Made by a program: the position numbers and the translations under genes | Shown here: positions 1-61,270 of the stretch, in pieces | Position numbering within the stretch: the first letter of the stretch is position 1 | How the letters are laid out: the number at the start of each line of letters is the position of its first letter | Assembly: GCA_022571865.1 (NCBI GenBank) | Contig: JACZXA010000002.1 | Span: 1 to 61,270 of the forward strand | Direction: 5' to 3' | Source: Pseudomonadota bacterium | GTDB lineage: Bacteria; Pseudomonadota; Gammaproteobacteria; Pseudomonadales; Azotimanducaceae | Length of the DNA stretch: 61,270 bases | Notes under the pieces: generated by a model | The model's input: the letters and a program-made list of their open reading frames with translations, nothing else | Databases searched by the model: none | Told to the model about the DNA's origin: nothing

Positions 1-1
1 C

Positions 2-154
2 TTGCCGGTACAGACTTACGCAACGCTGTATCTGCAATCAAACCGTATGGATCAACGGATCCGTCCGAAGCCTTGGATCAAGTGGGCCATCGTCATGATA
101 TTCACCATACAGGCCGGACTTTCGGTATTCATCATCCGCAACCTCCTTGCTTGA
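2..154 (+). CDS. C-terminal end of a membrane protein (partial)
   Basis: Frame 2 is open from the window edge to a TGA at 152-154. Its 50 residues read like a natural protein end: a basic stretch (NRMDQRIRPKPW) leads into one hydrophobic helix of about 23 residues that finishes with RNLLA. Neither other frame looks protein-like here. The start lies outside the window and I do not recognise the family. The stop codon overlaps the start of a repeat shared with position 1599, so the true end of the gene may have been altered by that repeat. Confidence 0.45.
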   Translation: MPVQTYATLYLQSNRMDQRIRPKPWIKWAIVMIFTIQAGLSVFIIRNLLA

Positions 155-186
155 AAGCAGGGGCGGGGTTACTTGACTCTTTCCGC

Positions 187-284
187 GGCGACTGCAAACC
201 GGCCACGAAAACGCACGGCACCCTGGAGACACTGCGGCGACTGCACACCGGTCACGAAAGCATCCGACGCCTGGAGATACATCA
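187..284 (+). repeat. Two tandem copies of a 49 bp unit
   Basis: Two units start at 187 and 236. Each begins GGCGACTGCA, continues ACCGG(C/T)CACGAAA and ends with a CCTGGAGA segment. The run is preceded at 151 by TTGAAAGCAGGGGCGGGG. A diverged relative with the same order of blocks lies at 1599-1706. Six-frame reading through the units gives no recognisable protein, so I treat them as an intergenic repeat. The rest of 155-455 shows nothing else I can identify. Confidence 0.55.
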
Positions 285-455
285 GTCAACAAATTCATCG
301 ACCGCAGCGACATTCCCCCGGAGGAATTGCCGTTTTGGCGAACCGCCATTCCCCGGTCGACGAGTTGCGACTACGATGGCATCGCACCTCCGCCATATAT
401 CCGGAAAGGTTAGAGATCAGGAACTGTAATGCTCAATGGCAAACGGAAAGTTTGA

Positions 456-1136
456 ATGCAGAAAATATCAGAAGATATCTGGGTTCATGAGGATGAAATG
501 AGTCTGCTGGGTGGGCGCCTTCGCCTGCGAATGACGGTAGTCCGGTTGGCGAGCGAAAAACTGTGGGTTCACTCACCCACAGCCATCAGCGATGAACTCG
601 TCAGGGAAACGACCGAACTGGGTGATGTGGGCTACCTCGTTGGCCCGAACAACGCCCATAATCTGTTTCTGACGGAGTGGGTGTCCGCCTTTCCGTCTGC
701 AGAATTAGTCGTCAGCAGCGCAATCCCAAAGAAACTGAAGCTGACGGACGGATTCAGGTTGCTGGATGCTGATTTCAACAATATCTGGGCGGAGGATCTC
801 GAGCGGGTCTATATGCCTGGTGTGAGCTTTTTCAACGAATCTGTTTTTCTGCACAACAAAAGCAAGTCCCTTATCCTCACCGACTACATTCAAAATTATG
901 AGGGCGCGGAGCAAACCTTCATGCAGAAATTTGTGCTTGGCCCGATCGGGTTCAAGGGGATCTGTCTCGCACCACCTCTGAAGCTGGGTTTCCTCCACAA
1001 AGACAAAACCGGGTTCAGAGAATCATTACAGCGCATCAAGCAGTGGGAGTTCGATCGAATTATTGTAACCCACGGCGATATCATCGAAGCGGATGCCGGG
1101 AAAAACTTCGATCGACTATCCAGCCGCTTTATCTAA
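456..1136 (+). CDS. DUF4336 family protein (metallo-beta-lactamase-like fold)
   Basis: This 226-residue protein matches the DUF4336 pattern. It has an N-terminal DIWVHE segment, WVHSPTAISDELVRE, then a GYLVGPNNAHNLFLTEWVSAFP block that resembles the metallo-hydrolase HxH region in degenerate form, and a C-terminal IIVTHGDIIEADA block. The length is normal for the family. No signal peptide is visible, so it is probably cytoplasmic. GGAAAG sits a few bases before the ATG at 456. The family is usually annotated as a putative hydrolase with unknown substrate. It stands alone, with about 650 bp of mostly non-coding sequence after it. Confidence 0.8.
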   Translation: MQKISEDIWVHEDEMSLLGGRLRLRMTVVRLASEKLWVHSPTAISDELVRETTELGDVGYLVGPNNAHNLFLTEWVSAFPSAELVVSSAIPKKLKLTDGFRLLDADFNNIWAEDLERVYMPGVSFFNESVFLHNKSKSLILTDYIQNYEGAEQTFMQKFVLGPIGFKGICLAPPLKLGFLHKDKTGFRESLQRIKQWEFDRIIVTHGDIIEADAGKNFDRLSSRFI

Positions 1137-1789
1137 AGCAGCTTTCCCCCTCCTGTTGAAAGTCCCGTGACAACCTGTCGACTGTTCTTCGCAACACATC
1201 CCGCGATGCCCGGCACTACAAACAAACTGAACGATTGACCTCCTTACCAAAGAGGATGAGTACGCATATATCGTTCGCTATGCGTTACCCTGGAATCCAA
1301 GGGTTCAAGCATTTCAGCAAAGCGCGGATCATCTTTAATGGGTTCCACCATTCGACTACGATCAGGCATTCAAAGGGTTGGTCGTGATCTTCGCTACCGC
1401 CCGAATGGCTACTTTGATAATTTCGCCAGTTGCGGACCGCGCGCTGTCGCGATTTATAGTGCTACACCGTGAAGTTGTTGCGGTGCGCGGCGACCGCGTG
1501 TGGTTATCCGGTAGCGCCGCACAAGTCATGCAAGGACGCCAGCCACACCGGCGAAGTCGTTCAGGACGCTTTGGAGGTTCCCTCACTCGCAACCCAGGTT
1601 GAAAGCAGGTGCGGGGCCTTTCGATAGCGACTGCAAATCTTGACGAAAATACACGGCGCCGCACACATAGGCGTTTGCGAAAATGCACGACATCGTTGAG
1701 ATACTGTTAATATCGACCGACCTACTCACAATGTCGAAGTGAGCATCCGGATGTTTGCGGCAGCTCGCTCGTTAGACGGAGGATATGCC
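1137..1789. other. Gap with degenerate sequence and a diverged repeat copy
   Basis: No intact gene is convincing in this 650 bp gap. Short open stretches at about 1240-1335 and 1340-1600 on the plus strand look protein-like but are cut by stops and match nothing I recognise. They could be remains of a decayed gene. The gap also holds the diverged repeat copy at 1599-1706. Confidence 0.4.
1599..1706 (+). repeat. Diverged copy of the 151-284 repeat
   Basis: The copy starts TTGAAAGCAGGTGCGGGG and continues with GCGACTGCAAA, GACGAAAA, a CACGGCG block and GTTGAGATACTG. These blocks occur in the same order and spacing class as at 151-284. It carries one unit of the 49 bp core with extra sequence inserted. 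The similarity is clear by eye but imperfect, which suggests an old duplication of an intergenic element. Confidence 0.45.
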
Positions 1790-2878
1790 ATGCGCTCGGT
1801 CCGCCCCGACAACAGAAAGTTCAACACCCTTCTCATTACCGGCTTCGTGCTGGCTCTAGCAGCCGCTCTTGTCGCGGAAGCGGGAATCAAGAGAACTGCA
1901 TCCGGTAAACCGGACTTCTCCGGTACATACGATGTGGCCACCCTCACGCCGCTGGAACGACCTGAAGATTTTGGTGACAACCTGTATCTCACCAAGGACG
2001 AGGCTGATGAGATCGTCAAGCGCCAACAGGATCGTGTCAGTGAGAGATCCCAGGTCAGCGACCCCAACCGCGAAGCGCCACCCGATGGCGGCGACGGCTC
2101 ACCGGGCGCCGCCGGTAACGTGGGTGGCTACAACAACTTCTGGCTGGATGTTGGCACCGATACCTTCAGCGTTGGTGGCAAATTCCGAACCTCGATCATC
2201 GTCGAGCCGAAAAACGGCCGGATGCCCCCGATGACCGATATGGGAACTGCGCGGCTGGCGAAATTATTCGCGGGTTTCCGCCGCGAAAACGATGGCACGG
2301 CCTGGTGGCTCGATCAGGAAGGCCCGGGGCCCTACGACAATATGGAGCAGCGCCATACCGCCGAACGTTGCCTGCTGGGGTTCACCGGCGCGGCACCCAC
2401 GTTTCCGAGCGCCTACAACAACTTCAAACGAATCGTGCAGACCGATGATCATGTGATGATTCTCATCGAGATGGTGCACGACGCCCGCATCGTGCGCATG
2501 AATTCGGAACATCCGCCGGGGAATGTGACCAAGTGGCTGGGCGACTCCATCGGCTGGTGGGAAGGTGACACCCTCGTCATCGACACGACCAACTTCCATC
2601 CTCTGTCCCGCCCGGGACGTTTGGGATCGGTAAACGCACATGTCGTCGAGCGATTTTCCAAAAATGACGACGGCAATCTGAACTACACGTTTACCGTGGA
2701 AGACCCCTCGGTGTGGGAGGAGCCCTGGACCGGGGAGTACATCTGGCGTAAGAGCGATCAAAAAGTCTACGAGTACGCGTGCCATGAAGGCAATTACGCC
2801 ATGCCTGGCATCCTCAAAGGAGCCCGGTTGCTGGAAGCAGAAAAGCGGGACGCCTTGATTTCGAGCGACGCCGTCTGA
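1790..2878 (+). CDS. Exported protein of unknown function (KPDFSG / WWEGDTLV family)
   Basis: The product is 362 residues. I chose the ATG at 1790 because GGAGG at 1778-1782 precedes it; an upstream in-frame GTG at 1739 would add 17 unlikely residues. Residues 10-31 form a hydrophobic signal or anchor segment (LLITGFVLALAAALVAEA). The mature part starts with TASGKPDFSGTYD and has WWEGDTLVIDTTNF near residue 260. This pattern is typical of a widespread family of secreted proteins of unknown role in Acidobacteria and Gammaproteobacteria. It is 13 bp before the histidine phosphatase gene and may share a transcript with it. Confidence 0.75.
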   Translation: MRSVRPDNRKFNTLLITGFVLALAAALVAEAGIKRTASGKPDFSGTYDVATLTPLERPEDFGDNLYLTKDEADEIVKRQQDRVSERSQVSDPNREAPPDGGDGSPGAAGNVGGYNNFWLDVGTDTFSVGGKFRTSIIVEPKNGRMPPMTDMGTARLAKLFAGFRRENDGTAWWLDQEGPGPYDNMEQRHTAERCLLGFTGAAPTFPSAYNNFKRIVQTDDHVMILIEMVHDARIVRMNSEHPPGNVTKWLGDSIGWWEGDTLVIDTTNFHPLSRPGRLGSVNAHVVERFSKNDDGNLNYTFTVEDPSVWEEPWTGEYIWRKSDQKVYEYACHEGNYAMPGILKGARLLEAEKRDALISSDAV

Positions 2879-2891
2879 CTGCCTGAACCCC

Positions 2892-3482
2892 ATGGAGCTG
2901 ATTCTGATACGCCACGGTCTGCCCGAACGCCAGGAGCTCGAAAACGGCCGGGCGGACCCACCGCTTTCAGACACGGGTCACCACCAGGCAACGCTCGTGG
3001 CCAACTGGCTTGGCCCGGTAAGTATCGATGCGGTGTATTCGAGCCCCATGGCTCGCGCCCGACAAACGGCCGACCCCTATGTTGAACTGACTGGTAATGC
3101 GGCCGTGATCCGCGATGGTCTCGAAGAGTTCGGGCGGGAAGCGTCGAGCTACATTCCCGTGGAGCAACTTAAACAAGAGGACTATGAAGCCTGGCAGGCC
3201 CTCGCCACCGACTTCGCAAGCGAATCGGAGCTCGGCCTGGACGCATTCGGCACCACCGTTGTTGGCGCCATGGAAGAGATCATCGGTTCACACAAGAGTC
3301 AGACCGCGGTGGTGTTCTGTCATGGCGGAGTGATCAACGCCTGGGCGAGCCACGTCCTCGGGATCACGACTCGCATGTTTTTTGAACCTGTTTACACCAG
3401 CGTTCATCGGTTTCTGTGTGCGGGCACCGGGGAGCGCAACATCGTCAGCTTGAATGAAACCGCTCACCTCAGGGATTTTTAG
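2892..3482 (+). CDS. Histidine phosphatase family protein
   Basis: This 196-residue protein is a branch-1 histidine phosphatase (phosphoglycerate mutase-like). The N-terminal RHG has the phospho-accepting His at residue 8, a downstream SSPMARARQTA block supplies the second Arg, and CHGG near residue 144 supplies the second catalytic His. These enzymes remove phosphate from small molecules or proteins by way of a phosphohistidine intermediate. No signal peptide is present. The gene lies 13 bp after an exported protein gene and 69 bp before a PEP-utilising phosphotransferase gene. A phosphatase acting on the product of its neighbour is possible but is only an inference from context. Confidence 0.88.
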   Translation: MELILIRHGLPERQELENGRADPPLSDTGHHQATLVANWLGPVSIDAVYSSPMARARQTADPYVELTGNAAVIRDGLEEFGREASSYIPVEQLKQEDYEAWQALATDFASESELGLDAFGTTVVGAMEEIIGSHKSQTAVVFCHGGVINAWASHVLGITTRMFFEPVYTSVHRFLCAGTGERNIVSLNETAHLRDF

Positions 3483-3484
3483 AT

Positions 3485-3529
3485 TTCTCGAAAACGAGAA
3501 TCGCACCTTCCGTCCTTCTATGAAGGTGC
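3485..3529 (+). promoter_or_regulatory. Two adjacent hairpins between phosphatase and PEP-utilising enzyme
   Basis: TTCTCG-AAAA-CGAGAA at 3485-3500 forms a 6 bp stem. GCACCTTC at 3503-3510 pairs perfectly with GAAGGTGC at 3522-3529 across an 11 nt loop. No T tract follows, so neither is a standard intrinsic terminator. The second hairpin ends about 20 nt before the GTG start at 3552. They could stabilise the mRNA, act in attenuation, or mark a processing site. No rifamycin-associated element was recognised. Confidence 0.4.
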
Positions 3530-3551
3530 TGCTTAACAAGGGAGTTCGAGC

Positions 3552-6191
3552 GTGCGCACACGCCTGTCAACGACCGACGCACCACACGTCCTGGAAGTAG
3601 GCGGTAAAGCCGCATCGTTAATCCGCCTTAATCAGGGCGGCTTCCGGGTTCCCGAAGGAAACGTGCTGACGACCGCGTTTTTTGCGCCCTGGATCTGGCA
3701 GATCGAGTCCAGCGAGTTGTGGCGCACGATCATCGCGATGGTTACCACCAGTCGCACACGCGTTCCAAATCCTGACGAACGCGAACATCTTGCGCACGCT
3801 TGTGAAGAGATCAAACAGTTCGCGGCCAATTTGTCGTTTGATACCGAGCAGCGGGCCGTCCTCGAGGAGATCCGAACCGAACTCGACAATGGAAAATTCG
3901 CCGTACGCTCATCTTCGCCCGAGGAAGATCTGGCAGGTGCTTCCTTTGCGGGTATGTACGAAACGGTGTTGAACGTCACGCCGGAGACCCTCGATTCCGC
4001 CGTGCGTACCTGTTTCCGATCCTGTCTCGACGCCCGCGTGCTGCTTTATAAGCGCCAGATGCAATTCGTGAACCTCTCACCAGCCATTGCGGTGGTCATT
4101 CAGTGCCAGCTGGATAGCGCCATTTCCGGCGTTGCGTTCTCTTTGAACCCGCTCACCAACGACTTCGATGAAGTATTGATCAATGCAAGCTGGGGGTTAG
4201 GCGAAGCGCTGGTCTCTGGCGAGATTACGCCCGACACCGTGGTGGTGAACAAGGTCACGGGCACGGTGATCGAGAACCGTCCCGGTGACAAGGGTGGGGA
4301 CGGTCCCACCGAGACCTGTCTGGACGCCGAGCAGATTGACGAGTTGACGGAAACCGTGAAGCGCATCGAAGCGCTCTATGAGGAACCCGTCGATGTGGAA
4401 TGGGCGATCTGCGAAGGCGAGCTTCATGTTCTGCAAGCCCGACCGATTACCGCCTTCATCCCGCTGGCCAAAGAACTGCAGAGTAAGCCCGGCGCGCCAA
4501 GATCCCTGTACATGGATGTCGCGTTAACCGATGGCTTGACAATCAGCGGCCCCATCTCGGCGATCACGCTCGATACCTTCATGATGATTTATCGGCTCAT
4601 GTTCGGCTACATGCTCGGCATTGAAGAAAACAAATTCGATTTTGATCGAGCCGGGTTTCCTTTTCACGGATCTCGCCCCTACATAAATCTCTCGATGTTC
4701 CTGCATCTGATGGGCAGCGGTAAGGCAATCGCCAAACAGGCCGAGTCAACAAACGCTTTAATGGTCGAAATTCTGCTTTCCTGCGATCTGGATCAATATC
4801 GGCCTGCCAAGCCACCTCAGCAGTTCCGAATATTCACGCTGGTGCGATACCTACCACGAGTTCTCTGGCGGCTGCGTACGATATTCAAATGGGTGCTGAA
4901 GCCATTGCGGCGCCAACGTTTCCTGGCCACTTATACCGAAGTGCTGGCGGAGTTCGAAACATGGGTCAGCCAGCCAATCGATTATTCCCAATCACTCGGC
5001 GAGGCGGTAAGAGACTGGAACGTGCAGGTAGGCCTCACCTCCATGATGTCGACCGGACCCGCGCTCATCTATTTCATCTATATGGGGACAGAGCGAATCA
5101 AGCGCTTGATCGATGAGAAATCTCCCGAACAGGTCGCGCTCGCCGACGCAATCTGCCGGGGCTATCCGGACGATCAGGTGGTACAGATGGGTATGAAGAT
5201 ATTCGATCTCTCGACTTTATTGCCCGCGAGCGAGTTTGCCGATCTCGATGTGCTGCTGGCAAAAATCAACAGCCGGGAATTGCCTGAAACGTTCATGGCG
5301 ACATGGGATGCGTTCATCAAGGAATTCGGTTGCCGTGGACCTCTTGAAATGGAACTTGCCAATCCAGGCTACGGCGAAGATCCCATGTTGGCCCTGCGAC
5401 AGATTGCGATGATCGCCACCTCTTCCGGGAGTTTTAATCCCCACGATATGCAGCGGAAACTCGTCGCAGAGCGTGAAAGCGCGTACCAGAAACTCTTGAC
5501 GATGTTACCCGGGGGCAAGCGTAAACGTTTGTCTCATGCTTACCAGAACATCTTGCGCTATTCGGGATCACGGGAGTTGATCAAACACCACATGATGCAG
5601 GTGAACGAGCGGATACGAAAACGTCTATTACGCTCGGCGGACGACTTTATAGCGGCCGGTCGCCTGGACTCGAGGGAACAGATTTTTGATTTGACCATGG
5701 CCGACATCGACCGCGGGACGCAGGATGAGGATTTTGATCTCCGCGCCAGCGCGGAGGCTCGGGGCGCACCTTATCGGAAGTTGAAAGCACAGGTTCGCCA
5801 CTTCCCGATGGCTATCGATTCGCGCGGCCGGATCCTGCGTCCGGAGCGCAAAAACAAAGATGGGGTGTTAACGGGAACAGGCGTCTCGCCGGGAGTCGTA
5901 CGCGGACCTGTCAAAGTGCTGAACGACCCATTCGAGAAGGATGTTCTGGCCGGCGACATACTGGTTGCCGTTACCACGGATCCGGGATGGACACCTCTTT
6001 TCATCAATGCTGCCGCGGTGTTACTCGAGATCGGCGGTGAGTTGCAGCACGGTGCGCTGGTGGCACGCGAATACGGAAAGCCCTGCGTGGTGGGCATATC
6101 CGACATCACTACGCTTCTTCACGACGGCCAGACGGTGGAAGTGGACGGCAATGCCGGAACGGTACGCGTCGTTGAGACCGCGGACGTTTAG
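3552..6191 (+). CDS. PEP-utilising phosphotransferase, rifampicin phosphotransferase / PEP synthase-like
   Basis: This 879-residue protein has a PPDK_N ATP-grasp domain at about 15-305, including VGGKAASLIRL, the VRSSSPEEDLAGASFAG arm with Arg119, and a closing QARPI. A helical middle region of unknown specificity follows. The C-terminal swivelling PEP-utiliser domain has GTGVSPGVVRGPV, then GGELQHGALVAREYG with the phospho-carrier His at 833. No PEP/pyruvate-binding barrel follows. That three-part layout and the length fit rifampicin phosphotransferase-type enzymes better than PEP synthase or pyruvate phosphate dikinase. Such enzymes use ATP to phosphorylate a small molecule, releasing AMP and phosphate. 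The start is GTG with AGGGAG upstream. The substrate cannot be read from the sequence. Confidence 0.8.
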   Translation: MRTRLSTTDAPHVLEVGGKAASLIRLNQGGFRVPEGNVLTTAFFAPWIWQIESSELWRTIIAMVTTSRTRVPNPDEREHLAHACEEIKQFAANLSFDTEQRAVLEEIRTELDNGKFAVRSSSPEEDLAGASFAGMYETVLNVTPETLDSAVRTCFRSCLDARVLLYKRQMQFVNLSPAIAVVIQCQLDSAISGVAFSLNPLTNDFDEVLINASWGLGEALVSGEITPDTVVVNKVTGTVIENRPGDKGGDGPTETCLDAEQIDELTETVKRIEALYEEPVDVEWAICEGELHVLQARPITAFIPLAKELQSKPGAPRSLYMDVALTDGLTISGPISAITLDTFMMIYRLMFGYMLGIEENKFDFDRAGFPFHGSRPYINLSMFLHLMGSGKAIAKQAESTNALMVEILLSCDLDQYRPAKPPQQFRIFTLVRYLPRVLWRLRTIFKWVLKPLRRQRFLATYTEVLAEFETWVSQPIDYSQSLGEAVRDWNVQVGLTSMMSTGPALIYFIYMGTERIKRLIDEKSPEQVALADAICRGYPDDQVVQMGMKIFDLSTLLPASEFADLDVLLAKINSRELPETFMATWDAFIKEFGCRGPLEMELANPGYGEDPMLALRQIAMIATSSGSFNPHDMQRKLVAERESAYQKLLTMLPGGKRKRLSHAYQNILRYSGSRELIKHHMMQVNERIRKRLLRSADDFIAAGRLDSREQIFDLTMADIDRGTQDEDFDLRASAEARGAPYRKLKAQVRHFPMAIDSRGRILRPERKNKDGVLTGTGVSPGVVRGPVKVLNDPFEKDVLAGDILVAVTTDPGWTPLFINAAAVLLEIGGELQHGALVAREYGKPCVVGISDITTLLHDGQTVEVDGNAGTVRVVETADV

Positions 6192-6211
6192 GAATGGCGA
6201 AACCTTGAACC

Positions 6212-6490
6212 GTGATCGTGCGACCATCCAGAAAACCGTACACAGCGATCCGCATCGTTCGGGATGAGGATAAGGCGAAGGGACTGCGCGGCGGTGAGGA
6301 CTGGAAGATGATCGGATTCCTCGCTTACGTCATCGACCGCGTCGGCGACTTCCTCGATGCCGGAGTGGATGAGTTCATATTGCAGTCGATTCCGAATAAC
6401 CCGACGGTTTACGAAGAACTCGACGGGGAGATCTTCAGCGCGTTTGCCTGTCAATCGGTGGACACGCCGTTTTGCTTCCCACCAGGCTAG
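6212..6490 (+). pseudogene. C-terminal fragment of a luciferase-like (LLM) flavin-dependent oxidoreductase
   Basis: The open frame encodes 92 residues. The stretch with VIDRVGDFLDAGVDEFILQ, followed by ELDGEIFSAF, matches the last helix-strand-helix of luciferase-like monooxygenases, where AGVDEFILQ is the final barrel strand. The roughly 250 residues that should precede it are missing. The upstream sequence is instead the end of the PEP-utilising enzyme gene, 20 bp away. The last dozen residues look like read-through into foreign sequence, and the stop overlaps the end of the opposite-strand regulator by 4 bp. It is best read as a deletion remnant. Confidence 0.6.
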
Positions 6491-6897
6491 GACCAGAACA
6501 AAATGATGGCGATCAAGACGAGCATTACACCAACAACTTTAATCCACAATCGTTGCGACTCGACGCTCAACCGAGGTTCGACCCGCATGATCAACCGATA
6601 CCCCCCATCCGCGATGGTCTCAATGAATCTGGGTTCGGGGTCGTCGTCGCCAAGCTTGGAGCGCAGAAGCGAGATGTTTTGAGATAACACCTCAGCAGAA
6701 ACGAGGCGGTCTTTCCACGCCGCTTCGGGGAACTCGTCTCGCGTCACCACATTCCCCGACCGCTCGGCCAGACACACGAGCACTGCCATCAGTTCTGGCT
6801 CCAGGCTGATTCGTGTCTCTTCCCGCGTTAATACGAGTTTGTGTGGATCGGCTTCCCAGCCGCCAATCCGAAATCCTTTTTCGAGCCTGAGGTTCAC
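6487..6897 (-). CDS. Winged-helix regulator with C-terminal membrane anchor (CadC/ToxR-like, minimal)
   Basis: This 136-residue protein has an OmpR/CadC-type winged-helix DNA-binding domain over residues 5-105: FRIGGWEADPHKLVL, LMAVLVCLAERSGNVVTRDE, the recognition helix around SAEVLSQNISLLRSKLGDD, and the wing IETIADGGYRLI. It ends in one transmembrane helix of about 20 residues (LWIKVVGVMLVLIAIILFWS) that reaches the last residue, so there is essentially no periplasmic domain. CadC-like proteins normally carry a sensor domain beyond the membrane; here only the helix could sense. It lies 141 bp downstream of a same-strand desaturase gene. Regulation of membrane lipid composition is an inference. 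It could also be a truncated larger regulator. Confidence 0.82.
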   Translation of the reverse strand: MNLRLEKGFRIGGWEADPHKLVLTREETRISLEPELMAVLVCLAERSGNVVTRDEFPEAAWKDRLVSAEVLSQNISLLRSKLGDDDPEPRFIETIADGGYRLIMRVEPRLSVESQRLWIKVVGVMLVLIAIILFWS

Positions 6898-7038
6898 GGA
6901 TGTTCTTTGCCGATTGTCTCGAAGCTCGAGTTTATCGCGACGGGGGACTTTTGTCGGGTTGTTTGGGGAACCGGGGAGAGCAAATTTTTCAGGTCGTCGT
7001 ACCGCGTAGGACTCGCATTTTCCAGCAGAGTTGGATGG

Positions 7039-7890
7039 CTACGGACTTCTCAGCTCCTTGGGAAGTCTCAGGTCGGAAACCAAGCCGACCGAGTTCATCG
7101 CTCGCAGCAGTAACCAGGTCAGGTCTATCTGCCACCAACGCAGCCCATGGCGAGCTGAGAGAGGAAACTGGTGGTGGTTGTTGTGCCAGCCCTCGCCAAA
7201 CGCGACCAGGCCAACAAAAAAGTTGTTGGTACTGGAGTCGTCGGTTTCGTATTCCCGTGAACCCCACGTATGGCAAACAGAGTTCACCATGAACGTCGCG
7301 TGCCACAACAATACCGTGCAGATAAAGAAACCCCATATCACCAACTGGGCACCCGAAGTTCCCCAGGCGGGATTGAGAGCATCGAGACCAGCACCGAGCG
7401 CATAGAGCACGACTATCTGCACCAGCACTATCCAGACATAGTAGCGCTGGAGAAATTTCAGCTCCGCAAAGCGATACAGGTCCCTCGTGTTGGCGCCGCT
7501 TTCCATGAATGCTTCATTCGTCATCATCCAGCCCATATGAGATTTCCAGAACCCTTGAGTCTTCGGCGAATGGATATCTTTGTCGGTTTCGGTATCACGA
7601 TGATGGGAACGATGGTGCGACACCCACCACAACGGTCCGCCTTCCATTGCCATACAACCCGCCAGAGCAAACAGGAACTGCATGACGCGGCTGGTTTTGA
7701 AGGACCGATGGGCCAGCAACCGATGATAACCGCCAGTGATTCCCAACCCTCTTCCGACGTACATAACGACCAGAACGATGATTGCCGGGGTGCTCACGCC
7801 GGTGTAGAACACGGCAAAACACCCGAGATGAAGCATCAGCATCACCGTCGCCACCGCATAAACACCGGGATTTGTCGTGGATTCGCTCAA
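7039..7890 (-). CDS. Acyl-CoA / fatty acid desaturase (delta-9 type)
   Basis: The protein is 283 residues and carries the three histidine boxes that bind the di-iron centre: HRLLAH at 56-61, HHRSHH at 92-97, and HNNHH in GEGWHNNHHQFP near residue 235. Hydrophobic pairs at about 10-50, 65-85 and 150-200 give the expected four-helix membrane topology. The family inserts a cis double bond into saturated acyl chains and so adjusts membrane fluidity. The length is close to bacterial DesC/OLE1-like enzymes that lack a cytochrome b5 domain. The membrane-anchored winged-helix gene follows on the same strand. Confidence 0.93.
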   Translation of the reverse strand: MSESTTNPGVYAVATVMLMLHLGCFAVFYTGVSTPAIIVLVVMYVGRGLGITGGYHRLLAHRSFKTSRVMQFLFALAGCMAMEGGPLWWVSHHRSHHRDTETDKDIHSPKTQGFWKSHMGWMMTNEAFMESGANTRDLYRFAELKFLQRYYVWIVLVQIVVLYALGAGLDALNPAWGTSGAQLVIWGFFICTVLLWHATFMVNSVCHTWGSREYETDDSSTNNFFVGLVAFGEGWHNNHHQFPLSARHGLRWWQIDLTWLLLRAMNSVGLVSDLRLPKELRSP

Positions 7891-8080
7891 AGGGCTTCAG
7901 ATCCTAGAGTCGGTCTTTCGAGGCGCCCAGCCTAAAGGCTTTGTGGCACAGTGCAAGTAGAAATACATGGCACGAAAAACCAATCCAGACCCCCAATTCC
8001 ATCGGCGGGCGCTCATCGACCCTGAAAGCGCGCCCGTTGAGCGGCTAAAATATCCACCTGGGAGAAAAACCGGAGGAGCA

Positions 8081-8668
8081 GTGCGACCAGAAGACGACTC
8101 ATTCGCCGGAAACCCGGAACTGAATGGCTCTGACAGCCTGATCGTGGTATCAGGCTGCTCTGGCGGGGATAAGTCTACCCTTATCCGTGAACTGGCAAAA
8201 CGGGGACACGACGCGCAACCGGAAGCCGGGCGACAGATCGTCAAGGAGCAACTACATATCGGTGGCGACGCTCTGCCCTGGGCAGACAAAATGAAGCTTA
8301 TCGAATTATGCGTGTCCAGATCGGTGTATTTCTACAACAACGCCACATCTGGGGGGAAACCAACGGTGTTTGACCGCTCGATCATCGAATTCGCATCGGG
8401 TTATGCAGCACTTGGCCTCGATGTACCTCAGACCCTGGCCGAAGCAGTCAGGCGCTACCGCTACGCAAGGCGGGTGTTCTTTACCCCTCCATGGGAGGCG
8501 CTTTGGGCCAACGACGAGGAACGGCGACATTGGTGTGCCACCGCTGCCGCCGAGTACGAATCTCTTCTGAGTGGTTATAAAGCCTACGGTGATGAAATAG
8601 CCGTGATCCCCAAAACGAGCGTATCTGGCAAGCGGACATTTTCGAAGAACAGTTGCTCTACTAATTGA
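8081..8668 (+). pseudogene. AAA_28-like NTPase with mutated Walker A and shifted C-terminus
   Basis: The best start is GTG at 8081, preceded by GGAGG at 8072-8076, giving 195 residues. Family features are SLIVVSG, a P-loop region, QPEAGRQIVKEQ, VFDRSIIE and ARRVFFTPPWE, as in small predicted ATPases. The P-loop reads GCSGGDKST: the invariant Gly before Lys31 is Asp30 (GAT), which should impair nucleotide binding. The last residues (SGKRTFSKNSCSTN) do not fit the family. The +1 frame from about 8620 gives QADIFEEQLLY and a TAA at 8662-8664, which fits better, so a single-base frameshift is likely. The gene is probably decaying; a sequencing error at the end cannot be ruled out. Confidence 0.6.
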
Positions 8669-8693
8669 CTATCTATCTCTATTGAGGCGTTAG

Positions 8694-10859
8694 ATGTTTC
8701 GAGCCATACGTTATCTGATCGTTTTATCCATTGTCTTGGCAATGGGGTTCACGGGCGTCTATCTTGGATCTTCCCCGCTGATCGGCCTGTTGGCACCTCA
8801 GTTCGCGGCAACGTTGGGCGTGGATGAAATCTCGATCAGGACCAGCCGGCCCGGTCTCGACTCCATTGAAATTGAATCCTTTCTGGTACGTATAAAAGGG
8901 GTAGAAGTCGTGGGGTCTTACGGAAAACTAACCTACGATCTACTTGAGCTGCTGGAGGGGAAATTCCAGTCCTTGCGGTTCACGACAATAGACGTGACGA
9001 TCAATCCGGATACCGCTCATCTGATCGATACCTCCGACTCGAGTGATCCGCCTGGCCCGGCTGCCATGTTTGCCATGATCCCCGTAACCGAGATGATCAT
9101 CGATGTTCTGACGCTTTCCGTTCCGCGCCTCGGCTTTCTGGGACGGGGTGCTTTGCAACTCGCTAACGGCGGGCTCGCCTTCGACATGAACGGTGTGGAG
9201 CCGATACAGGCCGAACACTTCAAGGTGGAAGGCAGGGTAGATCACACCGGCGCTATCCATGCGCGTTTTCTCGACATGAATTCCCTTGATCATCCATTCC
9301 TCATCGTCAACTCGACCGTCAACCCGGTGGCCGTAGCAGAGCGGGTCACCATCGACATGGAATTCGAACTCACCGACTACGCGCTGCAGCTTGCAAGTGA
9401 ACTCACCGGCATCCCGCCAGGCAAAGGAACGCTGAAGGGAAACGTCCACACGGTACTGCCTTGGCCTGTGACCGACACCACATTCGACAACGTAGTCATG
9501 AACGGTACTTTCGATCTCAACTGGCAGGACGCCGAAGATCGCATGCGGTTGCGCAACCTGCGCGGAGATTTTGTCGGGCAACTCGACTCGATCGACGCGG
9601 TGCTGACGGGAGGTGAAATCGAAGTCGGCGGGTCCCTATTGTCGATGACATTTCCATCCAGCTATCCGGTCAGGTACCGAAACGGGGCAATCACCCTGGG
9701 TCCGGGGATGGCCTTCACGATGGCCATGGGAGACTCAACCTTATCCGGCACGCTACGCTCGCTCGAGGCTCAGGTGAAATCAGCGCTGAGGGTCGATCTC
9801 GATGCAGACCTGAGTGCAACCGGGTTCGATCTGGCCACCCGAGGTCGAGCCATCGTGCAGGCTGAAGCGAGCCCCGACGGCGAACGCCTCGCCGGAAAGA
9901 TTACCTGGATGTTCGGCGCTATCGAGCTAACCACAACGTTCAGCCATCACTTTGACCGGGGGAGCGGGCGTCTGTCAGCCAGTCAGGAAATCCCCGTCAA
10001 CAGGCCGCTGCTGGCGGGCATATTTGAAAACTGGAACCTTCCCTTTGACGTAACCGCCGGTCAGGTCAGCGCCGAGATGGATCTGTCCTGGGCTCGAAAT
10101 GAACCTCTACAAGGCACAGTCTCGCTGGCCATGTCCCAGTTAGACGCCGCGTATGACGACTATTCCTTCGATGGCATCTCGGGCAATCTGCTCGTTCGCC
10201 TGGGTGAAGCCGGTCTCGAACTCGCGCATTCGTCTATTGCCATCGACCACGCAGACATCGGCTTGGATTTGACCGAGATATCACTCGAAACCGCGTGGCG
10301 CGAGGATGTATTGATGATAGAAGGCTTGGAGATGAAACTGCTGGGGGGAAGGGCAACTTTCGATTCCATGACATTCGACAGCAATCATCCGGCAACCCGG
10401 GTCGAGGTGGAACTTATCGGGCTCAGTCTTGCCGAAGTGTTAGCGCTGGAAGGAGACAGCATCAAAGGCAGCGGCGTGTTGAGCGGCCGGCTTCCCATCC
10501 AGATCAGCAACGGTCTGGTCAGCATGACGAACGGGACACTCAGCGCCGAACAAGGCGGTACCATTCAGCTTTCGACGGACCTTGGTGTCTCCACCGGACA
10601 ACTGGGACTGGATTTTGCGATGCAGGCTTTGACCAATTTCAGCTACAGTAAACTGGACGTCAGCGCCGATTACGCTGAGAACGGAGATCTCAGCCTCACC
10701 GTGAATTTACAAGGCACGAACCCTGAAGTGGAAAAAGGTCGACCCATCGTTTACAACCTCACCATCAACGAGAACATTCCCGCGTTACTGGAATCATTGC
10801 GTGCCCAACGTGGGATCATCGATAGGATCGAACGTAAAATTTTATCAACACAAGGCTGA
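8694..10859 (+). CDS. ydbH: YdbH family AsmA-like intermembrane lipid transport protein
   Basis: This 721-residue protein has one N-terminal transmembrane helix (residues 5-25) followed by a long beta-rich periplasmic region typical of the YdbH/AsmA-like superfamily. The C-terminal part holds the YdbH domain, including INENIPALLESLRAQRGIIDRIERK. In Escherichia coli, YdbH forms a bridge between inner and outer membranes and acts redundantly with TamB and YhdP in moving phospholipids. The protein is somewhat shorter than the E. coli one. The gene is 5 bp before ynbE and heads a three-gene operon ynbE-ydbL, which strongly supports the call. Confidence 0.88.
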   Translation: MFRAIRYLIVLSIVLAMGFTGVYLGSSPLIGLLAPQFAATLGVDEISIRTSRPGLDSIEIESFLVRIKGVEVVGSYGKLTYDLLELLEGKFQSLRFTTIDVTINPDTAHLIDTSDSSDPPGPAAMFAMIPVTEMIIDVLTLSVPRLGFLGRGALQLANGGLAFDMNGVEPIQAEHFKVEGRVDHTGAIHARFLDMNSLDHPFLIVNSTVNPVAVAERVTIDMEFELTDYALQLASELTGIPPGKGTLKGNVHTVLPWPVTDTTFDNVVMNGTFDLNWQDAEDRMRLRNLRGDFVGQLDSIDAVLTGGEIEVGGSLLSMTFPSSYPVRYRNGAITLGPGMAFTMAMGDSTLSGTLRSLEAQVKSALRVDLDADLSATGFDLATRGRAIVQAEASPDGERLAGKITWMFGAIELTTTFSHHFDRGSGRLSASQEIPVNRPLLAGIFENWNLPFDVTAGQVSAEMDLSWARNEPLQGTVSLAMSQLDAAYDDYSFDGISGNLLVRLGEAGLELAHSSIAIDHADIGLDLTEISLETAWREDVLMIEGLEMKLLGGRATFDSMTFDSNHPATRVEVELIGLSLAEVLALEGDSIKGSGVLSGRLPIQISNGLVSMTNGTLSAEQGGTIQLSTDLGVSTGQLGLDFAMQALTNFSYSKLDVSADYAENGDLSLTVNLQGTNPEVEKGRPIVYNLTINENIPALLESLRAQRGIIDRIERKILSTQG

Positions 10860-10864
10860 ACAAT

Positions 10865-11062
10865 ATGGAGAAAATCGGTTTGATCAGATCGACCATCGCG
10901 ACGGTTGCGCTTGTCGCTCTCTTTGCGTGTACACCTACCGTGAAGATTTCGACGGACGAGCCCATTACCATTAATCTGAACGTGAATATCAAACACGAAA
11001 TTCTTGTGAAGGTAGACAGGGATCTCGATGTTCTGTTCGACAAAGACAGCGAGTTGTTTTAG
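10865..11062 (+). CDS. ynbE: YnbE family lipoprotein
   Basis: This 65-residue lipoprotein has the signal VALVALFAC with the lipobox cysteine near residue 22. The mature part, TPTVKISTDEPITINLNVNIKHEI, matches YnbE. YnbE is an outer-membrane lipoprotein that binds the C-terminus of YdbH by beta-strand addition and so completes the intermembrane bridge. It sits between ydbH (5 bp) and ydbL (2 bp), the same order as in Escherichia coli. Confidence 0.9.
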   Translation: MEKIGLIRSTIATVALVALFACTPTVKISTDEPITINLNVNIKHEILVKVDRDLDVLFDKDSELF

Positions 11063-11064
11063 TT

Positions 11065-11391
11065 ATGAATCGCACAATCAAAGTTATGCTTCTGCTGGCG
11101 GGGCTGCTCGTTTCCGCAGTCACAATCGCGGCCGACATCAACTCGGCGAAAAGCCAGGGGCTGATAGGCGAGCGCGCAGACGGTTATCTGGGCGTTGTCG
11201 AGAAGAGAGCGGCCGGCGATGTCAAAGCCCTCGTAAGAGACATCAATGCCAAGCGACGCGCCCAGTACGAACGCATCGCGACAAAAAACGGCCTTTCGCG
11301 CCAGGAAGTGGAGTCGTTGAGTGGCAAGAAGACCATCGCAAAAACCGCCGCGGGTGGCTGGATTTACCGCACCCGGTGGGAGAAGAAGTAG
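11065..11391 (+). CDS. ydbL: YdbL family (DUF1318) periplasmic protein
   Basis: The protein is 108 residues. A signal peptide (LLLAGLLVSAVTIAA) is followed by the DUF1318 pattern AKSQGLIGERADGYLGVVE, DVKALVRDINAKRRAQYERIA and a C-terminal GGWIYR. YdbL is a soluble periplasmic partner of the YdbH-YnbE bridge and has been proposed to regulate its assembly. It starts 2 bp after ynbE, so translational coupling is likely. Length and order match the known trio. Confidence 0.92.
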   Translation: MNRTIKVMLLLAGLLVSAVTIAADINSAKSQGLIGERADGYLGVVEKRAAGDVKALVRDINAKRRAQYERIATKNGLSRQEVESLSGKKTIAKTAAGGWIYRTRWEKK

Positions 11392-11450
11392 CCGGCAACT
11401 CCAGTTTCTTGGGAATCGCGAACCCGCGTTTTCCGCCAAACTGTCACGGC

Positions 11451-11479
11451 TAACACGCTTGTCCCAGTCAATGTATACT
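11451..11479 (+). promoter_or_regulatory. Candidate promoter for the redoxin-cytochrome fusion gene
   Basis: TATACT at 11474-11479 is a good -10 box, with TG just before it. At 17 bp spacing the -35 position reads TAACAC, a weak match. GAGGAGG follows shortly before the ATG at 11509. The location in the 117 bp gap after ydbL fits an independent transcript. It was judged by eye only. Confidence 0.3.
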
Positions 11480-11508
11480 GGCTAGCTGGATTCCTGAGGA
11501 GGCTTCTC

Positions 11509-13251
11509 ATGCGGCATCTTTGCGTATTTCTCGCGTTCCTGACGCTGTCTGCATCGGCTTGGGCGCTCAAGGTGAACGATCGGGTCGACAACTTCGAACT
11601 GCTCGACCAAACCGGCGCCTCTCACGAGCTCTACTATCTGTCGGACGCCAAGGCGGTGGTTATCATGACCCACGGCAATGGATGTACTGCCATGCGTGAG
11701 GTGATGCCGCAATTCAAGGCGGTCCGCGCCGCATACGAGGAGAAGGGCGTCGAATTCCTGATGATCAACTCGAACCTCGGCGACAGCCGCGAAGCGATCG
11801 CCGCAGACGCACTGGAGCTTGAGATAGACACGCCCATCCTCATGGACGAAACCCAGATCATCGGCGAGTCGTTGGGATTAACGCGCACCGCGGAGGTGTT
11901 GGTGATCAGCACCGGCAACTGGCAGTTGGCTTATCGAGGCTCGCCCGGCGAACTCGAAAACACCCTGGACAGCCTGCTTGCCGGTGAGGCTGTCGAAGTA
12001 GCGCAAACCCAATGGCCCGGTTGCGAGATCAATTTCCCGAACCAGGCAAGCCAGAGTGAACATGCGCAAATATCATACGCTGAGCACGTTGCACCGATTC
12101 TCATCAAAAATTGTGTGAGCTGTCACCGCGAGGGCGGTATCGGTCCCTGGGCAATGTCCGACTACAACATGGTGCGCGGTTTCTCGCCCATGATGCGTGA
12201 AGTTATTCGCACGAAGCGCATGCCCCCATGGCACGCGGACCCCGCCCACGGTAAATTCAGCAACGACCGTTCGATGAGCAACGAAGAGGTTCAAACGCTC
12301 GTACATTGGATCGAGGCCGGCTCACCGCGTGGTGACGGCCCGGATGTGCTTGCCAAATATCGACCCGACTGGCCGGAATGGTCCCTCGGAATACCAGATC
12401 TCGTCATCGACATCCCGGCCTACGAAATCCCGGCAACGGGCGTGGTCCCGTATCAGTTCCCGACGGTAAAAAACCCGCTCGATCACGACGTGTGGATAAG
12501 CGCGGGCGAGATCCTGCCGGGTAGTCGAGCAACCTTACATCACGTCATCACCCGCTTTTATCTCCCTGATCCCAATGCCAAAGGCAACCCGCGTTTTGGT
12601 CGCCGAGGCGGTGGGCTCGCGGGTTATGTACCCGGTACAACCGCCCGGGTGTATCCGGACGACACCGGCACATTGTTACCAGCAGGCGCCACGATTCGTT
12701 TTCAGATGCACTACACACCGAACGGCAAAGCGGTGGTCGACCACTCGCGCATCGGTCTCTATTTCCACGACGAGCCCCCGAAGTACAAACTCTCCGGCAC
12801 CGCTCTGGTGAATACCAAGATCTTGATTCCTGCGAATACCAAGGCTCATACCGAGTCGAAGTCACAGGTCATGAAACGAGACGTGCTGCTCTACAGCCTG
12901 TTGCCCCACTCGCACTTCCGCGGTGTGGCTTCTAATTTTGTTGCCTACTACCCCGACGGCACCGAAGAGATTCTGTTATCCGTACCGGCTTACGACTTCA
13001 ACTGGCAAACCAGCTATATATTGGAAGAACCGAAAAAACTCCCGGCCGGTACCAAAGTGGTCCATAGCACCACCTGGGACAACTCGGCACAGAATCCCTC
13101 CAATCCGGATCCGAACCGCGATGTGCCATGGGGTCAGCAATCGTGGGATGAGATGTTGTTCGGCGCAATGTCGTTCCGCTATCTGGACGAAGTTGCAAGT
13201 GACAGCGCCGTAGGCGTTGCACAATTCCAGGGGGCGGCCGGCAGCGAGTAG
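11509..13251 (+). CDS. Secreted redoxin / cytochrome c / copper monooxygenase-like fusion
   Basis: This 580-residue protein begins with a signal peptide (LCVFLAFLTLSASAWA). Residues 20-165 are a thioredoxin-like redoxin domain (VNDRVDNFELLDQTG); the usual CxxC is absent, with HGNGCTAMRE in its place. Residues 185-265 are a cytochrome c-like domain with CVSCH at 202-206. The C-terminal 300 residues resemble type II copper, ascorbate-dependent monooxygenases (PHM fold), with His-rich segments LHHVITRFY, RFQMHYTPNG and LLPHSHFRG. The arrangement occurs in secreted or periplasmic proteins of Gammaproteobacteria and related groups. Electron transfer through heme to copper is plausible; the substrate is unknown. 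Confidence 0.82.
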   Translation: MRHLCVFLAFLTLSASAWALKVNDRVDNFELLDQTGASHELYYLSDAKAVVIMTHGNGCTAMREVMPQFKAVRAAYEEKGVEFLMINSNLGDSREAIAADALELEIDTPILMDETQIIGESLGLTRTAEVLVISTGNWQLAYRGSPGELENTLDSLLAGEAVEVAQTQWPGCEINFPNQASQSEHAQISYAEHVAPILIKNCVSCHREGGIGPWAMSDYNMVRGFSPMMREVIRTKRMPPWHADPAHGKFSNDRSMSNEEVQTLVHWIEAGSPRGDGPDVLAKYRPDWPEWSLGIPDLVIDIPAYEIPATGVVPYQFPTVKNPLDHDVWISAGEILPGSRATLHHVITRFYLPDPNAKGNPRFGRRGGGLAGYVPGTTARVYPDDTGTLLPAGATIRFQMHYTPNGKAVVDHSRIGLYFHDEPPKYKLSGTALVNTKILIPANTKAHTESKSQVMKRDVLLYSLLPHSHFRGVASNFVAYYPDGTEEILLSVPAYDFNWQTSYILEEPKKLPAGTKVVHSTTWDNSAQNPSNPDPNRDVPWGQQSWDEMLFGAMSFRYLDEVASDSAVGVAQFQGAAGSE

Positions 13252-13262
13252 TTGTGATTCAA

Positions 13263-13287
13263 GTTGGGCCTGCTACGCAGGCCCAAC
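13263..13287 (+). terminator. Strong hairpin after the fusion gene
   Basis: GTTGGGCCTGC at 13263-13273 pairs perfectly with GCAGGCCCAAC at 13277-13287, leaving a 3 nt loop. It begins 12 bp after the stop codon of the fusion gene. There is no T tract, so it may work with Rho or protect the 3' end instead of acting as a full intrinsic terminator. Confidence 0.5.
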
Positions 13288-13401
13288 GACCCTCCCTCCT
13301 TCTGGAATCTTCAACTCAAACGTTTCGCGCCCTTCCGATTGATGTTGAACTACCTCAGCGGCACCATACCCACTTCGTAATACGCTTCTGAGGATGATCA
13401 C

Positions 13402-13938
13402 ATGAGGCGTTGCAGAAGATCTTAAAAGCGTCTCCAGCGAACAATACGGAAACGAAACTCAGTACCGGGATCATCTCCTGGAGATGTACAAGACTTACCT
13501 CGAGATGGCTGACAGGATTAGTCAGCGTCGCCAGTCCGCCAACTCGTTTTATCTATCGCTGAACACCGCAATCATCGGACTAATCGGTTATGTACAGCTG
13601 GGTAGACCGATGGAACATTCTTTTACTGGCTTGTCGCAATTGCCGGAACGATTATTTCTTACCTGTGGTATCGACAAATTCGATCGTATAAGGACATGAA
13701 TTCCGGCAAGTTCAAAGTCGTTCACGAGCTGGAAACCTACCTGCCCGTCTGCCCCTACGACGCGGAATGGACCGCGTTGGGCCAGGGTAAAAACCCCGGC
13801 CTCTATCTACCATTCACCGTTGTCGAGCTGAGAGTACCTTTCGTCTTCATGGCCATCCACCTTTCCGTGATTGTGGTCGCACTGGCACCCATCGTCATTG
13901 AAGTATTGCTTGTAGCAGCGGTACCGCAACAAGACTAA
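13402..13938 (+). pseudogene. RipA-like small octameric membrane protein, broken by two frameshifts
   Basis: Three reading frames in order rebuild one normal protein of about 178 residues. ATG at 13402 leads, after one extra G near 13405-13408, into SVAEDLKSVSSEQYGN, then MYKTYLEMADRISQRRQSANSFYLSLNTAIIG. A second shift near 13610-13620 leads to FFYWLVAIAGTIISYLWYRQIRSYKDMNSG and on to the intact end at 13938. The pieces match the family annotated as RipA-family octameric membrane proteins, named from Francisella: two helix pairs with a conserved NSGKFKVVHE and YDAEW segment. The reading frames outside the shifts look well conserved, so the breaks are recent or are sequence errors. Confidence 0.7.
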
Positions 13939-14045
13939 CGCCCGAGCGAGCGTAAATTTTTCTTTCGATCGCAGATCGCCGATAGTGACGGCCCAGTTGG
14001 AGTCAACCTGCCTGATTCGAGTGTATGGCCGGGGAACGCAATTCT

Positions 14046-14359
14046 CTAGCCCGGATATTGCAGGGATGTTGCAAGAGCACGCAGAATTTTGGGTGAGAGA
14101 TCGTGGTCGTCATGACGCCTCGTGACCGAAAACGTAGCCGTAGCGACGGAAGCGCGGACCCGTTTGCGCTTGCGCAAACAGGTCCGCGTTCGCATAGCGC
14201 ACGCGCTGAACATCTCACGGCTTGGCGGCCGCGAGATCCAGCCAAAAACTGCACAGGCGCATCAACGACACTTCGAACCTATTCGAAATATAGAAATTTT
14301 CACATAATTTCAAAATGTTAACCATCATATGCGCCGTACTCGTGCAACATCCGGGCTAG
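14046..14359. mobile_element. MITE-like element, copy 1 (314 bp)
   Basis: Terminal inverted repeats CTAGCCCGGATATTGCA (14046-14062) and TGCAACATCCGGGCTAG (14343-14359) match at 16 of 17 positions. The body is clearly related to the element at 50909-51157. Shared blocks include GTGAGAGATCGTGGTCGTCA, GTAGCCGTAGC, CTTGGCGGCC, TTCGAAC-TATTCGAA and AAAATGTTAACCATCATATG. Copy 1 has an 11 bp extra stretch near the left end and an extra segment of about 60 bp holding a hairpin. No transposase is encoded. CTAG at both outer edges could be part of the repeat or a target duplication. The rest of the gap 13939-14410 shows nothing else. Confidence 0.75.
14153..14188. repeat. Large hairpin inside element copy 1
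   Basis: The 17 nt arm CGCGGACCCGTTTGCGC (14153-14169) pairs with 14172-14188 at 16 of 17 positions around a TT loop. The second element copy lacks it, having a short unrelated stretch at that point. It therefore looks like a later palindromic insertion, or a sequence lost from the other copy. Confidence 0.6.
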
Positions 14360-14410
14360 GATATAGACCCTCGCAATGCTTGAAGCCAGTGCAAGAGTAT
14401 TCCCCCTACG

Positions 14411-14902
14411 CTAATCACGAAACGCAGACTGAATCAGTCGCCCAAACTGCATCGCCGCACCAATCAGATTCAGCAACAGACCCACTATCACGGGTGTGAA
14501 CGTGTGCCACATCGCTACGTTCACAAACTGCAACACAATGACGATCGCAAACGCTGCAAAAACGATGCGATTGGACAATTCGTCCACGCTGGGGTCGTTG
14601 GTCTGCATCCTCTGGCTGGACCAATAGAGCGACCCACACATGAAAGTCCCCCATGAGCCGCTGACAATAGCCCAAACGAGATCCGGCGCAATCGGTAGAC
14701 TCAACATTGTTATCGTGGCGAGCGCGAATCCGCCCGCGGTAAAACTCGCTTCCAACAGGAAAGTGAGCCGGAGACGATCGCCTGGATCCCACTGTCCAGA
14801 GCTACGGCTGCCGAACACGACGACAACGCCAGAAAAGCCCGCCAACGCGATAGCGATCTCGGCGATGCCTACGAGAACTTCTGTAAGGTCCAACGAAATC
14901 AT
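14411..14902 (-). CDS. Small four-helix membrane protein of unknown function
   Basis: The protein is 163 residues with four predicted transmembrane helices at about 7-30, 48-70, 75-95 and 115-155. The pattern begins MISLDLTEVLVGIAEIAIALAGFSGVVVVFG, and a short polar segment near residue 100 holds QRMQTNDPSVDELSNR. The AIALAGFSGVVVVFG opening is common in a family of small hypothetical membrane proteins in Proteobacteria. No function is known to me. It lies directly next to element copy 1 and points away from the NRAMP fragment. Confidence 0.65.
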   Translation of the reverse strand: MISLDLTEVLVGIAEIAIALAGFSGVVVVFGSRSSGQWDPGDRLRLTFLLEASFTAGGFALATITMLSLPIAPDLVWAIVSGSWGTFMCGSLYWSSQRMQTNDPSVDELSNRIVFAAFAIVIVLQFVNVAMWHTFTPVIVGLLLNLIGAAMQFGRLIQSAFRD

Positions 14903-15011
14903 GAACTCATGGCAACACTACAAATCGGATCACCGCAATTGCCATCGCGACCTTAAAACGAACACCGCCCATAGGGCATAGTGCACTTTGGCTGCAACTC
15001 AATCTCATGGA

Positions 15012-15278
15012 TCAACGATCACCGGAAGTGATGATGTAGCGGGCAAGCTCCGCTTGTACAATGGATTTACTCCTGCACGCAACCAGCACCCACCAGAGCA
15101 GTACCAAGCCAACTTCAGCTCCGAGACTCGAGGTGAGAAGAAGTTCACCGGAACCGACGATTGAGCGAGATACTATGATGCTTGGACCCAGATGTTTAGC
15201 GCGCCCTAGAAAGCTCGTTGGTGCGGCCAGAGTTTCCCCAGGCCGCTGCGTGTAGAGGTCCACGTCTGCTATATTCAC
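15012..15278 (-). pseudogene. N-terminal fragment of an NRAMP-family metal transporter
   Basis: From a GTG at 15278 the frame reads about 88 residues. They include LGPSIIVSRSIVGSGELLLT, LGAEVGLVLLWWVLVAC and KSIVQAELARYIITSGD, the first two helices of NRAMP-type divalent metal transporters, with the helix-1 region around IVGSGE. A stop comes straight after SGDR, and none of the remaining roughly 300 residues occur nearby. The fragment is cut off near 15010, where the sequence becomes unrelated. A decayed remnant is the simplest reading. Confidence 0.7.
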
Positions 15279-15298
15279 TGGTTGGTCAGCCGAAGAGC

Positions 15299-15784
15299 TC
15301 AGGCTTCGATTACCGCTCCTTTGATTCTCCGGGATAGCGCCTTTCGACCACCCCACAACGTCGCTAGAAAACTGACGACACTCAACGCCATGAACTCGAT
15401 GAGATCATAAGCGTCCCAGGCCAGCCACACGGCAATCAGAAAAGTGATCACGCCAAGCGCGATTGGATTCGTCAGGTTCGTTCCGTTGGAGACCCGAATA
15501 CAGACGTAACCTCCAAGGCAGGACATTGCCAGTCCGAGCAGCGTAGAGATGGCCCCATAAACACTCACTAACTCTATACTGGACAGTGTTTCCTGAACAT
15601 CCTCCGCATTCATACCCTGGACCGCGAGGACCACCGCGTAGATCAGCGTGAGAAAGACGCTGCACACCGTAGTACCGCCGAGATCGGCGACGAGCCCCAA
15701 CACTATTCCCCGAATTGGCCGTGGTTCCCGCAACTCAGGACCGTTCAGATTGGAATCCGGGGTTTCATAGGGATTTTCAGACAT
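15299..15784 (-). CDS. Membrane protein of unknown function
   Basis: This 161-residue protein has a polar, Asn/Pro-rich start (MSENPYETPDSNLNGPELRE) followed by four transmembrane helices at about 26-48, 65-90, 100-118 and 122-142, and a basic tail (RKALSRRIKG). The MSxNPYExP start is shared by many small gammaproteobacterial membrane proteins of unknown role. The NRAMP fragment begins 20 bp downstream on the same strand, so the two may once have been co-transcribed. Confidence 0.65.
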   Translation of the reverse strand: MSENPYETPDSNLNGPELREPRPIRGIVLGLVADLGGTTVCSVFLTLIYAVVLAVQGMNAEDVQETLSSIELVSVYGAISTLLGLAMSCLGGYVCIRVSNGTNLTNPIALGVITFLIAVWLAWDAYDLIEFMALSVVSFLATLWGGRKALSRRIKGAVIEA

Positions 15785-15909
15785 GAATGCGGTTGGCTTG
15801 TGCCCTTGTGTTCTCAGCAGAACTTAAGCGCCCTACTTTAACTCAACGACACAGCGAACGTGAAAGAAGCAGACAGGCAGTCAATCCGGCCCTGCTCGCT
15901 GCACCCGTC

Positions 15910-16497
15910 TTATATAAATTCCAGTCGTTCGAGCCAGAGGACTTCACAGGAGCCGTTGCCCGTATCGGATCGGCTGCGCGAAGTCCGCCAGCGCCAGCCG
16001 TCATCCCCTTCAACGTCGACGAGTTGACCCACAAGCCGCACCTGGTCGTTGGTTCTCACTTGAGAGAGCGCGTCTGAAACGTTTGCGTTAGCTGGAATGA
16101 TGTGCACGTTGGCACTATGGGTGATGACTTCGTTGCGAGAGATCGGCATTTGCCGCGCTTTCCAGAAATACCAGCGGTTGCGCTGGCTGATCTGAAAGTC
16201 GGCAAGAATCGACTCGTCGGCCATCGGCCCCCAGCCGATTGCGAGATCCGTGGGAGAAAGGTCGGCTTCGCGCCCCAGGTGATAGTTCTGCCGGGAAAGC
16301 ACGCGAGCTTCTATCGTGAAATCCTCCACGCCACGTACATCGTATCCCGGGTAGGTAAATCCACCATCAGGCGAGGAAACCGCGGTGGTCGAGGGACTCA
16401 GGAAGAACCAGGCGCCTGCCAGCAGGAGGGAAACGATAACGACGGGATTTCTCAGCAACTGAAAACACCGAACGACGAGCAACATCCCCATTATCAC
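15910..16497 (-). CDS. Membrane-anchored hypothetical protein
   Basis: The product is 195 residues. An N-terminal hydrophobic helix (residues 10-32) anchors a periplasmic or extracellular domain with GFTYPGYDVRGVEDFTIEARVLSR, READLSPTDLAIGWGPMAD, ISQRNRWYFW, HSANVHIIPA and a final DQVRLVGQLVDVEGDDGWRWRTS segment. The blocks suggest a conserved small beta-rich family, perhaps OB-fold-like at the end, but I do not recognise a function. The GTG at 16497, or ATG codons at 16491 and 16485, could each be the start. It follows the acyl-CoA dehydrogenase gene by 42 bp on the same strand. Confidence 0.65.
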   Translation of the reverse strand: MIMGMLLVVRCFQLLRNPVVIVSLLLAGAWFFLSPSTTAVSSPDGGFTYPGYDVRGVEDFTIEARVLSRQNYHLGREADLSPTDLAIGWGPMADESILADFQISQRNRWYFWKARQMPISRNEVITHSANVHIIPANANVSDALSQVRTNDQVRLVGQLVDVEGDDGWRWRTSRSRSDTGNGSCEVLWLERLEFI

Positions 16498-16539
16498 GAC
16501 CGGGTCGCGAATTTCCGTGCGCTAGTCCACGCACGCGGG

Positions 16540-17703
16540 CTAATCGGGCAAGCCAAGCACTCGTTTTGCGATGATGTTGCGTTGCACCTCGTTGCTGCCA
16601 CCGGCGATGGAGCGCGCTTTGCTGGCAAGCCAGGACCGTGTGGTTGCGGCCTCCTCGGCGCTGAAGTTGTCCCTTTCCCAGCCGATTCCGCAAGTACCCA
16701 TGATGGATATCTGTAGCTCCGTGCGCGCCTTGGCAAGATCCGCCCCGTAGAGCTTGAAGATGGAGGTGGCCGGACCCGGGGTAGAACCGGCAGATTCTTC
16801 CAGCGTGCGCGCTTGAGTCAGACGAAATGCGTAAGCGTCCATGTCGTGCCCGGCGATCTCCTCGCGCAATACCGGATCACTGATACGGCCGTTTTGCTCA
16901 CCGAGATACTTCCGAGCGAGATCGGACAGTTCGACACCCGTCTCCCGGTTGCCGCCCGTGGCAAGCGCTCGCGTGCCGGAACGCTCGTGCTGCAGGAGCC
17001 TCTTGGCTACCGTCCAACCTTTGTTGAGCGACCCAACCAGATCCGCCTTGCTCGCAATTGCATCGTCGAAAAACGTCTCACAGAACGGTGAGGCACCCGA
17101 GATGAGCCGAATCGGCTTCACCGTCACTCCGGGTTGATCCATCGTGAAAAGTAAGAAGCTGATCCCTTCATGTTTCGGTACATCGGGGTTGGTGCGTACG
17201 AGGCAGAAAATCCAATCGGCGTTATTGGCCGCCGTCGTCCAGATCTTCTGACCGTTGATCACAAAATGATCACCCGCGTCCTCCGCCCGGGTTCGCAGGC
17301 TCGCAAGATCCGAACCCGCCCCGGGTTCCGAGTATCCCTGACACCACCACACTTCACCGCGAGCGATTTTCGGCAGATGGCGTTTCTTCTGTTCGTCGGT
17401 GCCGTATTCCAGGAGGGTCGGACCGATCATCATGATGCCCATTCCCATGACCGGCGCAGGGGTACCCATGACCCGCATCTCCTGGAGCAGGATCAGCTCC
17501 TCGGCGGCGCTCAAACCCGCACCCCCGTACTCGGTCGGCCAGCTGGGCACCGTATAACCCTTATCTGCAGCACGCTCCAACCACAGCCGTTGATCATCGC
17601 TCATCGACACCTTGGTGCCGCCGCCGGGTATATCGGTAGAGCCACGGCAGCTCACAGGACAGTTCTCTTCCAACCAGCTGCGAACTTCTTCTTTGAACGA
17701 CAT
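16540..17703 (-). CDS. Acyl-CoA dehydrogenase family protein
   Basis: This 387-residue flavoenzyme has the family order: an N-terminal helical domain (EVRSWLEENCP, WPTEYGGAGLS), the middle beta domain with WWCQGYSEPGAGSDLASL and FVINGQKIWTT, and the C-terminal helical domain ending in AGGSNEVQRNIIAKRVLGLPD. It oxidises an acyl-CoA thioester to the 2,3-enoyl form with FAD. I chose ATG 17703 because GGGGAG lies just upstream; an earlier in-frame start would add 6 residues. It resembles the second copy at 56891-58069 along its length and probably belongs to the same subfamily with a different substrate. Confidence 0.9.
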   Translation of the reverse strand: MSFKEEVRSWLEENCPVSCRGSTDIPGGGTKVSMSDDQRLWLERAADKGYTVPSWPTEYGGAGLSAAEELILLQEMRVMGTPAPVMGMGIMMIGPTLLEYGTDEQKKRHLPKIARGEVWWCQGYSEPGAGSDLASLRTRAEDAGDHFVINGQKIWTTAANNADWIFCLVRTNPDVPKHEGISFLLFTMDQPGVTVKPIRLISGASPFCETFFDDAIASKADLVGSLNKGWTVAKRLLQHERSGTRALATGGNRETGVELSDLARKYLGEQNGRISDPVLREEIAGHDMDAYAFRLTQARTLEESAGSTPGPATSIFKLYGADLAKARTELQISIMGTCGIGWERDNFSAEEAATTRSWLASKARSIAGGSNEVQRNIIAKRVLGLPD

Positions 17704-17884
17704 GTTTATCTCCCCTTGCAACTCCTGATAGAACCGCTAACCGCTCTCCCGGTCAACCGACAGCCTGCTGACTGCAATGCGTAAACTGTGACGTAGCACA
17801 TACGAGTCGTGGTATGCGGGTTAGCCCAGACGCAGACCAAAACCGGTAATTTAGAAACCCTGGCAGTCGATCGAGGCAAATCCG

Positions 17885-18256
17885 ATGCGAAATTTCATCC
17901 AGCTCTGCGTACTCACCCTGCTCCTCTCCGGCACGTTTTCAATTCTGGCTGACGAGTCTCGAGAGACAACCAAAAAAGCCGCTATAGGAGGCGGCGTTGG
18001 AGGAGCTCTCGGTGCGGCGGTTGGTGCTGAATTAGGCGACCGTAAAGGGGCCATCATCGGCGCTGCGGTTGGTGCTGCCATTGGCGCGACGATAGCCACC
18101 GAGGGCAGCGGGACGGCGCACGACAGCGAAAAAGTCGGCGTAAAAGTACACACAGAAGTGGTTGTGATACCGCACGTTGAAGACGACGGGCACCACAACG
18201 GTCGCCACAAAGGCCACCATTGTCCGCCCGGGCAGGCCAAGAAGGGTCGCTGCTAG
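17885..18256 (+). CDS. Exported glycine-zipper protein with His-rich tail
   Basis: The protein is 123 residues with a signal peptide (LCVLTLLLSGTFSILA). Residues 32-75 form a glycine zipper with repeated GxxxG spacing (IGGGVGGALGAAVGAELGDRKGAIIGAAVGAAIGA). The C-terminal third is His-rich (HVEDDGHHNGRHKGHH) and ends CPPGQAKKGRC. Glycine zippers pack helices in membranes, and many such proteins are found in the outer membrane or envelope. The CPPGQAKKGRC ending recurs in similar small envelope proteins. A metal-binding role for the His tract is possible but unproven. Confidence 0.75.
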   Translation: MRNFIQLCVLTLLLSGTFSILADESRETTKKAAIGGGVGGALGAAVGAELGDRKGAIIGAAVGAAIGATIATEGSGTAHDSEKVGVKVHTEVVVIPHVEDDGHHNGRHKGHHCPPGQAKKGRC

Positions 18257-18415
18257 GATTATCCGGGCGAGTCCCACGATACGGGCTGCGCCAAGCTCAG
18301 GCTGCGCTTCGCTCATGCGCAACGATCGGGATTTTACCTCCGAACTCCCCGCGCTCGCATTCCATACCGTCTCCAGATACGGTAAGCCGCATTTTCTTCA
18401 AGCGAGAAGCGGCCC

Positions 18416-18723
18416 ATGCGTGAGATCCAGTTCGGCATCGGGTTTCGACGGTTGGATGATATCGCGGGCGAAGCACGCGAGGCGGAAGCGCTCGGTTACC
18501 AGTTCGTCACCACCGGTGAACGTGTCTTTTTCCATGGACCGACGGGCAATGGTTCGATCTCGTTGGCTGCAGCTGCCGGAAGTCCCGATGACTGTATAGG
18601 GCGTCTCAAGGAATATATCGCCGCGGGTGCGCGCACGATCATCCTGAACTCGGCCTGTCCTGGGACTACCTGGTGGAAAATCAACGGTTGCTCGCAGCAG
18701 CCGTGTTGACCGCACTGCGTTAG
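18416..18723 (+). pseudogene. LLM-class flavin-dependent oxidoreductase, internally deleted and frameshifted
   Basis: The first 55 residues (FGIGFRRLDDIAGEAREAEALG to TGNGSISLAAAAG) are the start of a luciferase-like monooxygenase barrel. The next codons jump straight to the C-terminal region SPDDCIGRLKEYIAAGARTIILNSACP, so roughly 200 middle residues are missing. After CP near 18660 the frame is lost. The next frame restores DYLVENQRLLAAAVLTALR and a stop at 18721-18723, the expected family ending. A large deletion and a frameshift in one gene make it a clear pseudogene. It converges on the thiolase gene. Confidence 0.75.
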
Positions 18724-18746
18724 AAGTGCCAGCGGTCCCGGTGCCT

Positions 18747-19934
18747 CTATACGGCTTCGACCAAACCCGCAGCACCCATACCCTTGCCGATACACATCGA
18801 CACGATGCCGAGCTTCTGGTCGCGGCGTTTCAGTTCGCGCAAAACCGTGCCTGTCAACCTCGAGCCCGTCATGCCAAACGGATGGCCGATGGCGATGGAA
18901 CCGCCGTTTACGTTGTACTTCTCAGGATCGATTCCCAGTCGGTCACGGCAATACAGACATTGTGACGCGAATGCTTCGTTCAGCTCCACAAGGTCAACAT
19001 CTTCAAGTGTCATCCCCAATCGATCCAGCAACTTCGGAATGGCAAAAACCGGTCCGATGCCCATTTCGTCTGGTTCACACCCGGCTACGGTGAATCCACG
19101 AAAGTATCCCATGGGTTCAAGACCCAACTGCTCGGCACGTTTTTCCGACATCACCAACGTCATTGAAGCACCGTCCGATAACTGCGAAGCGTTGCCCGCG
19201 GTCACCGTTCCGTCTTCCTCGAAAACCGGTTTCAGTTTGGCCAGACCTTCGAAGGTAGTGGTCGGTCGGTTACATTCATCCCTGTCGACCGTGCCCGCTA
19301 CGATTTCCGTTTCTTTCGTTTCCTTGTCGATCACCTTGCGCCACTCGACGGTCATTGGCGCGATCTCATCACCGATATAGCCAGCTTCTGCCGCGGCTGC
19401 GTAACGTTGCTGGCTCTGCAACGCGTACTCATCCTGACTTTCCCGGGACACCTGGTAACGGCGCGCAACCACTTCAGCGGTGTTGCCCATCGCCATGAAT
19501 ACATCGGGTTTCTCTTCGAGCAGGCGAGGATTCTCTTCAAAATTGGCCGGTTCTCCGCGACTCAAACCCGTGATCGATTCAACCCCGCCGGCCATGATGA
19601 TATCGGCACAGCCGCTGGCAACCTGGTTTGCCGCAAAAGCGATGGAGTTGAGTCCCGACGAACAAGCCCGGCTGATAGTGGTAGCGGGTACGGTGATCGG
19701 CAGCGTTGACAACACCACCGCGTGCCGGGCCACATTACCCGACTGCTCCCCAACCTGACGCCCGCAGCCGAGTATGACGTCTTCAATTTCCGCCGCATCC
19801 ACTTGTGGATTGCGCTCGAGGAGTGCGTCGATACAGTGGGCCACCAGATCATCCGACCGGGACATGTTGAAGGTCCCACGGTGCGCTTTGGCAAGTCCGG
19901 TGCGAATGTTGTCTACGATGACGACCTGGCTCAT
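18747..19934 (-). CDS. Acetyl-CoA acyltransferase (thiolase family)
   Basis: This 395-residue thiolase has all catalytic elements: nucleophile Cys91 in SRACSSGLNSIAF, His351 in GGSIAIGHPFG, and Cys381 in SMCIGKGMGAAG. The last motif has Lys where Gly is usual (normally CIGGG), a mild oddity. The enzyme cleaves 3-ketoacyl-CoA or condenses acetyl-CoA units. With two acyl-CoA dehydrogenases in the window it suggests beta-oxidation of unusual substrates. ATG 19934 fits the family N-terminus (MSQVVIVDNIRTGLAKAHRG); an in-frame start 6 codons upstream is less likely. Confidence 0.92.
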   Translation of the reverse strand: MSQVVIVDNIRTGLAKAHRGTFNMSRSDDLVAHCIDALLERNPQVDAAEIEDVILGCGRQVGEQSGNVARHAVVLSTLPITVPATTISRACSSGLNSIAFAANQVASGCADIIMAGGVESITGLSRGEPANFEENPRLLEEKPDVFMAMGNTAEVVARRYQVSRESQDEYALQSQQRYAAAAEAGYIGDEIAPMTVEWRKVIDKETKETEIVAGTVDRDECNRPTTTFEGLAKLKPVFEEDGTVTAGNASQLSDGASMTLVMSEKRAEQLGLEPMGYFRGFTVAGCEPDEMGIGPVFAIPKLLDRLGMTLEDVDLVELNEAFASQCLYCRDRLGIDPEKYNVNGGSIAIGHPFGMTGSRLTGTVLRELKRRDQKLGIVSMCIGKGMGAAGLVEAV

Positions 19935-20472
19935 GACGACCCCCTGGATCAAACGTGAGCCCGCAATCCTACACCACTCTTGGGTGTGACATCACCGAAG
20001 ACGATGACTCATGGCAACGCCTGGTCGATCTGTTGCTCCGACCCGTAAGGCTGGCGCCAAGAGGTTTTGAATACTCCCTGGCATGTGCGACAACCCCAGG
20101 AGAAGCCCATGGGACATCTCGAAAAACAATGACGATGTGGCGGCAGCGACCCGGAGGGTCTGTTACCGAGCTCGGGTTCGCGCCAATCGCGGAATTCTGC
20201 AAAGCTCATCCGAATACCGGGCAAGTACTAGCCCGGATTGTTCAGGAGCAGTCCAGGCTAGAGCGCATCGATGCGCAGTCGGGGGACGCTGCCACTGATA
20301 TCGACTGTTGGACTAGCAGAGACCCGGATACCGGGTCGGGTGTGATCGCAATCACAGAACGGCTGTCCCATCCCGCTATTAAGCCTGCCTGTGTGAAAGA
20401 CCTGAGACACAAGTAGCTGAATAATATCGCTAAAAAACGCAGTATCGACCGCTCGCTACATCAGACAGATCG
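19935..20472. other. Gap without a convincing gene; holds a possible terminal-repeat remnant
   Basis: Open frames exist on both strands, including one of 153 codons at 19955-20416 on the plus strand. None has a recognisable domain, and the composition differs between overlapping frames. I treat the stretch as non-coding or decayed. At 20228-20261 lies a short piece bounded by ends like those of the MITE-like elements. Confidence 0.4.
20228..20261. repeat. Possible collapsed remnant of the MITE-like element
   Basis: CTAGCCCGGATT at 20228 and TCCAGGCTAG at 20252-20261 match the two ends of the elements at 14046 and 50909 (the right end of copy 2 reads TTCAGGCTAG). Only 12 bp lie between them. 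It could be the scar of an internal deletion, or chance, given the short length. Confidence 0.3.
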
Positions 20473-22224
20473 ATGCTAGACAAGCTATTGGCAAACATAT
20501 CTCTCTCGCCCGTGCTAATCGCGGTTTGCGCCGCGATTGCCATTGTGTGCCTCTGGTTCGGTTGGATCGGAAAAGGGATTGGCACAACACGCAGGGAAAA
20601 AGCCCTCCATCACGATATCCTGGACGCAAAAGCGTCCATCCCGCAACTTGAAACTGCTGCTCGCAGCAGAGAACTCAACATTACCCGGCTCGAAGAAGAG
20701 ACCAAGGAACTCGCCAACCGTTCCATCGAACTCGCCCGTGAGGTGGATGAAAAAGACAAGGTGCTACGCGGCGCCGAACGCAAAGTGCGTAATCTCACTT
20801 CTGAGTTGGCTGCGGTGAAAGGAGCACTTCCCGACAATGGCAACATGATCGTCGACGGTTTTGAAGACGAACGTGCAGTTGAGGGCGATGGCGCCAACAG
20901 CACAGATGGCCAATCATTGTTAGCCGTGAAACTGAAGAAAGCCGAATTCCTCTACGAAAAACTGAAAGACACGATCATCAAAAGAGACGATCAGATACAA
21001 GCGCTCGAGGCCAAACTCGAATCATCACCAACAACCACGTCCAGTGACTCAGCCGAAGCGGACGAGACCGTTCAAGCCCTGCAGGACCAGCTTCATGACC
21101 AGCAAAGTAAAATCGACGAACTGACGTCTCGGCTGGAAGAAATCAAGCAAGAGAAGGACATGCTCGCCGACATGGCCAAACGGCGCAGCGAAAGTAACAA
21201 GCTACTCAAAGAAGCGAGTGCTGCGGCCGAAGGCCAGATTCCAAAGTTCCAAGAAGATATCGAAGCTCGCGATAAAACGATCTCCGACCGAGAAAGATCA
21301 ATCAAACGTTATCTGAAGGAACTCGAGGAACTCAAAGAAGAGCGAGCAAAACACCAAGCGGAAATCGCCGACCTGAGCAGACAGGACGGGGATCACAACG
21401 TTGAGCTGACATCACGTGATGACCAGATTATCAGTCTCGGCAACAACGTTCGCACGAGTGAAGATCGAGCGACAACCCTCGTGGCCGAGATCAGCAATCT
21501 CAAGACCTCCATCGAAAATACCCAGACCTTGCTGCGGGAACGCGAAGAAACTATCAACGAACAGCTTCTGTCCCTGGCCGAATCGTCTACCCGACTCGAA
21601 GAGCAGTTACAGACGACCAACACGATGCAAGGGGCGATAAAAGACCGCGACTTCAAGATCGAAACACTCACCCACGAAGTCGCTGAAATGAAAACCCACC
21701 TCAGCAAAACCGAGCAGCAGGCAACCGATGCGTTCGACATGTTCGAGAAACGCCAGGAAATGCTTACCGTAGAGAAAACGACTTCACAAGAGGCGAGCGA
21801 CGCGATCAGCCGCAAGGCCGAAGACTTAAGCGCCCAGCTGGCTCAAAGCGAAAGATGGCTCACTCGGACGAAACAAACCTTACACGATCGCGAAACGCAG
21901 TTACGAGGTTTGGAAAAAACCGTTGCTGACATTGAGACACAGAACAACACGCTTGCCAGCGAACTCAACGGGCAAACGCAGGCTCGCCGAAGCGCCGAAG
22001 CCGATGCTCGCGCCACCAACGGCCAGTTGGTATCACAGGAATCTAAAACTCAGCAAGCTGTCTCGCAACTCAAGGAGCAAGACCAGACAATTGCTGTGTT
22101 CAAAAGCACTGTCAGCGAACTCGAGATCAAGGTGAGCACGTTATCCACCGAAGTCGCTTCGTTGACAGAGCAACTCGAAGCCGGGATGCAATCTGGCCCT
22201 GACGCGGTTGCGCAAACAACATAG
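20473..22224 (+). CDS. Membrane-tethered long coiled-coil protein
   Basis: This 583-residue protein has one N-terminal transmembrane helix (LIAVCAAIAIVCLWFGWIGKG, residues 15-36). Almost everything after it has coiled-coil composition, rich in Glu, Lys, Gln, Leu and Ser, from residue 48 to about 565. A low-complexity break near 130-150 (DGFEDERAVEGDGANSTDG) and a Ser/Thr patch near 190 (SSPTTTSSDSAEADE) interrupt the heptads. The tail is short. No ATPase or enzymatic domain is visible. Such architecture suits a scaffold or spacer attached to the inner membrane. I do not recognise a family, and the resemblance to SMC-like proteins is only compositional. Confidence 0.75.
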   Translation: MLDKLLANISLSPVLIAVCAAIAIVCLWFGWIGKGIGTTRREKALHHDILDAKASIPQLETAARSRELNITRLEEETKELANRSIELAREVDEKDKVLRGAERKVRNLTSELAAVKGALPDNGNMIVDGFEDERAVEGDGANSTDGQSLLAVKLKKAEFLYEKLKDTIIKRDDQIQALEAKLESSPTTTSSDSAEADETVQALQDQLHDQQSKIDELTSRLEEIKQEKDMLADMAKRRSESNKLLKEASAAAEGQIPKFQEDIEARDKTISDRERSIKRYLKELEELKEERAKHQAEIADLSRQDGDHNVELTSRDDQIISLGNNVRTSEDRATTLVAEISNLKTSIENTQTLLREREETINEQLLSLAESSTRLEEQLQTTNTMQGAIKDRDFKIETLTHEVAEMKTHLSKTEQQATDAFDMFEKRQEMLTVEKTTSQEASDAISRKAEDLSAQLAQSERWLTRTKQTLHDRETQLRGLEKTVADIETQNNTLASELNGQTQARRSAEADARATNGQLVSQESKTQQAVSQLKEQDQTIAVFKSTVSELEIKVSTLSTEVASLTEQLEAGMQSGPDAVAQTT

Positions 22225-22259
22225 CACAGCAACTCTGCCTACCCCCACCTAAACCAACT

Positions 22260-23702
22260 CTAGCGTCTCTGCTGAATGGCAAACGCCTCTTCCGGCGAAC
22301 GAACGATGTGTTTTCGAGCATACAAAGCAAAATAGCCGAGACCTGCCGCGAACCACAGCGCAACACCGATCACACCTTGGCGAAAATCCGAGTTCATGAA
22401 CAAAGTAACCAACGCCACCAGCGAGATCACCAGCGCCACCCATGCACCAGCAACTCCCAGCGGGCTGACGAATGGCCGCTCAACATGCGCAAACCGCCGC
22501 TTCAGCACAATGTACGCGATCATCTGCATGGCATAGGCAATCAAAGCACCGAAAACCGCCATGTTGAGGATCACGCCACCAAATGTACCCGTCTCGTCGG
22601 CGAAGTGAAGCACCAGCAGTACCGCGTATCCGACCAGCGCGCCCCAGACCAGCGCCACATAGGGAGTTTTGCGCACACCGTGAGTCACCGACATCCAGGT
22701 GGGGAAGTAGCCCGCGCGGCTGAGCGAATAGATGTTGCGCCCATAGGCATAAATAATCGCGTGGAAGCTGGCGATCAACCCGGCTACCGCCACAAGCCCC
22801 AACACCTTGGCACTCGTCACGCCCAGCGTGAGTTCGAGTCCTTCGAGTAATGGTTCTTCGGTCTGCGAGCCGAAGTACGCCGCTCCTCCTCCGATACCCA
22901 TGTTCAGGAAGGTAATCAACACACCGGTGACAATCAGTGTGACCAACCCCCAGAGCAACCCACGTGGCATGTCACGCTTTACATCCACCGATTCCTCCGC
23001 CGCAAGCGGCAGTTGCTCGATAGCGAGGTACAGCCAGATAGCAAATGGTAGAGCCGCACCCACCGCAGTCAAACCCTTCGGTAGAAAACGGGTTTGCCCG
23101 ACGTCCGGTTCGATGTTCCACAGATTGTCCCAGGAAAACAGCGGAATTGCGCTTATGTAAAAGACTAACAATATTGCCAACGCAATCAGAGTAATAACCA
23201 CCACAAATCGAAACGATTCCTCTACACCAAGTACGTTGAGCCCCACAAACAGTGCATAAAGCACAAGCCACCACAAAGGTTGCGCGGCGTCGGGGGTGTC
23301 GAAAATGTTCTGCAGGTACGCGGCGGCGAAATAGCACACCACCGCCGTGGTGATGACATACTCCATGTTTTCCGCAAGCCCGGTAATGTACCCGGCCCAC
23401 GGGCCAAGCGCTGTGCGACTAAATGAGTATGCGCCACCCGTATGTGGCATCGCGGTAGACATTTCCGCTATGCAGTAGCACAACCCTACGTACATCACCG
23501 TGATGATGGCCACCGCTATCAGAAAACCGCCAAACCCAGCCTGACCGACCCCTAAGTTCCAACCCGAGAAGTCACCCGAGATTACCGCACCGACGCCGAG
23601 CGCCCACAGCGAGAACACGCCCGCATAACGTTTGAGACTCCGCCGTTCGAAGTAACCATCCTCGGCTTCACGATACTTCACACCGCCAGACTGTTCTGGC
23701 AT
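22260..23702 (-). CDS. APC-family permease, ethanolamine permease-like
   Basis: This 480-residue protein has about 12 transmembrane helices. Its start, LKRYAGVFSLWALGVGAVISGDFSGWNLG, is characteristic of the ethanolamine permease subfamily of amino acid-polyamine-organocation transporters. Further family blocks are MPHTGGAYSFSRTALGPWAGYITGLAENMEY and LYLAIEQLPLAAEES. The ATG at 23702 has GGAGG 7 nt upstream. No ethanolamine ammonia-lyase genes are in the window, so the amine transported is uncertain. It converges on the coiled-coil gene with a 35 bp gap. Confidence 0.85.
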   Translation of the reverse strand: MPEQSGGVKYREAEDGYFERRSLKRYAGVFSLWALGVGAVISGDFSGWNLGVGQAGFGGFLIAVAIITVMYVGLCYCIAEMSTAMPHTGGAYSFSRTALGPWAGYITGLAENMEYVITTAVVCYFAAAYLQNIFDTPDAAQPLWWLVLYALFVGLNVLGVEESFRFVVVITLIALAILLVFYISAIPLFSWDNLWNIEPDVGQTRFLPKGLTAVGAALPFAIWLYLAIEQLPLAAEESVDVKRDMPRGLLWGLVTLIVTGVLITFLNMGIGGGAAYFGSQTEEPLLEGLELTLGVTSAKVLGLVAVAGLIASFHAIIYAYGRNIYSLSRAGYFPTWMSVTHGVRKTPYVALVWGALVGYAVLLVLHFADETGTFGGVILNMAVFGALIAYAMQMIAYIVLKRRFAHVERPFVSPLGVAGAWVALVISLVALVTLFMNSDFRQGVIGVALWFAAGLGYFALYARKHIVRSPEEAFAIQQRR

Positions 23703-23847
23703 ACATTTTCCTCCATCAGGCACAACTGTCTGGTGACACTATGGCACGTGAAGCTGTGAACCCTACCGTGATTCGAGCAAGGTTGCATCAGTTCAGGCTA
23801 GGCCGCCGGTGCCTGATAGACTCGTACGCATTGAAGGGGAGAACACC

Positions 23848-24606
23848 ATGAAGTTATTCGACCTCCATGGTCGAGCCGCCATCGTGACCGGCGGTAATGG
23901 CGGTATTGGCCGTGGCCTTGCACTGGCGTTCGCACAAGCCGGCGCTGATGTATGTATCGCGGCGCGTAGTAAAAGCAAGCTCGACAGTACTGCAGCCGAG
24001 ATTGAGGCACTCGGCGCAAATTGCCTGAGCATCGAATGCGACGTAAATGAACTGGAAGATCTAAAGCGAACACTCGAACTCACCAAGGAACGTTTTGGCG
24101 CTTGTCATATTCTCGTGAACAACGCCGGTATCGCGCAACAGGCGCTGCCACAAGATCTAACCGACGAGCAGTGGGACCGCGTGATAGACACCAATTTAAC
24201 CAGCGTGTTTCGCTTCTCACGTACTGTGTTCCCGACGTTTCGAGATCAGGGGGGCGGCAAGATCATCAATATCGGTTCCGAGTACTCACTGTTCGGAAGC
24301 GCTTTCGTACCGGGTTACTCCGCAAGCAAAGGGGGCGTGATCCAGCTCACCAAATCACTTGCCGTTGCATGGGCCGACGTGAACATACAGGTCAACGCGA
24401 TCATTCCAGGTTGGATCACCTCGGAGATGACCGGCCCGGTGAAAGAGAACGTCGAGATGTTTCAGGCAATCGTCAGTCGTACCCCGGCGGGTAGATTCGG
24501 TGAACCCGAAGAACTGGGTGGTGCGGGGATATTCCTCGCGTCAGCAGCTTCCGACTTCGTTACTGGTCAGAGCATTGTCGTCGACGGAGGGTATAGTGTC
24601 AGCTAG
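23848..24606 (+). CDS. SDR family NAD(P)-dependent oxidoreductase
   Basis: This 252-residue classical short-chain dehydrogenase/reductase has the cofactor loop TGGNGGIG at 14-21, NNAG at 91-94, Ser144 or Ser147, and the catalytic Tyr157 and Lys161 in YSASK. The C-terminal end GQSIVVDGGYSVS is normal. It reduces a carbonyl or oxidises an alcohol with NAD(P); the substrate cannot be read. AAGGGGAG precedes ATG 23848. The acetyltransferase gene follows after 20 bp, so the two are likely co-transcribed. Confidence 0.92.
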   Translation: MKLFDLHGRAAIVTGGNGGIGRGLALAFAQAGADVCIAARSKSKLDSTAAEIEALGANCLSIECDVNELEDLKRTLELTKERFGACHILVNNAGIAQQALPQDLTDEQWDRVIDTNLTSVFRFSRTVFPTFRDQGGGKIINIGSEYSLFGSAFVPGYSASKGGVIQLTKSLAVAWADVNIQVNAIIPGWITSEMTGPVKENVEMFQAIVSRTPAGRFGEPEELGGAGIFLASAASDFVTGQSIVVDGGYSVS

Positions 24607-24626
24607 TGTCCTGTCTGGAAACACCT

Positions 24627-25844
24627 ATGGCCATTGAGATCAGACCTGCTCGTGGTGACGAACTCGACCAACTCGGGTTGCTAACCTCTTATGTCTATGG
24701 CGGAGCGTTCGGCGACGGGCCTGACAATCTTCCCGCACAGTCCCAACGTCCGGAGTGGACCTTGTGCGCTTTCGACGGTCCGAAAATGGTGTCGAGTTTC
24801 TCCACCTTCCCTTTTACCATGCGCGCCAATGGCAAAGCGATCGCCCTCGGTGGTGTTTCGGTGGTAGGCACCCTGCCCGAGTACCGGCGCCGCGGTCTCG
24901 TTCGCAAAATCACCACCCAGGCGTTTGCCGATATGCGGGAAAAAGGTCAGAGCGTCGCTGCACTCTGGGCTTCGCAGGCGGCAATCTATCAGCGTTACCA
25001 GTACGCGCTTGCAACGCAGTTGAGACGCTACTCCATCGATACCGTAGACATTGCCTTTCATGACGATGATGGCGGAAGTGGCCGGGTAACCCGAACCGAC
25101 GTCACTGCCGGGCTCGATGTGATTCGTGAGATTTATCGAGAGTTCATTGCGGACAGAACCTGTTATCTACACCGTGCCCGAGCCATGTGGTCGAACAATG
25201 CGTTACAACCGAGCGAACGAGACGGACCCGTGGAGGTCGCCGTCTGCTACGACTCGACAGATTCACCCTGCGGATATGTGGTGTACACGTTGCGCTCCGG
25301 TCAGGTAGCCCATGACGCACGCAACCAGGAAATCAAAGTTCGTGATCTTGCCTGGCTGACGCCTGATGCCTATCGGTCCTTGTGGAGCTTCTTAGGCCGC
25401 CACGATCTGGTAGGCCGGGTAATCTGGGACTCGGCACCGCTGGACGATCCAGCGATGGAACACTTTCGTGAACCGCGGATGCTCAAGACCCAGGATCGCG
25501 AGGGGATCTGGTTGCGAGTGGTGGATGTGGCTCCGGCACTCGAAGGACGGGGCTACGACACGTCGGCAAGTCTGGTAATCGGCATTTCCGACGATCCACT
25601 CACACCGTGGAATGGCGGAAGTTACGAGTTGGAGGTTAGCCCCGCAGGCGCCCGTGTAGCCAAAAGTGACGCTACGCCAGAGGTGTCCCTGTCGCTCAAA
25701 ACACTCGCTTCTCTCTACACGGGATTTCGCCGCGCACGCGATCTCGAACACTGGGGTTACCTGAAAGGTTCACCGGCGGCAATCATCAAAGCGGAACAGA
25801 TTTTTGCGACCCGCCATGCGCCACACTGTCCGGATCACTTCTGA
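24627..25844 (+). CDS. Eis-like GNAT family N-acetyltransferase
   Basis: This 405-residue protein has an N-terminal GNAT domain (IEIRPARGDELDQLGLL, then the acetyl-CoA loop GVSVVGTLPEYRRRGLVRKI near 90-105), a second GNAT-like half and a C-terminal sterol-carrier-like part. It ends in a free phenylalanine (CPDHF), and in Eis enzymes the C-terminal carboxylate acts in catalysis. Eis proteins acetylate amines such as aminoglycosides or lysine side chains. A GTG 7 codons upstream overlaps the SDR stop, but ATG 24627 begins the conserved domain. The native substrate is unknown. Confidence 0.85.
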   Translation: MAIEIRPARGDELDQLGLLTSYVYGGAFGDGPDNLPAQSQRPEWTLCAFDGPKMVSSFSTFPFTMRANGKAIALGGVSVVGTLPEYRRRGLVRKITTQAFADMREKGQSVAALWASQAAIYQRYQYALATQLRRYSIDTVDIAFHDDDGGSGRVTRTDVTAGLDVIREIYREFIADRTCYLHRARAMWSNNALQPSERDGPVEVAVCYDSTDSPCGYVVYTLRSGQVAHDARNQEIKVRDLAWLTPDAYRSLWSFLGRHDLVGRVIWDSAPLDDPAMEHFREPRMLKTQDREGIWLRVVDVAPALEGRGYDTSASLVIGISDDPLTPWNGGSYELEVSPAGARVAKSDATPEVSLSLKTLASLYTGFRRARDLEHWGYLKGSPAAIIKAEQIFATRHAPHCPDHF

Positions 25845-26289
25845 CCGGAAAGGCCAACGCAGTCCAACCGGCGTCACCCACCGATACTCTTTATCGATCG
25901 ATGGCGTGTGATTCATCATCTCGAAGTAATCCCCTGTGCCCGGAAACGCTTGATCCTGCGGTCGTCGGGATGCGCCCTAAGTATACTTAAGGAAACATCA
26001 GAACGGCTTCAGGATCTCCCCACTCCTGTGCCCCACAATAACAAGCTTACTGGTCCGAGTTGCATGTTCGAGTTGCGGGTCCGAGTTGAATGGAAGATGA
26101 ACACTTTGATTAGAGACCTAGCCTCGATGCGCTCGATGGATGTATGACTTGGGAACGCCTCGGTGCCACAGGACATAACTCGACCCGAACCTGGTGTAGC
26201 TCAAGTGACGAGGTGGGGTCGAGAAGACTCTGGATTATCAGCGATGGCTCATGCAGGCTGACCCCGTTGCGGATTGAAAAAGGCTTTCC
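25845..26289. other. Gap with a short tandem repeat and no clear gene
   Basis: No open frame here has a recognisable product. The stretch carries the 13 bp triple repeat at 26053-26091 and otherwise looks like ordinary intergenic DNA leading to the DUF2339 gene. Confidence 0.4.
26053..26091 (+). repeat. Three tandem 13 bp units
   Basis: Units GTCCGAGTTGCAT, GTTCGAGTTGCGG and GTCCGAGTTGAAT follow one another without gaps; the core G(T/T)CGAGTTG is kept in all three. The array is about 200 bp before the DUF2339 start. It could be a set of protein-binding sites or simple slippage. Confidence 0.55.
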
Positions 26290-29014
26290 ATGCAATATCT
26301 GCTGGCCATAGTTACCGCGTTTTTTGGCTGGAACCAAGCCGGCTTCTTCGGTTTTGTGTCTGGAGGCGTATTGGGTTACGTCGCAGTACTTTTGTGGCGC
26401 CAGGGTAAAGACCTCGAGCAACTGAAACGACAAGTTGCCGCTCTTGTTGGTCCATCGTCCGCCGCAGCACCTGGCGTGCCGGAACCGCCAACACCAGAAG
26501 CGGTCTCCACACCCGCCCCAGAGCCGACGCCTGAGCCTGCAATCGACGCTCCTACACCGGCTCCTTCACCTACACCCACACCCACCTCCTCCCTCACCTG
26601 CGCTGTTAAGAAGCGAAACCCCCCGACCCGCGTCAGCGGCGATTGGCAAGGCGTCTCAAATCGACAAACTCATGGCGGAGTTTTTCGATCGAATCAAGAC
26701 GTTTTTTACCACGGGTAACGTGGTTGTCCGGGTAGGTGTCATCGTGCTGTTTTTCGGCGTTGCGTTTCTACTGAACTACGCCTACGAACATTCGATGATA
26801 CCTGCGGAGCTGAGGCTCGCCGGTGCCGGCCTCGGCGGCATCGCGCTAACGGTTTTTGGTTGGCGGCTGCGCGGCCGCTCTGACACCTACGGACTCGTTC
26901 TCCAGGGCGCCGGGGTAGGAATACTATACCTGACCATCTACGCATCGGCCCGATTCCTCGAGCTTGTCCCACTAAGTGCTGCATTTATTCTGCTGGTCGC
27001 GCTGGTCATTGCCTCTTCGGTGCTCGCGGTTCTACAGAAATCCCAGGCACTCGCAATCTTCGCGATGAGCGGAGGATTTCTTACCCCCATATTACTTTCG
27101 ACGGATACCGGCAACCATGTCGCATTGTTTTCCTACTACGCGTTATTGAACGCCGGCATTCTCGCTATGGCCTGGTTTCAGTTCTGGCGCTGGCTCAACT
27201 GGGTGGGATTCGTCTTCACGTTCGTCATCGGAACAGCGTGGGGAGTGCAAAATTACCAACCGGAATTCTTCGCAACGACGGAGCCATTCCTGGTTCTGTT
27301 TTTCCTTTTCTACATCGCCGTGAGCTTGCTTTTTTCACGCAAGCGAGACGTCGAACTTCGCGGTGTGGTGGATGGAACCCTTGTATTTGGCACACCCATC
27401 GCAGCGTTTGGACTCCAGGCGGCGATGATTCAAAATATGGAATTCGGGCTGGCTTTTTCCGCGCTGGGCGGGGCGGCAATCTACGTGCTGCTGGCATGGT
27501 GGCTCAAACGTCAAGCGGCGTTTTCCGTCTTGTTGAGCCAGTCGTTCGTTGCGCTGGCGGTGATATTTGCGACGCTCGCCATCCCGTTTGCTTTCGACAA
27601 CCAGAGATTCACTGCGGCATCCTGGGCGATTGAGGGAGCCGGGCTGCTCTGGCTGGGGCTTCACCAGAACAAGCGCTTGCCGAGAGCGTTCGGAATCCTG
27701 TTGCAGTTTGCGGGCGCCGGTGCCTTCATTGTAGAGAGCGGCTCGAGGGTGGCACCCACCTTGTTCTTGAACAGCGCCTTTCTCGGAGCTGCGTTGTTGA
27801 GCATCGCAGCGGGTTATACCGCCTACTTGTTGTCAACCAAAACCGACGTATTGTACAGCCTGGAGAAGAGACTGCGGTGGCTGTTCCTCCCTGCCAGCGT
27901 TTTCTGGTGGTCCGCCGGTGGTGTGCATGAATTGCAACGGTTGGTGCCGAGCGGTTACGGTCAGTTCGAACCAAACCACGTCAACGAAAACCTGCTTGTT
28001 CTGTACGCGGCCGTATCGGCCGCAGTCATTACCTTCCTGGCTAAACGTTTTAACTGGCGGGAAGGTTTGCTACCCGGCTTCGTGCTTCTACCCGTATTGA
28101 TTCTCATCATGGCAGACCTGAGTTCATACTCGGGTAGCAGCACCCCGTTAGCCGACTTTGGTTGGCTTGCCTGGCCCGTCGCCATCTTGAGCTTCGGCTG
28201 GCATCTGAAACAGATTGATGAATATCCGCAGCTCTGTGGTGCCTGGCATGCGGGCGGCTGGTGGTTTCTTACCTTCTTTCTGACCTGGAACGTGGTATCA
28301 CTCGTCTACCGCGCTTTACCGGATTCCGCCTGGACCTACGTCCTCTGGGGAGTCGTTCCTCTTGGCGTGGCCGCTTTTCTCCTGCGGGCGAGGGATATTG
28401 CTCATTGGCCGTTTATCTCATTTCCCGGGAGCTACTTCGTCTGGGGGTGGGCAGTGATGCTGGGGTATCTGCTCGGCTGGCTGTTGATCACCAGCGGCCT
28501 TCCGGGCGATCCGGATCCTCTGCCGTATGTGGTTCTTGCGAATCCCTTCGAACTGACTCAGTTGGCAATATTGCTAGTCGCAGCTGTATGGGTTCGGGGG
28601 ATTGCCGATACAGATCTCAAACGCTTCGATCAGTTGCTGAAGATCGGTTTAGGTGGTGTCGGTTTCGTCTGGCTGAACTTGACGGCTGCGCGCGCGGTTC
28701 ATTTTTACGCCGGTATCGACTATCCCATCGCTCGAATCATCGAAACCGACACGTTCCAGACCACGGTTTCCATACTATGGACGTTGTTGGCTTTGTTATT
28801 GATGAGTTTTGGAAAGAGACGGGTTATGCGTCCGGTGTGGGTCGTTGGCGCCTCACTGCTGGGTCTGGTGATCCTGAAGCTTTTCATGTTGGACCTTGCC
28901 AATCTCGAAACCGTTGCGCGCATCGTGTCTTTCATCACCGTGGGGGTGCTCATGCTCATCATCGGCTATTTTGCGCCGATCCCACCCAGCCACACCGAAG
29001 AGGTCGACACATGA
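26290..29014 (+). pseudogene. DUF2339 multi-helix membrane protein with one frameshift
   Basis: The N-terminal frame from ATG 26290 gives a hydrophobic start (QYLLAIVTAFFGW), a short coiled stretch (DLEQLKRQVAALV) and a Pro/Ala-rich linker. The frame is then lost between about 26570 and 26625. The next frame continues at SAAIGKASQIDKLMAEFFDRIKTFF and runs about 780 residues with some 20 or more transmembrane helices, including VVVRVGVIVLFFGVAFLLNYA, typical of DUF2339. The joined protein would be about 907 residues, normal for the family. The DUF3999 gene overlaps its stop. The frameshift lies in a C-rich linker, so slippage or sequence error is possible and the gene may still be functional. 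Confidence 0.75.
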
Positions 29015-30318
29015 TGATCCGAATCTCCCCGCTAATCCTGTTATTCGCCAGCCTCTGGGCCAACGCAGCACCGGCCGATTTCGCCCGTGGCCGTGTCGTT
29101 GAACACCTCGAGTCGAGTGATGTGCAGCGGGCAACGGTTCCCCAGGATGTTTACGAGTGGGTGGTACGAGCGGATCTGGGGGATCTGCGTGTATACAACG
29201 ATGCACAGCAGGAGGTGCCTTACGCCATTCGCCGCCCGGCTCGGACCGAAGCACATACCCCTTGGGTAGGCTTGCCCGTTTTCGCCTTGCCTGCCCCTGG
29301 GAAGAACGATGCGGAAGGTTCACGCGTCAATATCGAGTTGAGTGACTCGGGCGCCGTGGTCGCGGTACACGGCGCCACCATCAGTAAGGTGCCAGGCGCC
29401 GGTTTTCTCATCGATGCCAGCGCCATCGATATACGTATTGCCGAACTCGATATCAACTGGTCTCAGGAAGGTAGCGGGTCTATCGGAAAATTTCAGGTGG
29501 AAGTCAGCGACGATCTCGACGTCTGGCGGACCATCGCAAGATCAGTGACCCTGGCAACGCTTCAGACCGAAGGACGCCGGATCATCGCCGACAAGATTAC
29601 CTTGCCCGGGGTCCGCGCAAGGTACCTCAAGATCACCCAGTTGGACGGCGCAACGCCAATGATCATCAACCAGGTGAGCGCCAGAGCGCTTCGTTCGCAA
29701 CTGCCTGAGCGACATTGGAAGGCATTGACAGGTACGTCTAGCGAAAAAGGTTACGAATACGATACCGGTGGCCAGTTCCCTCTGGATCGAATCTCTCTGG
29801 AGCTGAACCGGCAAACCTTCCTGATCACCGCAAAGTTGTTTTCGAAACCTTCCCTCAAGGTGCCGTGGCACGATCGAGGCGAACGAACTTTTTATCGCGT
29901 TGAGGTCGACGGGGTGATCGTTACCTCGGACCCGGTGGCTTTTTCAGTTCGAGATCGTTACTGGCGTGCGGAAATTCAAAGTGAGGAATACGGGGCTCCA
30001 ACCTTGAAGGTGGGTTGGTTGCCCGATGAAATCATTTTTCTCAAGCAAGGTGCGGCGCCCTACGTGATGGCTTACGGACAGGCCGGTATTACCGGACGAC
30101 AATGGCCAATGAGTGACCTGTTAGCGCGTCTCGACAACGACGTTGAAATCCAGAATGTTCCATTCGCAGGGCTCAGTGCAGCCACCCGGCTGGGCGGCCC
30201 GGATCGTCTCGTATCGGTGCCTCGGCCGATCGATTGGGAAACCATCCTGCTTTGGTCTGTGTTGGTGATCGGTGTTGCCGGCATCGTCGGGTTGGCGGTT
30301 CGTCTCGCTCGGCAGTGA
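29011..30318 (+). CDS. DUF3999 family protein
   Basis: This 435-residue protein has a signal peptide (ISPLILLFASLWANA), a large beta-rich periplasmic region and a C-terminal transmembrane helix (ILLWSVLVIGVAGIVGLAVRLA, residues 410-432). Its start ATGATGA overlaps the DUF2339 stop, so the two are translationally coupled. DUF2339 and DUF3999 genes are often adjacent in Proteobacteria, which suggests one membrane complex of unknown role. DUF3999 here appears intact. A much longer in-frame open frame reaches back to 28261, but that part lies inside DUF2339 coding sequence and is not real. Confidence 0.85.
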   Translation: MMIRISPLILLFASLWANAAPADFARGRVVEHLESSDVQRATVPQDVYEWVVRADLGDLRVYNDAQQEVPYAIRRPARTEAHTPWVGLPVFALPAPGKNDAEGSRVNIELSDSGAVVAVHGATISKVPGAGFLIDASAIDIRIAELDINWSQEGSGSIGKFQVEVSDDLDVWRTIARSVTLATLQTEGRRIIADKITLPGVRARYLKITQLDGATPMIINQVSARALRSQLPERHWKALTGTSSEKGYEYDTGGQFPLDRISLELNRQTFLITAKLFSKPSLKVPWHDRGERTFYRVEVDGVIVTSDPVAFSVRDRYWRAEIQSEEYGAPTLKVGWLPDEIIFLKQGAAPYVMAYGQAGITGRQWPMSDLLARLDNDVEIQNVPFAGLSAATRLGGPDRLVSVPRPIDWETILLWSVLVIGVAGIVGLAVRLARQ

Positions 30319-30341
30319 GTCGAGCGCGCCATACCCTGACC

Positions 30342-32195
30342 TTAAGGCACATACCAGATGGGCGAGGTGTACGCGCGTTCCTGGATTACCGAAGGTCCTT
30401 CACTCGGGGCTTCGAGACCCAGGGCGATCGCGTCCATTAACGCATGGCGCGGTGTCGGTATTTCGAGCACTCTGACGTAGTAAAACGCTGCCGCCTCCGC
30501 AGTAAATTCCGGATCCGTCCAGGCAATTTCCAACTGTATCGAACCGATGTCGTTGGTGTAGGTGGCGCTCGAACGGTCTACCGTGTCGCCCACGGACTCG
30601 AGGTTTCCTGAAGCATCCAGTTCACGGTCTCCAGACCAGGCAACATCAAACACCTTCTCCTGTGCAACGCCCGCGGAATCAAGCCAGCCCTTGACGATTT
30701 GAATACGGTCAAGATTCGCGGATTTGGGATCTTTCATGGCCATGACCAGAAATGTTGGTGCCAGACCGGCATCGTTGCGGTTCAGTTCGCCACCCATGGG
30801 CACGGCCTTTTCGGCACCGGCAGCTTTGCTCAAGTCAGCCAGATCCTCCGGGGTGAATTCCCAACCCCCGAACAGGCGCACGCGGATACGTGGACCCGTA
30901 GTCGCATACACCTCGCGACGTTTCAAGGCAGCCACGATGTCGGAGCGCGTATTGGTTTGAGCCCAGACGGCGGCCAGCCCGGACGCTGACATCGACCAGC
31001 CAGTCGGTCCATCGGCGATGGCTTTGCTGCGTTTGTTGTCCGGTATCGAATCACGGGCCATCTTCCCCCAGAAGTTGGGTTCTTCGGCCGACGACAACGC
31101 CGTGTGCGAATCCGTCGAACCGATGAAACCAAAACGAAACGGATTGATTCCGAGTTTCGACTCGATCACCAATCCCGTTTTCAACGCCGAACGGACGTAA
31201 TCGGCTGGATGCACCCGATAGGGCTCGGCAAATTGCTGCAGGTAATAGGGGAAGGTTTCAAAGTCGGCAAATTCATCGTCGGGAGACAGTTCCGGATGAG
31301 TTTCCGAATCTCCCTTGATCTGAGTGATTTCCACGACCGTCTCCCAGCGACGGCGCGCCTCGGCATATTCGCGATCGAGCGATTCACCCCGGAGCGTGGC
31401 ATCGTCGAACATCATGCCTTTGGAGAGGTTCGAATTGTGTGGGATAGCGACGAATGCGACTCCGGAGGCCGAGGCGGTTTGGTCCAACCACGCCCACAGG
31501 TCTTCGGGATAGGGACTCATCGTCGACGCGAACGGCACGAAACCGCTCGCTTGTCGCGAGTCCGCGTCCGTCACCACCACCCGGTGCAGGTTAGCACCCC
31601 CCGGTACCGCACTCCATTCCCAGCCGATCAAGGCTGTGAACTCACCGGGCTGGTTATGAACGTCTGCGATTTCAGCGATGCGCTTCCAGGCATTCCTCAC
31701 GGATACGTCAGCCCCTGGAATTGGTTGGCCAACACTTTCCCGCCAAGTCGCGGCGGCCGTCCTGGGATCTTCCGATACCGGCAGCAGATCGCGGAAGAAA
31801 TCGGGGCCTTCTCCACCATCGATTACCCCGCGAATCCGGCGTTCGTTGTACCAGTACAGGAGCCGCTCGATCATCGAAGGATCTTCGTCCTGAATTCCCT
31901 GGTAATAGATGTCGCGGATCCCGCCGAGAAATTCCGCATGATCGGAGACCACCAGAAAATCCAACGGCGTTCCGATCTGTACCCGGGCGCGGTGGTATGG
32001 ATGAATGACCGGCTGACCCTTCGCGTAGCGATAGGCGACGTCCGGATCCCCCGTCATGTTTCCGTTCAGGAAGGCGTCGAACGAGTATGACGTGTGTAAA
32101 TGGGTATCGCCCCAGAGCAATTGTTTGGAGTCCTCTGCCGGCATCGCTTGCACAGGTAACAAGACAAACACGGCAGTAACGAGAATTCTGACCAC
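30342..32195 (-). CDS. Secreted DUF3604 protein (PHP-like metallohydrolase)
   Basis: The protein is 617 residues. A signal peptide (ILVTAVFVLLPVQAMPA) is followed by GDTHLHTSYSFDA, the DUF3604 opening that resembles the PHP metal-binding HxH. Further metal-site blocks are FLVVSDHAEFLG, AIPHNSN and FGFIGSTDSHT. I chose GTG 32195 because AAGGGG lies 5 nt upstream; an ATG at 32228 would add 11 residues. The family is widespread in marine bacteria and is assumed to be hydrolytic, but its substrate is unknown. It is transcribed divergently from the amidohydrolase gene 168 bp away. Confidence 0.88.
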   Translation of the reverse strand: MVRILVTAVFVLLPVQAMPAEDSKQLLWGDTHLHTSYSFDAFLNGNMTGDPDVAYRYAKGQPVIHPYHRARVQIGTPLDFLVVSDHAEFLGGIRDIYYQGIQDEDPSMIERLLYWYNERRIRGVIDGGEGPDFFRDLLPVSEDPRTAAATWRESVGQPIPGADVSVRNAWKRIAEIADVHNQPGEFTALIGWEWSAVPGGANLHRVVVTDADSRQASGFVPFASTMSPYPEDLWAWLDQTASASGVAFVAIPHNSNLSKGMMFDDATLRGESLDREYAEARRRWETVVEITQIKGDSETHPELSPDDEFADFETFPYYLQQFAEPYRVHPADYVRSALKTGLVIESKLGINPFRFGFIGSTDSHTALSSAEEPNFWGKMARDSIPDNKRSKAIADGPTGWSMSASGLAAVWAQTNTRSDIVAALKRREVYATTGPRIRVRLFGGWEFTPEDLADLSKAAGAEKAVPMGGELNRNDAGLAPTFLVMAMKDPKSANLDRIQIVKGWLDSAGVAQEKVFDVAWSGDRELDASGNLESVGDTVDRSSATYTNDIGSIQLEIAWTDPEFTAEAAAFYYVRVLEIPTPRHALMDAIALGLEAPSEGPSVIQERAYTSPIWYVP

Positions 32196-32363
32196 GACAA
32201 CCCCTTCACTGACTTTCATCAAATCCATGATAGGGCGGAGCTTGGCTCTTTCCTATCGGGTAGTCAGCGACAGAGTCTGCGCAAAGACAACCGAACAAAA
32301 AATTTGCAGCCACCACCCGCAGGTGCGAGAGTTCAAGAAATTCACAGTTACCTGGAAGAATAA

Positions 32364-34121
32364 ATGGCGCTTCGCTACTGGTTGACCCTGCTTGTCGGCG
32401 TGCTGGCATTGACAAATTGCAGCACGGAAGATAAGCCGACGAGTAAAACTCATGCAGGGAGCGCGCCTGAACCTGCCGATCTGGTGTTGCGCGGTGGCAA
32501 GGTTGTGACGGTGGATCCAGGGATCGCAGATGCACAAGCAATTGCCGTTCGAGGTTTTACCATCACCGCAGTGGGAACCAACGACGAGATCGCGGCTTTC
32601 ATCGGTACCGAGACCACCGTCATCGAACTCGACGGGCAACTTGCCATTCCCGGTTTTATCGAAGGGCATGGCCACTATTTGAGCCTGGGGCGTTCTCGAC
32701 AGATCCTCGATCTGAACAACATCGCCAACTGGGACGAAGCACTAGGGATGGTGGCGGCGGCGGTAGATTCCGCCAAGCCGGGTGAGTGGATATTCGGCCG
32801 CGGCTGGCATCAGGAGAAATGGGATCGGGTCCCGGAAGACGCGGTCGACGGGGTACCGCGTAACGACACGCTCAACAGGGTCGCACCCGATAATCCGGTG
32901 TATCTCGGCCACGCGAGCGGACACGCCTCGTTCGCCAACGACGCGGCTTTGACAGCGGCTGGTATCGACGACGAAACGCCAGATCCGGCAGGCGGCACCA
33001 TCGTACGTACGCCCCAGGGGAAAGCCACGGGTCTGCTGCGAGAGACAGCCCAACGTCTGGTCAGCGGCACCATTGTTGCCTACGAGTCGCGCCAAACCAC
33101 CGAACAGATCGATCAACGACTCCGAGCACAGGTGCACCTCGCCGGTCAGGAAGCGCTGCGCCACGGGGTGACGTCGTTCCACGATGCGGGTGCCTCGTTC
33201 GGAACTATCGATTTTTTCAAAAAACTGGAGGCCGAAGGGACGTTGCCCATCCGTTTGTATGTGATGGTGCGAAGCGACAGTAACGAGGAGCTGGCGGAGA
33301 AGTTAGCGCAGTACAAACTGGTTTTTCAGGGAAACGATTTCCTGACGGTGCGCTCAATCAAGCGCCAGATCGATGGCGCGCTTGGCTCCCACGGCGCCTG
33401 GCTGCTGGAGCCGTATGAAGATATGCGCGACAGCTCAGGACTGGTACTGGAATCAATCTCGGACATCGAGCGTACGGCAGAGATCGCCGTACAACACGGG
33501 TTTCAGCTTAACACCCACGCCATCGGCACTCGCGCTAACCGGGAGACGCTGGACATCTACGAACGGGTCTGGGCGCGCACGAAAACAGAGGGTAAAACCT
33601 TGCGCTGGCGGATCGAACATTCGCAACACATTCATCCCGACGACGTAGCGCGTTTCGGCCAGCTCGGGGTGATTGCGGCGGTGCAAGCCATCCACTGTAC
33701 TTCCGATGGACCCTGGATCCCAACCCGACTGGGCAATGAGCGCACCCGCATCACTTCCTATCCCTGGCGCGACCTCATCAACTCGGGCGCGGTGATCGGC
33801 AACGGCACCGACGTGCCCGTGGAACCCATTGATCCCATCGCTTCTTATTACGCTTCTGTGTCCCGCATGATGCGAACGGGAGAGAAATTTCATCCGGAAC
33901 AAGTGATGACTCGTATGGAAGCGCTCGAGAGTTACACCATCAACAACGCGATGGCCGCTTTTGAGGAAGACAGTAAAGGTTCGCTGACGCCCGGCAAACT
34001 CGCAGACATCGTGGTGCTCTCGCAGGATATCCTCACCATTGCCGAGGAAGCCATTCCTTCGACCAAGGTCACCTACACCATCGTCGGCGGAAAGGTGAAA
34101 TACGCGCTTGCGCAGGACTGA
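32364..34121 (+). CDS. YtcJ-type amidohydrolase lipoprotein
   Basis: This 585-residue protein starts with a lipoprotein signal (WLTLLVGVLALTNC, lipid Cys19). The catalytic part is an amidohydrolase_3 domain: DLVLRGGKVVTVDPG, PGFIEGHGHYLSLG with the first metal-binding HxH, QLNTHAIGTRAN, RIEHSQHIHPDD and GNGTDVPVEP. It closes with KLADIVVLSQDIL, the usual small beta-sandwich. The family hydrolyses amide or similar bonds in unknown substrates. Membrane anchoring in the periplasm or outer membrane is implied by the lipobox. Confidence 0.9.
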   Translation: MALRYWLTLLVGVLALTNCSTEDKPTSKTHAGSAPEPADLVLRGGKVVTVDPGIADAQAIAVRGFTITAVGTNDEIAAFIGTETTVIELDGQLAIPGFIEGHGHYLSLGRSRQILDLNNIANWDEALGMVAAAVDSAKPGEWIFGRGWHQEKWDRVPEDAVDGVPRNDTLNRVAPDNPVYLGHASGHASFANDAALTAAGIDDETPDPAGGTIVRTPQGKATGLLRETAQRLVSGTIVAYESRQTTEQIDQRLRAQVHLAGQEALRHGVTSFHDAGASFGTIDFFKKLEAEGTLPIRLYVMVRSDSNEELAEKLAQYKLVFQGNDFLTVRSIKRQIDGALGSHGAWLLEPYEDMRDSSGLVLESISDIERTAEIAVQHGFQLNTHAIGTRANRETLDIYERVWARTKTEGKTLRWRIEHSQHIHPDDVARFGQLGVIAAVQAIHCTSDGPWIPTRLGNERTRITSYPWRDLINSGAVIGNGTDVPVEPIDPIASYYASVSRMMRTGEKFHPEQVMTRMEALESYTINNAMAAFEEDSKGSLTPGKLADIVVLSQDILTIAEEAIPSTKVTYTIVGGKVKYALAQD

Positions 34122-34139
34122 CAATCAGACACACGTATC

Positions 34140-34904
34140 TCAACCAAGCATCGCGCGTATCACGAGAAAAAAAACTGACGGCACCAACAAGCACCCCAGC
34201 CCCGTGTAGAAGGTAGCCGTCATGGCTCCATAGGGCACGAGCTTGGGATCGGTCGCGGCAAGGCCTGCAGCGACTCCGCTCGTAGTTCCCATCAGTCCAC
34301 CATAAACCATCGCCGATTGAGGATTGTCGAGCCCAATGAAACGAGCGACTGCCGGAGTACCCGTCATCACCAGGATGGACTTAACCAGGCCGGCGGCGAC
34401 ACTGAGTGCAATCACCTCGGAACTCGCCCCGAGAGCCGCACCCGTAACCGGACCAACAATATAGGTGACAGCACCCGCGCCGATGGTGGTAATCGCGACG
34501 GCATCGTCATAGCCAAAGGCAATCGCAATTACCACGCCGACCACAAAAGAGACGACAACCCCGGCAAACACCGATACGACACCCGCAATGCCTGCACGCT
34601 TGAGCTCTCTGATATCCACGCCAAAAGCCGTCGCGACGATAGCAAAGTCTCGAAACATCGCTCCGCCCATGATGCCGATACCGGCCAGAACCTCGACGTC
34701 GGCGATCCCTTTGTTGCCCCCTTCGAGCACGCCGCCTACCCAGGCGATCACGAGCCCCAAAGAAATGGCGATAGCCGAGCCATGAATACGTCCACCGGTA
34801 AACGTGTCAGACAACCAATAGGAGAACCAGATAGTGATCCCAACCAGCGCAAACGCGAAGATGAGCTGATTGGAGACAAGAACCTTTACCAGCTCTTCCA
34901 TCAT
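34140..34904 (-). CDS. madM: Malonate transporter subunit MadM
   Basis: This 254-residue membrane protein has about 8 to 9 helices. MadM blocks include WFSYWLSDTFTGGRIHGSAIAI, EVLAGIGIMGGAMFRDFAIVATAFG, GAGAVTYIVGPVTGAALGASSEVIALSVAAGLVKS and MVYGGLMGTTSGVAAGL. With MadL it forms the sodium-dependent malonate/acetate exchanger described in Malonomonas. Its start overlaps the madL stop by 4 bp, so translation is coupled. No malonate decarboxylase genes are in the window. Confidence 0.88.
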   Translation of the reverse strand: MMEELVKVLVSNQLIFAFALVGITIWFSYWLSDTFTGGRIHGSAIAISLGLVIAWVGGVLEGGNKGIADVEVLAGIGIMGGAMFRDFAIVATAFGVDIRELKRAGIAGVVSVFAGVVVSFVVGVVIAIAFGYDDAVAITTIGAGAVTYIVGPVTGAALGASSEVIALSVAAGLVKSILVMTGTPAVARFIGLDNPQSAMVYGGLMGTTSGVAAGLAATDPKLVPYGAMTATFYTGLGCLLVPSVFFLVIRAMLG

Positions 34905-35293
34905 TCAACTCCCCGCATTGAATCCGAGGGTTCAACCGATGGTTTACTCAACCGGCTGATCACCGGTACCAGGGCGAAACTCACAATCACCGCGGCGACT
35001 CCCGCCGCAAGCGCAAGCAAACCGCCATCAAGGGCCGCAACAACGTTCTGGCGCGCCGCCATGGCGACAACGATTGGTATGTACATCGCACTCCAGAATT
35101 TGATGCCGGCACTCGGTGCACCTTCGGCAAGCGGTCGGAACCAGGGGAGGTTACAGGCGAGTATCAACAACAACATAGCGATTCCGACGCCACCGACGTT
35201 AGCTTGGACACCGATCAAAGAGCCCAGAAGTTCACCTAAGAAAAGACCGACAACCAGGCAGGCAGAGAGCAGCGCTACTCCATATATAATCAT
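34901..35293 (-). CDS. madL: Malonate transporter subunit MadL
   Basis: This 130-residue protein has four transmembrane helices. It matches MadL from start to end: MIIYGVALLSACLVVGLFLGELLG, GVQANVGGVGIAMLLLI, GIKFWSAMYIPIVVAMAARQNVVAAL and GLLALAAGVAAVIVSFALVPVISRL. It is the smaller half of the MadLM malonate carrier and lies directly upstream of madM with an ATGA overlap. Confidence 0.9.
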   Translation of the reverse strand: MIIYGVALLSACLVVGLFLGELLGSLIGVQANVGGVGIAMLLLILACNLPWFRPLAEGAPSAGIKFWSAMYIPIVVAMAARQNVVAALDGGLLALAAGVAAVIVSFALVPVISRLSKPSVEPSDSMRGVE

Positions 35294-35396
35294 GTTTACT
35301 ACCTTGTTATTTTTCCGTCAGTTTCAGGAAATGAATTCATAACTGTTTGCGCGATAATCACACGCGGTTGCCGTTTGCTGGAAACCGAAGCAGTTG

Positions 35397-36482
35397 CTAA
35401 GTTTCGCGAACGGATAATATGTAGCCGATGTCAGGGCTTACCTGACCATTGAGCATCTGTGCATAGGTCTTTTCGACTCCGTTTCGACCCATGACGTTTC
35501 GTATGGTTATCCAGTCACCCACAACCGAGGTGAACCGTTCCCACGCATCTGAAAATCGCGCCTCCACCCCGCCCGGACCCCAATCCTCGTTACGTTTCTG
35601 GATGTGGGTGGGAGCAAAAAACAGTTCAGGTTTGGGCCCGGCCATCCCTTGGGAACCGTGACGAGCTTCCCAATGCGTGGCCCCAACGAGGCAACTGTAA
35701 CGAAGCGCTTCATCCAGGTGATCATGCACCGCAGCCAACACCCCGCCATTACCCGCCATATCCACGATGACCGAGGGCGAGCGGGCGAGGGTGCCTATCT
35801 GCTCGTAACTCAGCACCGTGTGATAACACCCGAGCGCTTCGACGAAATTGCGGTTGCTCTGTGAAGTCAGCCCGATCACCTGGCAGTCGAGATTCGCGTG
35901 TAACAGGAAGGCTAGACCCAGTGAAGTTTTACTCGATGCGCTGGTGAGGATGACGTTGTCGGCACCAAAACGTTCGTTATCGGTAAGAAAGTCATCGAGT
36001 ATGAAGGAGGTCATGAACAGCGGACGGAACAACATCTGCATGGCTTCGCCGGAAGGCTCATGGGTCGGGTCGTCGGTTACCCGCAGATACTGATTGTAGA
36101 CGCCGGGCAGCTTGCTTCGATGCCCGCTTGCATCGATCAAACTACGATCTTTTACCCGTCCCGCGAGGATCACCAGATGGCTCGACATGGGAAAATAGCC
36201 ATAAACGCGCTCACCGACCGCAACTTCCGAATGTGCAGATTCAACCACGTTGGCGAATCCCCAGACAGGCACACGGCCGAGTCCTGCCTCGGTCGGAAAA
36301 AAGTTCCAATAAGACATTCGTTCGCCAGCCACAGCATAGGTGATGTTGTTCGCAGTCAGTGCAAAACAATCAATCTCGAGTAGTAGCTGATCTGGTTCGA
36401 GTACGGGCACCTCGCTTTCGAGCCAGCTGGTTTGACGCAAATCAGCTCTGCTGACGCAAAAATCTTCGATCGTTTCAGGCAC
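35397..36482 (-). CDS. DUF2855 family protein
   Basis: The product is 361 residues. The N-terminal part (LLEIDCFALTANNITYAVAGERMSYWNFFP) and the middle (NVILTSASSKTSLGLAFLL) match DUF2855, which looks like a medium-chain dehydrogenase/reductase fold with a Rossmann-like region but without the usual zinc ligands. A TANNITYA block is the family hallmark. The biochemical role is not established. It is a single gene between madLM and DUF2461, on the same strand as both. Confidence 0.85.
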   Translation of the reverse strand: MPETIEDFCVSRADLRQTSWLESEVPVLEPDQLLLEIDCFALTANNITYAVAGERMSYWNFFPTEAGLGRVPVWGFANVVESAHSEVAVGERVYGYFPMSSHLVILAGRVKDRSLIDASGHRSKLPGVYNQYLRVTDDPTHEPSGEAMQMLFRPLFMTSFILDDFLTDNERFGADNVILTSASSKTSLGLAFLLHANLDCQVIGLTSQSNRNFVEALGCYHTVLSYEQIGTLARSPSVIVDMAGNGGVLAAVHDHLDEALRYSCLVGATHWEARHGSQGMAGPKPELFFAPTHIQKRNEDWGPGGVEARFSDAWERFTSVVGDWITIRNVMGRNGVEKTYAQMLNGQVSPDIGYILSVRET

Positions 36483-36554
36483 TCGCCCCTCCCTTCTTCG
36501 AGAAGAGGGCCGACTATAAACCAGGCACGACCCTTAGTGTGAACCAGCGCTGGA

Positions 36555-37244
36555 CTAGAAATCCACTTCCACCGCTTCACAAAGAAACGTCATGAACGGG
36601 GTCGCTTTCTTGAACACGCCCGCCACCGAATCTACCAGCGCCGCATCGACGATTTCTTTGGCGGGAAAGTTCATGGTTGCTATGAAGTCCTTGCGTTTGA
36701 GGTCCTGGATGTGAGGAGCATCTTCGGAATAGCCGCGTGGCGGACGTTTGAGGCTCTCGCCGTCGAGGGAGAAAGTTGCTTTGAAGGCGCGGGCATCACG
36801 CGCCCGCTTCCAGTTCGCGGGGCGTGTGGCAATACGTTCACGCACTTTGGCAAGCGCGAGCGCCTCCGGGCGCCACATTCCTGCCGCAAGAAAACAGCCG
36901 GTATTGTCAATATGCAGATAATACCCCGGGGCGTGCACGTCTTTGCCGAGTTCATGACGAAACTGGATACCGATGTTGGTCTTGTAGGGTGTCTTGTCTT
37001 TGGCAAAACGAGTGTCCCGATAAACTCGCATCAATGAGCCACCAACCCGCTTTGGCATCGCGACGAAGTGTTCGGAAATAGCCGCAAGCTTAGGACCCAT
37101 AGTCGCGATGAAGTCGAGGGCCGGTTCCAATACCACGTCTTCGTAACGGGACTTGTTGGCCTGGAACCACTCGCGATTGTTGTTTTTCTCGAGTTCCTTC
37201 AGGAATTTCAACGTCGCAGGCGGAAAACCGGTGAACTTTGGCAT
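36555..37244 (-). CDS. DUF2461 domain-containing protein
   Basis: This 229-residue protein matches DUF2461 throughout: FTGFPPATLKFLKELEKNNNREWFQANKSRYE at the start, GGSLMRVYRDTRFAKDKTPYKTNIG in the middle, and GYYLHIDNTGCFLAAGMW after it. I chose ATG 37244 because AAGGAG precedes it; the upstream in-frame start adds 12 residues outside the family. Function is unknown, and the family is common in bacteria and some fungi. Confidence 0.9.
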   Translation of the reverse strand: MPKFTGFPPATLKFLKELEKNNNREWFQANKSRYEDVVLEPALDFIATMGPKLAAISEHFVAMPKRVGGSLMRVYRDTRFAKDKTPYKTNIGIQFRHELGKDVHAPGYYLHIDNTGCFLAAGMWRPEALALAKVRERIATRPANWKRARDARAFKATFSLDGESLKRPPRGYSEDAPHIQDLKRKDFIATMNFPAKEIVDAALVDSVAGVFKKATPFMTFLCEAVEVDF

Positions 37245-37355
37245 GAGCCACTCCTTGGGGTGAACCTTGTGCTTTAACAAACCGAGCTTATGTCAAACTA
37301 CCGCACCAGTGAAATCGGTAGCCTTACGCTCTCAGGTTTACGTGCGATATCGCCT

Positions 37356-38162
37356 CTATTGAAGCCCCAGCTCCTGGTTCAGGAGATCGGGGACACGCTG
37401 TCGCAGCTTGTACGCGCTGACTTGCTTGTTGAATTCGCTGGTGATGAAGTTCAATTGATCAACGCCGTTGTTGTAGAGTGCATCGATGGTTGCGCGTTGC
37501 TGATCAATGAGCGTTTCACCCATCTGCTTCTCGACCGAGTCCATACAGGCTAAGGACGTTTGCATCGTCGCAACGTATTCGCGAACCGAATCAGCGAGGT
37601 TGCGCATCTTGTTAGTCCACAGGGTCGAGCCGTCCAGAATCGTTGGCGGCCCGACGAACGCACAAGCTGCCAACATCTTCCGAAACTGCCCGCTTTCACT
37701 TATCACAACATCGGCCTTCGGAGGCGCTTGCACTGGCGGTTTGCGTATCGACGACACCTGTACTCGTGGAGCAGGCTGTTTCTGCGGAACCGAATTGCCA
37801 TCAGCCGACGCCTACAGCTTGCCGAGCCGGTACTGGGCAAGCACTACTCCCTGCTCCCCGGCCAGTCGATACCAGCGTGTCGCTTGGTCCAAATCCCTGG
37901 TGACACCTTCGCCCAGCTCGAACATTTTGCCAAGCTGAAATTGAGCTTCCGCATGACCCTGATCGCCCGCCTTGCGCAGCCAGACCACGCCCTGTGCATC
38001 GTCTTCGACAACACCGCGACCTTCGGCATACATCAAGCCCAGATCATACTGGGCATCGGCATAACCTTGTTCCGCCGCAAGCCGAAACCAGCGCACCGCC
38101 TCAGCATCACCTGAAGCCGCATACACGAACATCGTAGACTGCACCGACAGCCACAACACCAT
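37356..38162 (-). pseudogene. Sel1-repeat protein split by an in-frame TAG
   Basis: From ATG 38162 the frame gives a signal-like start (MVLWLSVQSTMFVYAASG), then Sel1-type repeats (EAVRWFRLAAEQGYADAQYDLGLMYAEGRGV, VVWLRKAGDQGHAEAQFQLGKMFELGEGV, ATRWYRLAGEQGVVLAQYRLGKL). It stops at a TAG read on the minus strand at 37812-37814. The same frame stays open afterwards and reads ASADGNSVPQKQ, then a further 130 residues of mixed helical sequence to 37356. One stop in an otherwise continuous frame suggests a recent nonsense mutation, or a sequence error. A restart at GTG 37757 is possible but less likely. Confidence 0.6.
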
Positions 38163-38305
38163 CGCAATCGATCTGCCTGATATTCCATTGCCCGCCTACC
38201 CGCTATCTCGGATCGGTTCGCCACCCCGGCGTGAAATATCAGCGTACCGATCCTGCTGACAAGCAAATGATAGGCGTGTTTCCGACGAAGGTGAACCGTA
38301 GAACT

Positions 38306-39448
38306 TCAGTCCGTTCCCGGTTGGGGAAACTCCTTGATATAGAGATCCTGCTTGGCATAGGGAATCTCGATGGCTGCTTCGACAAAAGCCTTATAGATCA
38401 TCATATAGAGCTCGTGGGAAATACGACCCCGATATTCAGGGTGTTCGATCCATACCAGCAAATCGAAATCCAAGCTCGAGGCACCGAAACCGCGCATTCG
38501 TACCCTCGGTTCTGGATGAGTGCACACTTCGCTGTGCTCAACGGCAATTTTTTTCAAGAGCTCGCATACCTGATCCACATCGGTACCGTATGCCACCCCG
38601 ACGCTGACGCGCGTGCGCATCTTGAGATACGGCCCGCCGCTCTCGTTGACGATCTTGGCGCTGGCAATGACTCCGTTGGGTATCGTAATTTCCACGTCGT
38701 CTCGAGTCAGCAGCCGAGTGCTGCGCAAACCAATTTTGGTGACCTTGCCTCGCTCACCCGTATCGAGGTTGATGTAGTCGCCGATCTTGTAGGGCGCATC
38801 TGCAACAATGAAAAATCCCGAAAACAAGTTGGCCAATGTGTCTTTGGCCGCGAAGCCGATCGCAATGCCGACAATTCCGGCCGATGCCAACCAGCCAACG
38901 GGGTTGATTCCCCAAACAAGTAACAACACGTAACTACCAACCAGTATCGTGATCAGCTTTGCCGACAAATCGAACATAGGCATCGTACGTGCCTCGACCA
39001 AACTATACCGACCCTCATGGCCTAATATGTCCAACAGCGAGGTCGAGACCCGAAACGTGGCACGCATCCAGCTTACAACGATTACCGATAACAACGCTTT
39101 GACGGCCAGCTGAGTTCCAAACGGCAACTGAGCAGCGTTAATCGCAAGCGTCAGCCCGAAATACAAGACCGTGGTGAAGACAGGCTTTCGCAAGTGTTCC
39201 AGAAGTTGATCATCCAGCAACGAGTTGGTCATGCCGGCTATACGACCGAGACTACGGAAAACTACGAACCGCAGTACCAGGGCAATTGCGTAGAACACCC
39301 CGGCAACAATCAACGCGCCAACGATCGGGAACTGGGCAACCACCTCCCAAAAAGGAAGCAGTACATCTGGCAGCCAGTCGGCCACGGTGGGTAGATTTTC
39401 CGTCAGCTGTGCTAACTCAACAGGTTCTGTCGTGCTTGCTTCGGCCAT
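38306..39448 (-). CDS. MscS-family mechanosensitive ion channel
   Basis: This 380-residue protein has N-terminal helices at about 38-60, 90-112 and 120-135. The pore-lining helix and beta domain follow: GWLASAGIVGIAIGFAAKDTLANLFSGFFIVADAPYKIGDYI, then RLLTRDDVEITIPNGVIASAKIVNES. The C-terminal part is the usual cytoplasmic vestibule. The channel opens under membrane tension and releases small solutes in hypo-osmotic shock. Confidence 0.93.
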   Translation of the reverse strand: MAEASTTEPVELAQLTENLPTVADWLPDVLLPFWEVVAQFPIVGALIVAGVFYAIALVLRFVVFRSLGRIAGMTNSLLDDQLLEHLRKPVFTTVLYFGLTLAINAAQLPFGTQLAVKALLSVIVVSWMRATFRVSTSLLDILGHEGRYSLVEARTMPMFDLSAKLITILVGSYVLLLVWGINPVGWLASAGIVGIAIGFAAKDTLANLFSGFFIVADAPYKIGDYINLDTGERGKVTKIGLRSTRLLTRDDVEITIPNGVIASAKIVNESGGPYLKMRTRVSVGVAYGTDVDQVCELLKKIAVEHSEVCTHPEPRVRMRGFGASSLDFDLLVWIEHPEYRGRISHELYMMIYKAFVEAAIEIPYAKQDLYIKEFPQPGTD

Positions 39449-39510
39449 AAAGTTTCCCCGACCTGCTGCGCTAACCGCGCATCAGTTTCACCATTAACAC
39501 GGTCAAGTCG

Positions 39511-39912
39511 CTAATCCGGTGTCTCCCTGTTCTGCGTGTCTTCACCCGGGGTAACGAACAACATTGACGTCGGTGCGTTGGGGTGCGCTGTATGCCATGT
39601 TCCTTTCGGAACCATGACGTAGGAGCCGGGTTCGTTGACCCTGATCGTTTTATCGCCTTCAGCCAGTCGCAGCACAAAGTCGACGTCACCCCAAAGCAGG
39701 TAAACGAACTCATCGCCCTCGGGGTGCATTTCCCAGGTGGCCCAGGGTTGGTCAAAATCAAAACGTGAAATGAGCAACCGCCCCGCAAAAGTACCAAACT
39801 CACCGAGTTCCTCAAAAAACCGAGGGGTAATCGTTTTTGCCGTGGCATCCCCTGTCGGACTCATGATGACACGGGTGGTGTTAGAGTCATATGGACCGGG
39901 ATCGATCGGCAT
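39511..39912 (-). CDS. Cupin domain protein
   Basis: The protein is 133 residues with a single cupin barrel. Motif 1 spans WATWEMHPEGDEFVYLLWGDVDFVL, and motif 2 is GSYVMVPKGTWHTAHPN, giving His and Glu metal ligands. Single-domain cupins of this size bind a metal and a small molecule and may act as enzymes or regulators. The gene lies between mscS and the DsbA-like gene, all on the minus strand. No further specificity can be read. Confidence 0.85.
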   Translation of the reverse strand: MPIDPGPYDSNTTRVIMSPTGDATAKTITPRFFEELGEFGTFAGRLLISRFDFDQPWATWEMHPEGDEFVYLLWGDVDFVLRLAEGDKTIRVNEPGSYVMVPKGTWHTAHPNAPTSMLFVTPGEDTQNRETPD

Positions 39913-39977
39913 GTCGCGTCTCTCCTTTGGAAAGCTGAGTCTATCTCACCGCTAGCTGGGTGACTTCATCTGGCGTG

Positions 39978-40592
39978 TCAGTGGATCAGCAGCGCCACGA
40001 TCTCTTCCTCGACATCACGCAGTTTGTCCTTACCGAAAAAAATCTCGCCGTTGACGAAAAACGTAGGGGAGCCGAACGACCCGATTTCCACCGAGCGCTC
40101 CGTATTGGCTATCAGCGCCTGTTTTACTTCGGTATCCTGCATGGCGGCCATGAGTTCCTCAACCGGCAAATCGGATTCGGCAAAAGCCAGTTCGATGACT
40201 TCGTTATCATCCATCTTCTTCGGCTCGGCCCACATGTGGCGATATACCTCATCGACGTATCGATCCAGAAATCCCACCATCTTGGCGTAAACGGCGCCAC
40301 GCATGAGTTGCAGAGTGTTCACCGGGAAGTGCGGGTTGAACTCGAAATTGTCAATGGCATGCCTGGTGAGGAATCGCCGTATCTCAATATTGCCGTACTC
40401 GCCTTTGTTTTTAATTCCCTGCAGAGTAACCGCGGGTGATGCGTTACCCGTCGCCTTGAAAATCCCACCCAGCAGCACCGGTATGTATTCGAACGAAACG
40501 CCCGTACGCGCCTCGATTGCCGGAATAACCAGATGACTCAAGTAGGCATTGGGACTGCCAAAATCGAAGTGGAACTCGACTGATACCGCCAT
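39978..40592 (-). CDS. DsbA-family protein, 2-hydroxychromene-2-carboxylate isomerase-like
   Basis: This 204-residue protein has a thioredoxin fold with an alpha-helical insert. The start VEFHFDFGSPNAYLSHLVIPAIEARTG is typical of the 2-hydroxychromene-2-carboxylate isomerase / kappa-GST group, with Ser in place of the CxxC. The end IGSFGSPTFFVNGEIFFGKDKL completes the fold. These enzymes use glutathione, often in aromatic compound degradation. I chose ATG 40592, where the domain begins; an upstream start adds 10 residues. Confidence 0.87.
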   Translation of the reverse strand: MAVSVEFHFDFGSPNAYLSHLVIPAIEARTGVSFEYIPVLLGGIFKATGNASPAVTLQGIKNKGEYGNIEIRRFLTRHAIDNFEFNPHFPVNTLQLMRGAVYAKMVGFLDRYVDEVYRHMWAEPKKMDDNEVIELAFAESDLPVEELMAAMQDTEVKQALIANTERSVEIGSFGSPTFFVNGEIFFGKDKLRDVEEEIVALLIH

Positions 40593-40781
40593 GATGCCTC
40601 GCGTAAGGTTTGAATCGATCAACTATCGCGCAGGTTAATCCCCGTGTCATCCTGCTGGAAGAACGAAGCGTAAAAAACCAGATCACTGCTTCCCTGACTA
40701 GCGCTCCGTGAGAGCTCTAGAACCTGTTTGCGACTGAAGGCCAGAAGTTGATGCGCAATGGAAAAGGGCCGCTTTTCGACC

Positions 40782-41265
40782 TCATCTGACCGACCCCGCA
40801 AGACTCAATACTTCGGCACTGATTTCAAGGTTCTGGGATTTCACCAATGAGAGGTTGACATCGAAAACCATGCGGTTCTTTTCGACCTCGATGGCAATCA
40901 CGCCTCCTCGGGGTGAAATCCGGCATTTCGAGGAATCGTCAGCGTGCCGGAAGAAGGTTCGACGTGCACGGCTTCTGATTCCAGCACCCGGACGTGGCAT
41001 CACGGCATCGGCGCGTCCATATGCCCGACGATGATCTTTCGACCGTTAACCTGTTTGTTTTCTACTGATTTCAAATGCTTCGCGATGCTGTCGCTACCGA
41101 CAACGCAAAGTCTCACATCCGGCTCACCACCCCAACGTCGTCTGGCCAGCGGACAAACTTGGTGAGGTTGTAAATCATCGCCGTGCGCAGGCAATCAGGA
41201 TCCGGGGCTGCTGCGCTCACCGGCATACCAAAACCCGCCACGGCCACCAGCCATATCCGAACCAT
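40782..41265 (-). pseudogene. YfiR (DUF4154) family protein with three frameshifts
   Basis: From ATG 41265 the frame gives a signal peptide (VRIWLVAVAGFGMPVSAAA), then CLRTAMIYNLTKFVRWP, the YfiR opening. A frameshift near 41125 leads into VRLCVVGSDSIAKHLKSVENKQVNGRKIIV. A second near 41015 leads into CHVRVLESEAVHVEPSSGTLTIPRNAGF. A third near 40920 leads into RGGVIAIEVEKNRMVFDVNLSLVKSQNLEISAEVLSLAGSVR. Together these rebuild a normal YfiR of about 160 residues. YfiR proteins are periplasmic inhibitors of diguanylate cyclases or partner sensor kinases. Three separate indels show that the gene is dead. Confidence 0.8.
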
Positions 41266-41307
41266 TTTCGCTTCCGCTCCAAAGTTAACCCCGACCGCAA
41301 ATCAGGG

Positions 41308-41467
41308 TTAAAAAGTGAAACTGACTTGAAGAAGAAACGTATTCTCGATTTCGACGGGTAATATGCCCGTCGACTCGCGCAGGTGAGATAGACCAGTTCG
41401 CAGTGCCCGCCGTTTCGAAGTCTACAGCCGATGCCCCATCCCCCAGACGATTGTCTGCGACGGTGAC
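41308..41467 (-). pseudogene. Possible remnant of an outer-membrane beta-barrel C-terminus
   Basis: The minus-strand frame ending at the TAA at 41308-41310 reads LRTGLSHLRESTGILPVEIENTFLLQVSFTF. A terminal aromatic residue after an alternating strand is typical of outer-membrane barrel ends. A neighbouring frame upstream reads VTVADNRLGDGASAVDFETAGTA, which would fit the preceding strand if one frameshift separates them. It lies just upstream of the YfiR remnant on the same strand; such genes often follow barrel or TonB-receptor genes. The evidence is suggestive only. Confidence 0.35.
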
Positions 41468-41608
41468 GTGGAGTTATTCGTGGAGGTGAACCTGCCGAGC
41501 CGGTACCAGGTGGTTGTGCGGCTCTTCCCTTGATCGGGATCAAAGTCTGTTTGAATCCCTTCTCAGGACTGCACAGAATACCCCCACATTCACAGGAGCC
41601 GTGCTCGC

Positions 41609-43189
41609 ATGCCCAGTCGCCTTATTTTCCTGTGGTTACTCACCGCAGGTGTTGCCAGCCCCGGTTTTGCGGACTGTACGAACACACCGGATCTCAGTCG
41701 TTTTTATTCCAACGGTTGGGGGGTGGGCCCGTTGAATCATCGCTTCCAGTCGAGGGATGCGACGTCCATCAATGTCGGTAACGTAGCCGACCTGGAACTC
41801 GTCTGGACGTTCGGGCTCGATGACAGCCAATCACCACACTCCTACCCGCTGGTGACAACGGACACGGTTTTCATCGGCTCCGAAGCCGGCGTGTTGTACG
41901 CCCTGGACACTAAAACAGGTTGTGAGCGCTGGAAATTCGAATCGGACGGCGATATCCGCACGGCAATCGTACATGGCGAGGTGGAGATTGATGGCGAACT
42001 GAAAATACTGCTCTTTTTCGGCACGTTTGCCGCCAGCGCCTATGCGCTGGATGCAATCAACGGCACGGTTGTCTGGCGTAAGCAGATGGACGAGCACACG
42101 TTCTCCACCCTCACCGGTTCACCGGTCTTTCACGATGGTCGTCTTTACGTTCCCGTATCGGCATACGAAGTCATCGCGGCAGTTGCTCCGATTTACGGCT
42201 GTTGCACCTTCCGCGGGTCCGTCGTTGCGTTGAACGCAGCAACGGGCGCGGAGATATGGCGACGCTACACCATTGAAGAACAACCCCGGGTTACGGAAAC
42301 CCACTGGTTGTTCGTTGATGAGAAAGGTCCATCTGGCGCTCCGGTCTGGCAATCTCCAGCCGTCGATGCAAAACGTGGGCTGCTATATTTTGCCAGTGGC
42401 GAGAACTACAGCGATCCACCCACCGATACCAGTGATTCGGTGTTTGCCGTCAGTCTCGCCGATGGCAGCGTTCGCTGGCACCGACAATTTACCGCAGGGG
42501 ACGCGTGGAACGCAGCCTGCGGCGCGGGTCCCCTGAGCGCAAATTGTCCCGCGGCCAATGGGCCGGACCTGGACTTCGGCGCCCCACCCATTCTCGCCAG
42601 AACCCAAACAGGCAGCGACATACTGCTGGCAGGGCAGAAATCCAGCGTGGTGCACGCTATGAATCCGGACACCGGCGAGTTGCTCTGGCAGACGCGGATC
42701 GGTCGCGGTGGCAAGCTCGGCGGCATTCACTGGGGCATGGCGGTCAACGAGAAGTTGGGGCTGTTGTACGTGCCAGTGAGCGACCGCAACACAGGCCCAC
42801 CCTACGAAGACGAACCGGCACCAGGATTACACGCGGTAAGGATTGGTGACGGAACTGTCAAGTGGTCGGCCGTCCAGGACGCCAACTGCGATCATCGTGA
42901 AGGCTGTTATCCCGGGGTTTCCGCCGCACCGATCGCAACCGACGATCTCGTCATCGTCGGAGGCCTCGATGGGCGTCTACACGCGCTTGCAGCAGACAGC
43001 GGCGAATCACTCTGGTCCACGGATACCTGGCGTAGTTTCGATGCCGTCAACGGTGTCGAAACATCCGGAGGTGCGTTCGACGTACACGGCCCCATGCTCG
43101 CGGGCGATATGCTGTTCATCACGTCGGGTTATCAGAGCTTTGGACAAAAAGCGGGTAACGCATTTCTGGCGTTTCGTTTGCGACAGTAG
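41609..43189 (+). CDS. Secreted PQQ-type beta-propeller enzyme (PVA dehydrogenase-like)
   Basis: This 526-residue protein has a signal peptide (IFLWLLTAGVASPGFA). Repeated propeller blades with GxLYALDxxTG-type ends follow: GSEAGVLYALDTKTGCERWKF, FRGSVVALNAATGAEIWRRY, SSVVHAMNPDTGELLWQT and GGLDGRLHALAADSGESLW. A vicinal Cys pair (YGCCTFRGS) and the layout recall quinoprotein alcohol dehydrogenases of the polyvinyl-alcohol dehydrogenase type. The enzyme would oxidise an alcohol or sugar in the periplasm with PQQ. The cofactor is an inference, as no PQQ synthesis genes are nearby. A secreted aldolase gene follows on the same strand. Confidence 0.82.
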   Translation: MPSRLIFLWLLTAGVASPGFADCTNTPDLSRFYSNGWGVGPLNHRFQSRDATSINVGNVADLELVWTFGLDDSQSPHSYPLVTTDTVFIGSEAGVLYALDTKTGCERWKFESDGDIRTAIVHGEVEIDGELKILLFFGTFAASAYALDAINGTVVWRKQMDEHTFSTLTGSPVFHDGRLYVPVSAYEVIAAVAPIYGCCTFRGSVVALNAATGAEIWRRYTIEEQPRVTETHWLFVDEKGPSGAPVWQSPAVDAKRGLLYFASGENYSDPPTDTSDSVFAVSLADGSVRWHRQFTAGDAWNAACGAGPLSANCPAANGPDLDFGAPPILARTQTGSDILLAGQKSSVVHAMNPDTGELLWQTRIGRGGKLGGIHWGMAVNEKLGLLYVPVSDRNTGPPYEDEPAPGLHAVRIGDGTVKWSAVQDANCDHREGCYPGVSAAPIATDDLVIVGGLDGRLHALAADSGESLWSTDTWRSFDAVNGVETSGGAFDVHGPMLAGDMLFITSGYQSFGQKAGNAFLAFRLRQ

Positions 43190-43224
43190 TTGGTTTTTGG
43201 TAAATCGCTCGCAGCCGCGTTAGC

Positions 43225-43364
43225 GGGTGGAGAAGTTTTAAGTGCGGCCACGCTGAACCCCTCCCGGGCCCCTCACTTCGCGAAATTGCGCCCTCTTTTT
43301 ATCAAGAGCGGTCACTTCGCTTCTTTCGGCCTCGCTCAAAATCCCACTCATAACTTCTCCACCC
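43225..43364. repeat. Inverted repeat pair between the propeller and aldolase genes
   Basis: GGGTGGAGAAGTTTTAAGTG at 43225-43244 pairs with the reverse complement of 43345-43364, with 2 mismatches in 20. About 100 bp lie between the arms. The gap 43190-43544 has no gene I can support; it holds only this repeat and some short hairpins. The arms could be ends of a small repetitive element or a long-range stem. Confidence 0.5.
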
Positions 43365-43544
43365 CCAACGCCATGTGGCTCCGATGTTCGGCACCGGGCA
43401 CAGCCTTCGAACGGGGTTCCAGGTAGCTCAGCCTGTGCGGTTGCGTTGGGAGGTAGTTACCCAACTGCTACCGGAAAAGGATGGCAATTTCCGGACAAGA
43501 ACAAGTTAACATCAGGCTGAACTGCTTTGTTTATAGGAGCATCT

Positions 43545-44471
43545 ATGGTGCGTTTAGCATTCTGTTGTGCAGCGATACTTGCGGCTGTCACGTCATCGCC
43601 CGTTGCGGCTGGAGAGCGACTGAACCGGACGATCGAATTGCTCAACGACAACCGCCCGGCCTATGGGGCTTTCGCGTTCGACATGTCCCTCGAGCAGGCA
43701 ATGAAAATCTCCGCGGCAAATCTCGACTACGTCTTCATCGACATGGAACACCGCCCTTATGATGTGGAGCGGTTACGGGTTTTTTTGCTCGGCATGACCA
43801 ACAAGCGTCGTATCCAGGAAAAGGGGTCACTGCAGATGGATGTCACTCCCATCGTGCGATTGCCCACCAGTAACGTCACCCAAACCGAGGTGCTGGCAAA
43901 ACAGGTACTCAACATGGGGGCTTTCGGTTTGATGTTTCCGACGACGTCCACGGCTGAACAGGCGCTGCAGGCGGTTCGTGTCTCCCGTTATCCGCAAGCC
44001 AGGAATGCAGCGGACATGGAACCCACCGGCTTACGCGGCTTTGAACCCTTTCATCCGGGGATGTGGTATTGGGGCCTGGGGCAAGCCGACTACTACAGCC
44101 TCGCCGACGTATGGCCGCTCGATCCCAACGGCGAAATTCTCGTGGTGATACAGATCGAAAATCGTGAGGGTGTTGCGAACATCGATGAAATTTTATCCGT
44201 CCCCGGAATCGGCGCCGTCATGATTGGCAGTTTCGACCTCAGCACTTCGCTCGGTGTGGTGGGCGAGGTGACCGGGCCGGATGTGCTGGCGGCAGTCGAC
44301 AAGGTTGTGAGTGCTTGCGTTGCGCGCGGGATTCCCGTCGGCAGTACGGGCCCTGGTCTGGAGAGGAAGATCATGTCGGGCGAACTATTGATTGCGGTTG
44401 GTTCCAACGGCATCCGTCCCGAAGAACGTCTGCGACTGGAGGCGCTGCGACCTGCGGTCAAAAACCGCTAG
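43545..44471 (+). CDS. HpcH/HpaI-type aldolase with signal peptide
   Basis: The product is 308 residues. Its barrel has FDMSLEQAMKISAANLDYVFIDMEHRPYD near the start, LPTSNVTQTEVLAKQVLNMGAFGLMFP in the middle, and VVIQIENREGVANIDEILSVPGIGAVMIGSFDLSTSLG, which carries the Glu and Asp metal ligands. AGGAG precedes ATG 43545. The first 20 residues (LAFCCAAILAAVTSSPVAAG) form a good signal peptide. HpcH/HpaI aldolases are normally cytoplasmic and cleave or form C-C bonds in 4-hydroxy-2-oxoacids, so export is unusual. It follows a secreted PQQ-type enzyme, and a shared periplasmic pathway is an inference. Confidence 0.85.
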   Translation: MVRLAFCCAAILAAVTSSPVAAGERLNRTIELLNDNRPAYGAFAFDMSLEQAMKISAANLDYVFIDMEHRPYDVERLRVFLLGMTNKRRIQEKGSLQMDVTPIVRLPTSNVTQTEVLAKQVLNMGAFGLMFPTTSTAEQALQAVRVSRYPQARNAADMEPTGLRGFEPFHPGMWYWGLGQADYYSLADVWPLDPNGEILVVIQIENREGVANIDEILSVPGIGAVMIGSFDLSTSLGVVGEVTGPDVLAAVDKVVSACVARGIPVGSTGPGLERKIMSGELLIAVGSNGIRPEERLRLEALRPAVKNR

Positions 44472-44497
44472 TTGAGCCCTAACCGAGCGTCGTAATG

Positions 44498-44869
44498 CTA
44501 GCGACGTGTCGCAATCGCCAACGTATTGCCACCCGGGTCTTTGAAGAAAGCCATCCATTCTTCGGTTCCCGGATTATCGAATACGCCGTCTTCATCTCGA
44601 TGGATCATGTGTGGCTCGCCCTCGAAGACGACCCCTTGTTTCGAAAGCTCCGCATGTGCACCCTCCACATCATCAACCCAGAAGTACAGCGTGGCGGGCG
44701 CGGCACTCGCCTCGAACATGAGGCGCACACCGTTGAAGTCGAAAAACAGTATCCCAGGCGGGTCGAACTCAGCGATAAATTTCGCTCCCAGCACATCCCG
44801 GTAGAATTTACGCATGTCGGCGGGTTCACCCCCATGGGCTGCTACCTGGTGCAACCGCGTGATTCGCAT
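44498..44869 (-). CDS. VOC family protein (glyoxalase / bleomycin-resistance fold)
   Basis: This 123-residue vicinal-oxygen-chelate protein has two beta-alpha-beta halves. The first begins MRITRLHQVAAHGGEPADMRKFYRDVLGAKFIAEF; the second includes LYFWVDDVEGAHAELSKQGVVFEGEPHMIHR and ends FFKDPGGNTLAIATRR. The family binds a metal and a small substrate. GAGG precedes ATG 44869; a start 17 codons upstream would read through the operator region. It is transcribed divergently from a marR gene across a twin operator, so MarR control is likely. Confidence 0.87.
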   Translation of the reverse strand: MRITRLHQVAAHGGEPADMRKFYRDVLGAKFIAEFDPPGILFFDFNGVRLMFEASAAPATLYFWVDDVEGAHAELSKQGVVFEGEPHMIHRDEDGVFDNPGTEEWMAFFKDPGGNTLAIATRR

Positions 44870-44892
44870 ACCCCATCCCTCTTGTCTTATAC

Positions 44893-44926
44893 TTAGCAAA
44901 GCTAAGCAATAATTTAGCAATACTAA
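44893..44926. promoter_or_regulatory. Twin MarR operator between VOC and marR genes
   Basis: Two 13 bp sites lie between the divergent genes: TTAGCAAAGCTAA at 44893-44905, a perfect palindrome apart from its centre, and TTAGCAATACTAA at 44914-44926. Their centres are 21 bp apart, two helical turns. The second ends 4 bp before the marR ATG. The arrangement fits a MarR dimer pair repressing both genes, its own included. Confidence 0.7.
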
Positions 44927-44930
44927 CTAA

Positions 44931-45344
44931 ATGTCAACACCATCTGATCATGCGCGCCGTTTGAACTCGAAGATCACTCATCTGATTCGACGCATACGCC
45001 ACATCGACGAAAGTCAGGGCGTCGGTCGAGCCAGACTTTCAGCGCTCGCGGTACTTCACTTCGGCGGGCCCCGTTCGCTTACCGAGCTCGCCAGGGCGGA
45101 GCTGGTCACTCCGACAACGATGCACCACATCATCAAGGGTCTACTGAACGACAATCTGGTTCGCAAGATACCCGACCCAACCGATAAGAGGCGCCAGGAA
45201 ATCCGCCTGACTTCGAAGGGTGAGAAGGTCATTGTGAAAGCACACACTGCACGTCTGGTATTTCTCGATTCGTTGTTGGTCGGGCAGCCCACCAAGCGAA
45301 TTACCGAAGCAATCGCACTGCTGGAGGCGATGGATCAAAGATAA
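44931..45344 (+). CDS. MarR family transcriptional regulator
   Basis: The protein is 137 residues. The winged helix-turn-helix spans about 35-100: LSALAVLHFGGPRSLTELARAELVTPTTMHHIIKGLLNDNLVRKIPDPTDKRRQEIRLTSKG, with the DKRR wing typical of MarR. Helices at both ends form the dimer interface. It would bind the twin palindrome in front of it and control the VOC gene and itself; a ligand would release it. The ligand may relate to the VOC substrate. The sulfite oxidase gene follows after 46 bp and could be affected too. Confidence 0.92.
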   Translation: MSTPSDHARRLNSKITHLIRRIRHIDESQGVGRARLSALAVLHFGGPRSLTELARAELVTPTTMHHIIKGLLNDNLVRKIPDPTDKRRQEIRLTSKGEKVIVKAHTARLVFLDSLLVGQPTKRITEAIALLEAMDQR

Positions 45345-45390
45345 CAATGCCTTCAAACCACCTGGCAGGGCGCAAACCGAAGGAAGGGCC

Positions 45391-46680
45391 ATGAAATACG
45401 AGCGGGGACTGTTCGAACTTTATCATGATGATCCCGAGCGGGCAGAGCGGCTGCTCTTCGGCTCACGGCGCAATTTTCTGAAGCTTTCGGCCGCTGTTGC
45501 CGCCGCTATCGGCGCACCCATGGTTTTCGCCCGCAACCTGCCTCATGGACTGATGCCAATCGCCCTGGCTGAGGCCGGCACACTGACGCTGACCACCATT
45601 CCCGGGAAGGAACCGATGATCGTGCTGAACGATCGACCGCTGAATGCCGAACCACTGGCCCACCAACTGGACGATGAGGTAACGCCGGCAACGGCCATGT
45701 TTGTGCGCAACAATGGCATTGTTCCCACTCCAGGCGACCCTGAAGGCTGGCGCCTGACGATTGTCGGTGAAGCCGCCGCGCGGGAAGTGACCTTCTCCAT
45801 CAAAGATCTCAAGCGGCAATTTGACCATCACACTTACCAGCTACAACTCGAATGCGGCGGAAATGGGCGGGCGGAATTTCGTCCCCCGGTCTCTGGTAAC
45901 CAGTGGCGCCTCGGTGCCATCGCCTGTCCAAGATGGACCGGCGTGCGGTTGAGCGATGTGCTCGACAACGTTGGCATCAAACCAAACGCCAGGTACGTCG
46001 GTTACGAAGCCGCCGACCTCCACTTGAGCGGCGACCCGACTAAACAAGCCATCTCCCGCGGCGTACCGATGAGGAAGGCGTTCGAAGACCAAACCCTCAT
46101 CGCCTGGGCAATGAACGACCAACCAATCCCGTCCTTACATGGAGGTCCGCTGCGCCTGGTAGCCGGGGGTTGGCCCGGTTCGGTGAGCGGCAAGTGGCTG
46201 ACCCGACTACTCGTGCGCGATCGGGAACACGACGGTGCAAAAATGGGCGGAAAATCCTATCGGGTGCCTTGTGAACCGGTGATGGCGGGCGCCGACGTGC
46301 CAGACTCCGCCATGTGCATCATCGAAAGCATGCCGGTCAAGTCGCTGATCACCTTTCCAGAGTCTGGCATCACTCATGACTCGAATCGACCCATGGCCCT
46401 GCGCGGTCACGCCTGGGCGGGCGATCTGGCCGTGCAGGCAATCGCATTATCCATCGATTTCGGTCAGACCTGGCAAGGCGCACAATTGCAACCACCAGCC
46501 AACCGCTTGGCCTGGCAACGTTGGCATGCACAGGTCAGGTTTCCGGGAAGTGGCTACTTTGAAGTATGGGCACGTGCCACTGATTCGACCGGCCGCAGCC
46601 AGCCGATGGTGTTACCGGGCTGGAACCCCCGTGGTTATCTGAACAACGCCTGCCATCGCCTCGCTGTGCAGGTGCTTTGA
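45391..46680 (+). CDS. sorA: Periplasmic sulfite oxidase, molybdenum subunit (SorA-like)
   Basis: The product is 429 residues. A Tat-type signal (SRRNFLKLSAAVAAAIGAPMVFA) suits a molybdenum-cofactor protein folded before export. The oxidoreductase molybdopterin-binding domain has LECGGNGR with the Mo-ligand Cys155 and LHGGPLRLVAGGWPGSVSGKWL. A C-terminal Mo-co dimerisation domain includes AIALSIDFGQTWQGA. The enzyme oxidises sulfite to sulfate and passes electrons to a cytochrome c, encoded next. The gene for that cytochrome starts 2 bp after its stop. Confidence 0.88.
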   Translation: MKYERGLFELYHDDPERAERLLFGSRRNFLKLSAAVAAAIGAPMVFARNLPHGLMPIALAEAGTLTLTTIPGKEPMIVLNDRPLNAEPLAHQLDDEVTPATAMFVRNNGIVPTPGDPEGWRLTIVGEAAAREVTFSIKDLKRQFDHHTYQLQLECGGNGRAEFRPPVSGNQWRLGAIACPRWTGVRLSDVLDNVGIKPNARYVGYEAADLHLSGDPTKQAISRGVPMRKAFEDQTLIAWAMNDQPIPSLHGGPLRLVAGGWPGSVSGKWLTRLLVRDREHDGAKMGGKSYRVPCEPVMAGADVPDSAMCIIESMPVKSLITFPESGITHDSNRPMALRGHAWAGDLAVQAIALSIDFGQTWQGAQLQPPANRLAWQRWHAQVRFPGSGYFEVWARATDSTGRSQPMVLPGWNPRGYLNNACHRLAVQVL

Positions 46681-46681
46681 G

Positions 46682-46999
46682 GTGCCTTCCCGCCTCCCGC
46701 GGGCCTGGCTGATGTTCATGTTTCTATTCCTCGCCTCGTCCACAAATGCACAAGACGGTGAATTGATGGTGCAGACTTATTGCGCGGCCTGCCACTCCCT
46801 GGCGCTGGTCTACAGCCAGAGCGGAAATAATCGTTTCTGGCGCGACACCATCGATCTGATGCGCGCGAAACACAATCTTGGTCCCATTGCACCGGAGCGC
46901 GAGGCGGCGATCATCGATTATCTGGCTAAACGCGCCGTCGAGCGTCCTACTTTTCGTCGAGCGCCCCTGGACCCTGCGTTGCTGCCGGAATCGCCATGA
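46682..46999 (+). CDS. sorB: Small c-type cytochrome, SorB-like
   Basis: This 105-residue protein starts with GTG 46682, one base after the sorA stop. A signal peptide (AWLMFMFLFLASSTNA) leads to a single heme site CAACH at 34-38 in VQTYCAACHSLALVYSQSG. A distal Met may lie in the IDLMRAKHNL segment. It would accept electrons from the molybdenum subunit, as SorB does for SorA. Its size and position fit that role. Confidence 0.85.
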   Translation: MPSRLPRAWLMFMFLFLASSTNAQDGELMVQTYCAACHSLALVYSQSGNNRFWRDTIDLMRAKHNLGPIAPEREAAIIDYLAKRAVERPTFRRAPLDPALLPESP

Positions 47000-47079
47000 C
47001 CCCGCTGGGCCCAGGGTTGATTTTACCGGCGCTGCACAACTGCGAACCGAGCTGAATTGGGTTAGGCTTTACAAAAATC

Positions 47080-48609
47080 ATGCAAAACAACCAAATCGAT
47101 CGCGTTCTATTCGGCGCCAGCATTTCCCTGGTTGTCATTGTCTGCGTGCCAATGATCCTGGCTCCGGAACAAGCCGCCGTATCCGTCACAGCACTTTATA
47201 ACTGGATTGCCAACGAAGTCGGGTTGTTCTATCAGTGGGCGACCATCGGCTCGACACTGGTGCTTGTGTGGCTCGCCTTCGGCAGACATGGCGCTTGCCG
47301 GCTCGGCGGGGACGATGCGCGCCCTGACTTCAGTACGATCAGTTGGATGGGAATGCTGTTCTGTGCGGGGATCGGCGCCGGTCTACTTTACTGGAGCCCA
47401 ATTGAATGGGCCTCCTACCTCGACACGCCACCATTCGGATTACCGGCCGGTTCGGCGGACGCACGTGAGTGGGCGTCAACCTACGGCATATTCCATTGGG
47501 GGTTATCCGCGTGGTGCCTGTACTGCCTACCCACGGTCGCAATCGCCTATCCCTACTATCAGCGCAACATTCCCTATCTGCGCCTCTCAACTTCGTTGGT
47601 TGGATTGTTTGGCGATTCGGTCATACACAAACCTCTGGGACGTGTTGTGGATTTCGTGTTCATCATCGCTCTCATTGGCGGCACCGGAACATCGCTTGGG
47701 TTGGCGACTCCAATGATTGCCGCCTGCATGACCGCACTGCTCGGCATAGCCGAATCGGACTCTATGGACATCGCCGTGATGTTCATCGCGGTTGCGCTCT
47801 TTTCTATCAGCGTCTACCTGGGCCTTGAAAAAGGCATCAAGCGATTCAGCGACGCGAATGTGATCCTGGCCGGTATCTTCATCGTATTTGTCCTGATTGC
47901 CGGTCCCACTTTCTTTCAGCTGAAGATGGGCACCAACAGCCTGGGGCTCATGTTGCAGGATTTCGTGCGGCTCAACACCTGGACCGACCCGATTGTTGAA
48001 ACCGGTTTTGTCCAGGATTGGACGATATTTTACTGGGCGTGGTGGCTTGCCTACGGTCCGTTCATGGGTTTGTTTGTCACTCGCATATCCCGGGGGCGCA
48101 CCCTGAAACAACTCATACTCGGTATGGTTGGTTTTGGCACACTGGGTTGTGCGCTTTTCTACATCACCCTCGGTAACACAGCGATGTGGATGGACATGCA
48201 GGGCATCGTTGCCGTGCAGGAACTCGTCGCTTCAGGCAATGCCGATACCGCCATTGCCAACGTGGTACAAGCTTTACCCTGGCAACCTGTGCCGCTGGTG
48301 GTGTTCACGGTAATGGCGTTCATCTTCGTCGCCACAACCTATGATTCGGCCTCCTACGCTATCGCCGCGGCTGCGACGAAACGTCTTGCAGCCGGTAGGA
48401 ACCCCGCACGCTGGCACCGGGTGTTCTGGGCATTCGCCCTTGCGGTTCTGCCGATCACGCTGATGGTCGTCGGCGGCCGCCAGGCAATTCAGTCAGCCGT
48501 GCTGGTGGTTTCTCTGCCGCTGCTTGTCATCGGCGTGCTGATGACCTGGTCGCTCTTTCGACTTCTATCCGCCAATCCACCGCCGGAGACCGGCTCACCA
48601 CCACCCTAA
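47080..48609 (+). CDS. BCCT family transporter
   Basis: This 509-residue protein has 12 transmembrane helices. The family signature is FCAGIGAGLLYWSPIEWASYLD (helix 3), with WTIFYWAWWLAYGPFMGLFVTRISRGRT (helix 8 region) and VVFTVMAFIFVATTYDSASYAI. BCCT carriers import betaine, choline, carnitine, DMSP or taurine, usually with sodium or protons. It lies 80 bp after the sulfite oxidase genes. Import of a sulfonate or other organosulfur compound feeding sulfite to SorAB is possible but not shown by residues I can read. The C-terminal tail is short. Confidence 0.92.
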   Translation: MQNNQIDRVLFGASISLVVIVCVPMILAPEQAAVSVTALYNWIANEVGLFYQWATIGSTLVLVWLAFGRHGACRLGGDDARPDFSTISWMGMLFCAGIGAGLLYWSPIEWASYLDTPPFGLPAGSADAREWASTYGIFHWGLSAWCLYCLPTVAIAYPYYQRNIPYLRLSTSLVGLFGDSVIHKPLGRVVDFVFIIALIGGTGTSLGLATPMIAACMTALLGIAESDSMDIAVMFIAVALFSISVYLGLEKGIKRFSDANVILAGIFIVFVLIAGPTFFQLKMGTNSLGLMLQDFVRLNTWTDPIVETGFVQDWTIFYWAWWLAYGPFMGLFVTRISRGRTLKQLILGMVGFGTLGCALFYITLGNTAMWMDMQGIVAVQELVASGNADTAIANVVQALPWQPVPLVVFTVMAFIFVATTYDSASYAIAAAATKRLAAGRNPARWHRVFWAFALAVLPITLMVVGGRQAIQSAVLVVSLPLLVIGVLMTWSLFRLLSANPPPETGSPPP

Positions 48610-48697
48610 GGCGTAAAAAGCCGCTTCAAACCCATAACCATCAGCCTTAAGCCGTGTTCGCCACCGAACGATCAAGGTTTTCATTTCCCGACCATTG

Positions 48698-48715
48698 AAC
48701 CCGTCTGGGGTTTTT
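48698..48715 (+). terminator. Candidate intrinsic terminator after the BCCT gene
   Basis: AACCC at 48698-48702 pairs with GGGTT at 48708-48712 across a 5 nt loop, followed by more T (a run of five T in total from 48711). The stem is short, so strength is doubtful. It lies about 90 bp after the BCCT stop. Confidence 0.35.
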
Positions 48716-48768
48716 GGTGACCCATATGGCAATACGGGCGATTGCCCTGCCGACAGGAACTTAAGACC

Positions 48769-48879
48769 ATGCACGGTGAAGATCGACAAGACTATAAACT
48801 AGTTGCGTCAGAGCGGGTGCTTTTGCTGGTATCGTTCGGTTCACTGCTTTCGGTGCTCGGTTTGATGACGACCCTTTGA
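48769..48879 (+). CDS. Possible small membrane protein (36 residues)
   Basis: An ATG at 48769 with AGGAA upstream opens a 36-codon frame ending in TGA. The product has a polar start (MHGEDRQDYKLVASE) and one hydrophobic helix (RVLLLVSFGSLLSVLGLMTTL). The composition suits a single-pass small membrane protein. There is no family match I know of. It occupies the 317 bp gap between the BCCT and threonine synthase genes, which otherwise holds only the candidate terminator. Confidence 0.35.
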   Translation: MHGEDRQDYKLVASERVLLLVSFGSLLSVLGLMTTL

Positions 48880-48926
48880 GGTCTTTCATTACCGACCCTA
48901 CCTGACCTGCACTATCGGGCAGAATA

Positions 48927-50144
48927 CTATCCGTTGAGGAAGCGCGAGTATGCGTTCGGCGCTTCTGCGTCGAACGTCGCAGTTACTTCCGGCATCGGGT
49001 ATTTCAGCCCCGTTGCACAGTTGAACAGAACGACCCTGTCGCCTGCGTCTATCAATCCATCCAGGCGCGCCTGGCGATAGGCGGCGTATGTGGCCGCCCC
49101 TTCCGGGCAGAGTAACAACCCATCGCCATTGGCAACCTGAGCCTGGCATTCGATGATGTCCGCTTCCGTTACTGCAATAGCTGCACCACCTGAGTCGCGG
49201 ACCGCGCGTAGAATGAGAAAATCACCCAGCGCTACCGGGACGCGGATACCGGCAGCGATCGTGTATGCATCCTCCCACGGCTCAGCGAACTCCTTACCCT
49301 CGACAAAGGCGCGCACGATCGGAGCGCAACCTTCCGATTGCACGGCAAACATTTTTGGCCGCTCAGGTCCGATCCAACCGATGGCTTCGAGTTCGGAAAA
49401 AGCCTTCCACATGCCGATCAACCCCGTACCACCCCCGGTCGGGTAGAAAATGGCGTCCGGTAACTCCCAATCAAATTGCTCGGCAAGCTCGAACCCCATC
49501 GTCTTCTTGCCTTCGATTCGATAAGGTTCGCGCAGCGTCGATAGATCGAACCAGTCGACCAAATCCTTACCCGCACCAACGATACGGCCACAATCATCGA
49601 TCAGCCCGTCAACTCGATAGACCGCGGCACCCTGAAAGGCGATCTCGCGCAAGTTGACCTCCGGCGTATCCGCTGGACAGAACACGGTAGCCTGCAGCCC
49701 GGCACGGCTTGCATACGCCGCCAACGCTGCACCTGCATTGCCGTTGGTGGGCATCGCAAGGTGGGTGAGGCCCAGTTCTTTGGCCATAGCCACCGCAACG
49801 TTCAAGCCACGCGCCTTGAAGGATCCGGTAGGCAGCCGACCCTCATCTTTCACCCAGAGTTCACCCGATTCCCGGGCGGCAAAACTCCTCTGAAGACGTA
49901 TCAGCGGAGTGACTACTTCGCCAAGATCGAGACGATTCTCAGCCTGGGATACCGGCAGAAACTCCCAATAACGCCATAGACCGCCACGGCGCGTAGCCAA
50001 CTCCGCCTTACTGACAGCATCGCCGAGTGACTCGAGGTCATAGCGAACGAGCAACGGTTTCCCGACCTCACTCACGCCCATTACCTCACCGGCTGGGTAT
50101 CGCTTTCCAGTAAGCGAACATTCCAGGTGACTGACGAAATTCAT
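48927..50144 (-). CDS. thrC: Threonine synthase (PLP-dependent)
   Basis: This 405-residue fold-type II PLP enzyme starts at ATG 50144 with FVSHLECSLTGKRYPAGEV, as in the plant/archaeal-like threonine synthase group. TPLIRL, the PLP lysine Lys110 in TGSFKARG, PTNGNAGAALAAYA, and the phosphate-binding GGGTGLIGMW are all present. It converts O-phosphohomoserine to threonine. No homoserine kinase or dehydrogenase gene is adjacent, so a related role such as cysteate synthase or another beta/gamma-replacement is possible. The open frame continues 49 codons upstream, but that part is not family-like. Confidence 0.8.
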   Translation of the reverse strand: MNFVSHLECSLTGKRYPAGEVMGVSEVGKPLLVRYDLESLGDAVSKAELATRRGGLWRYWEFLPVSQAENRLDLGEVVTPLIRLQRSFAARESGELWVKDEGRLPTGSFKARGLNVAVAMAKELGLTHLAMPTNGNAGAALAAYASRAGLQATVFCPADTPEVNLREIAFQGAAVYRVDGLIDDCGRIVGAGKDLVDWFDLSTLREPYRIEGKKTMGFELAEQFDWELPDAIFYPTGGGTGLIGMWKAFSELEAIGWIGPERPKMFAVQSEGCAPIVRAFVEGKEFAEPWEDAYTIAAGIRVPVALGDFLILRAVRDSGGAAIAVTEADIIECQAQVANGDGLLLCPEGAATYAAYRQARLDGLIDAGDRVVLFNCATGLKYPMPEVTATFDAEAPNAYSRFLNG

Positions 50145-50371
50145 GGCCGGTTCCAGTACCCCAATGTGAGGATGATCACATTCCCCAACGTGTTCCGAAA
50201 GCAAAGTTCGAACACCTACCGTCCGAGTAAATAGGTACAAGACCGTGTCGAATAGAAGCCAGCGCGATAAAAATGCGGCAATATCTGCCAAAAACCGTCA
50301 AAAATACGCTACAAATCAAGCTGTGTTCATTTCTCCATTATTCTTCGGTTTTTGAGGGAATTCTGTCACAA

Positions 50372-50418
50372 CATGCCGCAGCTTTATTTGCTAAACCTTA
50401 TTCATAAGTCGCGGCATG
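50372..50418 (+). promoter_or_regulatory. Inverted repeat in the leader of the small lipoprotein gene
   Basis: CATGCCGC at 50372-50379 and GCGGCATG at 50411-50418 are perfect complements, separated by 31 AT-rich bases. The right arm ends 12 bp before the ATG at 50431 and touches the ribosome-binding region. It could be an operator or a stem that limits translation. Confidence 0.4.
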
Positions 50419-50430
50419 GAAGCCTGAGAA

Positions 50431-50697
50431 ATGAAAGTAAGGAAGATGACCTTCCCCCTGTTGTTTGCGGTACTGCTGAGCACAACAGTCGGGTGTGCAA
50501 CATACGAGGAAGGCAGTCTGTTGCATATGCGCCACCAGCAGGAACAAAAGCTTTACATGGCTTGCGTACATGCCCAACTGGAACGCAACATGCAATACGT
50601 TACCGATATTGGTGCCATCGCGACCGCCTGCCGGGGCTGGGCGCGAAAGAAGACGAGACCGACGTTGCCAAAACACACCGGCAGAGTGGACCACTAG
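50431..50697 (+). CDS. Small lipoprotein of unknown function
   Basis: This 88-residue protein has a lipoprotein signal (FPLLFAVLLSTTVGC, lipid Cys near 22). The mature part ATYEEGSLLHMRHQQEQKLYMACVHAQLERNMQYVTDIGAIATACRGWA has two further Cys that could form a disulfide, and a basic C-terminus (RKKTRPTLPKH). I know of no function. It lies alone between the threonine synthase gene, which runs the other way, and element copy 2. Confidence 0.65.
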   Translation: MKVRKMTFPLLFAVLLSTTVGCATYEEGSLLHMRHQQEQKLYMACVHAQLERNMQYVTDIGAIATACRGWARKKTRPTLPKHTGRVDH

Positions 50698-50908
50698 ACG
50701 CGGTTCCCGGATACCTCTCAAGGTCTCACAGCGGAAATTTCCGCACCGATTTCCGTGTCGACCAGAACGGTAACGCAACCTCACGACCCATTGTCGCCGA
50801 TGGGTCATCAAAGGCTTCACTGAATAGACTCCGGAAATTTCCATCGCCAGGGGCTTAGTCACATCCGCCGCGCGAGTGTATGTAACCGAATAAATCCAAC
50901 ACCAACTG

Positions 50909-51157
50909 CTAGCCCGGATATTGCACGAGGACGCAGAGTTTTGGGTGAGAGATCGTGGTCGTCATGACGGCTCGTGACCGAAAGCGTAGCCGTAGCTACG
51001 GTTGAGAGAACATGGCGGCTTGGCGGCCACGAGATCCAGCCAAAAATTGTGGAGGCGCCTCGATGATACTTCGAACATATTCGAAATATAGAAAATTTAT
51101 AATAATTTCAAAATGTTAACCATCATATGCGCCGTACTCGTGCAATATTCAGGCTAG
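50909..51157. mobile_element. MITE-like element, copy 2 (249 bp)
   Basis: The left end CTAGCCCGGATATTGCA is identical to copy 1. The right end TGCAATATTCAGGCTAG differs from the perfect inverted complement at two positions. Beyond 17 bp the left end continues CGAGGACG and the right end, in reverse, CGAGTACG, so the terminal repeats are about 25 bp with mismatches. The body matches copy 1 block by block but lacks its large hairpin and its 11 bp left insertion. No transposase is encoded. The rest of the gap 50698-51397 holds nothing I can support. Confidence 0.75.
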
Positions 51158-51397
51158 CGGGCGCGTGCCTGAAACACCAGCCCAGAGATTACAAATCATC
51201 CGCTGGACCCGGAGGCTGATCGATTGCAACGAGACCACCCGCGCGAACTGGGTGTTCCCCGACACCCATAGGGGTGAGGTAGAAAGCAGGAACCACGATG
51301 GAAACCAACAACATCGGAAGTACGACATATCAATCAAGGTATCGGGATTTAGGAATCAACCAGCGTATGCTTGGCGGAAACGGCACGCGCAGAAACT

Positions 51398-51985
51398 ATG
51401 ACAATTCGCTTCAAACAATGCGTTCTTACGACGTTTTCATGCCTCGGCCTGATCTGGGCGGTCTCCCTGGCGGCGTTAACCAGCGAAGACGTGTTGCTGC
51501 AACTCGCCTTGATCCCTCGCAGTACGGACGGTTTGATTGGCGTGCTGACGATGCCGCTGGTGCACTATTCGCTTCCTCATCTGATGGTAAATACCGCACC
51601 CCTCACGGTGATGACCGTAATCATTGCAATGCGCGGATTTGGCTATTATCTGACGGCGACCCTCTCAATCGTTCTCCTTGGCGGGCTTCTCGTGTGGTTG
51701 TTCGCCCGGACAGGTGCTCATGTCGGGGCAAGCGGGCTCCTGTTCGGCTATTTCGGTTTTTTGCTCGTACGTGGTTTATTCGATCGTCGGATCTCATCGA
51801 TTGTCATCGCCACAGTCATCGGTTTCTTATACGGCGGCATTATCTGGGGGGTGTTGCCGCGTGAGGGCGCAATTTCCTGGGAAGCACATCTGTTCGGGTT
51901 ATTGGCTGGAGCCGTTGTTGCACGCGCGATGGCCCGCTTTCCAACTGCCGCAACCAACCGTTCTGGTCAACCGATCAAAAACTGA
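51398..51985 (+). CDS. Rhomboid-family intramembrane serine protease
   Basis: This 195-residue protein has six hydrophobic segments. Family features in order are HYSLPHLMVNTAPL (His61 and Asn65, oxyanion region), the nucleophile Ser112 in GAHVGASGLLFGYFG, and the general base His164 in SWEAHLFGLLAG. These form the rhomboid Ser-His dyad. The family cleaves transmembrane helices of client proteins. I chose ATG 51398; a TTG 9 codons upstream is also in frame. No strong ribosome-binding site is visible before either. Confidence 0.85.
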   Translation: MTIRFKQCVLTTFSCLGLIWAVSLAALTSEDVLLQLALIPRSTDGLIGVLTMPLVHYSLPHLMVNTAPLTVMTVIIAMRGFGYYLTATLSIVLLGGLLVWLFARTGAHVGASGLLFGYFGFLLVRGLFDRRISSIVIATVIGFLYGGIIWGVLPREGAISWEAHLFGLLAGAVVARAMARFPTAATNRSGQPIKN

Positions 51986-52023
51986 TACCGGTTATGGGGT
52001 GGCTTCAGCCACCATCTTCGGCT

Positions 52024-52812
52024 TCAGCCATCATCTTCGGCTTTATCGTCTTGTAAGACACTGCCTGCCACCGACCAGCTATCTACGACCACTTTTACTT
52101 CGTCGAAGTCCTTAACGAGTTTTGCACATCCCGCAAAAGCATCGTTCAACACCTGTGCTTTGGCCTTCTGGAAGAAGCTCAACAGACAGACACACAAGCC
52201 TTTAAAATCTTCGGCAGCAAAAAACTCGGATTTGCCATCGCCACGTTTGGCGTTTGGCCAACTGCGCCGCAGCACCCAGGTGCCAGGACCCTTTCTGGCC
52301 GGAGTTTTGAGATGAAATTCATGCGCATCCTCAGCACCGGAAGAAACAGCCAACAACTTGTGCCATTTCAGAGACCTTTGCGTATCTGTGCCAGCCCATG
52401 TTTCCGTTCCTTCGAGATCACCAAGCCACTGTGCGATAACTTGTTTTTCCACCGGCTTCTTTGATTTTTTCGGAGACATCTTTCCAGGCGTCTTCGTAGA
52501 CTTTTTATTGCTCGCCGCCTTGTCCGCCTCCTTGCGTGGAGAAGGGGGTTCTGCTGGCGTTGGTGACTCGGCTTGATTCTGTTCAGCGAGCGCTTCGACT
52601 TCGCTCGCCAGCGCTTCGAATCCTGCGCTTCGCAACTCTCCAAGTAGCTTTGGCGCCCCTGCCAGGCTGTCCGCAATACGGCGTTTGCATTGATCGTTGT
52701 TGTTGACCGCACCACCCATCCCCTGATCGGTTCGCCAAACAATGCGGCAACGTTGTCCGTCGGAAAACAAAGTAGCGGTGGTTTTAGGCCATTTCAGATC
52801 AAATGCTTGCAT
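52024..52812 (-). CDS. Hypothetical two-domain protein downstream of the patatin gene
   Basis: This 262-residue protein starts at ATG 52812 with AAAGGAG upstream. Residues 1-80 form one folded region (MQAFDLKWPKTTATLFSDGQRCRIVW, then a helical part). A disordered Ser/Pro/Lys linker covers about 82-125 (PTPAEPPSPRKEADKAASNKKSTKTPGKM). A second region at 128-250 has QVIAQWLGDLEGTETWAGTD, WVLRRSWPNAKRGDGKSEFF and a helical end. No signal or transmembrane segment is visible. I do not recognise the family. It lies 89 bp after the patatin gene on the same strand and may be its partner. Confidence 0.6.
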   Translation of the reverse strand: MQAFDLKWPKTTATLFSDGQRCRIVWRTDQGMGGAVNNNDQCKRRIADSLAGAPKLLGELRSAGFEALASEVEALAEQNQAESPTPAEPPSPRKEADKAASNKKSTKTPGKMSPKKSKKPVEKQVIAQWLGDLEGTETWAGTDTQRSLKWHKLLAVSSGAEDAHEFHLKTPARKGPGTWVLRRSWPNAKRGDGKSEFFAAEDFKGLCVCLLSFFQKAKAQVLNDAFAGCAKLVKDFDEVKVVVDSWSVAGSVLQDDKAEDDG

Positions 52813-52901
52813 GGCGTCGACTCCTTTGGGCAGTGGCGTCAAGAAGGCCTCAGGGAACCTAGCGCAGTGTCCCGAGGAACTCAACGTCGACGCTGGATTC
52901 T

Positions 52902-55259
52902 TCAGCCATTGGCGTCCAGCTTCGCCACGAGATCGTTGATCTCCTTGATCTTGGAATCACAGCGGTGCAACCGCGATCGTTCGCGCGCAAGAATGAGTTT
53001 GAACAAGCGCCGGCGCATCTGATCCGGATTGTCGACCACATCACCCGCTGCCCTCAACAGAATATCAACCAGGCGATCCGCCCCATTCAATCGACCCCAG
53101 AGGTAGTCGTGTTCACGATACCCGCGATTGAAAAATCCCAAAAAGCCCATGAACTCACGGCCCTTCAAACCGCTGAATGCCTCATCGAGTGTGTCGCAAT
53201 CATCAGGACTTATTCGCTCGATTCTGATCGGCGTAAGCGGATCAGGACCGCCTTCCTCAGATCCCGGCGTCATCAGCAACACGTCATAAATCGGAAAACC
53301 CACGTAATCGCCCATAAGCGATTGCTTGACGGGTTGGTATTCGAGTTGGGCATGAAAAGTATGGAAAGCTTCATCGAACTCGGCGTCGAAATCACAAAGC
53401 CCCAGCGAATCGGATAGCTCACTGAACAGCGTGACCCCGTCGTTCCTGGTAAGTGGAATGCGGCCGGCCGCTTCCGCCAGTCTGACGATCAGATCATCTT
53501 CGATCACCCGTGCGTGCCTGAGCTGATAAACACGATCCAGGAACCGATACGCGATACGTTTGAACCTATCCAACGCCCCGGCGGAATGAGCGTCGATGCT
53601 GGAAATGTCCTTATGCTGGTTCAACCGGCGAATCAGAAACTGCAGGCGGCGAATACGAAACGTCACGTCGAAGCGATCCAGAAAACCGTCCTGCAGATTG
53701 TGCTGGCTCCACTCATCGGCCTGGTCATCCACATGCCACCACTGCTGAACCGATTGGGTCATGGCGATGTGGGTTTCCTCCTGATTGGGATGCTCCGCAA
53801 GTAGCGCCCATTCCTTTACCAGCGCATCCGTCAACCGCCACACGCGCCTCTGCACATAGGCTCGGTACGCAGGTCCCATCTCTTCAGCTGCTCGATACAC
53901 CAGGTCCCGGCGCAGATCCGTCAACACAGCAACGTCGAGCGTTGTGTGTTGGGAGAGAAGTTCATCCACCAGCCCTTGAATGTAGCCCCGATTGGCGTCG
54001 ACGACTCTGCGATTGGCCCGCGCTCTCATATCCTGCGCCACGATCTCGTTGAGGTCGTCGAGAATCGGTTCGTTACGGGGAATAGTCGAATAGGATGCGC
54101 GTATCGTGCTGAGATACCCCAGGTCATACTCACGATGGACATCCTTGTCGACACCGGGGTCCGGCTCGATGTAGACAATATAGCGTTCGACCTGACGGTC
54201 GGCTGGGCGTTGGCTGAGCGCCTCAAGGGCGATGGCGAACGGTTTGTTGTTGACGATGCCGCCGTCGACGAAATGACGGTTACTGGGATCGAAGCGTTTC
54301 TGGGCCGGCGTACCATCTGAACAAAACAGGTTGCCAGACAGAAACCGCCGTTCGCGCGGCCAATCCTGATTGCGGGTACGTAACACTTCCATCATCTCCG
54401 CATGATGAAAAGGCGCAAACGCCCCGGCAATGGACGAACTCGCTCGTGCCGCCCACACCAGACCCGGATTGTTGGCATCGGTAAAATCGCTGACGGCTCG
54501 CCCAACGTCGCTTTCTTCGTGAGTCAGCTGACAAAAGGTTCCATGCTCCAACTCACTGGCGACCAACTCTTCGTGCAGGCGGATGGTTCTCGGATAACCG
54601 ACCAGATCGGTGATGCTCGAATACACATCGAGCCTCTGACCCTGTGGCAACAAGGTGCTCCCCGGGCGACGAGTGGCAGCCATTTCCTCGAGCGCATCCA
54701 ACAGGTGGTGGCACAACCGGGATCCCTCGAAGGGCGGGCGGAACCAGGACGAACGCGCGAGGCGGGCAAGCTTTCCCCTTGTTTCGGCATTCTGCCCAAT
54801 CTCCCGCGGCAGCCAGAACGACAGGATGCGAAGAAATGGATACAGGTACCATTTCTGCCAGCGGGAAACATTCTCACGATCGAGATATTCCACATCCGCT
54901 TTGTTCAACCACAAGGAAGTTTGTGCATCCAACAGCGCATCGTCCACCAAGGCCTTGGCAAGCATTACGCCGTTGATTGCCCCCGCAGAAGCACCTGCAA
55001 TGACATCGATGACCACTCGAAACTCGTTCTTCTCGTTAATCTGTTTCAGAAGTTCGAAGTAAACCTCCTCGGTATCCGATTCACGCTCGTCCGGGCCCTC
55101 GGCGAAACTTTTACCCTCTGCCTCCTCGTTACCCATTTCGTGCAGGACCTTCGATGCCCGCACCAGCTTCAGCATCTCCTTGGTCACTCCATGCATATAC
55201 ACCGCGAGGGAAGCACCACCGTAGATGACTATCGCCAGCCGTAGTTCTTTCTTGGCCAT
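52902..55259 (-). CDS. Patatin-like phospholipase (DUF3376-type, large)
   Basis: The protein is 785 residues. The patatin core has the oxyanion loop YGGASLAVYMHG (residues 13-24), the nucleophile Ser91 in GASAGAING, and the catalytic Asp332 in VDGGIVNNKPF, giving a complete Ser-Asp dyad. After about residue 420 a long C-terminal part resembles the DUF3376 extension found in large bacterial patatin proteins. There is no signal peptide. Patatins hydrolyse acyl chains from lipids. The downstream hypothetical gene on the same strand could supply a regulator or partner. Confidence 0.88.
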   Translation of the reverse strand: MAKKELRLAIVIYGGASLAVYMHGVTKEMLKLVRASKVLHEMGNEEAEGKSFAEGPDERESDTEEVYFELLKQINEKNEFRVVIDVIAGASAGAINGVMLAKALVDDALLDAQTSLWLNKADVEYLDRENVSRWQKWYLYPFLRILSFWLPREIGQNAETRGKLARLARSSWFRPPFEGSRLCHHLLDALEEMAATRRPGSTLLPQGQRLDVYSSITDLVGYPRTIRLHEELVASELEHGTFCQLTHEESDVGRAVSDFTDANNPGLVWAARASSSIAGAFAPFHHAEMMEVLRTRNQDWPRERRFLSGNLFCSDGTPAQKRFDPSNRHFVDGGIVNNKPFAIALEALSQRPADRQVERYIVYIEPDPGVDKDVHREYDLGYLSTIRASYSTIPRNEPILDDLNEIVAQDMRARANRRVVDANRGYIQGLVDELLSQHTTLDVAVLTDLRRDLVYRAAEEMGPAYRAYVQRRVWRLTDALVKEWALLAEHPNQEETHIAMTQSVQQWWHVDDQADEWSQHNLQDGFLDRFDVTFRIRRLQFLIRRLNQHKDISSIDAHSAGALDRFKRIAYRFLDRVYQLRHARVIEDDLIVRLAEAAGRIPLTRNDGVTLFSELSDSLGLCDFDAEFDEAFHTFHAQLEYQPVKQSLMGDYVGFPIYDVLLMTPGSEEGGPDPLTPIRIERISPDDCDTLDEAFSGLKGREFMGFLGFFNRGYREHDYLWGRLNGADRLVDILLRAAGDVVDNPDQMRRRLFKLILARERSRLHRCDSKIKEINDLVAKLDANG

Positions 55260-55347
55260 GCCGTGATTATAGCGTCCTGTGCGCCATCAATGACTTGCTG
55301 GTACAACGGACGGCGAGCCGGACAAATCACTCCCCGCTGACGGAGGT

Positions 55348-55353
55348 TATAAT
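55348..55353 (+). promoter_or_regulatory. Candidate -10 box for the amidase gene
   Basis: A perfect TATAAT lies at 55348-55353, about 25 bp before the ATG at 55378. No good -35 box is seen at 16-18 bp spacing. AGGAAA serves as the ribosome-binding site. The leader would be short. The box lies in the 118 bp divergent gap with the patatin gene. Confidence 0.3.
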
Positions 55354-55377
55354 CGGAACAACCAGCAGGAAACACCT

Positions 55378-56805
55378 ATGTTGACTTTCAGCGATTACCA
55401 ACAACACGACGCGCTGGGTCTCGCCAGCTTGATTCGTCGTGGTGAGCTTTCCGCAAGCGAAGTTCTCGAGGCGGCCATCGAGCGCAGCGAAGCCCGAAAC
55501 GCCGATATCAACTCGATGGTGGCACAAACCCACGACGAAGCACGAGCCACAGCCACGGCACCTTTGCCCGACAGCCCAATCGCCGGTGTTCCATTTCTCA
55601 TCAAGGATCTCGCTTACCTGAAAGGCGTTCCCTGCACTTACGGCAGCCGTCTTTACGCCGATAACCAGGCGGACCACGATGCAACCGTAGTCGAGCGTTA
55701 TCGAACAGCGGGGCTCGTGATCTTCGGAAAAACCAATACTCCGGAGTTTGGCTTGAACGTGGTTACCGAACCCGCGCTGTTCGGACCCTGTCGCAACCCC
55801 TGGAACACCGACCACACACCCGGCGGTTCAAGCGGTGGTGCGGGCGCTGCGGTCGCCGACGGCTGGTTGCCCGTAGCCCATGCCACCGATGGGGGTGGTT
55901 CGATTCGCATCCCCGCGTCGTGCTGCGGGCTCGTCGGTCTAAAACCATCACGCGCCCGAAATCCGGCTGGGCCGGACGTCGGGGAAGGCTGGGGTGGTAT
56001 GTCCACGGGCCACGTGGTTTCCAGAACCGTTCGCGATAGCGCCGCGTTTCTGGATGCCACCCACGGAGGTGCGCTCGGTGATCCGTACCCGGCACCACGT
56101 TTCGACGGCAGCTATCTTCAACAACACACAAATAGCCTGCGACCGTTACGAATTGCGGTGGAACGCAACACCATGACGGGTGTTGCACCTCACGACGAAT
56201 GTATCCGCGCGGTGGAAAGCGCGGTAAAACTATGTGAAGAACTAGGCCATCATGTGGAAGAGGCATCACCGGAAATCGATCGGGAGCTCTTCGGAGTGGC
56301 CACGGGAGCGATCGTGGTGGGTAATATTGCCAACTCTGTTTACGGGCGCGCGAACACGCTCGGAAGAGAGTTGTGCGACGACGATATCGAGCCCCATACG
56401 CGCTTCATGGCAGAGTCTGGTCGGCGTCTCACCGCTGAAGACTATGCCCGTGCGGTTCAAGTCATCCATCAAGCGGGCCGTGCGCTGGCACGGTTTCACC
56501 AGACTTACGACCTAATGCTTTCGCCAACCCTCGTTGGTCCGCCCGTACCCGTCGGGTTCCTCGATACGATCACTGACTATGACGCCGGCGTCTTCAACAA
56601 ACGATTCGTCCAGTTCTGGGGATACACCAACCTGCAGAATGCAACCGGCCAACCAGCGATTTCGCTGCCTTTATATTGGTCGTCGGAGAATCTGCCAGTG
56701 GGTGTACAGTTTGTTGGTCCCCTGGGTGACGAACTTACCTTACTGCAGTTGGCGGCACAGCTTGAACAAGCGGCACCCTGGTTTAGTAGAACACCTCCCC
56801 GCTAA
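55378..56805 (+). CDS. Amidase (amidase signature family)
   Basis: This 475-residue enzyme has the Ser-cisSer-Lys triad of the amidase signature family: Lys76 in PFLIKDLAY, the GGSSGGAGAAVA loop at 149-160 with the cis-Ser, and the nucleophile Ser175 in DGGGSIRIPASCCG. The C-terminal part is normal (LPLYWSSENLPVGVQFVGPLGDE). It hydrolyses an amide bond. The pattern is close to 6-aminohexanoate-cyclic-dimer hydrolase-like amidases, but the substrate cannot be assigned by eye. It converges on the second acyl-CoA dehydrogenase gene. Confidence 0.9.
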   Translation: MLTFSDYQQHDALGLASLIRRGELSASEVLEAAIERSEARNADINSMVAQTHDEARATATAPLPDSPIAGVPFLIKDLAYLKGVPCTYGSRLYADNQADHDATVVERYRTAGLVIFGKTNTPEFGLNVVTEPALFGPCRNPWNTDHTPGGSSGGAGAAVADGWLPVAHATDGGGSIRIPASCCGLVGLKPSRARNPAGPDVGEGWGGMSTGHVVSRTVRDSAAFLDATHGGALGDPYPAPRFDGSYLQQHTNSLRPLRIAVERNTMTGVAPHDECIRAVESAVKLCEELGHHVEEASPEIDRELFGVATGAIVVGNIANSVYGRANTLGRELCDDDIEPHTRFMAESGRRLTAEDYARAVQVIHQAGRALARFHQTYDLMLSPTLVGPPVPVGFLDTITDYDAGVFNKRFVQFWGYTNLQNATGQPAISLPLYWSSENLPVGVQFVGPLGDELTLLQLAAQLEQAAPWFSRTPPR

Positions 56806-56890
56806 AGCGAAAATGGAGTCGGGTGACCAGCGGAAGGTGCTTGGCACCTGTCCATCTTTCCTCTCGCTGATGTTGACGTGAATCCATTTT

Positions 56891-58069
56891 TCAATCGGGC
56901 AGCCCCAGGACCCGCTTGGCGATAATGTTGCGCTGAATTTCGTTGCTGCCGCTATAAATTGAACCTGCCCGGTAATACAGCCACCGTCGAGTAGTCTCCA
57001 GTTCAGACTCGGTGAACGTTTCTTGATCCCAGCCGAACCCCCGAACCCCGCGCATCTGGGTCAGCAGGTCGTAATATTCCTGCTGGAGTTCGCTGCCGTA
57101 CACTTTGAAGATTGAGGTAACCGGGCCGGGCGTGCCACCATCCGACTCTTCCACCGCGCGTCGCTGCGCCAGACGAAACGCGCGGTTGTTCATCTCATGA
57201 CGCAGTACCTTTGCCCGGTAGGTGGCATCTTTGATGCGACCATGAAATTCTCCGAGGCAAATCTTTGCCTCGCCCACCAGACCCGTATCGCCGCTTGCGC
57301 TGCCGCTGACCAGAGATTCCATTCCGGAACGCTCGTGCTGAAGCAATCGTTTGCCTACGGTCCAGCCCTTATTCAGTTCCCCGATGAGGTCTTCTTTTCT
57401 GGCGATGGCGTTATCGAAGAAAGTCTCATTGAAGGGCGACTCACCACTGATCAGCCGAATGGGCTTTACCGTCACCCCCGGTTGATCCATCGGCAACAGC
57501 ACAAAGCTTATCCCCTCATGTTTCGGCGCATCGAAGTCGGTACGCACCAGGCAGAACATCCAATCGGCGTTGTGGGCACCGGAGGTCCAGACCTTCTGGC
57601 CGTTGATGACGAAGTGATCGCCCGCGTCATCCGCACGGGTACGCAGGCTCGCCAAATCGCTACCGGAACCTGGCTCGCTATACCCCTGACACCATTCGAC
57701 CTCGGCTCGGGCGATGCGTGGCAGGTGCCGTAGTTTCTGATCCTCGCTGCCCATCTCCAGCAGGGTCGGGCCGATCATGCTGGTGCCAAAACCCGATAGT
57801 GCAGGACGGGCCTCGATCAGCCGCATCTCAGCAAGCAGTATGAGGTATTCCTCCTTATTCAGACCCCCGCCCCCGTACGCCGTCGGCCAGGTTGGAACTG
57901 TCCAGCCTTTCTCGACCATGCGCTCGAGCCACAACCTCGTGTCGGCATCCTCGATGGTAATTTTTGAACTTCCGTTGGAAATTGGGCCCGGGCCACGGGC
58001 ACCCGGTGGGCAGTTTTCAGCCAACCAAGCCTTGGTTTCTTCGCGAAACGTGGTCATGTTCGACGCCAT
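56891..58069 (-). CDS. Acyl-CoA dehydrogenase family protein (second copy)
   Basis: This 392-residue protein resembles the acyl-CoA dehydrogenase at 16540-17703 from start to end: REETKAWLAENCPPGARGP, WPTAYGGGGLNKEEY, EWCQGYSEPGSGSDLASLRTRADDAGDHFVINGQKVWTS, and the end SGSNEVQRNIIAKRVLGLPD. ATG 58069 has AAGGAG 7 nt upstream; the longer open frame above it is not family-like. The two proteins are probably paralogues using FAD to oxidise different acyl-CoAs. It lies 107 bp after the MATE gene on the same strand. Confidence 0.9.
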   Translation of the reverse strand: MASNMTTFREETKAWLAENCPPGARGPGPISNGSSKITIEDADTRLWLERMVEKGWTVPTWPTAYGGGGLNKEEYLILLAEMRLIEARPALSGFGTSMIGPTLLEMGSEDQKLRHLPRIARAEVEWCQGYSEPGSGSDLASLRTRADDAGDHFVINGQKVWTSGAHNADWMFCLVRTDFDAPKHEGISFVLLPMDQPGVTVKPIRLISGESPFNETFFDNAIARKEDLIGELNKGWTVGKRLLQHERSGMESLVSGSASGDTGLVGEAKICLGEFHGRIKDATYRAKVLRHEMNNRAFRLAQRRAVEESDGGTPGPVTSIFKVYGSELQQEYYDLLTQMRGVRGFGWDQETFTESELETTRRWLYYRAGSIYSGSNEIQRNIIAKRVLGLPD

Positions 58070-58176
58070 GCAAATCTCCTTCGAACCAACGCTAGTGCGC
58101 TGATCATATCGCATCGGGTGATGCTTGAAATTGCCAGGCGCTTGCGAGGGTAACAAGTAAAGGGTGGGCGATTGTT

Positions 58177-59604
58177 TTACGTTGCTCTGAGTCCACGGGA
58201 AATCTCGTGGGCCAACGTGTGATTGACCCATCGCGCGGAAACGATGCCGACGGCCACGTTAGAAATCCCGGCGGCCGCGTATATTCCACGGTAGCCGAAC
58301 CAGATCTCCAGAAGCAGCGCAAGCGGCACATAAACGACCAGCATGCGGGCAACCGACATGATCAGACTTGGCATGGGTTTACCTAAAGCGATGAAGGTCG
58401 ACATGGCGACCATGCTCGCTCCGAAGAACCCGTAGGTAACGGGAACCAATAACAAGTATGCATACGTGGCTTCGATGACCCCCGGGTCTTCGTTGATGAA
58501 ACCAATGAGCCACCGACCCGCTCCGGCAAGCACGATGAAAGCCACCACCCCCCACACGTAACAGAACCGGTATCCGAGCTTGTGCGCGGTATAGATTCGC
58601 GCATGGTTGCCTGCTCCCCAATTCTGACCGACGAAGGGTCCGGTACTTGCCGAAAGCGCCATCAGCACCATCGTCGCAAGAGACTCGATCCGCGAGGCAA
58701 CGCCGAAGCCGGCAACAACCACATGCCCATAACCGGCAAGCAGCGAGACGATCACCGCCATGGAGATGGGTCCGACGAGGTTGCTCATCATCGACGGCAG
58801 ACCGATGCGCGCGATCTCTCGCCAGGATTCCCACAAGTCCGCGAAAGTCTGCCTTTCGAAATACAGCAGGTCGAGCTTCACCAGTACGCGCCAGGTATAG
58901 ATGAAAGTAACAATGCGGGAAAGAACGAAACCCCACGCCGCGCCGGCAAAGCCGAGACCCTCCCATAGCCCGGGGACACCAAAAATCAACACCGGGGCCA
59001 GCACGACCTGCAGTCCAGCCGCCGTCGCCATGATGATTCCCGGTAAACGGGCATTGCCAACGGCTCGCATGATGATGGTACCCACCATGGGTAGGGCAAA
59101 GGCGGGCATGCCAATGAACCAGACGCTCATGTACTGAACCGAGAGGGGGAGAATTTCCGGTCCAGCCCCGAGGAGACGGAATACGGGCTCCAGCAGCAGG
59201 TATCCCACAGCAGTCAGAACCAGAACGATAACTGCAACGAGTAGAAACGCATTCGTCGCCAACCGGCGCACCCGCTCATGATCCCCGGCGCCCGTGACCC
59301 GGGAGATGATAGACGCCGCCCCGATACCGATGCCCATGGAGACCATCGACAGGCCCAGGACAACGGGAAAGGTAAAACTCACCGCCGCAAGCTCCAGCGT
59401 ACCAATCCAGCCGACGTATATCGTGTCCATCATCGACGCCACGATCATCGAGGCGATACCGAGAAACATCGGTATGGTCAGGTTGATCAGATGACGGCCC
59501 ACAGGGCCTTCGGTGAGATTCGCGCCGGGTCTCAAAAGCAGCCAACGGTTGAAAACAACACAGCAGTATAAACCCGCACCCGGTAGGTGTCGGTCCCCGT
59601 CCAC
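58177..59604 (-). CDS. MATE family efflux transporter
   Basis: This protein of up to 475 residues has 12 transmembrane helices in two related halves. It begins family-like at NLTEGPVGRHLINLTIPMFLGIASMIVASMMDTIYVGWIGTLELAAVSF; the second half includes GLPSMMSNLVGPISMAVIVSLLAGYGHVVVAGFGVASRIES and GQNWGAGNHARI. MATE proteins export drugs or metabolites in exchange for sodium or protons. The true start is unclear: the first 28 residues of the longest frame are not typical, and a later GTG or TTG near 59550 may be used. Confidence 0.88.
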   Translation of the reverse strand: MDGDRHLPGAGLYCCVVFNRWLLLRPGANLTEGPVGRHLINLTIPMFLGIASMIVASMMDTIYVGWIGTLELAAVSFTFPVVLGLSMVSMGIGIGAASIISRVTGAGDHERVRRLATNAFLLVAVIVLVLTAVGYLLLEPVFRLLGAGPEILPLSVQYMSVWFIGMPAFALPMVGTIIMRAVGNARLPGIIMATAAGLQVVLAPVLIFGVPGLWEGLGFAGAAWGFVLSRIVTFIYTWRVLVKLDLLYFERQTFADLWESWREIARIGLPSMMSNLVGPISMAVIVSLLAGYGHVVVAGFGVASRIESLATMVLMALSASTGPFVGQNWGAGNHARIYTAHKLGYRFCYVWGVVAFIVLAGAGRWLIGFINEDPGVIEATYAYLLLVPVTYGFFGASMVAMSTFIALGKPMPSLIMSVARMLVVYVPLALLLEIWFGYRGIYAAAGISNVAVGIVSARWVNHTLAHEISRGLRAT

Positions 59605-59782
59605 CCGAACACGGACATCCCCGGGGGTCCTATATATCGGCTATCACCGCCAGGATGTTGCGACGCATAATAACAGGCTGGTCCATACCCACAACATCTG
59701 CGTCGATCGTCGATTACCGCTGGCTATCGGGATCGCCAATTTGAGACACAGGCATCATTTTGTTGGCCCCCACTAGCTGAAA

Positions 59783-60049
59783 ATGCCCTGCATGAGAAAA
59801 GATGACATCAATTCCATCACCCGTTTTCGCTCTGCACAACGAGTATTCTGTATGAACGGCAAATGGTTTTTCCAGACTCGGGAGCAGGATCATGGGCCTT
59901 ATCCCAGTAAGGGCGTGGCTCAAATCGAACTCGAACGTTACGTGAGTGAGATGAAGTTTTTCAGCGACGTTAAAAAGGCTGACGAACCGTCACCTGCTAC
60001 GCCGGATTGGCGGCTCACGGACTTCGACGAAAAAGAACAACGTTCCTAG
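59783..60049 (+). CDS. DUF6316 family protein
   Basis: This 88-residue protein has FRSAQRVFCMNGKWFFQTREQDHGPYPSKGVAQIELERYVSEM, which matches the small DUF6316 family of Gammaproteobacteria: a phrase like F-x-NGxWYFxTREG-x-GPY followed by a helix. Function is unknown. ATG at 59783 or 59792 could each start it. It stands alone, with about 100 bp on each side to its neighbours. Confidence 0.75.
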   Translation: MPCMRKDDINSITRFRSAQRVFCMNGKWFFQTREQDHGPYPSKGVAQIELERYVSEMKFFSDVKKADEPSPATPDWRLTDFDEKEQRS

Positions 60050-60151
60050 CCTGGGTCGTTCTGCCACCCAACTACCTTAACCTGACACTGTCTTCGCGCA
60101 TCGCCTGACATGGTTGACGCTATGCCTGTCGGTGAAAAGGTTCATCCGATA

Positions 60152-60583
60152 TTAGTCGCGGGTCGGTACGAGCCGTACAAAAATCAGTCCGCCAGCCGCA
60201 CCCGCCAACCCCTGAACGATCAGACCGAACGTGGTACGCGCCGCAGCGATGCCGGTGATGTCCAGCAGTTGTCTGAGAATCAGATGCGCGGCAATGATCG
60301 CAGCGAACCCCGCCAGCACGTAACCGATGGTTCTCACCCGTGGCAATGATTTGACGATCAACGCGGTCACGGGCCAGGCGATGATGAAGGCAATGGCGAT
60401 GATGGGCAGATATATGGTCACCAACCCGAGCAGATCATGGCCGATGGCTTCAAATCGAGTACCCACATCGATGGTTACGCCCATTTCACTGAGTTCCGCC
60501 AGAACGGCTTGTGTGGACGCTATAGCCGCCAGTATGTAAGCCGTCACTACCGCACCGAAATACCCACCGATGTTACGCAACAT
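60152..60583 (-). CDS. Small membrane protein of unknown function
   Basis: This 143-residue protein has four transmembrane helices at about 5-30, 50-75, 82-102 and 115-138. It begins MLRNIGGYFGAVVTAYILAAIASTQAVLAEL and ends GLAGAAGGLIFVRLVPTRD. GAGG precedes ATG 60583. Similar four-helix hypothetical proteins occur in marine Gammaproteobacteria. No function is known to me. Confidence 0.65.
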   Translation of the reverse strand: MLRNIGGYFGAVVTAYILAAIASTQAVLAELSEMGVTIDVGTRFEAIGHDLLGLVTIYLPIIAIAFIIAWPVTALIVKSLPRVRTIGYVLAGFAAIIAAHLILRQLLDITGIAAARTTFGLIVQGLAGAAGGLIFVRLVPTRD

Positions 60584-60761
60584 TACCCGCTCACCCTCAT
60601 TTCCCTAAAGCCTCATAATGACCGGGTTGGGCCTGGGCGAAAACCCCGGAGGCTAGGAAAGTTATCTGGCGGCGGTTGCAAAAGTGAGACCGCTTTCCAG
60701 GGCGAGCGGGAATGCGCGATCATTTTCCGAAGGAAAATGTTAGGTTTTCGAATACACCGTG

Positions 60762-60782
60762 AAAAAAATGCCATACGGCATT
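60762..60782 (-). terminator. Weak intrinsic terminator reading leftwards
   Basis: On the minus strand AATGCC, a GTAT loop and GGCATT form a 6 bp stem followed by a T run (the A run at 60762-60768 on the plus strand). It would stop transcripts coming from the palindrome at 60782-61015. No gene ends there, so it could mark a small RNA, but the stem is short. Confidence 0.3.
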
Positions 60783-61015
60783 GTTAACCCTGATGTGACA
60801 ATAATGTGCGCGCGCAGACGTGTTATAACAGGCAAAATGCGTAACCACGTAATGCTCGCACAGATTTCGCTCGCATGCAGTGATGGGAGCATACGCTAGG
60901 TTAAGTGGCCTGAGTGAAAATCAGCACGCGCGTAGCTTAAAGTGCGTAGTTTGCCTGTTAAAACGCCAACCGAAGGCGGTCTGCGCCGTGGATACTTGTC
61001 ACATCAGGGTAAACA
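60782..61015. repeat. 234 bp imperfect palindrome before the sugar dehydrogenase gene
   Basis: The outer arms TGTTAACCCTGATGTGACAA (60782-60801) and its complement at 60996-61015 match at 19 of 20 positions. Inner blocks also pair in order: GCGCAGAC, then TTATAACAGGCAAA with TTTTAACAGGCAAA, then a GATTTCGCTC-like block. The whole stretch is thus one long imperfect inverted repeat. It could be a MITE-like element, a regulatory region with symmetric sites, or the gene of a structured RNA. No protein-coding frame fits. The remainder of 60584-61040 holds a hairpin at 60721-60739 (CATTTTCC-GAA-GGAAAATG). Confidence 0.6.
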
Positions 61016-61040
61016 CAGCTCGAAAGGAGATGTTCCCACC

Positions 61041-61270
61041 ATGCGCAATCGCATGATCCTCGCCTTGATCGGATTGCTCCTCGCTCTACCGGCAACCGCC
61101 CAGAACTACACCCTCACGACGATCGCCGAGAATCTGGACTTTCCCTGGTGTATGGCCTTTCTACCCAACGGCGATGCCCTGGTGACCGAGCGTTCCGGTA
61201 ATCTGCGCCGGATCGGTCAGGACGCCACCTTAGGCGAACCCATCGCAGGCGTACCCGAGGTATATGCAAA
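61041..61270 (+). CDS. PQQ-dependent sugar dehydrogenase (partial, runs off the window)
   Basis: AAAGGAGA precedes ATG 61041. The first 76 codons give a signal peptide (MILALIGLLLALPATAQ) and the first blade of a soluble aldose sugar dehydrogenase-like propeller: LTTIAENLDFPWCMAFLPNGDALVTERSGNLRRIG. The LxxPWxxAFLPDGxxLVTER pattern is characteristic of this family, which oxidises sugars in the periplasm with PQQ. The gene continues past the window end. It lies 26 bp after the long palindrome, which may contain its promoter. Confidence 0.85.
   Translation, partial: MRNRMILALIGLLLALPATAQNYTLTTIAENLDFPWCMAFLPNGDALVTERSGNLRRIGQDATLGEPIAGVPEVYA

Follow-up and report, generated by a model that had tools for sequence, protein, structure and literature searches.

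IS1380-family ISs such as ISPosp7, ISMaq4 and ISPa33, whose transposases belong to PF13701, are about 1.6 kb long, carry a transposase gene, and have ends of the CC(C/T)GGAT or CCTGAAT type flanked by a CTAG duplication. The two MITEs described here have the same kind of ends and the same duplication; however, only the ends are alike, as the MITEs are 241 and 306 bp long and have no transposase gene. According to the accessible part of PMC10045372, IS1380 and piggyBac are distant relatives, both with 4-bp duplications and CC..GG termini, and the same pairing appears in the corresponding part of PMC5718144; for piggyBac, footprint-free excision, insertion at TTAA and hairpin intermediates are described in the portion available of PMC7351741. 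In sequence, our elements resemble this eukaryotic and only distantly related system in the CC..GG termini and the 4-bp duplication; in piggyBac, as far as those sources describe it, the duplicated tetramer is TTAA, which also flanks one of the IS1380 relatives below. Among small elements, the Chunjie MITE of Geobacter uraniireducens is similar in size, copy number and length variation, by its description in the available text of a review of prokaryotic MITEs (PMC10969869). In the same available text, the BOX, RUP and SPRITE elements of Streptococcus pneumoniae are different small elements found together or nested, and such arrangements also occur here; unlike in those clusters as described there, neighbouring elements here have one CTAG in common, and the facing end is often GTAA. 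IS1380 is unnamed in what is available of the main text of that review, and no description of a MITE with IS1380 ends was found in the accessible literature searched, a scope with most subscription papers outside it. The family presented here is a new representative of a known element type. A MITE family with ends of IS1380 is described here from a genome with a second, more abundant one whose ends are similar (174 of them), and its copies, taken one by one, provide evidence that the 4-bp YTAR duplication known from IS1380 extends to non-autonomous elements.

The window, that is the whole stretch of 61,270 nucleotides that was analysed, is contig C86 of a 4.56-Mb assembly of 315 contigs with a completeness rating of 93%. 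The sequence-only reading had placed two related MITE-like elements with CTAG-ended 17-bp terminal inverted repeats (TIRs) at 14046-14359 and 50909-51157, and we found both at these positions. With the outer CTAG set apart as a target duplication, on the sequence and the end analysis given below, copy 1 is an element of 306 bp on the plus strand (14050..14355) between duplications at 14046..14049 and 14356..14359, and copy 2 is an element of 241 bp, also on the plus strand (50913..51153), between duplications at 50909..50912 and 51154..51157; all four CTAG tetramers are without strand. In copy 1, the left 13-bp TIR, CCCGGATATTGCA, lies at 14050..14062 (plus strand) and is followed at 14063..14073 (plus) by an 11-bp near-repeat of the left end, GGGATGTTGCA, which is found in some copies of the family only; a central palindrome is located at 14154..14187 (plus), and the right 13-bp TIR at 14343..14355 (minus) is identical to the left one at 12 of 13 positions. 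The TIRs of copy 2, at 50913..50925 (plus) and 51141..51153 (minus), agree at 11 of 13. The resemblance between the copies was as claimed: their first 17 bases are the same (CTAGCCCGGATATTGCA), the right ends read inward correspond to the left ends at 16/17 bases in copy 1 and 15/17 in copy 2, and the internal blocks are collinear in the alignment, with copy 2 missing 54 aligned columns (169-222) that represent most of the central palindrome of copy 1 and its right neighbour. None of the window ORFs of at least 100 aa overlaps either copy, in agreement with the proposed absence of an encoded transposase; at 306 and 241 bp, both are short elements without a transposase gene, as is usual for MITEs. 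Elsewhere in the window, a tiny relic at 20228-20261, CCCGGATTGTTCAGGAGCAGTCCAGG between two CTAG tetramers, lies in the listed ORF 19955-20416 and resembles two collapsed MITE ends.

The proposal of a non-autonomous mobile family was backed by copy number and common boundaries. With copy 1 as the DNA query, 40 places were found in its own genome, copies 1 and 2 among them, from a search that scored 40 of its 71 first-look candidates; the best place other than copy 1 itself had 93% identity over 312 bp (E 9e-133). A TIR pattern search of the same genome gave 6 places beyond these 40. Of 17 additional TIR sites with one mismatch, 9 were copies or remnants, which brings the family to 55 places, a count that takes in TIR sites with at most one mismatch. 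Eleven of the 55 end at contig ends (4 left parts and 7 right parts); since up to four left/right pairs may be halves of single copies, the copies or remnants in the genome number no fewer than 51. When up to 2 mismatches are allowed, the TIR 13-mer has 211 occurrences in the genome, versus 35 of the reversed pattern, and this, together with the 40 places found with copy 1, indicates that the window pair is not due to chance. The genome-wide search suggested earlier thus returned many further copies, the ends of which align; pairwise identity has a median of 89% and reaches 97% at the highest (616 pairs with at least 200 aligned bases). Four copies (L019, L026, L075 and L084) have in common a flank of approximately GGT(T/C)AAAACATATCAG right at the element end, which could represent a preferred target or else the terminus of some larger repeat.

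The sequence-only reading had seen no parent element in the window, and indeed none of the five matches that the IS1380 transposase profile PF13701 gave in the genome lies on contig C86. Three of these were above the cut-off (C154, 76 bits; C305, 62 bits; C64, 39 bits) and two below it (C221, 26 bits; C47, 18 bits). Each of the three begins downstream of a CTAG followed directly by CCCGGATATTTCAC, and all three are 5' pieces of an IS1380-family IS that end at contig ends; an IS whose ends are nearly the same, which had been named as a thing to look for, is thus present in the same genome. Over 295 bp, the pieces on C154 and C64 share 99.3% identity, and they are located at different sites; this near-identity suggests that the IS has moved recently. 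The piece on C305 has an apparent frameshift. The 87-aa piece P0001 scored 76 bits with PF13701 and 55 bits with the NCBIfam model transpos_IS1380, and its position under the whole-protein cut-off of the latter (180 bits) is expected of a fragment. The match on C221 is a C-terminal piece with a poor right-end match, GGATACGGGCTAG, about 220 bp past the stop codon; neither a well-fitting right end of the IS nor a full-length IS1380 parent was found in this genome.

The ends of the MITE and of the same-genome IS1380 follow CCCGGATATT(G/T)CAC with one mismatch in 13 positions, a T in the IS where the MITE has G, and the 4-bp duplication is that of IS1380 as well. The likeness extends over 14 to 20 terminal bases, CTAG included, and no more. 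Derivation of the MITE from the IS by internal deletion was rejected, as the interior is unlike both the 5' piece and two intact relatives beyond about 20 bases; an interior that is not derived from the IS is still compatible with mobilisation in trans.

Further IS1380 relatives were examined at the level of the order, in 12 stretches, from which six ORFs passed the motif filters (L127, L128, L129, L132, L138 and L135) and six stretches were dropped (L130, L131, L133, L134, L136 and L137). A TIR pair with a duplication was present in four of the six. L128 has the exact MITE 13-mer at both ends and is flanked by CTAG on both sides, L127 is flanked by TTAA on both sides, and L129 by CTAA on both sides, the latter in a pair ranked second behind an unrelated inverted repeat. 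In L138, also with CTAG on both sides, the ends are 1084 bp apart and the element is probably internally shortened, to judge by this distance. No convincing TIR pair with a duplication was found in L132 and L135. Four plasmid elements were included, L123 and L126 by way of the filter and L124 and L125 by their annotated coordinates: L126 has CTAG followed by CCCGGATATTTCAC at both ends, L123 (ISPosp7) has a less perfect end pair, and L124 (ISMaq4) and L125 (ISPa33) have CCCGGATTTCTCATGA ends, the last three with CTAG on both sides.

The common boundaries, the 4-bp duplication, the same-genome IS with near-identical ends and the relatives elsewhere all argue for copies 1 and 2 being members of one MITE family with IS1380-type ends that depends on an IS1380 transposase for its mobilisation in trans, a reading from sequence to which we assign a probability of roughly 0.92. 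The transposase, acting in trans, would recognise CCCGGATATT(G/T)CAC at both ends of the element, excise it at a YTAR-like tetramer, in most cases CTAG, and insert it at another of these 4-bp sites, which would thereby be duplicated. The mover was presumably the IS of the own genome rather than a lost relative, and the chemistry may proceed through hairpins as in piggyBac, in which case a palindromic CTAG or TTAA would allow clean repair. The interior of the MITE would then be an unrelated, strongly folding sequence carried between IS-like ends. Mobilisation by a CTAG-targeting IS from outside the IS1380 family could be imagined, as the same genome has other CTAG-flanked repeats with unlike ends (CAGTCTGTCGGACT and GAGTCTGCGCGGTAGAAAA); however, it is improbable given the match of the MITE ends to IS1380 ends over the same 14 to 20 bases with their CTAG, and the CC termini and 4-bp duplications reported for IS1380 in the accessible part of PMC10045372.

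In REP and BIME sequences, a RAYT transposase is associated with short palindromes. The elements might be structured RNA or extragenic regulatory palindromes (REP- or ERIC-like) that are retained for their function, and their fold is indeed very stable (z -8.9, with 0 of 100 shuffles equally stable). In 2 of 10 copies, both partners of one pair in the central palindrome have changed; however, 3 of 10 copies have this same pair broken, two-sided change is limited to 2 of the 99 pairs predicted, and the covariation term, at +2.51, is unfavourable. There was also no Rfam match in the window at the gathering threshold. With no Rfam match and little covariation, the structured-RNA reading was rejected. 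Retention of the elements as palindromes with a regulatory function finds some encouragement in their placement, since the stop codon of an ORF of at least 100 aa coincides exactly with 9 of the 35 left ends and 3 of the 32 right ends, the control being 20 of 174 CTAG readings elsewhere in the stretches examined. This excess is weak, with p 0.015 for left ends only, 0.079 for both ends versus CTAG elsewhere, and 0.022 for both ends versus pooled CTAG, CTAA and TTAG. The tetramer includes TAG or TAA, so its duplication preserves the stop codon. ORFs of at least 150 aa cover 14 of 22 rejoined sites versus 79% of random positions, which by this crude measure indicates little avoidance of coding sequence. 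As boundaries, duplications and IS-like ends are features of transposons, we consider function as RNA or as regulatory palindromes very unlikely, and retain the reading as an IS1380-mobilised MITE family.

It had been left undecided whether the outer CTAG was a target duplication or part of the repeat, and the end analysis settled this for duplication. Of 46 places taken in, a fixed rule identified both ends in 27, and 7 of these were left out as one end was GTAA or otherwise not CC-like. Among the 20 copies kept, the outer tetramers were CTAG on both sides in 11, CTAA on both sides in 2, TTAG on both sides in 1, and unequal in 6, so that the TIRs are flanked by the same tetramer in 14/20. The identical non-CTAG pairs in direct orientation (3/20) exceeded the expectation from shuffling of the right tetramers (permutation p 0.009), whereas inverted non-CTAG pairs (1/20, among the 6 unequal ones) were at chance level (p 0.51). 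Since non-CTAG tetramers recur as direct and not as inverted repeats, the outer CTAG is a 4-bp target duplication, and the proposed 17-bp repeat consists of a 13-bp TIR, which stood, and a CTAG that does not belong to it; the elements proper are therefore 14050-14355 and 50913-51153. A 17-bp terminal repeat that includes CTAG, with no target duplication at all, is very unlikely, for the 11 copies with CTAG on both sides are compatible with either reading of this palindromic tetramer, but the direct non-CTAG flanks, and the TTAA and CTAA on both sides of one related IS each, are not what it predicts. The 6 unequal flanks count against our best explanation and require decay or recombination. CTAG is scarce in the 61-kb window, with 39 observed versus 232 expected by base composition and 61 by trinucleotides, and its presence at most ends thus represents a strong target preference.

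We then compared the window copies with sister genomes. The region of copy 2 is colinear with contig C531 of the sister species G002 once the element and one CTAG are removed, in a diverged alignment with a few small gaps where the tetramer at the site is CCAA and not CTAG. This near-empty orthologous site supports, and does not prove, the insertion of copy 2. At the locus of copy 1, a larger change in both sister genomes leaves no readable empty site. The MITE matched neither of the 2 other genomes of the genus and none of the 292 other genomes of the order (query copy L083), the order search being a shallow one, with at most 2 candidates scored per listed genome and just 2 places recovered in the own genome. 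When the species collection was scanned for 20-mers, five records came up (two Gemmatimonadota, Herbidospora, Terriglobia and an alphaproteobacterium), in which the similarity ends at 19-28 bp, so these matches are probably due to chance. In sister genome G001, a 24-bp match led to a relic on contig C160 at about 5775-5798 (L247), CCCGGATATTGCACGAGGACACCGGG between CTAG and CTAA; with the same end as the MITE, it is the sole trace of the family seen in G001.

The same genome contains a second, more abundant MITE family (L190-L219 and others) with ends CC(T/C)GGATTATTCATGAA, which resemble those of ISPa33 and ISMaq4. Its GGATTATTCATGAA core has 174 matches in the genome at up to 1 mismatch, versus 0 for the reversed pattern. 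Two more CTAG-flanked repeats, one of about 166 bp with CAGTCTGTCGGACT ends and one with GAGTCTGCGCGGTAGAAAA ends, are represented by L139-L147, L151, L153, L154, L163, L169, L176, L177 and L188.

In the family of copies 1 and 2 as well as in the GGATTATTCATGAA family, some ends read CTAG-GTAA-GGAT instead of CTAG-CC(C/T)-GGAT; such GTAA-type ends lie at about 1501-1511 in most of L169-L189. The sequence TAGGTAAGGAT occurs 21 times in the genome versus 0 for the reversed control, and by eye 15 of these contexts abut the end of another element (one of them over a few extra bases), while 4 are unclear or non-adjacent and 2 chance-like. When adjacency was scored by rule in the stretches examined, GTAA ends of the GGATTATTCATGAA family abutted another element in 15/19 cases versus 8/57 for CC ends (Fisher 4e-7), and those of the family of copies 1 and 2 in 5/6 versus 1/57 (5e-6), proportions that are biased, as some of the stretches had been selected with a composite query or through the very GTAA pattern; at least three CC ends scored as adjacent (L001, L188 and L197) seem to have been scored so in error. 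Two explanations were tried and found unsupported: GTAA as a third, self-transposing type of TIR, as it is rare at unique flanks, and an origin of GTAA from palindrome repair, as partners without palindromic ends show it too. The swap recurs in two families and with several different partners, which would point to a processing or repair step. It is conceivable, although on balance doubtful, that the terminal CC(C/T) is exchanged for GTAA when a CTAG-targeting MITE directly adjoins a CTAG-flanked element, by a specific and undescribed step of IS1380-type transposition. The GTAA junctions, if genuine, would be a readable trace of how elements come to lie in tandem.
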